Below are positions 1 through 42,951 of a DNA stretch of 42,951 bases, piece after piece; the first letter of the stretch is position 1; the number at the start of each line of letters is the position of its first letter. Made by a program: the position numbers and the translations under genes. Source of the stretch: Candidatus Nealsonbacteria bacterium DGGOD1a (GTDB lineage: Bacteria; Patescibacteriota; Minisyncoccia; Minisyncoccales; UBA5738); contig CP092821.1 in NCBI GenBank assembly GCA_022530585.1, positions 970,367 through 1,013,317 of the forward strand, in the 5' to 3' direction. The notes beneath the pieces were generated by a model. That model worked only from the letters and a program-made list of their open reading frames with translations, ran no database searches and had not been told where the DNA came from.

Positions 1-842
1 TTGGGGATAAACCACCGGCGGACAAGCCCGATGCCATTTTCTACATGTGGTTTCTGCCAGGGACTGTGAGGGTCGCAGAAATACGCTGGCAATCCGAATT
101 GTTCGTGCTCTTTGTTTTCGATGCCATTGTCAAAAGTCAGATCATCAATGCTCAAATCCAACAACATGCTTTTAACGGCCAGCCTCATTACGGCCGGTTT
201 TTTGCTTTCAATCATCGTGCCGGCAAGCAGTTTCGAGGCTGGAACGCAAATGATTGCGCCGCTGTTTTGGCTGCCGGTTTTGGTCGGCGAAACAAACAGA
301 TCGCCTTCGGCGTGGATTCCTCGCTTTGGCCTCTTTTTGATGGAAATACGATTAGGAATCATTTCTCTTTTGGTTTTCTTTTTCTGTTTGCGCGGATGAT
401 ATCGCTTGGTGCAAAGAAGCGGGCAATATGCCTGGCCCCAAGCGCTGTACAGCCATTTGTAGATGGCATTGGCGCCGACCCGCGGGTTTTGCTTTTCACG
501 CTTCATCCGCCCGGCGATCTCATCCGGGGAGCGGTGGTCTTTCAACCCTTTGATGATTTGTTCCCTTAACTCCGGATATTGCTCAACCTTCATTCCCGGA
601 TGCTTGCTGTTTAATCTTTTCGCTCTTGCTTTCAGCTGGGCGGTCAGCGCCGAGTATTTGCCGTTCTTGCGTTTTCTTTTCATCTCCCGGCTGATGGCGC
701 TGGCATCAAAATCAAGTATTTTGGCAACTTCCTCTTGTTTGTGGCCGGCATTCAACAGCGCTTCGATTCGATCCCGGTCGGTTTGCTTCAAATGGCGAAA
801 ATGCCGCTTCTTTTTTCGTTTTTTGCGGATTTGTTTTTTCAT
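1..842 (-). CDS. IS30-family transposase, 3' end beyond window
   Basis: This is a DDE transposase that would cut and rejoin the ends of its own insertion sequence. Translating the minus strand from the ATG at 840-842 gives 280 codons without a stop, and the frame leaves the window at base 1. The N-terminus is very basic, followed by a helix-turn-helix (ILDFDASAISREMKRK, about residues 41-56). The catalytic triad is visible: GDL (Asp near residue 181), TFDNGIEN (Asp near 237) and WQKPHVENGIGLVRRWF (Glu near 268). This spacing and the final block fit IS30. Only a short C-terminal tail should be missing. An inverted repeat (844-865) directly precedes the start codon, so the promoter must lie in the terminal repeat or in the interrupted gene upstream. 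Family assignment is firm; the exact IS is not known. Confidence 0.9.
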   Translation of the reverse strand, partial: MKKQIRKKRKKKRHFRHLKQTDRDRIEALLNAGHKQEEVAKILDFDASAISREMKRKRKNGKYSALTAQLKARAKRLNSKHPGMKVEQYPELREQIIKGLKDHRSPDEIAGRMKREKQNPRVGANAIYKWLYSAWGQAYCPLLCTKRYHPRKQKKKTKREMIPNRISIKKRPKRGIHAEGDLFVSPTKTGSQNSGAIICVPASKLLAGTMIESKKPAVMRLAVKSMLLDLSIDDLTFDNGIENKEHEQFGLPAYFCDPHSPWQKPHVENGIGLVRRWFIP

Positions 843-869
843 ACAACTTCATTTTACCGAAGTTGCATT
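843..869 (-). mobile_element. Terminal end of the IS30-type element
   Basis: Inverted 7-bp arms CAACTTC (844-850) and GAAGTTG (859-865) enclose an 8-base loop just upstream of the transposase start. IS30 elements have imperfect terminal inverted repeats at this distance from the gene, so this is probably the outer end of the element. The TAA that ends the neighbouring truncated gene (854-856) lies in the loop. The exact boundary and the target duplication cannot be fixed because the other end lies outside the window. Confidence 0.6.
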
Positions 870-1231
870 TCAAAAGAGAATTTTCGAACAAACCCGCGCA
901 TCCATGAAAAATAAACTTGCTCCGGTCGACGGCCTTGATTGTTCAATTTCGGCAAAATGCCGCTTTTGTTCATTATGCCGAAGCAATGATCAATATGTTC
1001 CTTTTTAAATGCTTTCAAATTGTCGCTTTTAATTTCGTTGGCAACCGTGCGATCTATTTTTTCAACAATATCGTAAAGACGGTTGTTTAATGATTTCACA
1101 TAACCAAAATCAACGCCCGGAACAATATCTTTGGCGCCAAAAAAATCTTTGATGGCCTTTTGATTGGTAAATCCCAGCTCTTTTCTGTATTTGCAAAAAT
1201 ATTTCGCTTCAATCGTTATTTTTTCATTCAT
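854..1231 (-). pseudogene. Unknown gene truncated by the IS30 insertion
   Basis: The frame starts with ATG at 1229-1231, ten bases after the glmS stop, so it probably belonged to the glmS transcript. It encodes about 120 native residues, then runs into the IS end and terminates at a TAA supplied by the terminal repeat; the last four residues (MQLR) are IS-derived. The protein is charged and mostly helical by eye. A conserved-looking stretch RRPEQVYFSWMRGF sits near residues 101-114, just before the break. I do not recognise the family with confidence. A type II restriction endonuclease is a weak possibility, because similar RRPE-VYFSWMRG blocks occur in some of them, but no methylase is adjacent. 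The remainder should lie on the far side of the IS, left of this window. Confidence 0.6.
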
Positions 1232-1240
1232 AACCTTATT

Positions 1241-3052
1241 CTACTCCACCGTCACCGACTTTGCCAAATTGCGAGGTTTGTCAATATCGCAACCGCGCGC
1301 AAATGCCACATGATAAGAAAACAATTGCATCACGATCGCGGTGAGAATCGGCGTGAGCATTTCCAAAGTTTTCGGAATATAAACAACCTCATTGGCAATC
1401 TCGGCAATTTCTTCATTACCTTCGGTTGCCACCGCCAATATCCGCGCGCCGCGGGCTTTCAATTCCATAATATTGGAAATATTTTTTTCATAGACCGAAT
1501 CGCTGGGACAAATCACTATCACCGGATAATCGTTGTCTATCAGCGCGATCATCCCGTGTTTCAATTCTCCCGACGCCACCCCCTCGGCATGGACATAAGC
1601 CAATTCTTTCAATTTTAAAGCACCCTCCATTGCGATGGGAAAATTATATTTGCGGCCCATAAAAAAGAAACTGGAATAATTTTTATATATTTGGGCAATT
1701 TCTTTTAAATTAACGCAATTCTCAATCGTTTCTTGAGCCAATGAAGGAATTTTCGCCAATTCATTGACAATCCTTTGCCCCATCACCAACGCCATATTTC
1801 TTTGGCGGCCCAAATACAATGTAAGCAATGCCAAAACTGTTAATTGGGAAGTAAACGCTTTTGACGATGCCACTCCTATTTCGGGACCGGCATGATTATA
1901 AATCCCGGCATCGGTCTCCCGCGCTTGAGTTGATTCCACCGCGTTGGTAATACCAATTGTTAAAATTCCCTTTGATTTTGCTTCGCGAATCGCCGCCAGA
2001 GTATCGGCGGTCTCGCCCGATTGGGAAATTGCCAAAACTGCCGAATCTCTTTCCAAAATATTTTTACGATAACGAAATTCCGAAGCCGCGTCCGCATCCG
2101 TCGGCAAATCGGCATATTCTTCAAGCATCAATTCACCGATCAACCCGGCATAACGCGCCGTTCCGCAAGCCACAATATGAAGTTTTTTAATTTCCCGCAA
2201 TCTTTCTCCGACCGGCATCAGACCGCCCAGTTTGGCGCTGCCTTCGTCGGGCAATAGCCGGCCGCGCAAGGAATTGGCCAAACTTTCCGGCTGTTCCATA
2301 ATTTCTTTGAGCATAAAATGCGGGTAATCGCCTTTTTCCACATCTTTTAAATCCCATTCGATTTCCTGCGGCTGGCGTTCGGCGTATATTGAATAGCCAT
2401 CGGCGGTGAGCGTGGCAATCTCGCCTTCGTTTAGATAGACCACTTTCTTGGTGTTGGCCACCACCGCCGCCGGGTCCGACGCCACCAAAAATTCATCCTC
2501 GCCGATGCCGATCAACAGCGGGCTTCCCGACCGCGCGGCCACAATCTTGTTGGGATCATTCTTGGCGATCACCACAAGACCGTAAGTGCCGCGCACTCTT
2601 GCAACCGCTTTTTTCACCGCGCGTTCCAAATTGCCGTCAAAATATTTTTCAACCAAATGCGCCAGCACCTCGGTGTCGGTTTGCGACAAAAATGCATGGC
2701 CTTCGGCTTCCAATTCTTTTTTCAATTCTTTGTAATTTTCAATGATGCCGTTGTGCACCACTGAAATCGCGCCCGCGCAGTCCAAATGCGGATGCGCGTT
2801 AACCTCGGTCACGCCGCCGTGCGTGGCCCAGCGGGTATGCGCGTGGCCAATGTTGCCGTTGATCGTCATTTCGTCCAATTCCCGGCCCGCGCCCGAAATC
2901 TTCCCCACCTTCTTGAAAGTGGAAAAATTTTTGTCCCGGCCATGGATGCAAAAACCAAAGCTGTCATAGCCGCGGTATTCCATCCGCTTGAGTCCCGATA
3001 TCAAAACCGGAAACGCCTCCCTTTTGCCGATATAACCGATTATTCCGCACAT
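1241..3052 (-). CDS. glmS: Glutamine--fructose-6-phosphate aminotransferase (isomerizing)
   Basis: GlmS makes glucosamine-6-phosphate from fructose-6-phosphate and glutamine, the first step toward UDP-GlcNAc for peptidoglycan and surface glycans, in the cytosol. The 603-residue length is normal. The protein begins MCGIIGYIG, so Cys2 becomes the N-terminal nucleophile of the Ntn glutaminase domain (about residues 1-225, with HTRWATHG and HNGIIEN). Two SIS sugar-isomerase domains follow, with CGTARYAG and SQSGETADT in the first and SSFFFMGR and ALKLKELAYVHAEG in the second. It ends in the expected LAKSVTVE. No glmS ribozyme was recognised in the 5' region, which instead holds an AT-rich repeat. 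The truncated gene at 854-1231 follows closely. Confidence 0.97.
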   Translation of the reverse strand: MCGIIGYIGKREAFPVLISGLKRMEYRGYDSFGFCIHGRDKNFSTFKKVGKISGAGRELDEMTINGNIGHAHTRWATHGGVTEVNAHPHLDCAGAISVVHNGIIENYKELKKELEAEGHAFLSQTDTEVLAHLVEKYFDGNLERAVKKAVARVRGTYGLVVIAKNDPNKIVAARSGSPLLIGIGEDEFLVASDPAAVVANTKKVVYLNEGEIATLTADGYSIYAERQPQEIEWDLKDVEKGDYPHFMLKEIMEQPESLANSLRGRLLPDEGSAKLGGLMPVGERLREIKKLHIVACGTARYAGLIGELMLEEYADLPTDADAASEFRYRKNILERDSAVLAISQSGETADTLAAIREAKSKGILTIGITNAVESTQARETDAGIYNHAGPEIGVASSKAFTSQLTVLALLTLYLGRQRNMALVMGQRIVNELAKIPSLAQETIENCVNLKEIAQIYKNYSSFFFMGRKYNFPIAMEGALKLKELAYVHAEGVASGELKHGMIALIDNDYPVIVICPSDSVYEKNISNIMELKARGARILAVATEGNEEIAEIANEVVYIPKTLEMLTPILTAIVMQLFSYHVAFARGCDIDKPRNLAKSVTVE

Positions 3053-3059
3053 ATTTTCA

Positions 3060-3225
3060 AATGAAAAATTTAAATATCAAAATTAAAAATTACAATGCAA
3101 AATTAAAAATTATTTAATTTTAAATTTTACATTTTATCCGCCAAAGGACGGATGCGCCTATGGCGCAAATTGTCATTTTGATTTTTGATTTTTGCACTTT
3201 AAATTTAAGAAATCTTACATTTTAC
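3060..3225. repeat. AT-rich inverted repeat with GC-rich hairpin core (family D, copy 1)
   Basis: This is the region upstream of glmS. Runs of AATTAAAAATTA on the left face TTTTGATTTTTGATTTTTG on the right. Between them is a GC-rich core at about 3138-3170 (CCGCCAAAGGACGG followed by GCGCCTATGGCGC). Read on the minus strand, the core matches the cores at 7203-7233 and 28889-28924. It is a non-coding dispersed repeat, and the glmS promoter must lie within it. Confidence 0.6.
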
Positions 3226-3261
3226 GATACACCACCCCCAATCCGCCGTAAATCTTGACAA

Positions 3262-3336
3262 AAATAAATAAATAGTTTTTTTATTTGACTCTGGCCGAGC
3301 CATTTTTTTATAATTTCGGAGTTTTTGATCGCATTT
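3262..3336 (-). pseudogene. Remnant of a leuS 3' end
   Basis: Translating the minus strand in the leuS-equivalent frame gives AIKNSEIIKKWLGQSQIKK, against IAKDTETIKKWLDRSQIKK in the intact leuS tail at about 4756-4815. The central 35 bases differ at about three positions, so this is real homology. The fragment loses similarity after about 25 codons and abuts the stop codon of the ATPase gene at 3337-3339. It is therefore a dead duplicate leuS tail on the far side of the ATPase cassette. The substitutions keep the protein similar, which suggests it diverged while still coding, possibly in a related leuS. Confidence 0.75.
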
Positions 3337-4632
3337 CTAAAAAGATTCAAACAAAAGCCACGCCCAGAGAGGGACGGTTAAAACCGGGGTTTTTTGATAA
3401 ATATTTTTGGAAACGATTATTTTTTGCGCGGCTTTGGCCGTATTTTCAAATTCGGCAAATCCTTGGTATTCCCGCGGGTTTATCTGATTTGAATAGCAGC
3501 CGTTGACCAGCCAAACTTTTCCGTCTTTTTCCGATCTGAAATCAATTTCGCTGTTTTGTAAAAGATAAAAATTTTTTGCCCAATAATCGAAATGGCGCAA
3601 AATCAAATTTTCAACATCTCGGGCGTTATCGTCAAAAGAGCGGGAGAAAAATGGTTTTTTAAGCACCGGATCAAACAAATAAATCTTCATCTTTCGCCGC
3701 AACTGTTCTTTTGATTTTTCCGAAAATTGAGGCAAAATTTTAATCAAAAACGACCCTTCAAGGTATGACAAATACTGCTTAACGGTTAAATCGCTCACTC
3801 CCAAAATTTTTGCCAAATTATTAAAACTAAAATAGGAACCATTGTTATTGGCAATTTGATAAAATAAATTTTCCAGAAGCAACGGAACGCGAATCCGATA
3901 CCGAGGAACAATATCGGCATATAGCACCGTCCTAACATAATTTCTCGCATATTCGGAAACCGCATTCGGATTTAAATTTTCATAAATTTCCGGAAAACCG
4001 CCACTGGCCAAAAATTTATCGGCAAAATGAGCCAAATTATTTCTTTGTTTGAAATTTTTCTCCACAATTTGGTTCAATTCTCCTTCTTTTTCATAATTGA
4101 TTTTAAAGCAATCCAAAAATTCCGCAAAATTAAAAAGCGGAAGAAAAAAATTAAAAACTCGGCCGGTGAGTTTAGTGGAAAATTCCGAAGACAAAAGCCG
4201 AGAATTTGAACCGGTCACAAAAAATTTGATATTTTTATTCTTATCAAAATTAAATCTGACGAATGCTTCCCAGCTTTGAATGTTTTGCGGTTCGTCCAAA
4301 AAAACATATATTTTGCCTTGCGGATTTTTAAGCTCAAGATAACTTGCCAAGATTTGCGGCATGATCTCAACATTGTTTCGAGAAACAAAAAAAGGGTGTT
4401 CAAAATTAATATTCAAAATGTTTTCCCGGGGAACTTTTTGGGAAATCAAATGCCAAATGATTTGCGACATAAAAAACGATTTGCCGGCGCGGCGAGGCCC
4501 GGCCACGGCAAAAACCGCCCTGGTATTGATTTGCGCGACAAAACTGTCAAACAATTTGCGCTTGACTCCGCCGATTTCAAAATCAAGCCGCCACTGGTCG
4601 TTTTGCTCCAAAATCATTTCTTCAATATTCAT
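3337..4632 (-). CDS. AAA_14/DUF4143-type P-loop ATPase
   Basis: A predicted cytosolic ATPase of 431 residues. The Walker A motif GPRRAGKS lies at residues 45-52 and Walker B IYVFLDEPQN at about 108-117, followed by FFVTGSNSRLL near 153-163 (sensor-1-like). The second half is the DUF4143 type: a winged-helix-like segment (LAKILGVSDLTVKQYLSYLEG) and a degenerate nuclease-like end (QNSEIDFRSEKDGKVWLVNG). The cellular role of this family is not established; members are often sporadic and horizontally moved. The gene has its own promoter in a duplicated leader (4627-4691), lies just behind leuS, and ends at a duplicated leuS tail, so it looks like an inserted cassette. A paralogue-like ATPase is at 35569-37038. 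Confidence 0.85.
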   Translation of the reverse strand: MNIEEMILEQNDQWRLDFEIGGVKRKLFDSFVAQINTRAVFAVAGPRRAGKSFFMSQIIWHLISQKVPRENILNINFEHPFFVSRNNVEIMPQILASYLELKNPQGKIYVFLDEPQNIQSWEAFVRFNFDKNKNIKFFVTGSNSRLLSSEFSTKLTGRVFNFFLPLFNFAEFLDCFKINYEKEGELNQIVEKNFKQRNNLAHFADKFLASGGFPEIYENLNPNAVSEYARNYVRTVLYADIVPRYRIRVPLLLENLFYQIANNNGSYFSFNNLAKILGVSDLTVKQYLSYLEGSFLIKILPQFSEKSKEQLRRKMKIYLFDPVLKKPFFSRSFDDNARDVENLILRHFDYWAKNFYLLQNSEIDFRSEKDGKVWLVNGCYSNQINPREYQGFAEFENTAKAAQKIIVSKNIYQKTPVLTVPLWAWLLFESF

Positions 4633-4691
4633 ATTATATTAAGAATAAAATATCAATAATTCATATTATATTAAGAATAAAATATTGTCAA
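4627..4691 (-). promoter_or_regulatory. Promoter with tandemly duplicated -10/ATG segment for the ATPase
   Basis: A consensus -35 TTGACA (4691-4686) is followed after 15 bases by TATAAT (4670-4665). A 27-bp segment carrying this TATAAT and an ATG occurs twice (4659-4685 and 4627-4653). The downstream copy supplies the gene's start codon. The upstream copy makes a three-codon frame ATG AAT TAT TGA. Transcription from the upstream -10 would give a leader of about 26 bases. Confidence 0.6.
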
Positions 4692-4713
4692 CGCCGCCGA
4701 GTTTAAAACATGT

Positions 4714-7161
4714 TCACACGACAAAGTTTATCAATCTTCCGGACACGAAAATGGTTTTCTTGATTTGACTCCGGTCGAGCCATTTTTTTATAGTTTCAGT
4801 GTCTTTGGCGATTGCTATCGCTTCTTGCTCTCCGGCATCTGCCGATATTGAAATTTTATCGCGCATTTTGCCGTTGATTTGAACGATGATTTCAATGGTA
4901 TCCTCTTTGAGCAAATTTTGATCGGCCATTGGCCAAGGTTGCGCAAAAACGCTTTCCGGATTGCCGAGATTGCGCCACAATTCCTCGCAGATGTGCGGGG
5001 CAAACGGCGCCAGCAATAAAATCAATCTTTTTAGCGCGTCTTTGCCAACATTCTTTTTTTCGCTTTCCGCAAAATTCAAAAATTCCATAAACGCGGCAAT
5101 CGCGGTGTTGAATTTCAGCTGTTCGATATCGCCGGAGATTTTTTGGTTCAATTTGTGGACTTTGCGCAAAATTTCATCGCCGCTTTTTTTATTATCCGCG
5201 CATTCTAAAACCAAATGCCACACCCGACCCAAAAATTTGCGGCTTCCCCGCACGCTGTCCGTGCTCCACGCGATCGCCTGATCAAACGGACCCATAAACA
5301 GCTCGTAAACGCGCAAAGTATCGGCCCCGAACTCCTTAACGATATCGTCGGGACTCACCACATTGCCTTTTGATTTGGACATTTTCTGTCCGTCCTCGGC
5401 CAACACGATCCCGATGTTTCTCAACTTTTGAAACGGCTCTTTTGTCGAAACCGCGCCGATATCAAACAAAACTTTATGCCAAAACCGCGCGTACAACAAA
5501 TGCAAAACCGCGTGTTCGGCGCCGCCGACATAGAGATCGACCGGCATCCAGTATTTTTCCTTGTTTTTTGAAACCAACTCTTTGCCGTTGGCCGGGTCGA
5601 GAAAACGCAAATAATACCATGAAGAACCGGCCCATTGCGGCATGGTGTTGGTTTCTCTTTTCGCCGCGCCGCCGCATTTGGGGCAAACTGTGTTCACCCA
5701 ATCCGCGATCGCCGCCAGCGGCGATTCACCCGTGCCCGTGGGCTGGTATTTTTCCACTTGGGGCAACCGCAACGGCAACTGATCTTCGGGTACCGGGACC
5801 GTGCCGCATTTATCGCAATGAATCAAAGGTATCGGCTCGCCCCAATATCGTTGGCGCGAAAACACCCAGTCGCGCAATTTATAATGAACGGTTTTTCGGG
5901 CGCTCCCCCGTCCCTTCAACCATTCGATGATTTTGCTTTTCGCCTCTTCCCAATCCAGTCCGTCAAACTGCCCGGAATTCACCAGCGCGCCGCCGCCTTC
6001 ATAGGGAAGTTCGGCCGGGCCCGATTCGGGTCTGATCACTTCGATAATCTCCAGATTGTATTTTTTGGCAAAATCAAAATCGCGGCAATCGTGCGACGGC
6101 ACCGCCATCACCGCCCCGGTTCCATAGTTCATCAAAACATAATCCGCGGCCCACACCGAGATTTCGCGCCCGTTGACCGGATTTATCGCGGTTATGCCTT
6201 CAAAGCGCACGCCGGTTTTATCTTTGACATCGCTGATCCGTTCCAAATCCATTTTCTGTTTGGCGGCTTTGACATAGCTCTCGACGGCGGCGCGATTCGC
6301 GATTTTATCCTTTAACTTTTCGACCAGCGGATGTTCCGGCGCCAGCACGATATAAGTGCATCCGAAAAGCGTGTCCGGGCGCGTGGTAAAAACATTGATT
6401 TCCTCTTCCAAACCTTTTATTTTAAATTTCACTTCCGCCCCCTCGCTTTTGCCGATCCAATTGCGCTGCATTTCAACAATCCGATCGGGCCAATCAAGCC
6501 CGGCCAAATCTTCCAGCAACCGGTCGGCGTAGGCCGTGATTTTCAGCACCCATTGGCGCAGGTTTTTTTTCCCGACCGGCGCACCGCATCGTTCGCAATT
6601 GCCGCCCACCACTTCTTCATTGGCCAACCCGGTCAAACACTTCGGGCACCAATTGATCGGCAATTCCGATTCATAGGCCAGTCCTCTTTCGAAAAGCTTC
6701 AAAAATATCCACTGCGTCCATTTGTAATATTCCGGATCCGTAGTGTTGATTTCGCGCGACCAGTCATAGCTCAATCCCGCCATTTTCATCTGGCGTTTAA
6801 TGTTTTCGATGTTTTTGTTGGTCGAAATTTCCGGCTGGATCCCGGTTTTGATCGCGTAGTTTTCCGCGGGCAAACCAAACGCGTCCCATCCCATCGGATG
6901 CAAAACATCGAATCCCGCCATCCGCTTTTGGCGCGCCACTACATCGTTGGCCGCGTAACCCTTAAAATGCCCCACATGCAAACCCGCGCCGGACGGATAC
7001 GGAAACATATCCAAATTATAGAATTTGGGTTTTTCGGAATCATCCGCGGCCCGATGAGATTTGGTTTCTTCCCAAAATTTCTGCCATTTGGGTTCGATTA
7101 CACTTGGCCGATATTCTTCATTTTTATCGCAATTTTCTTTTTCCATGAGTTTAATAGTCAC
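4714..7161 (-). CDS. leuS: Leucyl-tRNA synthetase
   Basis: LeuS charges tRNA-Leu with leucine in the cytosol. At 815 residues it has the normal bacterial length. The class I signature HVGH is at residues 62-65 and KMSKS at about residue 600 (GQKMSKSKGNVVSP). The CP1 editing domain is present, with TTRPDTLFG and MNYGTGAVMAVPSHD. A zinc-binding module (WCPKC, NCERCG) is seen near residues 170-195. The anticodon-binding and C-terminal domains end in IFVSGRLINFVV. The ATG at 7146, giving MEKENCDKNEEY, is an equally likely start. Part of the 3' end is duplicated beyond the downstream ATPase (3262-3336). Confidence 0.97.
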   Translation of the reverse strand: MTIKLMEKENCDKNEEYRPSVIEPKWQKFWEETKSHRAADDSEKPKFYNLDMFPYPSGAGLHVGHFKGYAANDVVARQKRMAGFDVLHPMGWDAFGLPAENYAIKTGIQPEISTNKNIENIKRQMKMAGLSYDWSREINTTDPEYYKWTQWIFLKLFERGLAYESELPINWCPKCLTGLANEEVVGGNCERCGAPVGKKNLRQWVLKITAYADRLLEDLAGLDWPDRIVEMQRNWIGKSEGAEVKFKIKGLEEEINVFTTRPDTLFGCTYIVLAPEHPLVEKLKDKIANRAAVESYVKAAKQKMDLERISDVKDKTGVRFEGITAINPVNGREISVWAADYVLMNYGTGAVMAVPSHDCRDFDFAKKYNLEIIEVIRPESGPAELPYEGGGALVNSGQFDGLDWEEAKSKIIEWLKGRGSARKTVHYKLRDWVFSRQRYWGEPIPLIHCDKCGTVPVPEDQLPLRLPQVEKYQPTGTGESPLAAIADWVNTVCPKCGGAAKRETNTMPQWAGSSWYYLRFLDPANGKELVSKNKEKYWMPVDLYVGGAEHAVLHLLYARFWHKVLFDIGAVSTKEPFQKLRNIGIVLAEDGQKMSKSKGNVVSPDDIVKEFGADTLRVYELFMGPFDQAIAWSTDSVRGSRKFLGRVWHLVLECADNKKSGDEILRKVHKLNQKISGDIEQLKFNTAIAAFMEFLNFAESEKKNVGKDALKRLILLLAPFAPHICEELWRNLGNPESVFAQPWPMADQNLLKEDTIEIIVQINGKMRDKISISADAGEQEAIAIAKDTETIKKWLDRSQIKKTIFVSGRLINFVV

Positions 7162-7173
7162 ATGCGTTTCTCT

Positions 7174-7336
7174 AAATTTTCAATTTTCAATTTTCAGTTT
7201 TCGCGCCGCAGGCGCGTCCGTCCTTTGGCGGACATTGAATGGCTCAATATTTCAATGACCAAACGGAATACAATGCATTTGGTTGAAAATTGAATCATTG
7301 GAAATTCATTGGAAATTGAAAATTGGAAATTGGTCA
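7174..7336. repeat. AT-rich inverted repeat with GC-rich hairpin core (family D, copy 2)
   Basis: The left arm is repeated ATTTTCAATTTTCA and the right arm TTGAAAATTGGAAATTGG. The core at 7203-7233 contains GCGCCGCAGGCGC followed by GTCCGTCCTTTGGCGGAC, the signature also found at 3138-3170 and 28889-28924. The element fills the space between leuS and the next gene, so it carries or abuts the leuS promoter. Confidence 0.6.
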
Positions 7337-7840
7337 TTTTGCATAATATTTCTTTGCCAATTCCTCAAACTTACTTATCACCTCTTGGCCAGCTCCGATA
7401 TCCGGATCGTCTTTAAGCGGCTTCCAGTTGGAAACCGGAATGGGCCAGCCATCGCGTTTTTCTTTGGAAAAATACGGCGGGGTCAGCACGCGAAAATACG
7501 GTTTTTCTTTCACCGTCGCCAAAACGATTTTCGCTTCCCAAAATTTTTCCAGCGAATCTTTCTCCAAAAGCAATTCCTCTTCCAGCGATTCCGGATCGGT
7601 GCGGAATTTCACTTCCACGAACACCGGCTTTTCGCGGTTTCCCATCACCACAAAATCAGGGATTGACGCGATCTTTTTTCCAAGATTGCTGTCCTTGCTG
7701 AATTCATCTTCCAACTGCACGATATTTTCCAGCATCGCCTCCGAACCCAAACGATACACCCGGCACCCCGAGGCCTTTAACAACCGCTCCACCAAACTCT
7801 CCGCCAGCTTTCCCTTAATGATATTTTCGGAATTCGTCAT
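7334..7840 (-). CDS. Hypothetical PD-(D/E)XK nuclease-like protein
   Basis: The protein has 168 residues and no family I can name. An early helix (KGKLAESLVERLLKASG) is followed by IPDFVVMG (Asp62) and PVFVEVKFR (Glu76, Lys78). That is the PD-x(n)-ExK arrangement of the PD-(D/E)XK nuclease fold, preceded by the helix that often leads it. The C-terminal half contains YFRVLTPPYF and an aromatic-rich stretch. It may act as a small DNA nuclease or be an inactive fold relative. The gene is bracketed by two AT-rich inverted repeats (7174-7336 and 7841-7985) and has a possible promoter at 8004-8030. Confidence 0.6.
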   Translation of the reverse strand: MTNSENIIKGKLAESLVERLLKASGCRVYRLGSEAMLENIVQLEDEFSKDSNLGKKIASIPDFVVMGNREKPVFVEVKFRTDPESLEEELLLEKDSLEKFWEAKIVLATVKEKPYFRVLTPPYFSKEKRDGWPIPVSNWKPLKDDPDIGAGQEVISKFEELAKKYYAK

Positions 7841-7985
7841 AAATTTTCAATTTTCAAACTCCAATTTTCAATCAATATCCCAAACTTCAATGCCTCAAAC
7901 AAAATATATATTCGGCATTTTATTTGATTTATTGATTATTGAAATATTTTTTGAAAATTGAAAATTGGAGTTTGAAAATTGCGAT
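7841..7985. repeat. AT-rich inverted repeat element (family D, copy 3)
   Basis: The left end (about 7850-7880) and the right end (about 7953-7981) are near-perfect reverse complements built from ATTTTCAA, CAAACTCC and ATTTTCAATC blocks. The whole can fold into a roughly 130-base hairpin. The interior has TTCAATGCCTCAAAC and ATTCGGCATTTTATTTGA, echoing the copy at 28787-28955. It lies between the nuclease-like gene and its putative promoter, so it would be transcribed as a leader. Confidence 0.65.
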
Positions 7986-8003
7986 ATTCCGCTTATCCTT
8001 GAT

Positions 8004-8030
8004 ATTATACAAAAAAAGCCCTCATTTCAA
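8004..8030 (-). promoter_or_regulatory. Possible sigma-70 promoter for the nuclease-like gene
   Basis: The minus strand shows TTGAAA (8030-8025) and TATAAT (8009-8004) with a short 15-base spacer. It points to the gene starting at 7840 and would give a leader of about 150 bases containing the inverted repeat. Confidence 0.4.
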
Positions 8031-8039
8031 GGCAAAATA

Positions 8040-8072
8040 AAAACGGCCAAAGAAATAATTATCTTTGCCGTT
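8040..8072 (-). terminator. Intrinsic terminator after the tRNA with anticodon TGC
   Basis: On the minus strand, AACGGC-AAAGA pairs with TCTTTG-GCCGTT around a short AT loop, followed by a T-rich tract. It begins three bases after the tRNA 3' end and probably ends the tRNA transcript. Confidence 0.75.
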
Positions 8073-8074
8073 AA

Positions 8075-8148
8075 CGGGCCAGACGAGGATTGAACTCATG
8101 GCATCCCTGTTGCAAGCAGGGCGTTCTGACCGGCTGAACTACTAGCCC
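8075..8148 (-). tRNA. tRNA with anticodon TGC (Ala by anticodon, atypical body)
   Basis: A 74-base cloverleaf forms fully: acceptor GGGCTAG/CTGGCCC, D stem GTTC/GAAC, anticodon stem CCCTG/CAGGG with loop CTTGCAA, variable loop ATGCC and T stem ATGAG/CTCGT with loop TTCAATC. The anticodon TGC reads alanine GCN codons. Pair 3:70 is G-C rather than the G-U wobble that alanyl-tRNA synthetase normally requires, and the discriminator is G rather than A. CCA is not encoded. It may be a canonical Ala tRNA with unusual identity elements, or a tRNA of another specificity (Asp-like body) with a changed anticodon. Confidence 0.85.
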
Positions 8149-8281
8149 AAGTGCTTATGTCCGATCGCGACACGGAACCCGCCAATGGTTATGGCGTATG
8201 CTATATCGCGTTGTTACAACACATAAGCATAATTTGGCCTCTTATCATTATTCCAATTGGTATCAGAACTCAATTCAGCCA

Positions 8282-8353
8282 CGCCGGCAACTGGGCTCGA
8301 ACCAGTGACAACTTGCTTAACAGCAAGCACTCTACCGACTGAGTTATGCCAGC
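8282..8353 (-). tRNA. tRNA-Asn (anticodon GTT)
   Basis: The cloverleaf has acceptor GCTGGCA/TGCCGGC, D stem ACTC/GAGT, T stem ACTGG/CCAGT with loop TTCGAGC, and discriminator G, as expected for Asn. The anticodon is GTT. The total is 72 bases, one shorter than usual: pairing CTTGC/GCAAG leaves a six-base loop TGTTAA, and the alternative GCTTG/CAAGT leaves eight. CCA is not encoded. The 130 bases between this gene and the TGC tRNA contain no gene I can see, only an 8-bp inverted GCTTATGT/ACATAAGC pair. Confidence 0.85.
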
Positions 8354-8376
8354 TTCAATGTTCTGGTAAAACCCTA

Positions 8377-8880
8377 TCAAAAACCTATCTTGCTGTCAAT
8401 ATCAAACGGAATACCAGCTGGTTTTGACTGAATCTCTTTCAATTTTTGATTCAGCGGTTTTTCTTTCAAATTATCGCCCTTAAAATCCGGGTCTTGGCGA
8501 TAGATATTGAAAACTTCCAGTGCGATCTCTTCAACCTGTATCGCCAGATGTTCCTGCCCTTCTTCCCACACCGCATCCCCCAATTGCGCCAAAACAAACG
8601 CGGTGAAATCTTCGGGCTTATCAATTTCATAATTGTCAAACAATTCAAAAATTATTCCCTGCACGGTATCCGCGATCGAACCGGAAAACCAGCTTTGCGG
8701 AAAATAATTTCCGTAAAGCTGTTTATGGTCTTTCATTGTGGCGATCGTTTCCGCGGCAAAATCGCAACCGTCATCGGTCGCCTCTCCGCACGCGGGACAA
8801 ACGCAATCTTTTTTGTGGGCCACAAACTCCGCCCCGCACTTTTCACAAGTCGTCCCCTGGTAATTCAAATGTATCGGCAT
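8377..8880 (-). CDS. Hypothetical zinc-ribbon protein
   Basis: A 167-residue protein with an N-terminal zinc ribbon: TCEKCG (Cys12, Cys15) and CVCPACGE (Cys26, Cys28, Cys31) could hold one Zn ion. The rest is acidic and predicted helical, including a repeated-looking amphipathic stretch (VQGIIFELFDNYEIDKPEDFTAFVLAQLGDAV, split by eye into two helices). No catalytic motif is evident and I do not recognise the family. It starts at the ATG at 8878-8880, with an AT-rich gap of about 140 bases to the DUF4342 gene upstream. It ends just before tRNA-Asn in the same orientation. Confidence 0.6.
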   Translation of the reverse strand: MPIHLNYQGTTCEKCGAEFVAHKKDCVCPACGEATDDGCDFAAETIATMKDHKQLYGNYFPQSWFSGSIADTVQGIIFELFDNYEIDKPEDFTAFVLAQLGDAVWEEGQEHLAIQVEEIALEVFNIYRQDPDFKGDNLKEKPLNQKLKEIQSKPAGIPFDIDSKIGF

Positions 8881-9023
8881 AAATATATGTCAAATGTTAA
8901 ATCCCGTATCCCAAAACCGCATCTTAAAACCAAAATCTAAAAATTTGATCCAATTCCAAGATAATCAGATTGCGGGATTTTCGTTATGGTTCTTGGATAT
9001 GAGATTTGAGTTTTGAGATGTCT

Positions 9024-9314
9024 TTATTTCCTTTCCACGATAATCGTGCAGTTGGCGATCAATGCCGCCAGCGCCCCAACGGCCGCCAAAACCGGCGCCA
9101 GCGCCGTGCCGACAACCGCGAAAGTGAGCGGGATTTCCATCAGCGTATCGCCTTTGTCGTTAATGATGATTATCCGGCGCACATTCCCCTCTTTAATGAG
9201 ACTCTTAACCTTCTCGATCATTTTCTCGCCGGAAATTTTAAACTCCTCGCGCTTTGTTTTTGAACCGCGGCTTGTCTCTTTTTCTGTTTTTGATTGCGTC
9301 TTTTTTGTCGCCAT
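9024..9314 (-). CDS. DUF4342-family protein
   Basis: The C-terminal 60 residues match what I know of DUF4342: VKSLIKEGNVRRIIIINDKGDTLMEIPLTFAVVG in two strands, then the hydrophobic APVLAAVGALAALIANCTI. The family is small, widespread and functionally uncharacterised. The N-terminal 35 residues are Lys/Thr/Ser-rich and probably disordered. I chose MATKKTQSK as the start (96 residues). A longer frame begins 18 codons upstream at 9368, but its leading sequence is atypical. The hydrophobic helix could associate with membrane or pack in a dimer. Confidence 0.8.
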   Translation of the reverse strand: MATKKTQSKTEKETSRGSKTKREEFKISGEKMIEKVKSLIKEGNVRRIIIINDKGDTLMEIPLTFAVVGTALAPVLAAVGALAALIANCTIIVERK

Positions 9315-9378
9315 ATGTTTGTTAATTATTGTTGCTTTAAAATAACATTCCAAATCAAATTTGTCCACAAAAATACAA

Positions 9379-9406
9379 ATGCGGGCGAATAATCATTCGC
9401 CCCTAC
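9379..9406. repeat. REP-like palindrome, family A copy 1
   Basis: GGGCGAAT and ATTCGCCC form a perfect 8-bp stem with a four-base loop, flanked by ATGC and CTAC. The 28-base unit is identical to 31293-31320 inside elp3. It overlaps the RAYT stop codon, which is the TAG formed by the terminal CTA. Confidence 0.85.
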
Positions 9407-9924
9407 GGGATACGGGAATACAATTCGTCAATTTCCCAATTTAACGGGTTATTGATGATATATTCACGCACGCGATCCAAATCATCGTCATTGCGAATAA
9501 TATGTTCATAATAATTCCTTTGCCAAATTGGTTTTCCCAACAATTTGGTAACGCCAATTTTATATCCTCTGATTATCGCCCCCACGGTTTTCGATGTCCC
9601 CGCATTTTGCATTTGTAGGGGCGAATGATTATTCGCCCGTTCCCGTTTCCATTCCCGATTTTGAATAATTATAATCCCATGGAAATGATTCGGCATCACC
9701 ACGAATTCATCCAAAATAACAAACGGATAATGTTTTGGAATTTCGTACCAACAATTATTTACGATTTCCCCCGCCTTATTCAATTCCATCTTTGCATCCG
9801 CGATGCTCCCAAACAAACATTGCCTGTTTTGCGCGCAAACGGTGACAAAATACGCCCCGTCTTGCGAATAATCATAACCCTTAACCCGAATTGTTCTCCG
9901 ATGATGAATTTCAGAATCGTACAT
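9403..9924 (-). CDS. REP-associated tyrosine transposase (RAYT, IS200/Y1-type HUH)
   Basis: A 173-residue Y1-HUH single-strand DNA transposase, of the type that moves or maintains REP palindromes as a domesticated IS200-like enzyme. The N-terminus HHRRTIRVKGYDYSQDGAYFVTVCAQNR is the family hallmark. The HUH metal motif is MPNHFHG (His80, His82), and the likely catalytic tyrosine lies in NYYEHIIRN (about 138-139). Residues 96-104 (RANNHSPLQ) are encoded by a REP palindrome, and a second copy supplies the stop codon, so the gene is decorated by its own presumed substrate. It starts two bases after the phosphoribosyltransferase stop, probably co-transcribed. Confidence 0.9.
   Translation of the reverse strand: MYDSEIHHRRTIRVKGYDYSQDGAYFVTVCAQNRQCLFGSIADAKMELNKAGEIVNNCWYEIPKHYPFVILDEFVVMPNHFHGIIIIQNREWKRERANNHSPLQMQNAGTSKTVGAIIRGYKIGVTKLLGKPIWQRNYYEHIIRNDDDLDRVREYIINNPLNWEIDELYSRIP
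9615..9639. repeat. REP-like palindrome, family A copy 2 (inside RAYT)
   Basis: This is a reverse-complement copy of the unit at 9379-9406 (GTAGGGGCGAATGATTATTC then GCCCG), about 210 bases away in opposite orientation. It is translated in frame within the RAYT gene. Confidence 0.85.
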
Positions 9925-9926
9925 AT

Positions 9927-10358
9927 TTATTTTCTATCGCAATCCCACGGAAAAATGATATCGCTGTCAATTTCTTGGAAAAATGACGAAATGTCGTATT
10001 TTCTATCGTTCAATGATTTTACCTTGAACAGCGCGAAAAATGAAATACTTTTGAGCCGGCAATTTTTTTGCAAACAGTTTTTCAAAAGCCGCAAAGTTTT
10101 CCCCGAACGGATAATATCGTCAACGACCAAAATGTTTTTATCGCTTATCCAATCGCCGCGGTCAAAAAATATCTCGTCTTGCTTGTTGATATACGCCGCA
10201 ATTAAGGGTTTATCAATCTTAGCCGCCAACAGCGCCGCCGGCACCAGCCCTCCCCGACTCACCCCCACCACAACCTCGACCTTATTCAAAAACTCCTTAT
10301 TGCCGCCAATAAATCCATTTATCATCTCTTCAATTTCCCCAAACCCAATTTTTTTCAT
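9927..10358 (-). CDS. Type I phosphoribosyltransferase
   Basis: This 143-residue enzyme should transfer a base to or from PRPP in purine/pyrimidine salvage. The PRPP-binding loop ILVVDDIIRSGKT is at residues 76-88, and an upstream Rossmann strand with GVSRGGLVPAALLA fits the PPi-binding loop region of xanthine/hypoxanthine-type PRTases. It is about the length of the small xanthine-guanine enzymes. The hood region (NKQDEIFF...FPWDCDRK) gives no clear substrate clue, though the ending FPWD is common in HGPRT/XGPRT-like proteins. The RAYT gene follows by two bases. Confidence 0.85.
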   Translation of the reverse strand: MKKIGFGEIEEMINGFIGGNKEFLNKVEVVVGVSRGGLVPAALLAAKIDKPLIAAYINKQDEIFFDRGDWISDKNILVVDDIIRSGKTLRLLKNCLQKNCRLKSISFFALFKVKSLNDRKYDISSFFQEIDSDIIFPWDCDRK

Positions 10359-10373
10359 TTTCAGAAATTTACC

Positions 10374-10407
10374 GACATTCTCACATTCTCAAGAATGTTG
10401 GAATGTC
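10374..10407. repeat. Hairpin upstream of the phosphoribosyltransferase gene
   Basis: GACATTC..ACATTCT pairs with AGAATGT..GAATGTC, an inverted repeat with two two-base mismatches and a two-base loop. It lies between the split SGNH gene and the PRTase start. No T tract follows on the minus strand, so it is more likely a repeat or mRNA structure than a terminator. Confidence 0.5.
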
Positions 10408-10423
10408 ATTTAATGATCAAAGA

Positions 10424-11059
10424 TCAAATGATTTTGTTGGCCAGCAGATAATCCCTGACGACTTCAAAAATCAATTGGTGGCCCTCGGAATTCGGGTGCG
10501 CGCCGTCAAAAAGCAATTTTTTATAATCGTCTACCGCGAACTTTTCAAAAATTGAAATGTATTCCATGCCGTTTTCTTCGACTATTAATTTAATCGCCTT
10601 ATCGTATTTTTTGACATATTCGTTGCGATACGATTTATCGGTGTCCCACGGCATCGGATCGACAATTTCTTGATCTATCATCGGCAAACCGATGAAAACT
10701 ATCTTGTCGGATATTTTTCTTGCCAGATTGATCAATTTCTGCAAATTATTTTTAAATTCTTTAAATGGCACCTAAAAATCATTCTTGCTGTGTACAAAAG
10801 CGGAATCATTAACGCCAATCGCAAAAATAACAACATTCTCCCCCTCCGACAGCCGCAAGCGCGACTCGGATTCAAATCTCGCGGCAATATCTTGGCTTTG
10901 GTTTCCAGATATTGAGAGATTATATATAAGGATTTCCTCGCCATCGCCGGAAATGTATCTTTCCATCAAAAAACTGCTCAGCCGCCGAACCCATCCTCCG
11001 GCGGCATCGAAACATCCCAGAGAAATGCTGTCGCCAAAAATGAAAATATTTTCGTGCAT
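10424..11059 (-). pseudogene. SGNH/GDSL hydrolase split by an in-frame TAG
   Basis: The two frames are contiguous and in phase, separated only by TAG at 10772-10774. Together they give a 211-codon SGNH hydrolase. Block I is FGDSIS (Ser11), the Asn block is GVND (82-85), and the Asp/His block DGAHPNSEGH (about 185-194) lies after the stop. Such proteins are cytosolic or exported esterases, lipases or deacetylases. As written, the nucleophile and the catalytic His would be on different polypeptides. The codon directly after TAG is GTG, a possible restart. Alternatives are a recent nonsense mutation, a base-call error, or readthrough. Convergent neighbour pap2 starts just upstream in divergent orientation. 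Confidence 0.75.
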
Positions 11060-11060
11060 T

Positions 11061-11090
11061 TTGTTAAACTTTGAATTGTTGTATTATACT
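11061..11090 (+). promoter_or_regulatory. Promoter of pap2, probably leaderless
   Basis: TTGTTA (11061-11066) and TATACT (11085-11090) are 18 bases apart. The start ATG is at 11097, where transcription should begin, so the mRNA would have essentially no leader. There is no Shine-Dalgarno sequence before the ATG. Confidence 0.6.
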
Positions 11091-11096
11091 AAATCT

Positions 11097-11723
11097 ATGG
11101 CAATAACCAATAAAGTCAAGATTGCGGCCTTGTGCGCTTTAGCGGCAATCTTTTCCATTGTTACTTTTGGGGTTTTAACTGGCAAAACCTCGGGTTTTGA
11201 TCTGGAATGGTCAAAAACGATCTATTCCCTCCGAACTCCGGTTTTGACGCAAACAATGTTCGCCGTTTCCTCAATCAGCTCGACTCCGACCACCGGGTTA
11301 TTGACCGTAATCGTCATTGCCGCGTTTTGGTTGAAAAATCGGCGCAAAACCGCGGTCTTTTTCGGCGCGGCGCTCCTGGCCGGCGTAATCGCCAACAACG
11401 CAATCAAATATTCGGTCCACCGCTTCCGGCCCGATATCGCGCCCCTGGAAGACGCTTCGTTTTACAGTTTTCCTTCAGGCCATTCCATGAACTCGCTGGT
11501 TTTCTACGGTACCTTGCTTTATATCGCGCACAGATCGATAAAAAATAAATATTTGCTTGCCGCGATGGATATTGCCGCGATAATTTTTGTCTCTCTGGTC
11601 GGATTTTCCCGCATCTATCTGGGAGCGCACTTCCCCACCGATGTCGTCGCGGGATTCGTTGCCGGAACTTGCGTACTTTGCGCCGCAATCGAAATTGGAA
11701 ACCGTAGGGGCGATTCCATGTAA
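11097..11723 (+). CDS. PAP2-family membrane phosphatase
   Basis: This 208-residue integral membrane phosphatase should dephosphorylate lipid phosphates such as undecaprenyl pyrophosphate or phosphatidic acid on the outer face of the membrane. The three PAP2 motifs are clear: KYSVHRFRP, FPSGHSMNS, and SRIYLGAHFPTDVVAG. About six hydrophobic segments are seen, beginning with IAALCALAAIFSIVTFGVL. A longer frame opens at 10785 but overlaps the divergent SGNH gene; the ATG at 11097 gives a normal N-terminus and sits exactly downstream of a promoter. The last residues, GNRRGDSM and the TAA stop, come from a REP-like palindrome (11704-11730). Confidence 0.93.
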   Translation: MAITNKVKIAALCALAAIFSIVTFGVLTGKTSGFDLEWSKTIYSLRTPVLTQTMFAVSSISSTPTTGLLTVIVIAAFWLKNRRKTAVFFGAALLAGVIANNAIKYSVHRFRPDIAPLEDASFYSFPSGHSMNSLVFYGTLLYIAHRSIKNKYLLAAMDIAAIIFVSLVGFSRIYLGAHFPTDVVAGFVAGTCVLCAAIEIGNRRGDSM

Positions 11724-11773
11724 TCGCCCGTATTGGCATTTAAATGCGGGCGAAAACATGGTTTCGCCCCTAC
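11704..11773. repeat. Head-to-head REP pair, family A copies 3 and 4
   Basis: The two palindromes, 11704-11730 and 11744-11773, face each other with 13 bases between them, like a bacterial interspersed mosaic element. The first supplies the stop codon of pap2, and the second supplies the TAG stop of the convergent EndoQ-like gene. The second has the same AAAACATGGTTT centre as 31246-31275. The paired hairpins could also end transcription from both sides, although no long T tract is present. Confidence 0.8.
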
Positions 11774-12993
11774 AATACAGGATGCGAACGGGCACGAACG
11801 GATACATGGCCAAAAACTCCATCGTAACCGGCGACAAGTTCGACCTTGCCTTCCCGAGCATCGACAATGCCTTGGGCGATCTCCGGCGTTGTCGCGCTTT
11901 CAAGATCGGAAACGGTCGGACCAAGCAGAACCGAAAACTCCGAACCGAACGCTTTGACCAGCTTCGCGTATTCGGCTTTAACCGCGGCATTCGCAACCAT
12001 AACGCCCAAAACATCGGCGATTATCTCCTGCAACGGCACCAAGTTTTTGTAAGGTATCGCGCCTGCCGGTTTGTATCCCTCGGACTCTGTCGCCAATTCT
12101 TGGATACGGCTCAAAACTCCGATTGTCAGCGGCCGGTTGCATTTTGGACAAAGACCGTTTGTTTTCATCGACTCCCGGGGCGTCAACGACATACCGCAAG
12201 ACCGATGGCCGTCCAAATGATATTTCCCCTCCTCGGGAAAAAATTCAATCGTGTATAAAAATTTTTTGGCGTCTTTTTCTTTTATGGCTTTCATTATTTC
12301 AAAATAGTCCGGCGCGCAGTCAAAAATATTCACCTCCCTTCCGATTTTTTCCGGCGAATGCGCGTCGGAATTCGACAACAAACAAACATTCCGTCCGTCC
12401 GGAATCCGCCAAAGCATTGCCGGATCCGCGGACAATCCGGTCTCGATGGCGTAAATATATTTCGCGTGATCGCCAAAACATTCTTCCAGCGAATCGAACC
12501 CGGATTTGGACCCGAAAACGCCAAACCACGGCGTCATCGCGTGCGCCGGGATCACCATACAATCCGGCGACGCGTCCAAAACCATTCTAGCCAGTTCCCG
12601 CGCGTCCAATCCAAGTATCGGACGGCCGTCCGCCGTCAAATTGCCGACCTTGGCCAATCTTGAATTGATGGTTTCGACAACTTCAAACGACGGCGCGAAA
12701 ATCACAATGTGCACCTTGCGAACCCGATTGCCTTTGGAATAGATACAGCTGATTTCCGCGGTTAACAAAAAACGCGTGCCGCTCTTTGAATTTTTTAACG
12801 CGAAAAGACCCCGCTCCGCGTGGTCCAACAGTTCCTGTAATTCGGCAAACCACGCCGGATGGGTAAAATCGCCCGTACCCATCACTTTTATTCCCTTGAC
12901 TCTGGCCCATTGGTCAAGCGAAACGATATTCATCCGAGGCGAAGTGGCGCGCGAATAATGCGAATGAATGTGCAAATCCGCGGCAAAACGCAT
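11770..12993 (-). CDS. Endonuclease Q-like PHP-domain DNA repair nuclease
   Basis: EndoQ nicks DNA 5' of deaminated bases (uracil, hypoxanthine, xanthine) and abasic sites, and is known from Thermococcales and a few bacterial lineages. The 407-residue protein begins with the PHP metal motif DLHIHSHYSRA (Asp6, His8, His10) and carries MGTGDFTHPAWF, TAEISCIY, IPAHAMTPWFGVFGS and LLSNSDAHSPEKIGRE in the EndoQ order. A four-Cys zinc element follows (CGMSL, then CPKC about 15 residues on), then a C-terminal domain with LVPLQEIIADVLG. This architecture fits EndoQ better than DNA-polymerase-associated PHP proteins. The stop codon comes from a REP palindrome. The MgtC gene upstream is one base away, so they are probably co-transcribed. 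Confidence 0.8.
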   Translation of the reverse strand: MRFAADLHIHSHYSRATSPRMNIVSLDQWARVKGIKVMGTGDFTHPAWFAELQELLDHAERGLFALKNSKSGTRFLLTAEISCIYSKGNRVRKVHIVIFAPSFEVVETINSRLAKVGNLTADGRPILGLDARELARMVLDASPDCMVIPAHAMTPWFGVFGSKSGFDSLEECFGDHAKYIYAIETGLSADPAMLWRIPDGRNVCLLSNSDAHSPEKIGREVNIFDCAPDYFEIMKAIKEKDAKKFLYTIEFFPEEGKYHLDGHRSCGMSLTPRESMKTNGLCPKCNRPLTIGVLSRIQELATESEGYKPAGAIPYKNLVPLQEIIADVLGVMVANAAVKAEYAKLVKAFGSEFSVLLGPTVSDLESATTPEIAQGIVDAREGKVELVAGYDGVFGHVSVRARSHPVL

Positions 12994-12994
12994 A

Positions 12995-13426
12995 TTATTT
13001 ATGGAAAAATTTTATCTCCAGCATCCCGAAAATTATAAACACGAAGAGCATAAAAGCGGTCACCGATATCGCCAGAAAGTAATTCTGCAACCCCACCGCC
13101 ACGCCGATGGCCGAAACCACCAGCAAGCCCGCGGCAGTCGTCAAACCTTCAATGCCGCCTTTGTCCCCTTTAAAAATCAGACCCGCGCCGATAAAACCGA
13201 TGCCCGTGGTGATCGCCTGGATAACGCGCGGCAAATCGATCGGCGCGAAACCATCTGTTGCGTAAAGACTCATCGCCAGCATCGTGAACGCGCACGCGCT
13301 CAACCCCACCAGGCTGTAGGTCTGCAAACCCGCGCCCTTTTTTTTGGTTTCCCGCTCCAAGCCGATCAACCCGCAAAGCGCGATCGTAATCGCCAGCTGG
13401 GACAATGGTTGTAATTCAATAAACAT
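12995..13426 (-). CDS. MgtC/SapB-family membrane protein
   Basis: A 143-residue protein with about five hydrophobic segments. The MgtC N-terminal signature is present: LCGLIGLERE near residues 17-26, the following KKGAGLQTYSLVGLSACAF, and the later GIGFIGAGLIFK and GLTTAAGLLVVSAIGVAVG. The C-terminal soluble ACT-like domain of true MgtC is absent, as in many SapB-type members. The family is linked to Mg2+ limitation and acid stress, but its biochemical role is unsettled. Upstream is a MITE-like element that could contain or disturb its promoter; downstream the EndoQ-like gene starts after one base. Confidence 0.9.
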   Translation of the reverse strand: MFIELQPLSQLAITIALCGLIGLERETKKKGAGLQTYSLVGLSACAFTMLAMSLYATDGFAPIDLPRVIQAITTGIGFIGAGLIFKGDKGGIEGLTTAAGLLVVSAIGVAVGLQNYFLAISVTAFMLFVFIIFGMLEIKFFHK

Positions 13427-13436
13427 ATTTTTATAA

Positions 13437-13576
13437 ATTATCTTGAATTACGAAACGCTTTGTATTTGGGGTCTATCCCTATGCTGCCCGTCCCGAGTAT
13501 TCCCGAGGGATAATCGCAAGGGTTAGACCCCTTCAAAGCATTTGAATTTAATGGTTTCGCAATTCAAAAAAATTAA
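13437..13576. mobile_element. MITE-like element, copy 1 (TTGAATT-CGAAA ends)
   Basis: The terminal inverted repeats are TTGAATTACGAAAC (13443-13456) and GGTTTCGCAATTCAA (13553-13567), with AT-rich flanks that also match. The interior (13468-13531) is a nested palindrome, GGGGTCTATCCCT to AGGGTTAGACCCC, of the family B type. The same termini enclose a different interior at 34057-34226. It is non-coding and about 140 bp, between the LOG gene and mgtC. Confidence 0.7.
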
Positions 13577-13598
13577 GTCCTTGCGTCGGGGTATCAAT

Positions 13599-14162
13599 TT
13601 ATGGCAATTCCAATTTTGCTTTTCTCTTTTCTTTTTCGACCAGATCAATCATCTTTTGCACCAATAAAATCGGATCTCTTTCGTAAACTATCTTCTTGAT
13701 GCCGCGGTATGTGCCTTTCACCAATTCGCGGATTTTGTCCGCCGTGCCGCCCGAACCTTCCAGCACGCCGATCGGCTTTTTGCACTCAACCGCCGTGGTA
13801 AATTCGTGCAATGTTCCCATCCGACCGCAGACGATAATTATCGCGTCCGCGGATTTGGTCATAATTATATCCCGGCCGGAATAATCCGCCCCGGTATAAA
13901 CCATCACATCGAAAACATCCATCGGCAAACGGTAACGCTTGATATGTTCCACTTCGGACCCCGCCGGCGAAAACCCGACATTGAACCCGCCTTCCTGTTT
14001 GCATCCTTGGGCGGAAAAATAAGGCACGCCGGTAGTGGCTCCCGAAACCAAAACGCAATGAGTCCGGGCGATTTCTTTGCCGATTTCTTTTGACAGCAAA
14101 ATGATATTATCGCAACAATGGCTGATTTCCGCCGCGCCCGATACCGCGATTTTGTATTGCAT
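13599..14162 (-). CDS. LOG/SLOG-family nucleotide-processing protein (TIGR00725-like)
   Basis: A 187-residue Rossmann-like protein. The start MQYKIAVSGAAE, the LVSGATTGVPYFSAQG loop, and especially GRMGTLHEFTTAVE (about 113-126, the PGGxGTxxE-type motif with R-M replacing G-G) place it in the LOG superfamily. LOG proteins cleave nucleoside monophosphates to base and ribose-5-phosphate, and the wider SLOG group binds nucleotides or nucleotide-derived signals. The substrate here cannot be told. It is the last gene before the structured RNA locus at 14244-14406, in the same orientation. Confidence 0.8.
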   Translation of the reverse strand: MQYKIAVSGAAEISHCCDNIILLSKEIGKEIARTHCVLVSGATTGVPYFSAQGCKQEGGFNVGFSPAGSEVEHIKRYRLPMDVFDVMVYTGADYSGRDIIMTKSADAIIIVCGRMGTLHEFTTAVECKKPIGVLEGSGGTADKIRELVKGTYRGIKKIVYERDPILLVQKMIDLVEKEKRKAKLELP

Positions 14163-14243
14163 ATTAAAAATTTAAAGCTAAAAGCGAAAAACTTAAAGCA
14201 TAACTAATAATCCATTCTAACAAAGAATAACGCCTTAAACAAC

Positions 14244-14406
14244 TAAAAAACACCGATGCATTCGGTGCCTTTTAGTTGAGGGGAGCGATCCCTCGCGGAA
14301 TCAGTCAAGCTATATAGTGCAATCTGGCAGAGACTGCGCGGCCCGCACTCAACCTCCTCCGCTGAAGAATCTTCTGCCTGTATTGGGTAAAAACCCTCAT
14401 CCCCTC
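14244..14406 (-). ncRNA. Predicted structured small RNA, family unassigned
   Basis: The 163-base minus-strand locus has its own consensus promoter and intrinsic terminator. The predicted RNA starts GAGGGGATGAGGG. GAGGGGA can pair with TCCCCTC just before the terminator, closing a multi-branch fold. Inside are the hairpins GGGTTTTTACCC and GAAGATTCTTC, a stem GCGGA/TCCGC enclosing AGTGC/GCACT, an apical GCAG-TCT-CTGC, and GCGA-GGGA-TCGC. Length and a closing stem recall 6S RNA, but the fold is branched rather than one long rod, so I do not assign it. A 63-codon frame crosses it (14243-14434) but starts upstream of the transcription start and looks non-coding. It lies between the SEC-C and LOG genes. 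Confidence 0.65.
14245..14267 (-). terminator. Intrinsic terminator of the 14244-14406 RNA
   Basis: The stem CACCGA/TCGGTG with a five-base loop is followed on the minus strand by six T residues. Flanking AACTAAAA/TTTTTTAGTT can extend the stem, so it may work in both directions. Confidence 0.85.
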
Positions 14407-14412
14407 GCCTTC

Positions 14413-14441
14413 TTTTTAGCCGATTAAAAACCATTTGTCAA
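14413..14441 (-). promoter_or_regulatory. Consensus promoter of the 14244-14406 RNA
   Basis: A perfect TTGACA (14441-14436) lies 17 bases from TAAAAA (14418-14413). The start is predicted at about 14406, exactly at the 5' arm of the RNA closing stem, which supports the assignment. Confidence 0.7.
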
Positions 14442-14450
14442 ATTTTCAAT

Positions 14451-14843
14451 TCACGAAATTTTTCCGCAACATTTTTTGTATTTCTTGCCGCTACCGCACG
14501 GACAAGGGTTGTTGCGGTCATATGAATTATTTTGGCTACCGTCGTTTTTTTGCCATTCATCAACTTTTTCCAACAATGAAGGCGCCACTTTCCAGCGGCC
14601 TCCGTCGTCGCAACGCAAACTGACGCTTTTTTGATTCAAACGCTCTATATTCCCAAACATTTTTCTTCCGCAATTCATAAAGCACACGCGATCGCCCGCG
14701 TTAAACCGCGTCATCGCGCCAAGCTGGCGCGCCCGTCCGAAAAGATTGATTTTGCCCACGATAAGCTTGTTGAGCTCAATCAGCTGGCTTTCATTCAACT
14801 CGTTTAACGTTTCGCGGTATTGATCGGGTAAATTGCTTGCCAT
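14451..14843 (-). CDS. SEC-C motif protein
   Basis: A 130-residue protein whose C-terminus NNPCPCGSGKKYKKCCGK is the SEC-C zinc-binding motif known from the end of SecA and from many small proteins. The middle (MTRFNAGDRVCFMNCGRKMFGNIERLNQKSVSLRC) looks like a small KOW/Tudor-like beta-barrel. The N-terminal helix contains NESQLIELNKLIVGKINLF. It could be a nucleic-acid or ribosome-associated factor, but function is not established. Proteins of this shape often sit beside pRiA4b ORF-3-like proteins, as here (nine bases apart). Confidence 0.8.
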   Translation of the reverse strand: MASNLPDQYRETLNELNESQLIELNKLIVGKINLFGRARQLGAMTRFNAGDRVCFMNCGRKMFGNIERLNQKSVSLRCDDGGRWKVAPSLLEKVDEWQKNDGSQNNSYDRNNPCPCGSGKKYKKCCGKIS

Positions 14844-14852
14844 ACCGTTTTT

Positions 14853-15557
14853 TTAGCAAAATTTTTCGTATCGCGCCAGCACTTTTTTTGGATCGTGGAA
14901 TTTTATTTCGCGAATATTGAATTTTGCCGGATCAAAATCCGATGGCTTTTCTATCCCGAGCCATTCCATCATATCTTCATGGCCGGGATTTTTGGTATTT
15001 TTTACCGCTTCTATCAGATCATAGTAGCCGCCGATTCCGCCGCAATCTTCCGGCGGCGCGGCCATTTCGCCGGAAATTATCGCCGGAATTTTAATTTTGC
15101 CGTCGTTTTCTAAAATTTTAACCGCTTCGATCTCGTGCATCCAGCTGTCGCCAAAATCGTATTCGTAATAGACTTTGGCGCCGATTTTTCCAAGATATTC
15201 TTTAATTTTGGCTTTACGCTCATCAACCACATCTTCGCCATCGTCGTATTCCGGATTTGGAATCGCGATCCGCGGATAGGGCGGCCTGGTATTATAAGGA
15301 TCGACCGTAAAATATTGATGCAAATGGCTATCCTCCCAGCCAAGAACATCCTGAATCGCGACATTCAGCGCGAAAAAAGAATAATTTTCCGGCACGATGA
15401 TTTCGCGCCAAATTTTGGGATCGGAACCGATCAAAATAATTCTTAATTGCAGCAGCCTGCCGTCCCCCGCGTTTTTTATTGAAAATTCGGTATTCCTGCG
15501 CCAAGTGCGCTTCCACCCGGATTCCCGAACAGATTTGATTTTATTCGATTTAACCAT
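14853..15557 (-). CDS. Plasmid pRiA4b ORF-3-like protein
   Basis: A 234-residue protein matching this family through LRIILIGSDPKIWREIIVPENYSFFALN, AIQDVLGWEDSHLHQY, YEYDFGDSWMHEIEA and PPEDCGGIGGYYDL. Conserved His, Asp and Cys residues suggest a metal- or nucleic-acid-binding fold, but no biochemical function is agreed. Family members are frequent on plasmids and in defence or mobile regions. It lies 18 bases downstream of the type III res gene in the same direction and just upstream of the SEC-C gene, so the three are probably one transcript. Confidence 0.88.
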   Translation of the reverse strand: MVKSNKIKSVRESGWKRTWRRNTEFSIKNAGDGRLLQLRIILIGSDPKIWREIIVPENYSFFALNVAIQDVLGWEDSHLHQYFTVDPYNTRPPYPRIAIPNPEYDDGEDVVDERKAKIKEYLGKIGAKVYYEYDFGDSWMHEIEAVKILENDGKIKIPAIISGEMAAPPEDCGGIGGYYDLIEAVKNTKNPGHEDMMEWLGIEKPSDFDPAKFNIREIKFHDPKKVLARYEKFC

Positions 15558-15575
15558 AATTGATTTTAAACATAA

Positions 15576-18260
15576 CTAATATTTACTCCATCCGTTAATT
15601 ACCTCTTGGAAATTTCGCGGTTTCTGGCTTTGCGCCTCCCAATCCTCTTGCTTGATATAAATCATTTGATATTTGGCGTTTTTCTGGTTAACATTCACAT
15701 CCGCACACCATTGTTCAAGGCGTTTTATTTTCTCGATGTCGTCCAAATCCTCGCGCCCCTTTGTTTCCACGATACAATATTCTTTTGGCGATACCTTAAC
15801 GATAAAATCGGGGTAATAATCAGAGATATTGCCATTGGCGTTTTTGTAATCAATCTTGAAGTGAACGGCAAAATAATTTTTCACATAAGAAATTATGTCC
15901 TCGCAATTTTCAAGAAAACCGGCAAATTCAAGCTCAAAGCGGCTATCGCCGACAACCTTATTGAATATGCTCTTTTGGGGCACAATGTACCCTTGATCCT
16001 TAACTACGAAAGGACGGCTTTTGCTAATCTTGATATAGTCGCGAATTTCGGCCTCGCCTTTATCAAGCACCGTCAGTTTATTGATTTCTTTCTTGAAAGT
16101 TTCAATAACGGCGCGGGTTGCTTCAATTTCAGAAAGATTGCGCAATGAATTCAAGTTTTCCAACTCAATCGGACTGTTGAATAAATAATTTTTGATAAAT
16201 TCTTTAACTTTTCCATAAAGAATATCATAGCCGCTTATAAGGCGAAGCTCTTTCATAATTATCTGCGCAAAATAGCCGATAGCGCTTTGATAATTCGGAA
16301 TAAAATTGCTGTCTAACTCTGTTTTATGGGCAATTTCACCGCTGGCAATATCGTGAAAAACGATTTCCCGCTTTTCCTCCTCGCTGAATTCTTTAATCTC
16401 GATTTTTTTATACTCAAAATTCACCGGCATTAATCCCGATAGATTTTTATATTCCCGGTAGATACGCGGCGTTAATACGGGAATCTCGATATCCAACTTT
16501 TCCATATCCTTCTTTAAGTTTTCCCGATCAATCTCAACCACTATCGGACACTTTGGCCCCGAACCTTCGCCCATTTGGCGATGTTCAAGCTCGACACCTT
16601 CGCTTTTAATCGATTCCACAAAATCCATGAAAGCATCTGTACCGACAACGCTCACAAATTCCGGTAAATCCGGGTCGCGATACATCCGGCGCAAACCACG
16701 GCCAAGCGTTTGCTCCGGCAAAATATTGCTTTTTGCCACATAAGCGCGAAGCCCGACAATTGTCGTTACATTTCGCACATCCCAGCCCTCTTTTAACATT
16801 AACACTGAAACAATCGCTTTGTGCGGGCTTTCCAAAGAATCGATCGCATTGGCAGCTTTCCGCAGCTCTTTCAACTCTTCTTCTTTCTTGCCCGTTGCGC
16901 TTTCCGAAATTTCACCATTGTCTTTCGTATGAATAACTAAAACCGCATCTTTCAAATCTTGATATGTGTTTTCAAGGTATTTGGCAACTTCATCGCAATT
17001 TTTCGTGTCATCGGTCATCACAAACAAAACTGCCTTTTTGCCAAGCTTTTTGTGTTCATCATAAACTTTCTTCCATTCTAAATATCCAAGATGAATATAA
17101 TCTTTGTATTTTTCGGTGTAATTTGATGATTTGTGTTCCTGTAATTTTGCGCGACTGGCTGAATCAGGAAGCACCGGATGCTTTACCACATTTTGATGGA
17201 TTGCCTCAACCAATGGATAATCGCTCACGGTTTGCACAAAAATCGACCCGTTGGTATGTTTCGGGGTAGCCGTAACATCAATTTGCAATGACAATGCGCC
17301 GCCTTTCATTTTTAAGCGGTTGTGGATATCGCCCACCGATTTAAACCAGCTCATCCGCGGATCGTGAATATGATGCGCTTCGTCGTTTAAAATCACCAGT
17401 CCGTCAACATTGCGAACAATATCGCCCAGATCAAGTTTAGATTCATTGGTCGCGCCCGCCGGTTTTTTACCCAAAAAATAATCAGCGGTGTTTGAATCGT
17501 CAAAGCTGGCGGCTTCGGTTGCGCCTTGATATACCCGATGAATATTTGTAAGAAATATATTGCCGGTTTTTCTAACCGTTCCGATTTCGTCCTGAATGTG
17601 AAGCGTCAACTGAAAATCATCGCGCCAATTCTGGCCGCAATAACCATTGTCTGGTAATATCGGATCCTGGAAAAAAATCTTTAATCCGTCAAAATCCGCG
17701 CGGATGCGATCAAGAACAATAATGTTCGGCGTAATGATTAAAAAATTGCGCGCCAAATCGGAATTTTGTTCGTATGTTTTGTGAAAATAACACCACGCCA
17801 GCATTAAGCTCAAAACCTTGGTTTTCCCCGCACCGGTGGCCATTTTAATCACATAGCGCGTCCAATCCTCATCAAACATTCCCGCGGAAACCGCGCCGGA
17901 ACTATCGTAGCGAATAAGATCGTATTTATCCCTCGATTTAGCAACTTCATAAAGCCAGATCACGGTTTCCACCGCTTCGCGCTGGGCAAAATAATATCGG
18001 AAAAGCGACAATTTGCCGTCAATATTTTCAACCGGATGTTCGGTTAAAAACCACCAATTAAGCAACGCCTTGCTGGTTTCGCTTGCACCGTTATAACCGC
18101 CAACGCGCCACGCCGCTACCTTCTTACGCAACTCGGCAACCAACGGCGGCAACAGCTTTCCATAATCTTTGTCGCGCAAATTTTCATCCGCCGGAAACCA
18201 CCGAATCGCCGGATCAAGAATTTCATAAGAATTTGTCGGAAAATTTTGATGTAATGCCAT
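15576..18260 (-). CDS. res: Type III restriction enzyme, Res (helicase-nuclease) subunit
   Basis: Res is the ATP-dependent translocase and nuclease of a type III restriction system and cuts unmodified DNA together with Mod. The 894 residues show Walker A ATGAGKTKVLSLM (about 141-153), a DEAH box in LNDEAHHIHDPR, VTATPKHTNGS, the motif V/VI region TLGRGLRRMYRDP, and a C-terminal PD-(D/E)XK nuclease (YPDFIVKVSPKEYCIVETKG). The start MALHQNFPTNSYE is well placed. mod lies 2.7 kb upstream rather than adjacent, separated by three other genes. A consensus promoter for a divergent ncRNA lies 38 bases upstream of this start. Confidence 0.95.
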   Translation of the reverse strand: MALHQNFPTNSYEILDPAIRWFPADENLRDKDYGKLLPPLVAELRKKVAAWRVGGYNGASETSKALLNWWFLTEHPVENIDGKLSLFRYYFAQREAVETVIWLYEVAKSRDKYDLIRYDSSGAVSAGMFDEDWTRYVIKMATGAGKTKVLSLMLAWCYFHKTYEQNSDLARNFLIITPNIIVLDRIRADFDGLKIFFQDPILPDNGYCGQNWRDDFQLTLHIQDEIGTVRKTGNIFLTNIHRVYQGATEAASFDDSNTADYFLGKKPAGATNESKLDLGDIVRNVDGLVILNDEAHHIHDPRMSWFKSVGDIHNRLKMKGGALSLQIDVTATPKHTNGSIFVQTVSDYPLVEAIHQNVVKHPVLPDSASRAKLQEHKSSNYTEKYKDYIHLGYLEWKKVYDEHKKLGKKAVLFVMTDDTKNCDEVAKYLENTYQDLKDAVLVIHTKDNGEISESATGKKEEELKELRKAANAIDSLESPHKAIVSVLMLKEGWDVRNVTTIVGLRAYVAKSNILPEQTLGRGLRRMYRDPDLPEFVSVVGTDAFMDFVESIKSEGVELEHRQMGEGSGPKCPIVVEIDRENLKKDMEKLDIEIPVLTPRIYREYKNLSGLMPVNFEYKKIEIKEFSEEEKREIVFHDIASGEIAHKTELDSNFIPNYQSAIGYFAQIIMKELRLISGYDILYGKVKEFIKNYLFNSPIELENLNSLRNLSEIEATRAVIETFKKEINKLTVLDKGEAEIRDYIKISKSRPFVVKDQGYIVPQKSIFNKVVGDSRFELEFAGFLENCEDIISYVKNYFAVHFKIDYKNANGNISDYYPDFIVKVSPKEYCIVETKGREDLDDIEKIKRLEQWCADVNVNQKNAKYQMIYIKQEDWEAQSQKPRNFQEVINGWSKY

Positions 18261-18297
18261 AAATTTCGTTGTACCAATAATTGTATCAATACTTTAT

Positions 18298-18325
18298 TTG
18301 ACAATTAACCAAATACTGATATGCT
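18298..18325 (+). promoter_or_regulatory. Promoter of the 18332-18411 RNA
   Basis: A perfect TTGACA (18298-18303) and an extended -10, TGATATGCT, with hexamer TATGCT at 18320-18325 and a 16-base spacer. It faces away from res, which starts at 18260 on the other strand. Confidence 0.65.
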
Positions 18326-18331
18326 TAGGTT

Positions 18332-18411
18332 GTAGCCGCAAGGCTACCCTGCCCATGGATTTGGGTCCGATATCCAAACTCCGCCCTAAACAAGCGGGGA
18401 GTTTTTTTACA
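18332..18411 (+). ncRNA. Predicted small RNA within the type III RM locus
   Basis: About 80 bases from a plus-strand promoter to an intrinsic terminator. The RNA begins with the hairpin GTAGCC-GCAA-GGCTAC, a perfect six-pair stem with a GNRA tetraloop. A second small stem TGGAT/ATCCA follows, then the terminator. It contains no plausible frame. It runs opposite to res and to the AlbA_2 gene, convergent with the latter. It matches no RNA family I know. It could be a regulator of the island or an RNA component, or merely a stable by-product. Confidence 0.6.
18376..18408 (+). terminator. Intrinsic terminator of the 18332-18411 RNA
   Basis: The stem AACTCC..GC / GC..GGAGTT with a nine-base loop is followed by seven T residues on the plus strand. 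Confidence 0.85.
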
Positions 18412-18477
18412 AAGGTAAAAACGCCATCAATTGCAAATAAACTTTTCATTTTGCACCTAAATCGACCTTAACCATCG

Positions 18478-19944
18478 TTATTTGTTTCTTCCTTGCGCAA
18501 ATAAACTTCTTTCATCACCCATCGGCAATCTATATTTTACATTTCGCCTTGCACCCGTCCTTGGAATTATTGGCGTCAAAAGGCCCTGGCTAACCCATTT
18601 TCTAAATAATCTTGACACCTTTGAAGCATCATTGATATAGAGCAACTTTCGAGCCTCGACATTCGCGATGTATTTATTTCTATTTAAATAATCACAAACT
18701 TTATCCCATTCGCTCGGGGCTTTTTCGTTCAATAATATAACACGGACCGCATCTTGAATGCGAGGATACGTCAAGAAAATCGGCGGATACTTACTCGCCG
18801 CTTTCATTGTTTGGCGCATAGCTCGCACCCCCTCATTCTGATCAAGATTCGGCGGGTCGGGAAATTCCCGGAGATGCTTAACCAATAAATCATTTCTGTA
18901 ACCATGTGCTCTTTCTATGCCGATGTTTGATGGCGTAATATTTAAAGGCAACAATCCCGGACTCTCGATTTCAACGCGATCTTCAAAAATTTTAATCTCT
19001 ATGTCCCTTTTGGTATGATAATCGCGATGTATAATAGCATTAGTTATCGCTTCCTTAACCGCTCTTTCCGGTATCTGATAAGTGGTAACGAACCCCGATG
19101 GCACACGAATACCAGTCCGCAACAGCGTTAAAACATATTCATGGGTCTCGGTTATTTGTTTGGCAACCGGCCCGATAATGTTCTTTGGAGCCCCTATCAA
19201 ATTCAAAGTTTCTTTTATCGTTTCCAAACTGCCCTCGTACTGAAAGACTCGGACAGCGCATTTGGTATCCAATAGATCATTGGGAAACTCCGCAAATAAT
19301 AATACTGCCGCGCGCGTCGGATATAGCAAATCATCATTTCCTCTTCGAGCCAAGCCGGTTTTCTCTAAAACTATTTCAATGGGATCATCCGTTATCTCCC
19401 GCTTTTTGCGCCAAGAATCGTAAAACAGCGATTTTAAAAGCTTGAAATCAACCGAAACCAATTCTTTATCCGCCCGTTCAAATCCTTTAACATAGGCGAA
19501 ATGAACCAATTCCTGCGGTGCAAGCAGTTTGTTGCCTTTTTCCAAACGAATGTATGCGTGGCCTTCGAATGACCTGAAACCATCCCCAACCTTGGGGATA
19601 AACAAAAGCCCAATTCTTGCATTTTTATTCGGAACTTCTATAAGTTTAGGCGGCCAGATACTGGAAATCGGCGGTGAAATTTTCCTTAATGACCTCCCTA
19701 TCTCATCGTAAAGCTCAAGATTCTCTTCAATGCCGAAAATCCTATCCAATCCCTTCCGTTTGGTTTTCTGCGGATCATCAACGCCCAAGATTATCGTACC
19801 GCCATCGGTATTCGCCATCGCAACGATGGATTCTAATGTTTTATCGACACAATCATTTCTGCTTGCGCCAAGCCGTTTGAATTCCAGCGTTCGCGTTTCC
19901 GAAGGAATATTCAAGATATTTTCTATTAATTCTTTTTTTTCCAT
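18478..19944 (-). CDS. AlbA_2/GHKL ATP-binding transcriptional regulator-like protein
   Basis: A 488-residue protein of the RecG-like/AlbA_2 (Schlafen-AlbA) type. The N-terminal AlbA_2 domain shows ETRTLEFKRL and SIVAMANTDGGTIILGVDD (about residues 17-57). The middle GHKL-like ATPase has PERAVKEAITNAIIHRDYH (about 283-301) and EDRVEIESPGLLP. The C-terminal part looks like a winged helix (ASKVSRLFRKWVSQGLLTP). Such proteins are common beside restriction systems and other defence genes, where their role is not settled. The gene lies between mod and res. Its leader is a duplicate of the AbrB-NYN leader at 25276-25329, including iterons and the first antitoxin codons, so it may answer to the same repressor. 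The ATG at 19944 is kept. Confidence 0.85.
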   Translation of the reverse strand: MEKKELIENILNIPSETRTLEFKRLGASRNDCVDKTLESIVAMANTDGGTIILGVDDPQKTKRKGLDRIFGIEENLELYDEIGRSLRKISPPISSIWPPKLIEVPNKNARIGLLFIPKVGDGFRSFEGHAYIRLEKGNKLLAPQELVHFAYVKGFERADKELVSVDFKLLKSLFYDSWRKKREITDDPIEIVLEKTGLARRGNDDLLYPTRAAVLLFAEFPNDLLDTKCAVRVFQYEGSLETIKETLNLIGAPKNIIGPVAKQITETHEYVLTLLRTGIRVPSGFVTTYQIPERAVKEAITNAIIHRDYHTKRDIEIKIFEDRVEIESPGLLPLNITPSNIGIERAHGYRNDLLVKHLREFPDPPNLDQNEGVRAMRQTMKAASKYPPIFLTYPRIQDAVRVILLNEKAPSEWDKVCDYLNRNKYIANVEARKLLYINDASKVSRLFRKWVSQGLLTPIIPRTGARRNVKYRLPMGDERSLFAQGRNK

Positions 19945-20009
19945 ATCCTTGCTTCAATTATTTGACTGGCCAACTTGCGAACATTTTTCTCCTCAATTTT
20001 TCTGTTCAT
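19926..20009 (-). pseudogene. AbrB antitoxin N-terminal fragment (27 codons)
   Basis: ATG at 20007-20009 opens MNRKIEEKNVRKLA, matching the first 14 residues of the AbrB protein at 25105-25278 (MNRKIEDKNIRKLA) and preceded by the same AAGGAC-type ribosome-binding leader. After codon 14 it diverges (SQIIEARIWKKKN) and stops at TAA 19926-19928. It overlaps the AlbA_2 start (19944) in another frame. It may act as a leader peptide whose translation feeds the AlbA_2 start, or be only the scar of a leader capture. Confidence 0.75.
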
Positions 20010-20017
20010 ATTTCAGT

Positions 20018-20042
20018 CCTTATTTAAATACTGATTTAAATC
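20018..20042 (-). promoter_or_regulatory. Two-unit ATTTAAAT iteron operator
   Basis: Two 12-bp units (ATTTAAATCAGT, ATTTAAATAAGG) precede the AbrB fragment and the AlbA_2 gene. The same units occur three times at 25287-25329 upstream of the intact AbrB gene. Each contains the palindrome ATTTAAAT, a plausible site for an AbrB-type dimer. Confidence 0.7.
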
Positions 20043-20117
20043 CGTACTTCACCGATTTACAATCCCAGATAAAGAACTTCAAAAAATAACTCTGAAAAAA
20101 CTTAACATAATATCGTA

Positions 20118-20594
20118 TTATTTAGTTTCGCACTTTTCAATGATGCTCTCGGCTTTATTTTCGGCATTTATTTCGTTTTCGTCGATCCATTCATCTGCTT
20201 TAAATAATTTTCTAAAAAAATAAAAAGAAACAATTGCCCTATATAAAGTAATAAATATCGATTTTATCACATAAAAAGTAGAAATAACGGCAAGTAAAAT
20301 AACCGCTATGCGAATATAGTCAGATTTAATCCCAAAAGTATCGTGGAATTCACCTGTGAAAATCGCAATCCATACTGAGATAATACCGACCAACAGTCCA
20401 GTATTTAACTTATTTTCAATTGCTTTTGCAAAATGGATTAACTCTAATTTAAGATCCGACTGATTGATATGCAAATTTTTTGATTGACGATAAATAGCAA
20501 GTTGGTCCTGTTCTGGCGGCACAAAAACGCTACCGATATCATGTGCTGAATGGTTGCGCCCTCGCTGTGTTTGTTTTGAAACATTTTTGCCCAT
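20118..20594 (-). CDS. Hypothetical two-TM membrane protein linked to mod
   Basis: A 158-residue protein of no family I recognise. The N-terminal 80 residues are polar, with a Gln/Lys/Arg-rich start. Two strong hydrophobic segments follow: TGLLVGIISVWIAIF (about 76-90) and IRIAVILLAVISTFYVI (about 102-118). A third amphipathic stretch, TLYRAIVSFYFF, may lie at the membrane surface. The C-terminus is acidic (DEWIDENEINAENK). The start ATG directly abuts the stop of the preceding gene at 20595, so translation is coupled. Position after mod and one soluble protein suggests an accessory of the type III system, possibly a membrane effector; that is inference. Confidence 0.65.
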   Translation of the reverse strand: MGKNVSKQTQRGRNHSAHDIGSVFVPPEQDQLAIYRQSKNLHINQSDLKLELIHFAKAIENKLNTGLLVGIISVWIAIFTGEFHDTFGIKSDYIRIAVILLAVISTFYVIKSIFITLYRAIVSFYFFRKLFKADEWIDENEINAENKAESIIEKCETK

Positions 20595-20960
20595 CTATTT
20601 TATGTAAAAGGTGACCGATACCTTAAGAAATGTACTACTTGCGTCCAATGATTTCGCGTGAATAGAAAAAAAGATTTGCTTGCTGTCGATAGTATTAATA
20701 ATTGGTATTTTTTTCGTAGTCCCTGCGCCCAGCGTATTGTCAAAATTGACTAACGATATTTTAACTATTTTATTAATACCATCTCCTTCTATTTTTATTG
20801 GCAATTGACCGTTTATGTTGCTGTCTTTTGTAAATAAAAATTCGAATGAAAAACCGGCAATTTTATCAATAACCAATTTGTTCTCGTATATATTAAAATC
20901 ACCTGAATATAATATTTCATAATCGCCATCAAAAAATTTTATTTGCGATAAATCAATCAT
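20595..20960 (-). CDS. Hypothetical beta-rich protein linked to mod (DUF6864-like?)
   Basis: A 121-residue soluble protein, predicted as mostly beta strands (YEILYSGDFNIYENKLVIDKI, split into two strands; FEFLFTKDS; KIVKISLVNFDNTLGAGTTKK). The NFDN-LGAGTT turn and the overall pattern recall proteins annotated DUF6864, but I cannot confirm this. I chose MIDLSQIKFF (ATG at 20958-20960), two bases after the mod stop, over an upstream start inside mod. The gene is immediately followed by the membrane protein with no gap. Together they look like a mod-linked two-gene accessory unit. Confidence 0.65.
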   Translation of the reverse strand: MIDLSQIKFFDGDYEILYSGDFNIYENKLVIDKIAGFSFEFLFTKDSNINGQLPIKIEGDGINKIVKISLVNFDNTLGAGTTKKIPIINTIDSKQIFFSIHAKSLDASSTFLKVSVTFYIK

Positions 20961-20964
20961 ATTA

Positions 20965-23124
20965 TTATATTTTAATCTCAATTATTTTCATCGTATCGTT
21001 ACCGAAAATATCTACGACTTTTACCGCGATTTTGTGTTTCCCGGATTGCATTTCTTTGGCGACGCTCACCATTTCCAAGTTGCGGTCTTTTTTGGTGCGA
21101 AACGATTGCCATTCGTTTTCAAAGACGAAATCGCCGGTCCAAATTTCTTCAAATTCGGGAAGTTTGGCTTGGTGCGGATCAACCGTGCCGTCAATGTGCG
21201 GCTGGAGCGATTCTTTTTTCGGGACGCGGATAATTTCCTTTTTGCTTTCAAAGTCAAAATCAACCGCCCAATAATCAATCCAATCCGTCCATTCCTTTGT
21301 TAAATTTTCTCGCGTGGTTATTCCGTCTTTGTCTTTGGAAATTTTGATGATTTGGCCGTTTTCAACCAGCAATTTCTTGCCGCCGTTTTTTAAATTTTCC
21401 TCAACTTCCTTAATTGAATCCTGGTTATAGAAAACCGAAAAATCAGTCAGTTCAATCGAAACTAAATCGGCCTTGCCCCTCGTAGCTTTAGCGAAGTGGG
21501 GTTTTACTTCAATATACGAAACATCGTGGAATACCACTTGGTTTTTTTCAATCGCCCGTTTGTCAAAAACATCGCGCGGAATATATTTCAACGCCAAATC
21601 AATGCCCTTGCTTTTGGCAACTTCTTGGATATTCGGGAATAATCCCATTTCAAATTCAAACGCCAAAATATCGGCTTTGGTGATTTTCTTTTCCAAACAT
21701 TCGCCGATCACTTCCTCAACAAAAAGCCGCGACACCAGCAAATTTATTGGCCCGATGGCCACCAAACGCGAGCTTTTCTTGCCGTGAAAAGTTTTAAATC
21801 CGTCAAACGCTTCGGCCTTATAGGCCGACAAAACCAAAGAAACAAATTCTTTTTCTTTTTGCGCGATTTGCTGTTGGATTTCCTCCTCGCGTAAATTAGG
21901 ATTCACGCCGATATAATGCTGTCTTTCATACTTTCCAAGATTTAAAATCTCAAACGCCCGGAAATTCTTCCCATCTTTTTTCATCTGCCGCTGAACCCCG
22001 ATCATCCGTTTGCGCGTGGTGTGAATCGCAAACTTCCCCAAATCCGACCCAATCCACTTCCGTCCCAATTTCTCCGCCGCCGCCAGCGTAGTCCCCGACC
22101 CGCTAAAAAAATCCGCCACAATATCATTCTCATTTGATGATGCTAAAATTATATTCTCTACAAGTTTAGACGGTTTTTGTGTGGGATAGTTAGTAAAATC
22201 CCCATCGTTTTTCATAATAATTGAAATATCCCATGTATCCTCAAGCCGTTTTCCTTCTTTCATATATGTTTTATATTCCTTTCCATCTCTATAAGTAATC
22301 TTATACCGTCCAAAATTATCTTCCTTATCAAAACGATTTATTGCCCCCTCCGAATAAGGTGTAAAAAGATGATTGAATATTGTATTCTCTGATTTTGAAT
22401 AGCGAAGTATCGTATCATGTTTTCTTGAAAAATCCTTTTGAGGGGCCAAACTACCAGTATATTTCCAAACAATTTCATTTCTAAAATTCTCTTTATCAAA
22501 AATTTCATCCAAAACCAACCTCATATAACTATTTACTCGCCAATCGCAATGTACATAAATACTGCCATCGTCAGCCAACAAATCGCGCATCAGCGAGAGG
22601 CGTTCGTAAATCATCGCGATAAAACTGTCGGCACCTTTGCCCCAAGTGTCGCGATATGCCAATTCCTCCAAGACATTCGGTTTTTTGGTAAATTCCTCGT
22701 TACCAATTTCAATGTTCATTGAAAAATCCGCGCCCACATCAAACGGCGGGTCAATGTAAATCAGCTTAATGCCGCCTTGCGCTTCAATTTCCTGGCGCAT
22801 TGGCCCGTTTTTCAAAGACGACAGAATCAATTTGTTGTCGCCCCAAATCAGCTTGTTCGTCCACCCCTTCAATTGCCGTCCGCGCGAATCAAAATCAAAA
22901 AGCGATCCTTGCAACCGCGCCTCCTTTTCACTCCGCGGCTCGTCAACCTGTTCAATCGTCTGAAACGGCAAAACCACATTGGTCACTTCATTTGTTTTTC
23001 CGTTCCACACCAATTCCACCTCGCGCTTATCCTCAAACAATAAAAACCGGTATTTATCCGGCAGCGGCCTCCCCGCCTCAATCAATTTAACAATATCCCG
23101 TTTTTCATTATCGGAAAGATTCAT
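20965..23124 (-). CDS. mod: Type III restriction-modification DNA methyltransferase, Mod
   Basis: Mod recognises the asymmetric target and methylates adenine N6 using SAM. The 719-residue protein has catalytic motif IV DPPF (in [15 protein letters not shown], about residues 123-137) before SAM-binding motif [20 protein letters not shown] (about 330), the order of beta-class adenine methylases. An N-terminal segment ([22 protein letters not shown]) and the long C-terminal region are typical for Mod. The target recognition domain should lie between the motifs, but the site cannot be read from sequence. It is the first gene of the island transcript, with promoter block 23203-23274 about 75 bases upstream. 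res follows only after three other genes. Confidence 0.95.
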
Positions 23125-23202
23125 ATTTTGTTTATGGCTGCATTTCTCTACACCTTAACTCTTTTACGATCATTTTTCAATTCCAAAATCCCAAACTCTA
23201 CT

Positions 23203-23274
23203 CTCATTATAATGTCAAAAACCATGTCCGCAAAATAATTTTTCCTCTTTTGATACGCCAAAACATATAAAAAT
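23203..23274 (-). promoter_or_regulatory. Shared promoter block, copy 1 (upstream of mod)
   Basis: About 72 bases align at roughly 75-80% with 24235-24306 upstream of the DUF3800 gene. On the minus strand it contains AAAATTATTTTGCGG and a -10 TATAAT (23211-23206) with a -35-like TTGCGG (23233-23228), 16 bases apart. It predicts transcription from about 23199, giving mod a 75-base leader. The rest of 23125-23489 holds a palindrome (23318-23377) and a plus-strand promoter-like site, and no gene I accept. Confidence 0.55.
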
Positions 23275-23317
23275 AGTGATCCCTCACCGGAGTGGCCAAT
23301 GTTTGTAGTTTTCCGCC

Positions 23318-23377
23318 GCAAATTTTGCAAGGATTCACCTTGCCGATTACAGCAAGGAGAAACCTTGCAAAATTTGC
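23318..23377. repeat. 60-bp nested palindrome
   Basis: The outer arms GCAAATTTTGCAAGG (23318-23332) and CCTTGCAAAATTTGC (23363-23377) are perfect. The inner arms CCTTGC (23338-23343) and GCAAGG (23352-23357) are also perfect, so each half can fold alone or together as a cruciform. It is flanked on the left by ATCCCTCACCGG (23279-23290), related to the direct repeats at 41523 and 41709. Confidence 0.8.
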
Positions 23378-23407
23378 TACCCCAGTGAAAGATTACTAAA
23401 AATACCC

Positions 23408-23435
23408 TTGACAAACCGCTACGAAAAGCTACAAT
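23408..23435 (+). promoter_or_regulatory. Plus-strand promoter-like site
   Basis: TTGACA (23408-23413) and TACAAT (23430-23435) are 16 bases apart. A transcript from about 23442 would reach a weak stem (GTCGG/CCGAT) and seven T residues near 23488, at the 3' end of the DUF3800 gene. It could be a roughly 45-base RNA. No coding frame is convincing. Confidence 0.45.
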
Positions 23436-23489
23436 CAGGGTATAAAAAGTCGGTAAATGTGCGGATAGCCATGGCCGATTTTTTTGTTT

Positions 23490-24230
23490 CTAAACGAGTA
23501 TTTCAAAAATTCCGGGGTTGTTCTTATCGGCCATTTTTCTGTTTATCAGCCGCTTCATTATTGTTTGCACCTTGGTTGGCTTTTTGCAACCGCCGATTTT
23601 CATAGCATAAACGATATCCGCCATTATCGCCATACTGTCCGCCGTTTGTATATCAACATCGGCATTGAATTTATTCACCAAACTCAATGATGTAATTTTA
23701 TTTCTATAATCCGCCCCCGTGATTCCTTCGGATGGCAACCCTATAGATTGCAATCTGTTATGCGCTTCTATTAAATATTTATCTTGATGCGAATCTGATT
23801 CCACGACAATTTTTCCGTTGTTTTCTCCAAGATATTTTTTCACGAATTCTTCCAAAATTTTGTTATAACTGCGCCGCAATATCGCGACATCATTCCATCC
23901 CAATTTTTTTGCCTTGTTCTTGTCCGTGATAACAAAAGCTGGCGACAGCTTATCGGAATTCAACAAAACGACAAATTCCGACCAGAATTTGATTTCCGTA
24001 CTTTTATCTGTCAATATCGCAAACGGCCCCTTTTTTCGCAACATATCGCGACAATGAAACAATGTTTCTTCGTCGTTGAAAAACTTTTTCTTTAACTTTT
24101 TTATCGATTTATCAAATTCAAACTTGAAATTTTCGGGTAAAATCAAACCCGATAATACAAAATTTTTGGATGGATGATTGAAACTGGCCTTGCCAGTTTC
24201 GTCCAATGCCAACACTTTATAATCTTTCAT
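23490..24230 (-). CDS. DUF3800-family protein
   Basis: A 246-residue protein with the DUF3800 opening VLALDETGKASF (Asp10-Glu11-Thr12-Gly13, the DE-S/T-G motif), a middle FHCRDMLR, and late NGKIVVESDSHQD and DVDIQTADSMAIMADIV, where conserved acidic residues suggest an RNase H-like nuclease fold. The family is frequently found in defence islands and mobile regions, but its substrate is not established. I chose the ATG at 24228-24230 rather than 24323: the upstream extension overlaps the promoter block, and the predicted transcription start (about 24231) coincides with this ATG, making the mRNA leaderless. Confidence 0.82.
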   Translation of the reverse strand: MKDYKVLALDETGKASFNHPSKNFVLSGLILPENFKFEFDKSIKKLKKKFFNDEETLFHCRDMLRKKGPFAILTDKSTEIKFWSEFVVLLNSDKLSPAFVITDKNKAKKLGWNDVAILRRSYNKILEEFVKKYLGENNGKIVVESDSHQDKYLIEAHNRLQSIGLPSEGITGADYRNKITSLSLVNKFNADVDIQTADSMAIMADIVYAMKIGGCKKPTKVQTIMKRLINRKMADKNNPGIFEILV

Positions 24231-24234
24231 AACT

Positions 24235-24306
24235 CTTATTATAATGTTGAAAATCGTGTTTACAAAATAATTTTCCCTTTTGCGATACATAAAAACATAT
24301 AAAAAT
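24235..24306 (-). promoter_or_regulatory. Shared promoter block, copy 2 (upstream of DUF3800)
   Basis: This is homologous to 23203-23274. The -35-like TTGTAA (24265-24260) and the -10 TATAAT (24243-24238) are 16 bases apart. Transcription should begin within a base or two of the DUF3800 ATG. Confidence 0.6.
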
Positions 24307-24338
24307 TTGACAATGTCCGGCATAACGGGTTATATAAT
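24307..24338 (+). promoter_or_regulatory. Plus-strand promoter of the 24345-24395 RNA
   Basis: TTGACA (24307-24312) is followed by TTATATAATAA (24330-24340), giving -10 options at spacers of 17-20. It points away from the DUF3800 gene. Confidence 0.55.
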
Positions 24339-24344
24339 AAGTGT

Positions 24345-24395
24345 AAGCGATTTGCTTACCAATCACGCGGTCCCGCTTTGGCGGGATTTTCGCTT
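24345..24395 (+). ncRNA. Predicted short RNA convergent with the NYN gene
   Basis: About 50 bases: a first hairpin GTAAGC/GCTTAC, then a terminator-like hairpin CCCGC-TTTG-GCGGG followed by ATTTTCGCTTTT. It stops at the 3' end of the NYN gene on the other strand. It contains no frame. It could be an independent regulator or simply the terminator of the NYN operon with a chance promoter. Confidence 0.45.
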
Positions 24396-25097
24396 TTATT
24401 TGAGCGGATACCGCCTTATCCCGGTATAGAACTTGCCGAAATTGATGTATTTGTCCTTTATCCGATGCAACTCGTCGGCAACCATTTCCCGCACTCCCAC
24501 GATAAATATTTTCTTATTTTTAATTTTCAACCGCTCCAGTATGACCGATAAATCGCAATCGCCTGAAAATAACATTGCCGCGGTATTTTTTTCGGCGTCA
24601 TCCATCATATCCATCGCTATTTCCACGTCAAAATTGCATTTCGGTTCTTCTATCGTCTCCATTCCGCATTCCTTGATTTGATCAATCAATTCTTTTATTT
24701 TGCCGTTCACCGCCGCGTTAAACAAATTTCTTGTCGCTCTTTTAAAAAGCAACGCTTCGCCGGGAGTTTTTTTGATAAATTTCACCGGTTTGTCGCGCAA
24801 AATCGCGCCAGTCGCCAAAATCCGCTTCTTTAAAATATCCGATTTCAGCTTCGCGTCTTTGTCGTACTCGTTTTTACCGTAGTAAATTTTCACTTCTTTG
24901 ATGTTGGAGAATGAAAGTAATTGGGAAACAATATCCTTAATCCTGAATTTCCATCCCAAAACATCCTGCCAATGAAACATATTGGTTAAATCCAAATAAG
25001 CCGTAATCGCAGTTTCGTTCTTGATTCATTCCAAATAATCTTTCCTGACTATAAATTTGTTTAAAATATTTTGAGGAATTTCCATAATTTTATTCAT
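24396..25097 (-). pseudogene. NYN-domain ribonuclease (toxin-like) with in-frame TGA
   Basis: Reading from ATG 25095-25097 gives MNKIMEIPQNILNKF and then IVRKDYLE, a TGA at 25026-25028, and IKNETAITAYLDLTNMFHWQ continuing in the same frame for another 210 codons to TAA. The NYN/PIN-type nuclease features are AYLDLTNMF (first catalytic Asp), NFDVEIAMDMM and MLFSGDCDLSVILERL, then IFIVGVR. These are typical of LabA/DUF88-like RNases. Ribosomes could restart at TTG 24995, just before the catalytic Asp, but this would remove the first strand. TGG to TGA would fit the context. The AbrB gene sits eight bases upstream with AAGGAG overlapping its stop, so the pair is a toxin-antitoxin-like operon in which the toxin seems disabled or tightly down-tuned. 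Confidence 0.75.
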
Positions 25098-25104
25098 AAC
25101 GCGA

Positions 25105-25278
25105 TCACTCCTTCCAATCGGTTATCACAATGCTTCGGCCTTGTTTTTTGACCACCACTTTTTGTTTCTCGCGCCAGCCCAGCTCAACGATGAAGTCGCG
25201 CGGGATGGTTATGGCCAGCGAGGTTTTGCCGCTTTTGGCGAGTTTTCTGATATTTTTATCCTCAATTTTTCGGTTCAT
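25105..25278 (-). CDS. AbrB/SpoVT/MazE-like DNA-binding protein (antitoxin-like)
   Basis: A 57-residue swapped-hairpin DNA-binding protein, too short to be noticed by length alone. After MNRKIEDKNIRKLA it has the AbrB core GKTSLAITIPRDFIVELGWR, then KVVVKKQGRSIVITDWKE. It should dimerise and bind palindromic operators, here the ATTTAAAT iterons at 25287-25329. The start has a good AAGGA at suitable distance. The gene's last codons form AAGGAG, serving as the ribosome-binding site of the NYN gene. The pair fits an AbrB-type antitoxin with a nuclease toxin. A fragment of the same gene start is found at 19926-20009. Confidence 0.85.
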   Translation of the reverse strand: MNRKIEDKNIRKLAKSGKTSLAITIPRDFIVELGWREKQKVVVKKQGRSIVITDWKE

Positions 25279-25286
25279 ATTGAAGT

Positions 25287-25329
25287 CCTTATTTAAATAC
25301 TGATTTAAATACTTATTTAAATCAGTACC
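25287..25329 (-). promoter_or_regulatory. Three-unit ATTTAAAT iteron operator of the AbrB-NYN operon
   Basis: Three 12-bp units, each with ATTTAAAT, lie directly upstream of the AbrB ribosome-binding site. 25299-25326 is a perfect 28-bp palindrome with arms ACTGATTTAAATA and TATTTAAATCAGT. This is the arrangement expected for autoregulation by an AbrB-type antitoxin. Confidence 0.75.
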
Positions 25330-25375
25330 TTTAATTCATTGAATTCAATTTAGCTCTTTTGGAGATTTTTTCAAT

Positions 25376-25400
25376 AAAAAAAGGCCATTCGGCCTTTTTT
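25376..25400 (-). terminator. Intrinsic terminator after tRNA-Arg
   Basis: AAAAAAGGCC-GAAT-GGCCTTTTTT on the minus strand is a textbook hairpin with a T tract, a few bases beyond the tRNA CCA end. It is nearly symmetric, so it could also act on plus-strand transcripts. Confidence 0.9.
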
Positions 25401-25406
25401 GGGTTG

Positions 25407-25482
25407 TGGTGCGCCCGACAGGAATCGAACCTGTAGTCTTCAGCTTCGGAGGCCAATATTTTATCCATTAAACTACGGGCGC
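25407..25482 (-). tRNA. tRNA-Arg (anticodon CCG)
   Basis: The cloverleaf has acceptor GCGCCCG/CGGGCGC, D stem GTTT/AAAT, anticodon stem TTGGC/GCTGA with loop CTCCGAA, and T stem ACAGG/CCTGT with loop TTCGATT. The discriminator is A and CCA is encoded, unlike the two tRNAs near 8.2 kb. The anticodon CCG reads CGG. It lies at the edge of the defence island, a common integration position, but no integrase was found. Confidence 0.95.
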
Positions 25483-25510
25483 GCGTTTAACTCTTTAATT
25501 TATCACGAGC

Positions 25511-26233
25511 TTAATTCTGCAACTTTTTGGCCACAATGTAAAGATTGGCCTCTCTTGAACCTGAATTTGAAACGCCGTTTCTTTCGATTTTAAAGTCCGC
25601 GGCAATTGCCGTTTTTTTTAATTCTTTCAAAGAAAACGCGTGGTGATACCGTTGATATCGATTTTGCCACGCAATGAAAAAATCGCCAAAATCAAGCGGT
25701 TCCCGCCCCAGCGCGATGTTAATTTGGGTTTTGGCGAAATTTTGAAACCTCTTCCATCGCCTCGCCTTTATCATTGAAAACGGCCGCAAATCCCAGACCG
25801 TAACGATAAAAATACCGCCGGGTTTCAAAACCCGCGAAACTTCTTTGAAAAACAATTCTCGATTTTTCTCCGAAGGAATATGGTGCAAGACCGCGATCGA
25901 TACCGCCAAATCAAATTCATTCTCCTTGAACGGCAACTTGAGCGCGTCGGCAACCGCGAAATTGGCTTCGGGAAAATTTTTTTTGGCGATCGCAATCAAT
26001 TTTCGCGAACTGTCGATGCCGGCATATTCCGCTTCCTTTTCCTTAAAAATCGGATAGTAACGGCCGTTGCCGCAACCAATATCCAAAACCCGGCCTCCCC
26101 GCTTGAAGAAATCGTCCGCCAGGAATTTCATTTCCGGCCAAACATAATTGCGCGTTTGGGAAAATGATTCCGCGAACGAATCATAATTTTCCCGCGTTTG
26201 CGCCAATAACTTGTCGGCGGCAGTTTTATCCAT
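25511..26233 (-). CDS. Trm9-like class I SAM methyltransferase
   Basis: A 240-residue Rossmann methyltransferase. SAM motif I is RVLDIGCGNGRYYPIF, the acidic ribose-binding residue is in YAGIDSSRKLI, and motif IV/post I is FDLAVSIAVLHHIPSEKNRE then VLKPGGIFIVTVWDL. The sequence style (NYVWPEMKFL before motif I, AVLHHIPSE) is that of Trm9/ALKBH8-type enzymes, which methyl-esterify carboxymethyluridine at the tRNA wobble base. With elp3 in the same window this suggests a cm5U to mcm5U route, but a generic methyltransferase cannot be excluded. I chose MDKTAADKLL (ATG at 26233), which overlaps the idi stop by a few bases. Confidence 0.75.
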   Translation of the reverse strand: MDKTAADKLLAQTRENYDSFAESFSQTRNYVWPEMKFLADDFFKRGGRVLDIGCGNGRYYPIFKEKEAEYAGIDSSRKLIAIAKKNFPEANFAVADALKLPFKENEFDLAVSIAVLHHIPSEKNRELFFKEVSRVLKPGGIFIVTVWDLRPFSMIKARRWKRFQNFAKTQINIALGREPLDFGDFFIAWQNRYQRYHHAFSLKELKKTAIAADFKIERNGVSNSGSREANLYIVAKKLQN

Positions 26234-26801
26234 AAGTTGCCAATTTTTTGATTTCGTATTTTTCCAACCGCGCCACCGGAATCTGGTCAACCTGATTGTC
26301 GCCTTGGCTGACGATCAGCCGAAACCATGGCGTGAATGCTTCGGGATCCGCCTTCATATCGCGCCGGAGATCGTCAAACGCGATCCATTTCCATCCATCG
26401 GCTTCTTCCGGGTTTATCCGCGGATCGCCGTCGAAAATTCCATAAAGCAGATGATCGTATTCGTGTTCAATCAGATCACCGACCTTAACTTTATAAATAA
26501 ATTCCACCCCCGCCTCTTTCAACGGCGTTAAAATCCCCATTTCTTCCTTTAAACGCCTCTTGGCCGCCATTATCAAATGCTCGCCCGGCCGCGGATGCGA
26601 ACAACAAGCATTACTCCATAATCCCGGACAATGGTATTTTACCGCGGCGCGGCGCTGCAGAAGAATATCTCGGCGGGAATTGTAAATCATTATCGAAAAA
26701 CAGCGGTGCAAAATCCCGCGCCGATGGACATCCATTTTTTCTCCGGCGCCTATCGGATTATTGTCTTCGTCAACCAATAAAATATCATCTTTGTCTTCCA
26801 T
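26226..26801 (-). CDS. idi: Isopentenyl-diphosphate delta-isomerase, type 1
   Basis: Idi interconverts IPP and DMAPP for isoprenoid synthesis. The Nudix-fold protein carries the hallmark LWSNACCSHPRPGE, with the active-site Cys, and HEYDHLLYGIF with the catalytic Glu, plus RRLKEEMGI. The length (about 191 residues) is normal. The ATG at 26799-26801 (MEDKDDILLVDEDN) is preferred over an in-frame TTG four codons upstream that lies in a repeat. Its stop overlaps the Trm9-like start, so the two are co-translated. Confidence 0.92.
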   Translation of the reverse strand: MEDKDDILLVDEDNNPIGAGEKMDVHRRGILHRCFSIMIYNSRRDILLQRRAAVKYHCPGLWSNACCSHPRPGEHLIMAAKRRLKEEMGILTPLKEAGVEFIYKVKVGDLIEHEYDHLLYGIFDGDPRINPEEADGWKWIAFDDLRRDMKADPEAFTPWFRLIVSQGDNQVDQIPVARLEKYEIKKLATYG

Positions 26802-26811
26802 AAGAATTTCC

Positions 26812-26936
26812 AATTATCAATTTTCAATTTACATTAAATTTTCAATGCTTGGATGGCCAAGTAAATACATCTCTTTCGTTTGATCATTGATAATCAAACC
26901 ATTCATTGAAAATTGGAAATTGAAAACTGAAAATTA
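26812..26936. repeat. AT-rich inverted repeat (family D, copy 4)
   Basis: ATTATCAATTTTCAATTTAC on the left faces TTGAAAATTGGAAATTGAAA on the right, with the interior hairpins TTGGATGGCCAA and GTTTGATCATTGATAATCAAAC. It fills the gap between idi and the DUF167 gene and contains the idi leader. Confidence 0.6.
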
Positions 26937-27155
26937 TTCGATGATCTCAAATATCTTATGCGATTCGTGCGCGCCCTTGATTAAATGCACTTTGCCCGCG
27001 GGAACCGCAAAATATAGCGCCAACAAAACGATGGCCCGGGCGTTGGCCGCGCCGTTTTCCGGCTTTTCGCGCACGCTGACGCTAAAAGCATCCTGGCCGG
27101 TTTGCTTTACGCTTTCTTCTTTTGAACACGGATAAACATGGGCTTTGATCAACAT
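26934..27155 (-). CDS. DUF167 (YggU-like) protein
   Basis: A 73-residue protein with the family's conserved core, SVREKPENGAANARAIVLLALYFAVPAGKVHLIKG by segments, in which GAANARAI is the signature. The fold is a small alpha/beta domain, and the function is unknown despite broad conservation. It is slightly shorter than the usual 90-100 residues. The start is an ATG, 45 bases downstream of the rlmN stop. Confidence 0.9.
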   Translation of the reverse strand: MLIKAHVYPCSKEESVKQTGQDAFSVSVREKPENGAANARAIVLLALYFAVPAGKVHLIKGAHESHKIFEIIE

Positions 27156-27200
27156 GGTTATGGTATTTTGCCGTCGAGTCCGGAATTATGAATTCATCCC

Positions 27201-28226
27201 CTATTCTTCCGTAGCCAGCTGGCCGCACGCCGCTTTTATTCCCCGGCCAAAACGGTAGCGTTCGGTAGTTTCCAGATTCTCCCGCATCAAAATTGTCTTA
27301 AAAGCTTTTACCCTTTCCGGCGACGATGCCCCGTATTTTCCGGTCGAGTTATACCGAATCAGATTCACGAATGCCAGCTTGAGCGACAAACGCGATTTTA
27401 TGAGTCGCGCAAGTTCCCGAGCGCATTCGTCGGAATCATTGACGCCATTGATCATTATATATTCAAACATCACCCGCCGCTTCGTATTTTGGACATAACG
27501 CAAAACCGATTTCATTATAACATCAATCGGATACTTGGCGTTCACCGGCATAATTTTGGAACGAAGCGCGTCGTTGGGCGCGTGCAAAGAAATCGCCAAA
27601 TTCACTTGCAAGGGTTCGTCTATTATTTTCTCTATCCCTTCGGCGATCCCGCATGTCGATATGGAAATATGCCGGCCGCCGATATCAAGCCCCCGCCGGT
27701 CATTCATTATTTTCACCGCGGCCATCACATTATCATAATTCATAAACGGCTCCCCCATTCCCATGAAAACAACGCCGGCAACCCGTTGGTTTTCTTTTTT
27801 CAACAATCGCGCGAACAATAAAACTTGTTCAATTATTTCCATCGCGGTCAAATTCCGCTTGAATCCCATTTTGCCGGTGGCGCAAAAAGCGCACCCCATC
27901 GGACAGCCAACCTGCGACGACACGCAAACCGTATTGCGGCCCGCCCCGGCCTCTTGGCAACCGCTATGGCGCATCAAAACCGTTTCGATCTTCAATCCGT
28001 CGGCCAAAGTTATCAACGCCTTGGCCGAATCGCCGTCCCGAGAAGCAAAAATTTCCGCGCTAATATCCAATGGGCAACCGGCGACCAATTCCTGCCGCAA
28101 TTCTTTGGGCAATCCGCGGGCTTGCTCCCAATCTTCGATCAGCGACCCGAAAACCGCTTCTCCGGCTTGTTCGGCGCGATAAGCTGGTCGGTCGGCCAGA
28201 ATTTCGTTTAATTTTTCCAAGTTCAT
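27201..28226 (-). CDS. rlmN: 23S rRNA (adenine(2503)-C(2))-methyltransferase / tRNA methyltransferase RlmN
   Basis: RlmN is a radical SAM enzyme that methylates C2 of A2503 in 23S rRNA and A37 of some tRNAs. The cluster-binding Cys motif is GCPMGCAFCATG. Further signatures are VSSQVGCPMGC, MGMGEPFMNYDNV, ISTCGIAEGI, NLAISLHAPND and FEYIMINGVND. The C-terminal RYRFGRGIKAACGQL carries the catalytic Cys that forms the methyl-enzyme intermediate. A longer frame runs to 28421 but its leading 65 codons overlap the MBL gene and do not look like protein. MNLEKLNEILADRPAYR at 28226 is the normal start. Confidence 0.95.
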   Translation of the reverse strand: MNLEKLNEILADRPAYRAEQAGEAVFGSLIEDWEQARGLPKELRQELVAGCPLDISAEIFASRDGDSAKALITLADGLKIETVLMRHSGCQEAGAGRNTVCVSSQVGCPMGCAFCATGKMGFKRNLTAMEIIEQVLLFARLLKKENQRVAGVVFMGMGEPFMNYDNVMAAVKIMNDRRGLDIGGRHISISTCGIAEGIEKIIDEPLQVNLAISLHAPNDALRSKIMPVNAKYPIDVIMKSVLRYVQNTKRRVMFEYIMINGVNDSDECARELARLIKSRLSLKLAFVNLIRYNSTGKYGASSPERVKAFKTILMRENLETTERYRFGRGIKAACGQLATEE

Positions 28227-28248
28227 CGAATTGCCGCTTATGAGACTT

Positions 28249-28776
28249 TCACAAATAATCCAGCCACGCCAATGCCATCCCTTTTCGATATGTAAAAATA
28301 CCGCCGTGGCCCGCATAAACCGCGGTCCCTTCCGGGATAAGATTGTCCAGTTTTTTAAGCGACGCGGCCATATCGCGGCTTGATCCGCCGGCCAAATCCG
28401 TTCTCCCGAATCCGTCTTCAAAAAGCGTATCCCCCATTATCGCAAATCCGTCGCCGAACAAACAAATCCCTTCCGGCGCGTGACCCGGAGTTTTTACAAC
28501 CCGAATTCGCGATTCCCCCACATCCAGAATATCGCCTTCTTTCAAATTCGCCTTGGCTTTGACGCCGAATCTGTTTTCCAATTCGGCGTTCGCGCCGATA
28601 TGATCAAAGTGGTTGTGGGTGTTGACGATGGATTTCACCGCCGCGCCGGTTTTGGCGATTTCGCCGATTATCTTCTCCGCCTCATCCCCCGGATCAACAA
28701 CCATCGCCTCCCCGCTATCAATCAAAAGATAACAGTTTGTCTGCAACGCCCCGACCACAATCCGCTTAATTTCCAT
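28249..28776 (-). CDS. MBL-fold hydrolase (glyoxalase II-like)
   Basis: A 175-residue metallo-beta-lactamase-fold protein. The metal motif is NTHNHFDHIG, with further ligands in KTPGHAPEGICLF, MGDTLFEDGFGR and YAGHGG. This resembles the small hydroxyacylglutathione hydrolase-like thiol-ester hydrolases, which lack the C-terminal substrate domain of true GloB. The physiological substrate is unknown. ATG 28776 (MEIKRIVVGALQTNC) is preferred over an upstream in-frame TTG. rlmN follows 22 bases downstream. Confidence 0.88.
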   Translation of the reverse strand: MEIKRIVVGALQTNCYLLIDSGEAMVVDPGDEAEKIIGEIAKTGAAVKSIVNTHNHFDHIGANAELENRFGVKAKANLKEGDILDVGESRIRVVKTPGHAPEGICLFGDGFAIMGDTLFEDGFGRTDLAGGSSRDMAASLKKLDNLIPEGTAVYAGHGGIFTYRKGMALAWLDYL

Positions 28777-28786
28777 GAAATCAAGC

Positions 28787-28955
28787 AATTTTCAATTATC
28801 AATTTACAATTTCCAATGAATCTTCAATGTTTCAATGGTCAAAATAAAAATTCGGCATTCGTTTGAAAATTGTTTAATTGATAATTCAATGTCCGCCGGA
28901 GGCGGATCCGTCCTTTGGCGGGAAAATTGAAAATTAGAAATTGAAAATTGAATTT
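28787..28955. repeat. AT-rich inverted repeat with GC-rich hairpin core (family D, copy 5)
   Basis: ATTTTCAATTATCAATTTAC on the left faces AAAATTGAAAATTAG and TTGAAAATTGAA on the right. The core at 28889-28924 has GTCCGCCGGAGGCGGAT followed by CCGTCCTTTGGCGG, the signature shared with copies 1 and 2. It lies between the MBL gene and ybaB. Confidence 0.6.
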
Positions 28956-29211
28956 ACATTCCAAACCCTCCCATCGACTGCATCTTTTTCGCCACCACCA
29001 TCTGCACTTTTTTCATTGTATCGTTGAAGCAATCCTTAACCGCTTTTTCCTGGTCGGGAATGGAAAGCGAATCGTTCAAAACCACATCTTCAACCTCCAA
29101 TTTGCCGTTCATAAAAATCTTAACCCCGTTTTTCTCCCCCTCGATCTTCTCGTTTTTCAGCGCGCTTTGTATCTCCTGCAGCTTCTTGATTTGCTGTAAT
29201 TTTTCAAACAT
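28954..29211 (-). CDS. YbaB/EbfC-family nucleoid-associated protein
   Basis: An 85-residue, helical DNA-binding protein of the YbaB type, which dimerises into tweezer-like shapes and coats DNA. The N-terminal helix has QQIKKLQEIQSALKNEKIEG, the central strands VKIFMNGKLEVEDVVLND, and the C-terminal helix MKKVQMVVAKKMQSMGG. It is shorter than the usual 100-110 residues. In many bacteria ybaB sits with dnaX and recR, which are not here. The ATG at 29211 is a natural start. Confidence 0.88.
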   Translation of the reverse strand: MFEKLQQIKKLQEIQSALKNEKIEGEKNGVKIFMNGKLEVEDVVLNDSLSIPDQEKAVKDCFNDTMKKVQMVVAKKMQSMGGFGM

Positions 29212-29261
29212 AATTTTTTATTAGTTATTATTATTTTATATTGCCATTATAAACAACATTA

Positions 29262-29804
29262 TTATAAATACAAATTCATTACAACAATATCCAACAATTC
29301 GCCTCTATGCCGAAAATATTTTGGCAGAACCGCAACCTTTTTAAAACCCATTTTTCGATACAGACGAATAGCCGGCTCATTTTTGGCGATCACATCGAGA
29401 GTTATCATTTTAATACTCGGGTCAAGGCCGTTTTTTGCCATCTCAAAAATTTCGGCAATCAAAAAAGTTCCCAGCCCGATTCCCCGCCACTCTCGGGCGA
29501 TCGATATGCCAAACAAACCGATATGCCCTTGCTTGCCGTTCATCCGATCGATACTCGAAACGCCGATAATTTTCTTTTCCGTTTCAGCCACCAAAAAAAC
29601 ATTATTTTTCTTTTTTATTTTTTCGATCTGGCTTTTAAGAAATACCGTTTCATCCCTTAGGCTGTATTTTTTGTTCACGCTCAAATAAACATCTTCTTCG
29701 ATAAGATCGTTTATGTAATCGGCAAATTTTTTGGCGTCTTTCAAATCCTTCGGCGCCAATCTCCTGATTGTGATTTCTTTCCCGTCCAAAATTATCTTTT
29801 CCAT
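29262..29804 (-). CDS. GNAT-family N-acetyltransferase
   Basis: A 180-residue acetyl-CoA-dependent acetyltransferase. The acetyl-CoA loop is ISIAREWRGIGLGTFLI (motif A, R-x-x-G-x-G), followed by ITLDVIAKNEPAIRLYRKMGFKKVAVLPK (motif B). The end FRHRGELLDIVVMNLYL resembles ribosomal-protein or small-molecule acetyltransferases of the RimJ/RimL/speG type, but the substrate cannot be inferred. I chose MEKIILDGKEITIRRL (ATG at 29804). The longer frame to 29861 overlaps the divergent elp3 promoter. Both genes share a 60-base intergenic space. Confidence 0.85.
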   Translation of the reverse strand: MEKIILDGKEITIRRLAPKDLKDAKKFADYINDLIEEDVYLSVNKKYSLRDETVFLKSQIEKIKKKNNVFLVAETEKKIIGVSSIDRMNGKQGHIGLFGISIAREWRGIGLGTFLIAEIFEMAKNGLDPSIKMITLDVIAKNEPAIRLYRKMGFKKVAVLPKYFRHRGELLDIVVMNLYL

Positions 29805-29828
29805 GATTATCCGTTTTAACACGCGATA

Positions 29829-29856
29829 TTTTGACTTTATCGCAAAATCATATAAT
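29829..29856 (+). promoter_or_regulatory. Promoter of elp3, probably leaderless
   Basis: A perfect -10 TATAAT lies at 29851-29856, with TTTTGA or TTGACT upstream at 29829-29836 (spacing short or weak). The ATG is at 29865, nine bases after the -10, so transcription should start within two bases of it. Confidence 0.5.
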
Positions 29857-29864
29857 TTCAAGGT

Positions 29865-31583
29865 ATGGAAAACTCAATGGCAAAAATCATCGCCGAAAAG
29901 CTTGTCGAAGCCGATCCGCAAACCAAAACGCAACTGGAAGCGTTAAAGCGCGAGATTGCCAAGGAATTAAAAATTCCCTGCCCAAACAACATTTGGCTCC
30001 TATCCGCGCTTTCAGAGGGTCTAACCCTCTGTATCAGAGGGTTAGACCATCTGAAAATCAACCGCTTGAGAAATTTGTTGCGGGTGAGGCCGGTGCGATC
30101 GCTTTCGGGGATTGTTAATGTTTCGGTTTTGACAAAACCCTATCCTTGCCCGGGCAGCTGCCTTTACTGCCCCAACGAGCCGGGTTTTCCCAAAAGCTAT
30201 CTTTCCGGAGAGCCGGCGGCCGAGCGCGCCAAACTTTTAAAGTTCAATCCCCATACCCAAGTGAAAAAACGGCTGGAAAATCTGGCGGCCGAAGGACACA
30301 GCATAGATAAAATCGAATTGCGGGTCATTGGCGGCACCTGGAGCTTTTATCCCAAAAACTATCAAGATAAATTCGTCGCCTCTTGTTTTGCCGCCTGCAA
30401 TGCTTTGAGCATTGCGAAAAATCCGCAATGCTCAAAGCATTGCGAAAGAACAAAATCATTGGAACGCGAGCAAAAGAAAAACGAAACCGCCAAATGCCGG
30501 ATCGTGGGAATTTCGGTGGAAACCCGGCCGGATTATATCAACGAGAAAGAAATCATTCAATTAAGAAAACTGGGGGTAACGCGCGTGGAACTGGGCATCC
30601 AAAGCATCTATGACGATGTGCTGGAACTCAACAATCGCGGCCATAAAATCGACGCGGCCGTCCGGGCGACAAAATTATTAAAAAACGCCGGCTTTAAAAT
30701 TTCCTACCAAATAATGCTCAATCTCTATGGCTCGTCGCCGGCGCGCGATCTGGCAATGGCAAAAGAATTATTCGCCAACCCGGATTTCTGCCCCGACCTG
30801 CTGAAAATTTATCCGTGCGCCGTCCTGCCGGAAGCGCCGCTTTATGAAATTTATCAACAAGGAAAATACCGGCCGTATTCCGACAAAAAATTGATTGATG
30901 TGGTCAAAGAAATCAAAAAGATCACGCCGCCGTGGGTGCGTATTGAACGAATCATCCGCGACATCCCCTCTCCGCGCATCACCGCCGGCGCCAAAGGCAT
31001 TTCCAATCTCCGCCAGATCATCGCCGCCGATATGGAAAAAGAAAAATGGCGATGCCGGTGCATCCGGTGCCGCGAGATTAAAGGAGAATATGACCCAAAA
31101 GAAAAAATTGCATTGGTTCGGCGCGATTATCAGGCGTCAAACGGCACGGAAATTTTTTTAAGTTTTGAGAATGAATCAAAAACAAAATTATTCAGCTTGT
31201 TGCGGTTAAGAATAACCAACGATGGTTCAAATCTAATCACGGGCAACACGGGCGAAAACATGGTTTCGCCCCTACGAATCGAAAACGATACAATGCGGGC
31301 GAATAATCATTCGCCCCTACAAAATACGGTGGCAATCGTAAGGGAAATTCACACCTATGGCCTGCAAACCGCGATTGACCAAAAATCAATTTCCGCCCAA
31401 CACACCGGCTTGGGGAAAAAATTGATCAAAGAGGCGGAAAAAATCGTGCGCGAAGAATCCGGCGCAAAAAAAATTGCCGCCATTTCCGGCATCGGCGCCC
31501 GCGCCTACTGGCGCAAAAACGGGTATAAATTAAAAAATACTTATATGACAAAAAAAATGCGCGAACGAATTCGCGCCTGCTAG
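29865..31583 (+). CDS. elp3: Elp3-family tRNA uridine(34) carboxymethyl-modifying enzyme
   Basis: Elp3 combines a radical SAM domain with a GNAT-like domain to build cm5U at the tRNA wobble position; single-subunit versions occur in archaea and some bacteria. The 572 residues include the cluster motif KPYPCPGSCLYCPNE (Cys95, Cys99, Cys102), GISVETRPDYI, VTRVELGIQSIYDDVL, KIYPCAVLPEAPLYE and the Cys-rich WRCRCIRCREI. The C-terminal acetyltransferase part has QHTGLGKKLIKEAEKIV and ISGIGARAYWRKNGY. Four palindromic repeats lie inside the frame and are translated (residues about 49-64, 178-193, 460-470 and 476-485), all in variable linkers. This is a strong identification; whether the repeat-bearing protein is fully active is unknown. 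Confidence 0.93.
   Translation: MENSMAKIIAEKLVEADPQTKTQLEALKREIAKELKIPCPNNIWLLSALSEGLTLCIRGLDHLKINRLRNLLRVRPVRSLSGIVNVSVLTKPYPCPGSCLYCPNEPGFPKSYLSGEPAAERAKLLKFNPHTQVKKRLENLAAEGHSIDKIELRVIGGTWSFYPKNYQDKFVASCFAACNALSIAKNPQCSKHCERTKSLEREQKKNETAKCRIVGISVETRPDYINEKEIIQLRKLGVTRVELGIQSIYDDVLELNNRGHKIDAAVRATKLLKNAGFKISYQIMLNLYGSSPARDLAMAKELFANPDFCPDLLKIYPCAVLPEAPLYEIYQQGKYRPYSDKKLIDVVKEIKKITPPWVRIERIIRDIPSPRITAGAKGISNLRQIIAADMEKEKWRCRCIRCREIKGEYDPKEKIALVRRDYQASNGTEIFLSFENESKTKLFSLLRLRITNDGSNLITGNTGENMVSPLRIENDTMRANNHSPLQNTVAIVREIHTYGLQTAIDQKSISAQHTGLGKKLIKEAEKIVREESGAKKIAAISGIGARAYWRKNGYKLKNTYMTKKMRERIRAC
30010..30056. repeat. Family B palindrome inside elp3
   Basis: TTTCAGA, GGTCTAACCCTCTG and their complements surround a four-base loop TATC. 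It shares the GGGTCTAACCC core with 13468-13531, 32810-32838 and 41546-41678. It is translated as SALSEGLTLCIRGLDHLK, in the linker before LLRVRPVRSLSG. Confidence 0.85.
30397..30443. repeat. 20-bp perfect inverted repeat inside elp3
   Basis: The arms 30397-30416 and 30424-30443 are exact reverse complements with a seven-base loop. Each arm is itself nearly palindromic (GCAATGC..GCATTGC). It is translated as NALSIAKNPQCSKHCE, a variable linker in the family. Confidence 0.9.
31246..31320. repeat. Two direct REP-like palindromes inside elp3, family A copies 5 and 6
   Basis: 31246-31275 matches the copy at 11744-11773, and 31293-31320 is identical to 9379-9406 at the RAYT stop. Both have the same orientation and are translated as NTGENMVSPL and MRANNHSPLQ. 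They sit in the linker just before the acetyltransferase-like tail. Confidence 0.9.
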
Positions 31584-31599
31584 CGGCCGCCCCCCCCGG

Positions 31600-31770
31600 C
31601 GACGCCGCCTTTCAATTTTATTCTCCCAATGCTTTCGCCCAAGCCTTTCACGCTTGGGCCGTATGAGCAGATCCTGCCCATACCTTCTTAAATCGCTTTT
31701 TTCTTCCGGCGACATGCCGGAAATTATTATCATCGCATCACCTGATTTAATGATGCGTATTCTTTGATTT
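31600..31770 (-). other. Hairpin-rich gap after the metallopeptidase gene
   Basis: Read on the minus strand, five hairpins follow one another: GCATCA/TGATGC, TTCCGGC/GCCGGAA, GTATGGGCAG/CTGCTCATAC, GCCCAAGC/GCTTGGGC and GGCGGC/GCCGG. An open frame (MIIISGMSPEEKSDLRRYGQ onward) crosses the same bases and runs on antisense into elp3, so a small protein cannot be ruled out. There is no clear promoter. It may be a structured RNA, a string of repeats, or the 3' UTR of the upstream operon. Confidence 0.45.
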
Positions 31771-31773
31771 TTG

Positions 31774-32127
31774 TCAAGGTTTGCGGGCGCGCCAGCGGTG
31801 TTCAAGACGGCGGGTTTGCGGTTCGTCAAAACCGAAATGATGAGCGATTTCGTGCCAGACCACAAGCCTGACCAATTCCTTGATTTCTTCCGGCGCGCGC
31901 GCTTCTTCCTCGATCAATGATTTGAAAATCGTGATCTTGTCCGGCAGGCGGATGGCATCGCTTTTCCCCCATTGATTTTCCGGAATGCCTTCGTACAGCC
32001 CAAGCAAATTGCGTTTCGCCGGCCCGTCTTCGACAACAATCGCGATATTTTCCATCGCGTCCTTGATATTATCCGGCAGGCTTTCCACCGCCCGCGCCAC
32101 CAACTTTTCAAATTCATTTATATCCAT
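31774..32127 (-). CDS. Minimal zincin metallopeptidase-family protein (PF06262-like)
   Basis: A 117-residue protein with the zinc motif HEIAHHFG (His92, Glu93, His96) near the C-terminus, typical of the small 'metallopeptidase family' proteins formerly DUF1025. Upstream features of the family are seen: MENIAIVVEDGP, LLGLYEGIP, and LPDKITIFKS. Physiological substrates are unknown. Its ATG lies inside the last codons of the uracil-DNA glycosylase gene (14-base overlap), so the two are translationally coupled. Confidence 0.9.
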   Translation of the reverse strand: MDINEFEKLVARAVESLPDNIKDAMENIAIVVEDGPAKRNLLGLYEGIPENQWGKSDAIRLPDKITIFKSLIEEEARAPEEIKELVRLVVWHEIAHHFGFDEPQTRRLEHRWRARKP

Positions 32128-32716
32128 TTTTTAAATTCTTAAAATCGCTCTCCAATATTTTCTTGAACTTAACAAACCTGATGCCCGCGGCCGGATGGTA
32201 GCTGATGAAAAATTCACGATCCCCGTTTTCACGCCACTTTCCCCGCCAATCGGAAAATTTATCTTTGGGGAAAAATTTTTTGAAAGCCATATCGCCCAGC
32301 AAAATTATTTTTTTGGCGCCGGCCGAATCCATCTGGCGGGTTAAATAACCGTCGCACGCGGCAATTTCATCGGGCTTGGGTTTACGGTTGATCGGCGGCG
32401 TGGGCAAACATTTTACGATCGAAGTAATAAAAGTATCGCGCTCGCGATTGATTCCGGCCAAAGACAGCAATTCGGCTAACAGTTTGCCCGCCCGGCCGAT
32501 AAACGGCCGGCCGGTTTTATTTTCGTTGGCGCCGGGCCCTTGGCCAATCACAAAATAAGCCGCGCCAACCGCGCCTTCGCCGGGCACGGTTTTTTCGCGG
32601 GTTTCGGCCAAGCGGCATTTCCGGCAAACCGCTATTTCGCAACTGATTTGCTCCAATTCGTTTTCCCTTTCCGATTTTTCCCGTTCGCAAGGGATAGCTT
32701 CTGATTGTTTAGACAT
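32114..32716 (-). CDS. Family 4 uracil-DNA glycosylase (Fe-S)
   Basis: This enzyme removes uracil from DNA to start base excision repair. The 200-residue protein has four candidate cluster cysteines (Cys31, Cys34, Cys103, Cys121; CRKC and KCLPTPPINRKPKPDEIAAC). Motif A is GQGPGANENKTGRPFIGRAG, with Gln in place of the common Glu of GEAPG. The second catalytic motif is YHPAA. The N-terminal 28 residues are charged and may be disordered. It overlaps the metallopeptidase gene. An EndoQ-like gene in the same window handles the same lesion by a different route. Confidence 0.92.
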   Translation of the reverse strand: MSKQSEAIPCEREKSERENELEQISCEIAVCRKCRLAETREKTVPGEGAVGAAYFVIGQGPGANENKTGRPFIGRAGKLLAELLSLAGINRERDTFITSIVKCLPTPPINRKPKPDEIAACDGYLTRQMDSAGAKKIILLGDMAFKKFFPKDKFSDWRGKWRENGDREFFISYHPAAGIRFVKFKKILESDFKNLKNGYK

Positions 32717-32809
32717 TTTTGATAAATAAATCTACTCGGCGTGCGATATGCCAATTTCCCTTTTTGCGCGTTGTTGGAAGAATAATTTTTCATTTGAATT
32801 GGCCGGTTG

Positions 32810-32838
32810 AATGAACAAGGGTTAGACCCTTGTTCATT
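32810..32838. repeat. Family B palindrome at the metK 3' end
   Basis: AATGAACAAGGGT and ACCCTTGTTCATT flank TAG, giving an almost perfect 29-bp palindrome. The metK TGA stop is inside it. Seven T residues follow on the plus strand, so it could terminate plus-strand transcripts; on the minus side the T tract is absent. Confidence 0.8.
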
Positions 32839-34000
32839 TTTTTAACAATTTGGAAACTTCACGCAATAAATCTTTGACTCTGTCCCTTTTTTCCCAAGTA
32901 AATTCCGGCTCTTCGCGGCCGAAATGGCCGTAATTGGAAGTTTTGCGATAGATCGGCCGCAATAATTTCAACTGGCGGATTATCCCACCGGGCGAAAGAT
33001 CGAAAATTTTATTCACCGCTTTTTCGATTGATTCTTCATTAACCGTTGCCGTGCCGAAAGTTTCAACGCTGGCTTCGATCGGTTTGGTATCGCCGATGAT
33101 ATACGCCAAGCGCACAAAACATTCGCCCGCCAGCCCGGCCGCCACAATATTCTTGGCGATATAACGCGCCATATACGCGCCGGACCGATCGATTTTGGTG
33201 GGATCTTTGCCGGAGAAACTGCTGCCTCCCGACGGCACGGTGTTGCCATAAGTATCGATTATTATCTTGCGACCCGTCGCCCCGGTATCCGCAGACGGCC
33301 CGCCAATGACAAAACTGCCGGTATGATTAACGAATATTTTTGTATTTTCATCAATAAATTTACCGCAAACCGGTTTTATCGCTTTTTCAATAATATCGCG
33401 CTTAAGACGCGCCAAAGAAATTTTTGGATCATGCTGGCAGGAAACCACCACATTCTCGAGACGGCAAGCGGCATTATTTTTATACTCAAGCGTTAACTGG
33501 CATTTGGCATCGGGCCGCAAATGGAGAACTATCTTTTTCTTGCGAACCTCGGCCAAGCGCATGGCCATTTTTTGCGCCAGCGTCTGGCCCAAAGGCATCA
33601 ATTCCAAAGTTTCCCCGGTGGCATAACCGGTGGAAATTCCCTGGTCACCGGCACCCTGCTTTTTGCTGCCGGCACGACGCACCAAACTGGAAACTTCGGC
33701 CGACTGGCGGTTGACGGTGTTAAAAATCGCCGCGGATTTGCAATAGAAACCGTATTCCTCTTTATCGTAGCCGATCTCGCGGATAATCTTGCGCACGAAA
33801 TTATTGTAATCAACCCAAGCGAAGCTATTGATCTCGCCGCCGATAACCGCGTAATTATTGCCCACCATCACTTCACAGGAACAGCGGCCGTATTTGTCCT
33901 GGCGGATCACTTCGTCCAAAACCGCGTCGGCGATCTGGTCGGCGATTTTGTCGGGATGCCCTTCGGTTACGGCCTCGGAAGTGATAAAAAAACGGCGCAT
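32834..34000 (-). CDS. metK: S-adenosylmethionine synthetase
   Basis: MetK makes SAM from methionine and ATP, supplying the many methylases and radical SAM enzymes in this window. The 388 residues have the normal bacterial layout: ITSEAVTEGHPDKIADQIADAVLD at the start, the methionine-binding loop GAGDQGISTGYATGET, and the P-loop-like GGSSFSGKDPTKIDRSGAYMARYIAKN. The end GREEPEFTWEKRD is also canonical. It terminates within a family B palindrome. Upstream is a MITE-like element separating it from the DUF763 gene. Confidence 0.96.
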   Translation of the reverse strand: MRRFFITSEAVTEGHPDKIADQIADAVLDEVIRQDKYGRCSCEVMVGNNYAVIGGEINSFAWVDYNNFVRKIIREIGYDKEEYGFYCKSAAIFNTVNRQSAEVSSLVRRAGSKKQGAGDQGISTGYATGETLELMPLGQTLAQKMAMRLAEVRKKKIVLHLRPDAKCQLTLEYKNNAACRLENVVVSCQHDPKISLARLKRDIIEKAIKPVCGKFIDENTKIFVNHTGSFVIGGPSADTGATGRKIIIDTYGNTVPSGGSSFSGKDPTKIDRSGAYMARYIAKNIVAAGLAGECFVRLAYIIGDTKPIEASVETFGTATVNEESIEKAVNKIFDLSPGGIIRQLKLLRPIYRKTSNYGHFGREEPEFTWEKRDRVKDLLREVSKLLKK

Positions 34001-34056
34001 CTTTTTAATTCAAAGTGTAAAAATCAAAATAAAAAATGACAATGAAAAAATTATAA

Positions 34057-34226
34057 AATTATTTTGAATTACGAAATAGCGAATTTTGAAATCAATTTTT
34101 TTGCGTAATCGCGGAAATTTGATTTCAAAATTCGCGCGGTTACTGCCGCGTTTGGGGAAATTTGACTTCAGCTTTTGGGAAGTCAATTTTCACCAAACGC
34201 TAGTTTCGCAATTCAAAGAAATTATG
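34057..34226. mobile_element. MITE-like element, copy 2 (TTGAATT-CGAAA ends)
   Basis: The termini TTGAATTACGAAATAGCG (about 34064-34081) and CGCTAGTTTCGCAATTCAA (about 34198-34216) pair, and match those of 13437-13576. The interior differs: it holds two hairpins, GAATTTTGAAATCAA/TTGATTTCAAAATTC and GCGTTTGG..TTGACTTC/GAAGTCAA..CCAAACGC, so the whole can form a three-way junction. The right end supplies the TAA stop of the DUF763 gene. Confidence 0.75.
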
Positions 34227-35439
34227 CAATCGTAAAATTTTGACATTTTGCACTGTCATTTTTCATCGGGTAAGTAATTGTCTCCAGCCTCTCCTTAGCC
34301 TTGTCAATCTCTCCTTGGTTCATTTTACTCTGTTTAATGCCTTTTTCAATCGCGGACAAAGTGCGGTCATAGGTCGCGCGGTCAACCGGAAACGGCGTGC
34401 CATCCTTGCCGCCCACGGCAAATGTATATCTGGCCGGGTCTTCATAGGACGGCTTGGCGCCGTAAACAATTTCGGCCACCAGCGACAGCGCCCGGATGGT
34501 TTTCGGACCGATACCTTCGCCGGACAGCAAAGCGGCAAAGTTATCCGGCGCGGAAAAATGCGCTTTTTCGATTGTCTTTTTCAACCGTTTTATATCAAAC
34601 TTTTCCGCGACGACCGGATGCCAGTGGAACTCCACATCATTCAGCTCCATATCGGTAAATCCGGGCAACCGGCCTTGGCTTCCCAAACTTTTACCGACGG
34701 GACTGGAAACCGCCGGCATATTTTTTGAAACTTTTCGCGCCGCGCTTTGAAAGTTTTTCAAAAACGCCGCCGGTTCAAGTTTCACCATATCCGAAGAAAT
34801 TTCTTTGTTTTGTTTGCTCTCTTTTGCCGTTAAATTCAAGGGAGCCAACCGCGCGTCGCTGGCGATTCCCGAATGCGGCTCCTCGGTAAAGTCATCAACG
34901 CCATCGGACAGCCAGTGATACCGCCGCGCTTTCTGAACATCCGCATTCATCCCCTGCTGGATCACGGCCCACTTGCCGGAATTCGTGAACAGCAAATTGT
35001 GCGCGTAAATTGAAAATCCGTCTTGAATCAAACTTGAATCAACTTTGGCCGCCATTTTGCTGGCATTCACCAGCCCGTTGGTTTTGCTTTCTTCCCAACC
35101 AAGGTATTGCCCCCATTTTTGAGTTTCTTCGGGAGTTTTGCGCGACACGCGCTTGCCGCCGCAAATGTAAAATCCCAGATCGGTTTCAATGCCCCGCACC
35201 GCCTCTTTTAGCGCGCCCATCGTGGTTACGGTCAACCCCGAAGAATTCCAATCAAACCCCATCACGCACCCCAGCGACTGAAACCACACCGGATCCGACA
35301 GCCGCTTTAATAATTCCTCGGGCCCGAATTCTTCCACGATGGCAATCGAAATACCCCGCCCGAGGCGGGTCATTCGCTCAAACAGCCAGCGCGGGCATCG
35401 CCCCCAATCCAACGGCACTGTAGCTACTCCGGTGCGCAT
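34222..35439 (-). CDS. DUF763-family protein
   Basis: A 405-residue protein with the strongly conserved DUF763 opening TGVATVPLDWGRCPRWLFERM, followed by VMGFDWNSSGLTVTTMGALKEA, FYICGGKRVSRKTPEE, YAHNLLFTNSGKWAVIQQGMN and a helix-hairpin-helix-like LLSGEGIGPKTIRALSLVAE. The family is known mainly from thermophiles, archaea and candidate-phylum bacteria. The HhH-like motif hints at DNA binding, but no activity is established. The last residues derive from the end of a MITE. It starts with ATG 35439, about 100 bases downstream of the second ATPase cassette. Confidence 0.9.
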   Translation of the reverse strand: MRTGVATVPLDWGRCPRWLFERMTRLGRGISIAIVEEFGPEELLKRLSDPVWFQSLGCVMGFDWNSSGLTVTTMGALKEAVRGIETDLGFYICGGKRVSRKTPEETQKWGQYLGWEESKTNGLVNASKMAAKVDSSLIQDGFSIYAHNLLFTNSGKWAVIQQGMNADVQKARRYHWLSDGVDDFTEEPHSGIASDARLAPLNLTAKESKQNKEISSDMVKLEPAAFLKNFQSAARKVSKNMPAVSSPVGKSLGSQGRLPGFTDMELNDVEFHWHPVVAEKFDIKRLKKTIEKAHFSAPDNFAALLSGEGIGPKTIRALSLVAEIVYGAKPSYEDPARYTFAVGGKDGTPFPVDRATYDRTLSAIEKGIKQSKMNQGEIDKAKERLETITYPMKNDSAKCQNFTIA

Positions 35440-35530
35440 GAATCCACTTTAACCAAAAACCGGCGATTACGCCAGTTTTTTGTTAAAGCAATTTTCATTT
35501 TTCAAAATAAATGTCAAAACAAAAACGCAA

Positions 35531-35565
35531 TTATTTTATGAATACCATACTATACATAAATTTTA
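35531..35565. repeat. Degenerate direct repeat downstream of ATPase 2
   Basis: TTATTTTATGAATACCATAC and the following TATACATAAA match, in the same orientation, the palindromic sequence at 37041-37072 with only a few changes. The two copies bracket the ATPase gene about 1.5 kb apart. Confidence 0.7.
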
Positions 35566-35568
35566 TCG

Positions 35569-37038
35569 CTAACAAAGCAAAAGAAAAACACTCAAAGGTA
35601 TGTTTAAAATATTTTCGCCCGAATCAGCATCTCCGTTGCAAACCATTATCCCGAAACTTTTATCAGAACCGTATTCTTCCAAAAAATAGCTTATATGACT
35701 GTTGTCTTTTCCAAATGCCGCGCCGCTTTTTATTTCCACGGGAATCAATGTCTTGCCGATTCTTAAAATAAAATCAACTTCCCGCTTGCCGTCGGGAGTT
35801 CTGAAATAGCAAATATCGGCAATGCCGGCAAACCTTCGCAGAACATTGAACGCCAGCGTCTCGGCCAAACGGCCCTTATTTTCGCCTTTTAAATCCGCCG
35901 GCATTTTCGTGATCGCCTCGTATAAAACCGTATCCGCGGCATACAGCTTGGCGTGGGTGCTCCGCAAGCGCACCGGCTTGTTGGCAAATCGCTCCACTTT
36001 TCTGATCAATTCCGTCTGCAGAAGCAACGGCAAGGCTTCGGAAAGCGTGGTGCGCGTGGTTTTAATTTTTCCGGCAAGCTCTTCCAGATTGTATTCTTCC
36101 CCGGTACGGGCAAACACATAGCGCAAAAATTGATGAAAAATTTCCGGCCGCCGGATTTCCCGGACAAGCCTCAAATCTTCAAGCGTCACTCTTTGCACAA
36201 ACTGAAGATCGATAAATTGCACTCTTTCGACGAAATCGCTCATCCCCCACAGTTGCGGAAAACCGCCATCCTTGGCATAATCGCCAACCAATTCATTCAG
36301 CCTTGCCGTTTTCTTCTCGCCCAACCTGCCAGCGATAAATGAAACCAACCCGGCCACGCCGCCTTTATCGGAAATATCAATCTGCAAATCAATAAGTTCC
36401 CGCGCGATATCGGCATATTCTCGATGATGAAACCGCAACCATTCCCTGAATGAAAACGGCGGCAAAGAAATATCCATCAAGCGGCCCAATAAGCTTTCAA
36501 GCGATTTGCGAAAAATCGTATGCGATGCCGAACCGGAAATAATAAAGCGTATTTGGTACTTTAAATCCACATAACGCTTGATATATAATTCCCAATGCGG
36601 CAATCTTTGCACTTCATCCAAAAAACAATATACGGGTTCTTTGATTTCAGATAATTTTTTTCCAAGCTTGATTTCCCAAAATTGCATTATCTGCTCGAAA
36701 GCTTCTCCCTGATTTTCCTGCGGCAATTGCTGAATAAAAGGATCGTCAAGAGAAAAGAAAAATATTTTTTCGGGAGATTCTCTTTTTTTGCGAAGCAGAT
36801 ATTCCACAAGCTGGCGCATAATCGTGGTCTTGCCGACGCGCCGCGGTCCGTTTATAAGCAACGCAAGCCCGTGTTTTGCTTCAATATGGTTGACCGCCGA
36901 AGAAAATACATCCCGCTTGAATTCGGGATTTTTCAATGCAAAACCCAAGCCGTTCCACCAAGGGTTATAAACGGCGATAGTTCTTTCCGATATGGTTTTA
37001 TCCAATAAAACGCTATTTTTTGCCTTATTTTTGACCAT
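35569..37038 (-). CDS. AAA_14/DUF4143-type P-loop ATPase, second copy
   Basis: A 489-residue ATPase. Walker A GPRRVGKTT lies at residues 64-72, Walker B VYCFLDEVQRLPHWE at about 136-150, and sensor-1-like FIISGSASHTIFRKS follows. The C-terminal DUF4143 part contains LEELAGKIKTTRTTLSEALPLLLQ (winged helix) and a nuclease-like end (CYFRTPDGKREVDFILR, then LIPVEIKSG), in which D, E and K of a PD-(D/E)XK fold seem intact. It is better preserved than the ATPase at 3337-4632, with limited similarity between them. It is bracketed by direct repeats and preceded by a perfect 28-bp palindrome at the ribosome-binding position. The role is unknown. Confidence 0.88.
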   Translation of the reverse strand: MVKNKAKNSVLLDKTISERTIAVYNPWWNGLGFALKNPEFKRDVFSSAVNHIEAKHGLALLINGPRRVGKTTIMRQLVEYLLRKKRESPEKIFFFSLDDPFIQQLPQENQGEAFEQIMQFWEIKLGKKLSEIKEPVYCFLDEVQRLPHWELYIKRYVDLKYQIRFIISGSASHTIFRKSLESLLGRLMDISLPPFSFREWLRFHHREYADIARELIDLQIDISDKGGVAGLVSFIAGRLGEKKTARLNELVGDYAKDGGFPQLWGMSDFVERVQFIDLQFVQRVTLEDLRLVREIRRPEIFHQFLRYVFARTGEEYNLEELAGKIKTTRTTLSEALPLLLQTELIRKVERFANKPVRLRSTHAKLYAADTVLYEAITKMPADLKGENKGRLAETLAFNVLRRFAGIADICYFRTPDGKREVDFILRIGKTLIPVEIKSGAAFGKDNSHISYFLEEYGSDKSFGIMVCNGDADSGENILNIPLSVFLLLC

Positions 37039-37042
37039 ATTA

Positions 37043-37070
37043 TTTTATGTATAGTATACTATACATAAAA
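37043..37070 (-). promoter_or_regulatory. Perfect 28-bp palindrome upstream of ATPase 2
   Basis: TTTTATGTATAGTA and TACTATACATAAAA are exact complements, four bases upstream of the start codon. It could be an operator that hides the ribosome-binding site, or the end of the mobile cassette, as a related copy lies at the other end of the gene (35531-35565). Confidence 0.65.
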
Positions 37071-37089
37071 TTTAAATACAAATCGCGCT

Positions 37090-38508
37090 CTATTTGTTGG
37101 CCAGGGGGAAGAAGACAAAGAAACGGGAGCCCATTCTTTCAATGCTTTCCAGCATAATGTCGCCGCCCATTTTGCGCGCCATTTCCCGCGACATCCACAA
37201 ACCCAAACCGGTGCCGGGAATTCCGGAATTATCCTCGGTTTTCACGCGGTAGAACTGTTCGAACAAACGCTTCTGGCCTTCGGCGGAAATCCCGAAACCC
37301 GTGTCCTGCACCGTGACCACGCAGCGTTTCTTGGCCCGCTCGGTTTTCACGGAAACTATCACTTTGCCCGCGGGCGTGTATTTAACCGAATTTTCAACCA
37401 GATTGACAATTATCCGTTTAAAACAAACCGGATTGACATTGATCATAATCACCGGATTGGCCGGTTGGGTATCGCCCAGCATAGCAACCGGATTTTCGCT
37501 TTCAAATGTCAGCGCCAAGCCCTTATCTTCGGCTTTTTGTTTTATCCCGTCAACAATTTCCTTAACAACTTCCGCGACAACAATTTTTTCGGGCTTGAAA
37601 TCGGTTCTCCCCTGCTGAAGATGCGAAACCTCGAGAATATCGGCCATCAGGTCGTTTAAATTTTTGATTGATATGGAAACGCGCTCGATATATTGTTTTT
37701 GATCGTCGGTGATTACCGCCGCCAATTCATCTTTCAATGCCTCGATATAAGCCATAATGACTGTAACCGGACTGCGAAGCTCATGGGTGGCCATACGGAT
37801 AAAATTATCCTTGGCGACAATCTGTTCTTGCGACTCTTTGGCCAAAACAACATACCTAAACAACCGCGTGTGCTGAAAAACCAGAAATAAGCTGATCAAA
37901 ACAATCACCGCCAGCAACAAATAGGATTGCCAGACCGCGATATTGATCGAATTATCAACGCTTTCAAACGATGTGTCGATGGAAATCAGCGCGTAAACTT
38001 CCTGCGCGTTCTCGTCAATAAAGGGCTGAATAATTCTCCAGCTCCTTTTATTGTTTTCTTTTATCCACCCGTGGATTTCGGTGCCGTTCGACCACGAATA
38101 AGCCACCAAACCTTCGCCGTTCAGCGAAATATCGGTGCTCACCACTTTTCCGACATTGCCGTTATTCTGCGCCGCGATCACTTTATAGTCTTTACCCTCG
38201 CGGATAATCACTCTTAAATTTTCGAATCCTTTGTTTTCTTCCGCGAAATTGCCAATCGTTTCCTGCAACGCCGCGACATTTTGCGCGCCTTTCGCGGGAA
38301 AATCCGGCAAAAGCAAGGAAGCGGCTCTGTCTTTTAACGCCGCCGCTTGCGTCTGGATATTGTTTTCGAGGACCGACTGAAACGATTGAATGGTAAAAAA
38401 AGTGTAGACATACAACGCGAACGGCAATAAAACGATCAAGGACAAAGAATACAAAATCGCCGGATTTTGTTTAATGAAGTAAAGCGCGTTTTTAATAAAT
38501 TCTTTCAT
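37090..38508 (-). CDS. Membrane sensor histidine kinase
   Basis: A 472-residue two-component sensor. TM1 is at about 19-40 and TM2 at about 193-211, with an extracytoplasmic sensor loop of about 150 residues between them. The HisKA phosphorylation site is RMATHELRSPVTV (His242). The ATPase domain shows the N box NLVENSVKYTP, the G1 box DTGFGISAEGQ, the F box LFEQFYR and the G2 box GTGLGLWMSREMARKMGG. No response regulator lies in the window. The gene starts one base after the stop of the large surface protein upstream, so the two are co-translated and the kinase may sense the state of that surface layer. This is inference from position. Confidence 0.95.
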   Translation of the reverse strand: MKEFIKNALYFIKQNPAILYSLSLIVLLPFALYVYTFFTIQSFQSVLENNIQTQAAALKDRAASLLLPDFPAKGAQNVAALQETIGNFAEENKGFENLRVIIREGKDYKVIAAQNNGNVGKVVSTDISLNGEGLVAYSWSNGTEIHGWIKENNKRSWRIIQPFIDENAQEVYALISIDTSFESVDNSINIAVWQSYLLLAVIVLISLFLVFQHTRLFRYVVLAKESQEQIVAKDNFIRMATHELRSPVTVIMAYIEALKDELAAVITDDQKQYIERVSISIKNLNDLMADILEVSHLQQGRTDFKPEKIVVAEVVKEIVDGIKQKAEDKGLALTFESENPVAMLGDTQPANPVIMINVNPVCFKRIIVNLVENSVKYTPAGKVIVSVKTERAKKRCVVTVQDTGFGISAEGQKRLFEQFYRVKTEDNSGIPGTGLGLWMSREMARKMGGDIMLESIERMGSRFFVFFPLANK

Positions 38509-38509
38509 T

Positions 38510-41455
38510 TTATTCCGCCTTATCCGGCGATTTGGATTTTGTTTGTTTTTTTACCGCCAAACCGATAATCGCCAGCGCCGCCGCGAAAACCAAAAAGGCA
38601 ATCAGCGCCGCCGCAATACCGAAATTGTTTTTTAATTTTTCCGTGGAAGAAGAAAGCGAAGCTTCCTGCCCAATCATAACCTTGTCGCCGATTTTCATAA
38701 ACACCAAAATTTCGGATCGGGCTTCGATTTCGCCCGCGCTGTTGGTAATGGCCGCGTAAACTTCATGCTGGCCGTCATCCAAAGGTTTGTCCAGAATATA
38801 GTTCCAGCGCCCTTGCTCGTCGGTTTTAACCACCACGATCACCGGCGAAGAAAATATAAACAATGTAACATAGGAATTAGGCAAGCCCCAGCCTTTGAAA
38901 CGAATGCCGGTTTTGCCGCCGGAAAGCGTTACCGTGCTTACCGGATCAATTTCATCAAAACGGTAAATATCGGTTTTTTTGGGAATCGATTCGCGCGGAT
39001 CATGGTATTTGATATCGGTAAAATTATCCGATTTTAAAGGATCATAACCGTTGGCGACTTCGTCGCCGTCAAGAATGCCGTCGGCATCGGTGTCGGGATT
39101 AAGCGGATCGGCGCCCAGCAAAATCTCCTGCCCGTCGGTAAGGCCGTCGCCGTCGGTGTCTTTTCGCAGAACCGCCTGCTGTCTGATAATATCCTTTTCG
39201 CGGCTTGCCACCACGCTCTCAAAATCGTCAATTCTTTTAATAATATCGCTTTCGTTGCTTTTGCCTTTGACCGCGGCAAGAATCATCTCTTTTAATGAAT
39301 TTTTTTCTTCCGTTTTTTGGGCAATCGCTTGCCGGATCGCGGCGATTTCCCGGTCGAGCCGAACCGATTGGCTTTTGTAATCTTCAAGTTTTTTATTTTT
39401 TTCATTCCGGATAACCGGCAAAATATCGTCGGGCAGCCGCGCGATTTCGTTTTGGATCAAAATTATTTGATCGTTTATCCGCTGTCTTTGGGCGATCTTA
39501 TCGGCCAACAAATCGTCGAGCTGTTCGATCGCCTGCACCGCGGCGGCAATTTTGCGGATATTCTCTTCCATTGCGGAATCGCCCGCGGGCGAACCGGAAT
39601 CAATAAAGCCGACGATTTGTTCCACTTCCCGGCTGATGGTTTTTTTATTTTCAACGATCGCCGTACCGCTTTGTTCTATATCCTGTTCAAGTTCATTTTT
39701 TTTAACTTCGTCAACCGGAACGGTAAAATTAATATCAATGAATATCTCGGTACTGCGATACTCATCGCCGGCGTGCCTGATAATCCGCGCGAAAAAAGCA
39801 TAACTGCCATTGGGCAACGGATTGTTGGTTAAATCAATTTGATATTCCCAACCGCCGGCGGAAAATGTCCCATTGCCCAAATATATCGATCCGGAAAGCG
39901 AACCTCCCGAAGCATAGAACAAAACTTCTTTGGCGTCCGCGGTTTCAATCCGCAATTTAATCGCCGCCGAACCGGCAACCGCGGTGAGTTTGGCGTCTTT
40001 GGGCGGCAAAACCGCGGTTTCCACGATCGCGGATATCGTTTGTTCAACAACGGTCTGGTTGGCGTTTTGATTGTTTTCGGTCGGCGCGTTAACGCTTGGC
40101 GCCGCCGAAGTCGGCGATAACGGCAAGGCAGGCTCACTTGTTCCCGCAGGCGATGCGGACGGTTGAATCTCGGATGCCGCGCTATCCGTGCCTTCGGAAG
40201 GCGCCGCCGAAGTCGGCAATGACGGCAAGACGGGCTCACTTGTTCCCGCAGGCGATGCGGACGGTTGAATCTCAAATACCGCGCTATCCGTGTTTCCGGG
40301 AGAAACCGGAAGCGATTCATCGGGCGTTTCAATAATATCGCCGGTATTATCAACAATAATGACATCTCCGCTATCCGATCCCCAGCCTTCGCACGCGCTG
40401 CCAACGCACACCGCCGGCGGCGTTGTCGCATTCCCCACCGGCACTACCGCGGGTTTAACCAAATTCCCCAATTCAACCGTTTCAGGTTTTTCGGTATTGC
40501 CTAAAACCACGGTCTTGGGTTTTTCGGTATTGCCCAAAATTATAGTTTCAGGTTTTGACGCTTCATTCAAAACAATAAGCGCGGATTCGGCGGGATCCGA
40601 ACTTTCCACGGCAATCGTTTCCTGCCCATCGGAATCAGCCGCCGCCACTGCCGCGGCGGCGGAAGTCACGGATTCCGCCGCGGCGGATTCGGAATCATTA
40701 TTCGCCGCCGTCGCTTCATCCTGACTATCCAATATCGCGACCGCGGCGGCTTGGCTGTCGATTTGATCGCCGGAATTTTCCGCGCTCGCGACGCCAATAT
40801 AACCGATATCGGTTATCACCGCCGCCGCGACATCTCCATTGTCGGAAGAAGATTGCGACTCGGTGTTTTCCGCGCCAACCGCCGGCGGCAAATTGCTCGC
40901 CGCGGGTTGTCCGTTGGGATTAACCGGGTTTGGCTGATTGTTTTCAGCGATATTCTCCGGCAACGGATTGCCGTCGGGCGCGGGGCCGGATGAAATTTGG
41001 TCAGCCGCGCTCTGCCGGGAAGACTCCAAAAGTTGACTCGTATAAACAACCGCCTCTTGGCCGCTCATTTTACTCACATCGCCCACGCCCGGAGAGGGAT
41101 TCTCCGTGCTTGACCAAGGCCATACTTCGGGAAGATTGAGCACGGCATAAAGCTGTTGCTGCAATCCGCTGGTATCGGCATCGGGATCAAGCGCGAGCGC
41201 CGCGGCGATCAACGCGTTTATTCTTTCCGCTTCCTTTATCGCTTTCTCCCGTTCGCTCAATTCGCCGCCCTCGCCGGTCGAACCCGAATCGAGAAAACCG
41301 GAATCGCCGCCAAAAGAATCTTGGGCCCGAATGAAATCAATCGAACCGAATGTTTTAAAAAAAGAAAATCCGGCGGTCAACAACACCGCTAAAATTAAAA
41401 TAGTCTGAAATTTCCCGGCGCGATTCAAAAATTTATTTTTAAAATCAAGCGGCAT
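38510..41455 (-). CDS. Large surface protein with calcium-binding repeats and C-terminal anchor
   Basis: A 981-residue exported protein. An N-terminal hydrophobic signal/anchor (TILILAVLLTAGFSF, about 17-31) is followed by a long Ala/Ser/Asp-rich low-complexity region. That region includes repeats of NTEKPxTVxLG (about 300-345) and a duplicated unit around ASPAGTSEP. Next come a helical coiled coil (about 610-755), two thrombospondin-3-like calcium repeats (DTDGDGLTDGQE, DTDADGILDGDE), an Ig-like domain (VSTVTLSGGKTGIRFKGWG) and a C-terminal TM (FGIAAALIAFLVFAAALAII) with a basic tail. It should be displayed outside and anchored in the cell membrane. A partial paralogue is just upstream. The kinase gene follows by one base. 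Confidence 0.85.
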   Translation of the reverse strand: MPLDFKNKFLNRAGKFQTILILAVLLTAGFSFFKTFGSIDFIRAQDSFGGDSGFLDSGSTGEGGELSEREKAIKEAERINALIAAALALDPDADTSGLQQQLYAVLNLPEVWPWSSTENPSPGVGDVSKMSGQEAVVYTSQLLESSRQSAADQISSGPAPDGNPLPENIAENNQPNPVNPNGQPAASNLPPAVGAENTESQSSSDNGDVAAAVITDIGYIGVASAENSGDQIDSQAAAVAILDSQDEATAANNDSESAAAESVTSAAAAVAAADSDGQETIAVESSDPAESALIVLNEASKPETIILGNTEKPKTVVLGNTEKPETVELGNLVKPAVVPVGNATTPPAVCVGSACEGWGSDSGDVIIVDNTGDIIETPDESLPVSPGNTDSAVFEIQPSASPAGTSEPVLPSLPTSAAPSEGTDSAASEIQPSASPAGTSEPALPLSPTSAAPSVNAPTENNQNANQTVVEQTISAIVETAVLPPKDAKLTAVAGSAAIKLRIETADAKEVLFYASGGSLSGSIYLGNGTFSAGGWEYQIDLTNNPLPNGSYAFFARIIRHAGDEYRSTEIFIDINFTVPVDEVKKNELEQDIEQSGTAIVENKKTISREVEQIVGFIDSGSPAGDSAMEENIRKIAAAVQAIEQLDDLLADKIAQRQRINDQIILIQNEIARLPDDILPVIRNEKNKKLEDYKSQSVRLDREIAAIRQAIAQKTEEKNSLKEMILAAVKGKSNESDIIKRIDDFESVVASREKDIIRQQAVLRKDTDGDGLTDGQEILLGADPLNPDTDADGILDGDEVANGYDPLKSDNFTDIKYHDPRESIPKKTDIYRFDEIDPVSTVTLSGGKTGIRFKGWGLPNSYVTLFIFSSPVIVVVKTDEQGRWNYILDKPLDDGQHEVYAAITNSAGEIEARSEILVFMKIGDKVMIGQEASLSSSTEKLKNNFGIAAALIAFLVFAAALAIIGLAVKKQTKSKSPDKAE

Positions 41456-41522
41456 TTGAATTGTCGAATATATTTTTAATTATAACTTATTTCAAAGAAA
41501 ACAAACAGAAAAATGACAAAAA

Positions 41523-41734
41523 ATAATCCCTCGCCGGGAATGGCATTTCAAGGGTCTATCCCTCGTTAATACGAGGGTTAGTCCCTTGAAATTCACCTCG
41601 GATCCTTCTTACAAGGGTCTAACCCTTGTTGATTATCCCTCGGGGATACTCGGGACAGGCAACAGGGTATAGACTCTTAAATACAAAATCCCGGTAAAAA
41701 ATTACAACATAATCCCTCGCCGGGAATGGCATTT
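41523..41734. repeat. Palindrome cluster between 26-bp direct repeats
   Basis: This is the gap between the two surface-protein genes. A 26-bp sequence (ATAATCCCTCGCCGGGAATG onward) occurs at 41523-41548 and identically at 41709-41734. Between them lie two family B palindromes: 41546-41592 (TTTCAAGGGTCTATCCCTCG and its complement) and 41613-41678, the latter an inverted relative of the MITE interior at 13468-13531. No coding potential is seen. The promoter of the large surface gene probably lies just downstream of the left repeat. Confidence 0.85.
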
Positions 41735-42951
41735 TATTGCTCCCCCTTGCGCGCCCGCGCCGCGAACGCTCCGATAATAAACAGCGCGGCGGAAAGCGCG
41801 AGCGCAATCGCGATCGCGATCGCCAGGCTGAAATCGTTTTTTAACCTGCCGGTCGCCGAAACCTCCTCTTCCTGATCGGCAACCGCTCTGGCGACGGCAT
41901 CGCCGTTTTTGGCAAACACCAATACTTCCGAGCGCGCTTCGATCCGGCCGGAACTGTCGGTCTGCGCCGCGTAGACGCTGTGCCGGCCGTCATCCAAAGG
42001 TTTGTCCAGAGTGTAGGTCCAGCGCCCTTGCTCGTCGGTTTTAACCACCACGATCACCGGCGAAGAAAAGATAAACAATGTAACATAGGAATTAGGCAAG
42101 CCCCAGCCTTTGAAACGAATGCCGGTTTTGCCGCCGGAAAGCGTTACCGTGCTTACCGGATCAATTTCATCAAAACGGTAAATATCGGTTTTCTTGGGCG
42201 CGGATGTTTGCGGGTCGTGGTATTTGATTGAAGCGAAATTATCGGGTTTCAGCGGGTCATAACCGTTGGCGACTTCGTCGCCGTCCAAAATGCCGTCGCC
42301 GTCGGTGTCGGGATTGAGCGGATCGGCGCCCAGCGCGATTTCCCGCTCGTCATACAGACCGTCGGCGTCGGTGTCTTTCAGCAACACCGCCTCGCTTTGC
42401 CGGATCGCGGCTTCTTGAAGAGAAATTTCGTTTTCAAAATCATCCAATACCTTTTGCGCGCGGCTTTCGTCGCCCCGCCCCTTAAACAATGCCCGAATCT
42501 CGCCGGCAAGCGCGTCCTTTTCTTTTTTCTTTTGGTCGATCGCGGCGTTGGTATCCGATATTTCGGATTCAAGCCGGCTTGCTTGATCTTGCAAATCGCC
42601 AAGTTCGCGCGTTTTGTCGCTTCTGATCAATTCAATGGCATTTTGCGGCAAATCCGCGATCTGGGTTTTAAGTTTTTCGATCCGGCCGTTCAAAGTTTGC
42701 AAACGGACGGTCTTGTCGGCCAGCGAGTCGTTGAGCCGGACGATTTCACCGACTGCCGCGGCGATCCGCCGGATGATTTCTTCGATTTTGATCTTGTCGC
42801 CGCCAAATTCCGCAACCGCTTTTTTGACCGTCTCGATTATCGCCTGCTCGACATTTTTCTTTCCGGCCGCGGTGACATCTTTGTTTTGAAAAAAAAGCCG
42901 GCCGAGATTATCGATGCCGACCCGGTCAACCGCCACGACAATATCAATGAT
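41734..42951 (-). CDS. Surface protein paralogue, 5' end beyond window
   Basis: An open frame of at least 405 codons entering from the right edge; a GTG at 42936 is the first in-window start, but the frame continues upstream and the region aligns with the middle of the neighbouring 981-residue protein, so it is the C-terminal part of a larger gene. It has the coiled-coil region, two calcium repeats (DTDADGLYDERE, DTDGDGILDGDE), the Ig-like domain (VSTVTLSGGKTGIRFKGWG) and a C-terminal TM (AIAIALALSAALFIIGAFAA) with a basic tail RARKGEQ. A block of about 200 bases in the Ig-like part is almost identical to that in 38510-41455. It would be a co-displayed surface protein. Confidence 0.85.
   Translation of the reverse strand: MIDIVVAVDRVGIDNLGRLFFQNKDVTAAGKKNVEQAIIETVKKAVAEFGGDKIKIEEIIRRIAAAVGEIVRLNDSLADKTVRLQTLNGRIEKLKTQIADLPQNAIELIRSDKTRELGDLQDQASRLESEISDTNAAIDQKKKEKDALAGEIRALFKGRGDESRAQKVLDDFENEISLQEAAIRQSEAVLLKDTDADGLYDEREIALGADPLNPDTDGDGILDGDEVANGYDPLKPDNFASIKYHDPQTSAPKKTDIYRFDEIDPVSTVTLSGGKTGIRFKGWGLPNSYVTLFIFSSPVIVVVKTDEQGRWTYTLDKPLDDGRHSVYAAQTDSSGRIEARSEVLVFAKNGDAVARAVADQEEEVSATGRLKNDFSLAIAIAIALALSAALFIIGAFAARARKGEQ

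What the first reader, a model, noticed from the sequence alone, without database searches (positions are those of the whole stretch)
14244..14441. Structured RNA gene with full promoter and terminator, family not recognised
TTGACA, a 17-base spacer, TAAAAA, a start at a GAGGGGA that pairs with TCCCCTC, several internal stems, then a strong terminator: all elements of a standalone RNA gene agree. The multi-branched fold does not match 6S, SRP, RNase P or tmRNA as I know them.
Basis: seen in the sequence. Interest (0 to 1): 0.7.

Follow-up and report, generated by a model that had tools for sequence, protein, structure and literature searches.

The report
New self-pairing RNA in CPR bacteria
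The window holds a real, previously uncatalogued RNA gene, found once per genome in about 85 species-level genomes of an ultra-small-bacteria lineage, whose evolution shows that two copies of the RNA almost certainly pair with each other through two palindromes, adding a small new case to the very short list of natural RNAs that work as RNA-RNA dimers.

Summary
Confirmed and extended. On the minus strand (14278-14406) lies a ~130-nt RNA gene with its own promoter (TTGACA-17-TAAAAA) and terminator. It matches no Rfam family, even permissively. Covariance searches found one copy per genome in 84 of 247 genomes of the same order (Parcubacteria group; named pattern hits include Nealsonbacteria and Staskawiczbacteria), one outside it, and two more by unfiltered search. 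On 79 aligned homologs all 34 modelled pairs show compensatory change. A pseudoknot covaries too.

The unexpected result is two palindromes that fill both strands of the internal loop below the apical hairpin. Their sequence changes freely between relatives (at least 19 six-base cores) but stays self-complementary: palindromes of 8 or more at site 1 in 49 of 76, expected 3.9. Adjacent bases cannot pair within one chain, so this implies homodimerisation. Seven held-out homologs agree. Cryo-EM work on OLE and GOLLD used the same argument.

Downstream genes usually have their own promoter, so an attenuator or riboswitch is unlikely. Best reading: a stand-alone, trans-acting RNA that works as a homodimer. 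Its cellular role is not shown. New RNA family; new variant of a known kind (self-assembling ornate RNAs).

The parts
14436..14441 (-). -35 box TTGACA of the RNA gene
   Evidence: sequence; promoter of at least 10/12 matches in 69 of 77 homologs, about 1.0 expected
14413..14418 (-). -10 box TAAAAA, 17-base spacer
   Evidence: sequence; homologs have TAGAAT, TAAAAT, TTAAAAT at the same place
14278..14406 (-). RNA core, ~129 nt (the 5' end is inferred from the promoter and the conserved GAGGGG)
   Evidence: homologs by BLAST and covariance models; covariation
14401..14406 (-). P1 5' strand GAGGGG, paired with 14278-14283
   Evidence: 99.2% of cells paired, 5 of 5 modelled pairs with compensatory change
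14278..14283 (-). P1 3' strand CCCCTC
14385..14396 (-). P2 hairpin GGGUUUUUACCC
   Evidence: 99.7% of cells paired, 4 of 4 pairs with compensatory change
14374..14378 (-). pseudoknot 5' strand GGCAG
   Evidence: pairs GGCAG/CUGCC here; GGACA/UGUCC, GGCC/GGCC, GGGC/GCCC, GGAUAA/UUAUCC in homologs; GGCAA/UUGCC and GGGCAA/UUGCCC in held-out ones
14326..14330 (-). pseudoknot 3' strand CUGCC, loop of P5
   Evidence: as above
14367..14371 (-). P3a 5' strand, paired with 14287-14291
   Evidence: 91.6% of cells paired, 5 of 5 pairs with compensatory change
14357..14362 (-). P3b 5' strand, paired with 14295-14300
   Evidence: helix 4
14348..14354 (-). P4 5' strand GGUUGAG, paired with 14303-14309; 5' of it the purine-rich internal loop
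   Evidence: helix 4
14338..14346 (-). palindrome 1 (GCGGGCCGC, self-complementary around a central G.G); 5' side of the P4/P5 internal loop
   Evidence: perfect palindrome of at least 8 nt in 49/76 homologs vs 3.9 expected; best symmetric centre of the whole alignment; self-duplex -16.4 kcal/mol
14319..14337 (-). P5 apical hairpin GCAGUCU-CUGCC-AGAUUGC
   Evidence: 82.8% of cells paired, 7 of 7 pairs with compensatory change
14310..14317 (-). palindrome 2 (CUAUAUAG); 3' side of the P4/P5 internal loop
   Evidence: self-complementary 8-mers with G.U allowed in 43/76 vs 8.5 expected; CUAUGUAG with a wobble in G003 (L002)
14241..14275 (-). intrinsic terminator
   Evidence: sequence and fold; a hairpin plus U-tract follows the core in nearly all homologs
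14214..14222 (-). extended -10 (TGTTAGAAT) of the downstream LOG gene, a separate promoter
   Evidence: TGnTAnnAT 20-130 nt after the core in 55 of 77 loci vs 6.8 expected
13599..14162 (-). neighbour: SLOG/LOG-like protein, not part of the RNA gene
   Evidence: Pfam LDcluster4 E 5e-32

Best explanation
A stand-alone noncoding RNA gene of a new family. It is transcribed from its own sigma-70-type promoter and ended by its own terminator (sequence shown; expression inferred). The RNA folds into P1, a small hairpin P2, a long arm P3-P4 and an apical hairpin P5, with a pseudoknot between the strand after P2 and the P5 loop (shown by covariation). The two strands of the internal loop between P4 and P5 are each self-complementary. 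The best-supported mechanism is that two copies bind each other there through two intermolecular duplexes, giving a symmetric RNA homodimer that acts in trans (dimerisation inferred from covariation). The pseudoknot may be made within one chain or between the two. The dimer most likely serves as a scaffold or RNA-protein particle; which process it serves is not shown.
For: Single-copy homologs in 84 of 247 genomes of the order. 34 of 34 pairs with compensatory changes, covariation score 0.58 against 0.24 shuffled and at most 0.13 slid. Alternating pseudoknot pairs. Palindrome 1: at least 8 nt in 49/76 vs 3.9 expected (maximum 10 in 500 shuffles); 41/63 in sequences under 80% identity vs 3.3; control stretches show no excess. 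At a fixed alignment column the offsets 1 to 3 pair in 84, 84 and 78% vs 35, 64 and 27% for shuffled partners. No homolog of 76 lacks both palindromes when G.U is allowed. At least 19 distinct six-base cores, with close relatives (80-83% identical elsewhere) switching from one palindrome to another. Seven held-out homologs all carry at least one. Kretsch et al. (PMC12286853) use adjacent-base covariation as evidence of intermolecular pairs in OLE and GOLLD. Downstream genes mostly have their own promoter, so the RNA is a separate unit.
Against: No expression or biochemical data. In the window itself palindrome 1 is imperfect (odd centre with G.G). Palindrome 2 is weak in some members. The RNA lies upstream of the same gene block in most genomes, which a cis element would also do. 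The 'scaffold' role is a default, not shown.
Confidence: 0.8

Rival explanations
1. It is a cis-acting leader (riboswitch-like attenuator) that controls the downstream LOG / EF-Tu-domain-2-like gene by deciding at the terminator.
For: Promoter, pseudoknotted domain, terminator, then a gene on the same strand; the EF-Tu-D2-like gene or LOG follows in most of 78 loci.
Against: A separate extended -10 promoter lies between terminator and gene in 55 of 77 loci (6.8 expected). The next gene changes: LOG, EF-Tu-D2-like, a BrnT/BrnA pair in G003, an unrelated 327-aa gene in L074 and L083. No strand of the core was seen that could pair with the terminator as an anti-terminator. Palindromes that covary are not explained.
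Confidence: 0.12
2. The palindromes are DNA sites for dimeric proteins or enzymes rather than RNA pairing.
For: They are exact palindromes, like many protein sites in DNA.
Against: Their sequence is not conserved, only their symmetry; 30 of 76 palindrome-2 stretches include G.U wobbles, which break DNA symmetry but not RNA pairing; they sit exactly in the P4/P5 internal loop.
Confidence: 0.03
3. It is a strongly diverged 6S, SRP or other classical RNA below Rfam's reach.
For: 6S and small-SRP models find nothing else in this genome or relatives, so the slots look empty.
Against: Neither model rings at this RNA even at E of 1; no Rfam family reaches the RNA of 20 homologous loci at E up to 2; it is absent from about two thirds of the order, unlike what is expected of SRP RNA; a pseudoknot and palindromes are not parts of 6S or SRP.
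Confidence: 0.04

Closest known systems
OLE RNA (dimer), ROOL and GOLLD RNAs (cages)
   Same: Bacterial noncoding RNAs of ornate fold whose covariation includes intermolecular symmetric pairs; OLE and GOLLD have palindromes that switch sequence (PMC12286853).
   Different: Those RNAs are far larger and use kissing loops, A-minor and A-A contacts; here a ~130-nt RNA with two palindromes on the two strands of one internal loop; no sequence or Rfam relation.
Hatchet ribozyme dimer
   Same: Palindromic internal-loop sequence drives homodimer formation (PMC7357161).
   Different: There the palindrome is 4 nt and not strictly conserved, and its role in vivo is unclear; here symmetry is kept over 8 nt through many changes.
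Retroviral dimer linkage signals (general, PAL1/PAL2 and DIS)
   Same: Palindromes used for RNA homodimerisation (PMC7357161).
   Different: Viral genomic leaders; no relation.
6S RNA
   Same: Stand-alone, single-copy, own promoter and terminator, long hairpin with closing stem.
   Different: No central open bubble, no model match, pseudoknot present.

Membership tests
6S RNA (RF00013) | match to the family covariance model | tested here: not met
   0 of 19 genomes at E<=1; rings in 6 of 14 control genomes; no hit at the locus
Bacterial small SRP RNA (RF00169) | match to the family covariance model | tested here: not met
   0 of 10 genomes at E<=1; rings in 13 of 14 control genomes
any Rfam 15 family | score at or above gathering threshold | tested here: not met
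   window, locus at E<=10, 20 homologous loci at E<=2: only tRNAs above threshold, none on the RNA
transcription-attenuating riboswitch | downstream gene depends on read-through of the terminator | tested here: inconclusive
   separate TGnTAnnAT promoter after the terminator in 55 of 77 loci argues against it; indirect, no transcript data
transcription-attenuating riboswitch | ligand binding with alternative anti-terminator pairing | not testable with these tools
   no anti-terminator seen by eye; needs probing
homo-oligomeric structured RNA (works like OLE, ROOL, GOLLD) | covariation of adjacent bases that only intermolecular pairing explains | tested here: met
homo-oligomeric structured RNA (works like OLE, ROOL, GOLLD) | multimer observed physically | not testable with these tools
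   needs native gel, mass photometry or cryo-EM
OLE RNA family itself | sequence/structure match to its Rfam model | tested here: not met
   no Rfam match

The most novel reading that the evidence does not exclude
A new, small, widespread RNA family of Parcubacteria-group bacteria that works as an obligate RNA homodimer held by two palindromic duplexes in one internal loop, possibly with a domain-swapped pseudoknot: a case in which evolution alone documents RNA quaternary structure.
Probability: 0.75. Interest if true: 0.85.

Novelty: new variant of a known kind. Interest (0 to 1): 0.75.

Why it matters
Only a handful of natural RNAs are known to function as homodimers (PMC7357161), and RNA-only complexes were structurally documented in 2025 (PMC12286853). 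This RNA is small (~130 nt), single-copy, present across many genera, and its palindromes switch sequence while staying self-complementary. That makes RNA quaternary structure directly testable with cheap in vitro work, and suggests scanning other RNA families for zero-loop palindromic covariation, which ordinary secondary-structure tools cannot report.

Tried and rejected
Rfam at gathering and permissive thresholds: noise only. 6S and SRP models: nothing. BLAST of the window RNA against phages and a pattern scan of viral contigs: nothing, so there is no sign of a phage origin. My first four-genome alignment used one locus in the wrong orientation; corrected. My first automatic choice of a second symmetric centre (column 68) was a conserved-column artefact; palindrome 2 was then tested relative to the pseudoknot strand. 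The GGAGG motif looked like a Shine-Dalgarno mimic but is lost in many members of one family, so I dropped that idea. Co-occurrence with the EF-Tu-D2-like protein: the protein is in 207 of 247 genomes, including most without the RNA, and none was found in the window's own genome, so it is not an obligate partner. Some RNA-negative genomes may be false negatives of the fast filters: two of about 30 checked loci upstream of that protein did hold the RNA. The literature search found no description of this RNA, but only open-licence papers are held.

Full report
What is there. The finding's coordinates hold a complete RNA gene on the minus strand: -35 TTGACA (14436-14441), 17-base spacer, -10 TAAAAA (14413-14418), RNA core from GAGGGG at 14406 to CCCCTC at 14278, and a strong terminator at 14241-14275. 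The fold is more stable than shuffles (z = -6.2 with, -3.2 without the terminator). No Rfam family matches. The window is part of a complete 1.16-Mb genome.

Homologs. BLAST finds the RNA at 74-87% identity in three of the four other genomes of the family held. The four-sequence alignment already had 8 covarying pairs. A covariance model built on four, then six, then 79 sequences found single copies in 84 of 247 genomes of the order, in one of 383 sampled genomes of the class lying outside the order (G075), and in no further genome of a 286-genome phylum sample. An unfiltered search of 38 loci, about 30 of them upstream of the EF-Tu-D2-like gene in genomes without a previous hit, found two more (L129, L130). 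A pattern search that names organisms returned Candidatus Nealsonbacteria, Staskawiczbacteria and other Parcubacteria-group/Paceibacterota genomes.

Secondary structure. On the 79-row alignment all 34 pairs of the model have at least one change on both sides; 86.8% of cells are paired against 67.9% for shuffled partners; the covariation score is 0.58 against 0.24 shuffled and at most 0.13 when partners are slid. The alignment was fitted to the model, which leans towards it, but the effect is large and the independently aligned set shows the same helices by eye. One of the 79 rows (L070:1588-1716) is probably a false hit and was left out of the palindrome tests. The map for the window is P1 14401-14406/14278-14283; P2 14385-14396; P3a 14367-14371/14287-14291; P3b 14357-14362/14295-14300; P4 14348-14354/14303-14309; P5 14331-14337/14319-14325.

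Pseudoknot. The strand after P2 (GGCAG, 14374-14378) is complementary to the P5 loop (CUGCC, 14326-14330). Homologs keep the pairing through GGACA/UGUCC, GGCC/GGCC, GGGC/GCCC and GGAUAA/UUAUCC, and held-out ones through GGCAA/UUGCC and GGGCAA/UUGCCC. The two strands are separated by the P3-P4 arm, so whether this pairing is made within one chain or between two is open.

Palindromes. Both strands of the internal loop between P4 and P5 are self-complementary. Site 1 (14338-14346 here) carries a perfect palindrome of at least 8 nt in 49 of 76 homologs against 3.9 expected by shuffling the same stretch (maximum 10 in 500). In the 63 sequences below 80% identity it is 41 against 3.3. Control stretches of the same RNAs show no excess. 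Without choosing the best place per sequence, the fixed column 92 of an alignment made in ignorance of the palindromes is the most symmetric point of the whole alignment; offsets 1 to 4 pair in 84, 84, 78 and 63% against 35, 64, 27 and 43% for shuffled partners. Site 2 (14310-14317 here) has self-complementary 8-mers, with G.U allowed, in 43 of 76 against 8.5 expected. In 30 of 76 the site-2 palindrome contains a wobble, which points to RNA rather than DNA pairing. No sequence lacks both. At least 19 different six-base cores occur at site 1, and close relatives (for example L050 and L067, 83% identical elsewhere) differ by paired substitutions. Seven homologs not used in any of this (L089, L129, L130, L151-L154) all carry at least one such palindrome of 6 nt or more. 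In the window itself site 1 is GCGGGCCGC, self-complementary around a G.G mismatch (self-duplex -16.4 kcal/mol), and site 2 is CUAUAUAG.

Why this means a dimer. Neighbouring bases in one chain cannot pair with each other, so covariation around a zero-loop centre can only come from pairing between two molecules. Kretsch et al. made this argument for OLE and GOLLD, with a few variants, next to cryo-EM structures (PMC12286853). A review counts only a handful of natural functional RNA homodimers (PMC7357161). Dimerisation of the present RNA is therefore a strong inference, not an observation.

Separate unit, not an attenuator. The RNA promoter reaches at least 10 of 12 matches in 69 of 77 loci (1.0 expected); an extended -10 for the next gene lies just behind the terminator in 55 of 77 (6.8 expected). 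The next gene is LOG, an ~88-aa EF-Tu-domain-2-like protein, or something else, including a BrnT/BrnA toxin-antitoxin pair in G003. The gene block downstream is nonetheless conserved on the same strand in most genomes, which keeps a cis role alive as a minority reading. The EF-Tu-D2-like protein is found in 207 of 247 genomes, with or without the RNA, and not in the window's own genome by this search, so it is not a dedicated partner.

Mechanism and limits. Shown: gene anatomy, family, secondary structure, pseudoknot, palindromic covariation. Inferred: transcription, dimerisation, action in trans. Not known: the process served. My working proposal is a dimeric scaffold or RNP core, at about 0.8 for 'stand-alone homodimer' and far lower for any specific process. 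Genomes counted as lacking the RNA by fast search may include false negatives.

Noticed in passing
L009, L016, L021, L050, L067 and others: 5' leader of the ~88-aa EF-Tu-domain-2-like gene downstream of the RNA: A conserved AAAGGUC/AAAGGCC motif lies mostly 30-40 nt before the start codon in 45 of 64 loci (0.6 expected from shuffles); it resembles the AAAGGAC pseudoknot strand of the RNA. It may be a regulatory or protein-binding site.
   Followed up: partly
L002:484-1060 (genome G003): A BrnT toxin / CopG-type antitoxin pair lies between the RNA gene and LOG in the closest relative.
   Followed up: partly
13469-13530 and 30017-30053, with 9403-9924: GGGTCTA...TAGACCC-type inverted repeats between genes, and a single-domain Y1/IS200-like transposase: possibly REP-like elements with a RAYT-type transposase in a CPR genome.
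   Followed up: no
8282-8353: tRNA gene read by ARAGORN with a four-base anticodon (gtta) and no amino acid; probably an odd anticodon loop, unresolved.
   Followed up: no
own genome G000 and 9 relatives: The Rfam small bacterial SRP RNA model finds nothing even at E of 1, while it rings in 13 of 14 control genomes; SRP RNA in this group is either very diverged or of another type.
   Followed up: no
15576-18260 and 18478-19944: A type III restriction (Res) subunit next to a Schlafen/AlbA_2-ATPase protein near the SEC-C gene: a possible defence island.
   Followed up: no
L089 (genome G075): The only member found outside the order; its two held relatives lack it, so horizontal transfer, loss in relatives or a misplaced genome are possible.
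   Followed up: partly

What the first reader, a model, noticed from the sequence alone, without database searches (positions are those of the whole stretch)
19926..20042. The antitoxin leader is duplicated in front of the AlbA_2 defence regulator
Iterons, ribosome-binding site, ATG and the first 14 antitoxin codons of the AbrB-NYN operon recur upstream of the AlbA_2/GHKL gene inside the type III RM locus, 5.2 kb away. The similarity stops abruptly at codon 14. The AlbA_2 start lies inside the resulting 27-codon frame. One AbrB dimer could thus control two defence genes, linking the toxin-antitoxin unit with the restriction locus. I know of no described case of antitoxin-leader capture of this kind.
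Basis: partly seen in the sequence, partly recalled or inferred. Interest (0 to 1): 0.75.

Follow-up and report, generated by a model that had tools for sequence, protein, structure and literature searches.

The report
Leftover regulator-gene start before defence gene
The control region and first 14 codons of a small DNA-binding regulator gene do recur in front of a defence gene, but as one of at least seven scattered copies of that regulator's likely binding site in this genome, probably a shortened former regulator gene that may still put the defence gene under the regulator's control.

Summary
An 83-nt block (25236-25318) recurs at 19967-20049 with 69/83 identities; shuffled windows reach 45 at most. 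It covers two 12-bp-spaced ATTTAAAT iterons, ribosome-binding site, ATG and codons 1-14, then similarity stops. (1) The 57-aa AbrB/MazE-type protein is not supported as an antitoxin: relatives of its NYN neighbour lack it, its own relatives have varied neighbours, and the NYN gene has an in-frame TGA. (2) The genome has seven iteron arrays, and two further AbrB starts without the AbrB body, one before a kinase, one behind a Cas12a CRISPR array; same-genus genomes scatter their own iteron variants. (3) Codons 1-14 at AlbA_2 differ at 9 nt but only 2 residues (P about 0.001), so the source was probably a once-coding AbrB paralogue, later truncated, not a copy of this leader. (4) AlbA_2 is a mobile module; twelve relatives lack the leader, and in two it overlaps mod. 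Best reading: a truncated AbrB gene whose operator may still let AbrB control AlbA_2. Binding and regulation are unproven. New variant of a known kind.

The parts
19926..20009 (-). 27-codon relic frame (MNRKIEEKNVRKLASQIIEARIWKKKN); codons 1-14 homologous to AbrB
20016..20041 (-). operator and ribosome-binding site of the relic: two perfect ATTTAAAT iterons 12 bp apart (20022-20029, 20034-20041) and AAGGA
18478..19944 (-). SLFN_AlbA_2 / HATPase_c_4 gene (488 aa) directly downstream; its start codon lies inside the relic frame, in the -1 frame
   Evidence: Pfam PF04326 E 1.5e-13, PF13749 E 3.6e-12
25105..25278 (-). abrB/mazE-like gene, 57 aa, ends with TGA
   Evidence: Pfam PF04014 25.6 bits against cut-off 24.7; homologues in 13 of 247 genomes of the order
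25285..25322 (-). AbrB operator and ribosome-binding site: three ATTTAAAT iterons at 12-bp spacing
24396..25097 (-). NYN-domain gene with an in-frame TGA at about 25026-25028; three close relatives are uninterrupted there
   Evidence: Pfam PF01936 E 5.6e-15
20965..23124 (-). type III methyltransferase (mod)
   Evidence: Pfam N6_N4_Mtase; PADLOC MTase_III E 5e-118
15576..18260 (-). type III restriction subunit (res)
   Evidence: Pfam ResIII; PADLOC REase_III
20595..20981 (-). DUF6864 gene between mod and the relic
   Evidence: Pfam PF21732
20118..20594 (-). 158-aa membrane protein gene between mod and the relic; weak PycTM match
   Evidence: PADLOC E 0.0015

Best explanation
The block at 19926-20042 is the 5' stump of an AbrB/MazE-family regulator gene. 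A former AbrB paralogue stood directly upstream of AlbA_2 and lost everything after about codon 14; its iteron operator, ribosome-binding site and start codon stayed. The intact AbrB encoded at 25105-25278 (inferred) still binds these iterons and represses transcription entering AlbA_2, and perhaps res, from the intergenic region; in the two closest relatives AlbA_2 is instead coupled to mod by overlapping codons. The site belongs to a genome-wide set of at least seven AbrB-type iteron arrays. Shown by sequence: homology, breakpoint, signature of coding evolution in codons 1-14, dispersed iterons, absence of the leader in AlbA_2 relatives. Inferred: that AbrB binds, that it represses, and that the order was AbrB gene first, truncation later.
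For: Homology. Coding origin: 9 nt differences over 42 nt give only 2 conservative residue changes (D7E, I10V); 4 of 6 changed codons are synonymous, including AGA/CGC and CTC/TTG; P about 0.001 against random substitution. Other AbrB starts without a body: L017 (MNRKIENKSIGKLANRD*) and L018 (leader with broken frame, before a P-loop kinase). Iterons: seven arrays with an exact ATTTAAATNNNNATTTAAAT; at up to two mismatches 24 matches per strand against 6 for the reversed control; with the longer motif 7 against 0. Family rule: 10 of 16 scored AbrB homologues have a 10-14-bp tandem repeat within 75 nt before the start at P 0.01 or less, with different units. G001 and G002 have their own dispersed iterons. 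The 12 AlbA_2 homologues with upstream DNA lack the leader, and in L060/L061 AlbA_2 overlaps mod. The iteron/RBS part (33/38) is at least as well kept as the codons (33/42).
Against: No binding or expression data. Promoter scans near both sites are barely above shuffles. The AlbA_2 array has only two perfect iterons. No trace of AbrB codons 15-57 remains, so truncation in place is not directly seen. The codon test rests on 42 nt. No genome was found with an intact AbrB before AlbA_2. Some dispersed arrays in G002 lie behind genes, not before them. In one search the best-scoring repeat of L053 was not its iterons.
Confidence: 0.5

Rival explanations
1. Leader capture: the leader of the AbrB gene at 25.2 kb was copied by recombination to AlbA_2 and brought it under AbrB control.
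For: The AlbA_2 leader's best genomic match is this AbrB leader (90% over 67 nt); the two are 5.2 kb apart on one strand; a second duplicated upstream region exists nearby (23200-23274 and 24232-24306).
Against: Differences in codons 1-14 are mostly synonymous, P about 0.001: both copies seem to have evolved as protein-coding DNA after they split, which a captured non-coding leader would not.
Confidence: 0.2
2. Passive relic: the stump is a decaying remnant without present function, kept only because it is recent.
For: The coding part is dead; L018 has lost its start frame; the third iteron at AlbA_2 is degraded.
Against: Iteron cores are kept in all four related leaders while the codons drift, L018 being the clearest; dispersed arrays exist in three genomes of the genus.
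Confidence: 0.23
3. Translational leader: ribosomes start at the relic ATG, which has the better ribosome-binding site, and reach AlbA_2 by reinitiation or by -1 slippage at A_AAA_AAG where the frames overlap.
For: AlbA_2's ATG lies inside the relic frame with a very short Shine-Dalgarno spacing; a -1 slip at AAAAAAG would join the two frames (sequence).
Against: The A-run simply encodes an ordinary AlbA_2 N-terminus (MEKKEL; relatives MTKEEL, MNKKEL); no relative shares the layout.
Confidence: 0.05

Closest known systems
MqsA of E. coli, an antitoxin that also represses rpoS, csgD, cspD, mcbR (PMC4803016, PMC3874152)
   Same: a small autoregulatory DNA-binding protein with copies of its operator before unrelated genes
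   Different: there the extra sites are operators only; here ribosome-binding site, start codon and N-terminal codons came along, and antitoxin function is unsupported
Omega repressor of plasmid pSM19035 with heptad-repeat arrays before several genes (PMC4803016)
   Same: one small protein, arrays of short tandem repeats, several target promoters
   Different: 7-bp repeats on a plasmid and another fold; here an AbrB/MazE-type protein, 12-bp repeats, dispersed on a chromosome
AbrB of Bacillus subtilis (PDB 1z0r, 1yfb)
   Same: weak profile match (E 0.2-0.3); multi-gene regulator (own knowledge)
   Different: here only 57 aa, with a clear iteron motif before its own gene
C (controller) proteins of restriction-modification systems (PMC3874152)
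   Same: small regulator acting on an RM operon through an operator
   Different: helix-turn-helix proteins of RM operons; here an AbrB-type protein outside the operon whose target is an accessory gene

Membership tests
AbrB/MazE (SpoVT-AbrB fold) DNA-binding proteins | matches the family profile | tested here: met
   PF04014 MazE_antitoxin 25.6 bits, cut-off 24.7
AbrB/MazE (SpoVT-AbrB fold) DNA-binding proteins | binds its own operator | not testable with these tools
   iterons stand at the expected place in most homologues; binding not assayed
Type II toxin-antitoxin pair (AbrB-NYN) | toxin and antitoxin genes conserved side by side | tested here: not met
   NYN homologues L092, L093, L094, L110 and the distant L099, L100, L102 show no AbrB upstream; AbrB relatives have other neighbours
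Type II toxin-antitoxin pair (AbrB-NYN) | intact toxin reading frame | tested here: not met
   in-frame TGA near 25027 ahead of the conserved first strand; L093, L094, L110 uninterrupted
Type III restriction-modification system | mod and res genes with the family domains in one operon | tested here: met
Repressor regulon with shared operator (MqsA-like, omega-like) | the same operator beside several unrelated genes | tested here: met
   seven arrays with exact iteron pairs; longer motif 7 against 0 in the control; contexts
Repressor regulon with shared operator (MqsA-like, omega-like) | regulation in the cell | not testable with these tools
   no expression or binding data

The most novel reading that the evidence does not exclude
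In this lineage of very small genomes a stand-alone AbrB protein with species-specific 12-bp iterons runs a small regulon enriched in defence loci (type III RM/AlbA_2, Cas12a CRISPR array, nucleotidyltransferase-HepT pair), which grows by leaving truncated copies of the AbrB gene in front of new genes.
Probability: 0.15. Interest if true: 0.7.

Novelty: new variant of a known kind. Interest (0 to 1): 0.45.

Why it matters
If true, it shows a simple route by which a gene comes under new control: a regulator gene lands upstream, loses its body and leaves operator, ribosome-binding site and start codon behind. It would also define a small AbrB regulon in reduced genomes where regulation is barely studied, with operator and protein specificity changing together between related species.

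Tried and rejected
AT-rich chance similarity: rejected (69/83 against 45/83 at most in 200 shuffles). Conserved AbrB-NYN toxin-antitoxin pair: rejected. Leader as an ancestral part of AlbA_2: rejected (absent in the 12 homologues with upstream sequence). Junction as leftover of the mod 3' end: looked alike by eye, but alignment with the mod end and with L060/L061 shows no convincing match. Relic frame ending in an AbrB C-terminus (WKK): judged coincidence, since it is forced by the AlbA_2 start codons. Presence in viruses: the exact 24-nt iteron pair is absent from viral contigs. Promoter scans were uninformative. The L017 similarity does not stop cleanly at codon 14 but fades to about codon 20, so a shared exact breakpoint in all copies is not claimed. 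No paper in the library combines Patescibacteria, AbrB and toxin-antitoxin.

Full report
Observation. The two leaders were compared directly. An ungapped 83-nt block, 19967-20049 against 25236-25318, is 83% identical, 69 of 83. Searching the same block in 200 Markov-shuffled windows never gave more than 45 of 83, and BLAST on the whole 1.16-Mb genome gives E = 8e-20. Counted from the ATG in 20-nt bins, identities are 17, 18, 19, 12 between -40 and +40 and background elsewhere. The AbrB leader has three perfect ATTTAAAT iterons, the AlbA_2 leader two. The 27-codon frame and the AlbA_2 start inside it (-1 frame) are also as described.

What the AbrB gene is. The 57-aa protein reaches the Pfam cut-off for MazE_antitoxin narrowly; a profile of ten homologues has B. 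subtilis AbrB among its weak PDB matches. Homologues occur in 13 of 247 genomes of the order. Most carry tandem repeats of about 11-12 bp shortly before the start; 10 of 16 scored loci have P 0.01 or less against shuffles, although for L053 the best-scoring repeat was not its iterons. The repeat unit differs from locus to locus. The neighbouring genes differ too. This looks like a stand-alone autoregulator.

Not shown to be an antitoxin. Four NYN homologues of 62-67% identity and three distant ones have no AbrB before them. The NYN gene in the window carries an in-frame TGA ahead of its conserved first strand, where L093, L094 and L110 read through. TGA is a stop here: AbrB itself ends with TGA just where its relatives end.

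A genome-wide family. A search for ATTTAAATNNNNATTTAAAT finds seven arrays with exact pairs in the genome; at up to two mismatches there are 24 matches per strand against 6 for the reversed control, and a longer motif gives 7 against 0. Two arrays are the window sites. One (381721) is followed by ATG and MNRKIENKSIGKLANRD*, an AbrB start without the AbrB body, about 200 nt behind the last repeat of a Cas12a-type CRISPR array with cas12a, cas4 and cas1 upstream. One (595704) precedes a P-loop kinase, with the leader's start frame broken by a stop. Others lie before a nucleotidyltransferase/HepT pair (432136), before a secreted protein (491968) and in an intergenic region (963158). A second complete AbrB paralogue with a different repeat sits at 315951. 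Two same-genus genomes have two AbrB genes each and their own dispersed iterons.

Where the AlbA_2 leader came from. In codons 1-14 the two copies differ at 9 positions in 6 codons, yet only two residues change, both conservatively; under random substitution so few changes have P about 0.001. They therefore seem to have diverged as coding sequences. This favours a separate AbrB paralogue, later cut off after codon 14, over a recent copy of the AbrB-NYN leader. The test rests on 42 nt and is not conclusive.

Where AlbA_2 came from. Fourteen relatives of 57-78% identity were found in other lineages, most of them candidate phyla. Of the twelve with usable upstream sequence none has the leader. 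In L060 and L061 AlbA_2 begins inside the mod stop codon, next to mod and res genes only 25-34% identical to those here; in the others no relative of this mod or res was detected nearby. AlbA_2 is thus a module that moves between loci. Here a DUF6864 gene, a membrane-protein gene and the leader separate it from mod.

Mechanism. Most likely AbrB dimers bind the iterons and repress transcription into AlbA_2, replacing the tie to mod. Binding and repression are inferred from the arrangement and from how antitoxin-type repressors such as MqsA and the omega repressor work (PMC4803016, PMC3874152). A passive relic cannot be excluded, nor translation through the relic frame.

Verdict. A real, well-observed repeat; a partly right interpretation; a modest but interesting new variant of a known kind, operator sharing by a small autoregulator, with truncated regulator genes as the likely vehicle.

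Noticed in passing
23200-23274 and 24232-24306: A second duplicated upstream region: 75 nt at 80% before mod and before the DUF3800 gene, with a TATAAT box; the only two copies in the genome.
   Followed up: partly
24396-25097: NYN gene with an in-frame TGA near 25027; close relatives are uninterrupted there.
   Followed up: yes
L017:417-3517 and L130:5926-11956: Cas12a-type CRISPR array (50 repeat copies counted in L017) with cas12a-cas4-cas1; a truncated AbrB leader lies about 200 nt behind its end.
   Followed up: partly
20118-20594: 158-aa membrane protein with a weak PADLOC match to the Pycsar effector PycTM (E 0.0015), next to a DUF6864 gene, between mod and AlbA_2.
   Followed up: no
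25407-25482: tRNA-Arg(CCG) directly upstream of the AbrB gene, at the edge of the defence cluster: a possible integration point.
   Followed up: no
8282-8353: ARAGORN reports a tRNA with a four-base anticodon (gtta), identity unknown.
   Followed up: no
L017 3690-3715 and L020 4110-4135: A shared TGTTTCGTAATYCAAARTAAAT motif just upstream of two iteron arrays, part of palindromic intergenic repeats.
   Followed up: no

Follow-up and report, generated by a model that had tools for sequence, protein, structure and literature searches.

Palindromes of three RAYT-associated families within the elp3 reading frame of Candidatus Nealsonbacteria bacterium DGGOD1a

The elp3 gene and its in-frame palindromes

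Elp3, a radical SAM/GNAT tRNA-modifying enzyme, is encoded at 29865-31583 on the + strand of the window, by which is meant the whole stretch of 42,951 nucleotides analysed here from the DGGOD1a genome (G000). The open frame of 572 amino acids is recognised as Elp3 by profile search (TIGR01211, E 1.5e-156) and matches Pfam Radical_SAM and Radical_SAM_C. Between this gene and that of the congener G001, dN is 0.145 and dS 0.891, and the ratio of about 0.16 points to purifying selection on the gene. The original prediction held that four palindromic repeats are translated in frame within elp3. The four palindromes are real and the frame is open throughout, but each of two of them is made up of two 19-nt units in inverted orientation, so that the gene holds six hairpin units of three families (a B pair, a C pair, A1 and A2), all in frame. 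The two pairs were found by a mechanical search for inverted repeats and the hairpin units were read from the sequence; palindromes are given below without strand.

The family B pair occupies 30010-30056 (about residues 49-64, SEGLTLCIRGLDHLK), with arms of 22 nt at 30010-30031 and 30035-30056 that are 95% complementary. Its unit, CAGAGGGTTAGACCCTCTG, is a 19-nt hairpin with 8-bp stems and a 3-nt loop, and it is read in elp3 as SEGLTL and RGLDxLK. The usual spacing of B pairs (21) would give a TGA in the SEGLTL frame; in elp3 the spacer has an extra base and gives TGT instead, and as one intergenic pair of G001 shares the longer spacing, this is not unique to elp3. The family C pair at 30397-30443 (about residues 178-193, CNALSIAKNPQCSKHC) has arms of 20 nt at 30397-30416 and 30424-30443 with 100% complementarity, which bears out the perfect 20-bp inverted repeat noted earlier and places it in a family paired at six genomic sites; the unit, GCAATGCTCAAAGCATTGC, has the same 19-nt length, 8-bp stems and 3-nt loop. 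The two remaining repeats are GTAG-type REPs, subtype A1 at 31249-31275 (CGGGCGAAAACATGGTTTCGCCCCTAC, GENMVSPL frame) and subtype A2 at 31295-31320 (GCGGGCGAATAATCATTCGCCCCTAC, MRANNHSPL frame). The sequence TTCGCCCCTAC occurs in elp3 at 31265 and 31310, and both REPs start with GTAG when read on the opposite strand, an end that the B and C units lack.

Dispersed families and their links to RAYT genes

That one gene has caught three repeat families is upheld by the genome, in which each family is dispersed far above the counts of control patterns. Across 1,159,797 bases, the B core AGGGTTAGACCNT has 80 matches with at most one mismatch, as against 7 for the reversed control, and the stricter B1 unit has 13 with at most two mismatches against 0. 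The search for the C unit returned 16 rows (control 0), including 12 exact copies at 6 sites, and TTCGCCCCTAC has 15 copies (control 0). In this genome C behaves as a doublet element, all six of its exact sites being paired in the manner of REPIN-style inverted doublets of set spacing. Family B is mixed: three of the nine B1 sites with at most one mismatch are paired in G000, and G001 shows both pairs and singles. The 3-nt hairpin loops of the elp3 C copy are inverted relative to those of the C pairs at 399318, 400138 and 843721. Elsewhere in the window, a B-like intergenic palindrome of the AACAAGGGTTAGACCCTTGTT subtype lies at 32810-32838, and an A1 REP at 11747-11773 supplies, with its GTAG end, the TAG stop of the ORF at 11770-12993 (-).

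Copies of all three families flank genes for RAYTs (REP-associated tyrosine transposases). The window itself carries one at 9403-9924 (-, 173 aa), the probable mobiliser of family A; its scores lie under the curated cut-offs (NF047646, E 2.1e-17, 63.4 bits against 80; Pfam Y1_Tnp, 21.6 bits against 23), and it is not among the 16 Y1_Tnp matches in G000. An A2 copy at 9383-9406 overlaps its 3' end and another, at 9615-9638, lies in its frame, where it encodes RANNHSPL, the same peptide as in elp3. Open frames measure 151-174 aa in nine of the 16 matches and 231-272 aa in seven, which we take for RAYTs. When 11 stretches of G000, nine of them around Y1 genes, were scanned for hairpins, the RAYT at 399657 proved to have C pairs on either side and the RAYT at 325233 to have a B subtype (AACAAGGG...) around it, the subtype of the window's B-like palindrome; other palindromes surround the Y1 genes at 309205, 910145, 422798 and 499717. 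The scan found no stem of 10 around the Y1 gene at 37360, where the AAGGTTAGACCTT core does match. In G001, B1 pairs stand on both sides of a Y1 RAYT of 245 aa; the B1 cluster of G000 has no RAYT beside it among the Y1_Tnp matches listed. The earlier assignment of the last two repeats to RAYT-type REPs was therefore sound for those two and too narrow in being confined to them, as B and C are likewise dispersed, multi-copy short palindromes with copies flanking RAYT (Y1) genes.

Family B palindromes also form the 3' ends of several genes (RAYT, reverse transcriptases), giving a SEGLTL tail and a stop (L206 1560-2297 and 435-1520; L012 1926-2645). The loci L012 1556-2645 (G000:C1 near 32.5 kb) and L206 435-1520 (G001 contig 41) pair an RVT_1 reverse transcriptase with a bAvd-like accessory gene, an arrangement known from diversity-generating retroelements. 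The RVT_1 locus holds a (GA)n tract of 13 units in G000, with a split frame, and of 11 units in G001, with an open one, which may reflect either a phase-variable retroelement or a simple frameshift.

Other genes with in-frame copies, which the original prediction had thought worth seeking, exist in both G000 and G001. In G000, three of the nine B1 sites (at most one mismatch) lie within long ORFs, namely elp3 and two paralogous large ORFs that may represent one event copied. One of the six C pairs is inside an ORF (elp3) and another lies, by eye, just upstream of a LepA-like start. Of the 15 A units, four lie within genes, three in number: elp3 has two of these units, the RAYT gene one, and the last falls in the C-terminal tail of an ogt-like protein. 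All other ORFs that span A or B copies were judged spurious by eye. A DegT/PseC-type aminotransferase of G001 has an in-frame B pair near its N terminus, and the true start of a further G001 ORF spanning B (L224) is probably downstream of the repeat. The two paralogous ORFs read B as QRVRPSE and the aminotransferase reads it as QRVRPSE and SEGLTL. Since B is thus read in three frames in different genes, no peptide is conserved for it, and a conserved REP-encoded peptide is ruled out.

The same observation separates the elp3 repeats from the Rickettsia palindromic elements (RPEs) proposed at the outset as their model. According to the sections of PMC10969869 drawn on here, RPEs too are palindromes translated in frame in unrelated genes; they are however about 150 bp long and carry a conserved peptide, whereas the elp3 inserts measure 26-47 nt, are RAYT-linked and are read in several frames.

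Empty sites in relatives and the placement of the inserts

The history of the inserts could be followed in a codon alignment with two congeners (G001 and G002) and two other members of the family (G003 and G004), all of which have Elp3, at 67-78% protein identity. G001 is judged, from identical linker sequences, to be the same species as Patescibacteria group bacterium UBA6102 (L099) or one very near it. At the first site the segment is absent in G002-G004; G001 has a single B unit, the right one, of 24 nt or eight codons, and G000 has the pair. At the second, no C is found in elp3 of G001-G004, and G000 is eight codons (24 nt) longer than G001 and G002; as the C pair measures 47 nt, flanking sequence would have been lost or converted. 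At the third, G002, G003 and G004 have no A unit, G001 has one (A2) and G000 two (A1 and A2); the loop of the G001 copy is inverted against most A2 copies. The spread of the families across the genomes agrees with this occupancy: B1 numbers 13 in G000, 25 in G001, 1 in G002 and 0 in G003 and G004, A2 numbers 5 in G000 and 7 in G001 with none in the other three, and exact C copies occur in G000 only.

Where a relative lacks a palindrome it lacks the segment too, which argues that the segments are insertions. The opposite view, that they are ancestral linkers palindromic by chance, has next to no probability left: the segments are missing in relatives, they belong to multi-copy families, and relatives with the same protein segments and no palindromic DNA were looked for in G001-G004 and not found. 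An alignment with relatives had been expected to reveal insertions with flanking duplications. Empty sites were indeed found; neither a target duplication nor a junction footprint could be seen, at an identity of 67-78% that could let a duplication be missed. Insertion of the IS200/IS605 type is not known to leave a target duplication.

The alignment bears equally on where the palindromes came from. At the first site G000 is only one codon (3 nt) longer than G001, and its B left arm stands where G001 keeps flanking sequence resembling that of G002. Because the arm replaces this flank instead of adding to it, the second B arm of G000 would have arisen locally, a single unit becoming a pair in place. 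The left arm is moreover the exact reverse complement of the G001 right unit, with TTTC at the edge common to both, and the first letters of the C arm, TGCAATG, are already present at the empty C site of G001. It could be argued from this that all the palindromes were made or perfected in place, by template switching at quasi-palindromes or gene conversion, and not brought by RAYTs. We consider this unlikely as a general account, plausible as it is for pair formation, since identical B, C and A sequences lie at many other sites and, relative to G002-G004, G001 has its single B unit in a gap of whole codons; it does not serve for first arrival.

An AlphaFold model of Elp3, built with 58 of the 82 distinct elp3 sequences, has a mean pLDDT of 86.9 and superposes on the solved Elp3 structure 6ia8 with Z 48.5 and rmsd 1.8 over 413 aligned residues. 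Ten-residue blocks with pLDDT below 70 start at residues 51, 71, 181, 191, 451, 461, 471, 481, 501 and 571, and the insert sites lie in or adjoin such blocks (58 at residues 51-60, 57 and 69 at 181-200, 38-64 at 451-490). The inserts, first described as lying in linkers between conserved motifs, fall in loops of low confidence within a model that is well predicted elsewhere. The loops are predicted to be disordered and, from low confidence and position, would lie on the protein surface.

Palindromes in elp3 extend beyond this family. The best 80 of 544 related loci include the species of G001, G003 and G004 and leave 77 other elp3 genes of Patescibacteria. In the 82 distinct genes, 19 hairpins have 11 or more paired stem bases, as against 1, 7 and 4 in three codon-shuffled sets, and most species have none. 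Sixteen remain when G000 and L099 are set aside; six of these fall in the three linkers defined in G000 (9.5% of bases, p 0.0026) and ten in low-confidence blocks (10 of 58 blocks, p 6.7e-5). They cluster at residues 186-193 (four), 412 (three), 478-481 (two) and 506-508 (four), with three elsewhere. Unrelated palindromes appear, from these positions, to recur in the same Elp3 loops across the 77 genes, the insertion event itself being left undemonstrated for many, as only 7 of the 19 hairpins lie mostly in columns gapped in most sequences. Two of the hairpins in the second-site loop belong to multi-copy GTAG families, with 13 copies in the L140 genome and 7 in the L164 genome against 0 for the controls; by coordinates, the elp3 copies are among them. 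In six other genomes with elp3 hairpins, Y1_Tnp genes are present in four and absent in two. The elp3 linkers of L163, L132, L105, L148 and L165 encode long peptides resembling translated repeats (for example SREGGNPV...DSRLRGND in L163), most of them below the hairpin threshold.

A general excess of hairpins in elp3 was considered and set aside, elp3 not being enriched over flanking ORFs at loose settings (1.32 against 1.09 hairpins per 10 kb). With perfect stems of 12 and GC of at least 35%, the counts were 9 in 128.8 kb of elp3 sequence and, for the flanking ORFs, 2 in 202.7 kb (p 0.0047). Over six settings p was 0.57 (the loosest, perfect stems of 10), 0.042, 0.034, 0.0047, 0.017 and 0.0013, with thresholds chosen after seeing the data and only the stricter ones separating the two. 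We are less sure of an excess of elp3 over other genes, to which these figures point weakly.

Tolerated insertion and its meaning

Taken together, the observations very probably describe RAYT-family palindromes that inserted in elp3, survived only at harmless positions and in harmless frames, and are neutral when translated. Three families of REP-like palindromes would each have inserted into the gene in this lineage, presumably moved by RAYTs. Copies that landed elsewhere in elp3, shifted the frame or brought a stop would have abolished Elp3 function and disappeared, and the survivors would be those in disordered loops and open frames, translated as apparently neutral peptide inserts. The earlier suggestion of insertion into coding DNA and tolerance as peptides is thus supported in outcome, by the open frame and the signs of purifying selection, and stays putative at the level of enzyme activity.

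Tolerance explains the inserts better than function and is preferred, since B is read in three frames and has no conserved peptide. It is very unlikely that the inserts are selected, their peptides or mRNA hairpins tuning Elp3 activity or expression. Such selection would fit the recurrence of hairpins in the same loops of unrelated Patescibacteria, among them a loop near residues 498-514, which we take to be the acetyl-CoA loop and whose Dehalococcoides mccartyi counterpart (residues 390-407) is replaced by GSGSG in structure 5l7l. The sequences, frames and peptides differ each time, however, most species do without a hairpin, and tolerance of loops predicts the same positions. Only slightly less doubtful is the idea that in Patescibacteria translated palindromes land preferentially, and with consequences, in the loops of Elp3, where repeated REP capture alters the working of the enzyme. 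Were it true, capture in the interdomain loop and the acetyl-CoA-site loop would mean that a phylum of reduced genomes draws new loop features from mobile palindromes.

REPs lying in frame inside genes have been described before, in other bacteria. In the sections drawn on here, Di Nocera et al., 2013 (PMC3733652) describe intragenic REPs and their dimers and raise neutrality in linkers or loops; their GTAG REPs are, like the elp3 repeats, RAYT-linked, wholly within ORFs, often dimers and sometimes present twice per gene. The elp3 case differs in its three families, its congeners with zero, one and two copies, and the repeated appearance of palindromes, across a phylum, at the same loops of a single protein. 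The parts of Bertels and Rainey, 2011 (PMC3116915) used here argue that inverted doublets, or REPINs, are the mobile unit; these too are tied to a specific RAYT, while the elp3 families have units of about 19 nt, spacers of 2-9 nt, no GTAG in B and C, and some coding copies. TIRtrons, treated in section 16 of PMC3733652, are Y1 genes flanked by non-GTAG repeats, some multi-copy, as B and C are; the sections drawn on do not mention in-frame coding copies of such TIR families. Cleavage of single-stranded REP DNA by TnpA-REP is described in the portion of PMC8266576 drawn on. Within the open-licence literature, no publication on palindromes in elp3 of Patescibacteria was found by title or abstract opening.

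What is new here is a record whose successive steps can be read with unusual clarity. In-frame REP insertion is now seen in the streamlined Patescibacteria as well, and one conserved enzyme lays out the series from none to one unit to two. The loops of one protein across a phylum amount to a natural experiment in insertion tolerance, and elp3 both preserves a legible history of selfish DNA accommodated within a protein and offers a testable case for deciding between the spread of REP pairs by transposition and their growth through template switching on the spot.
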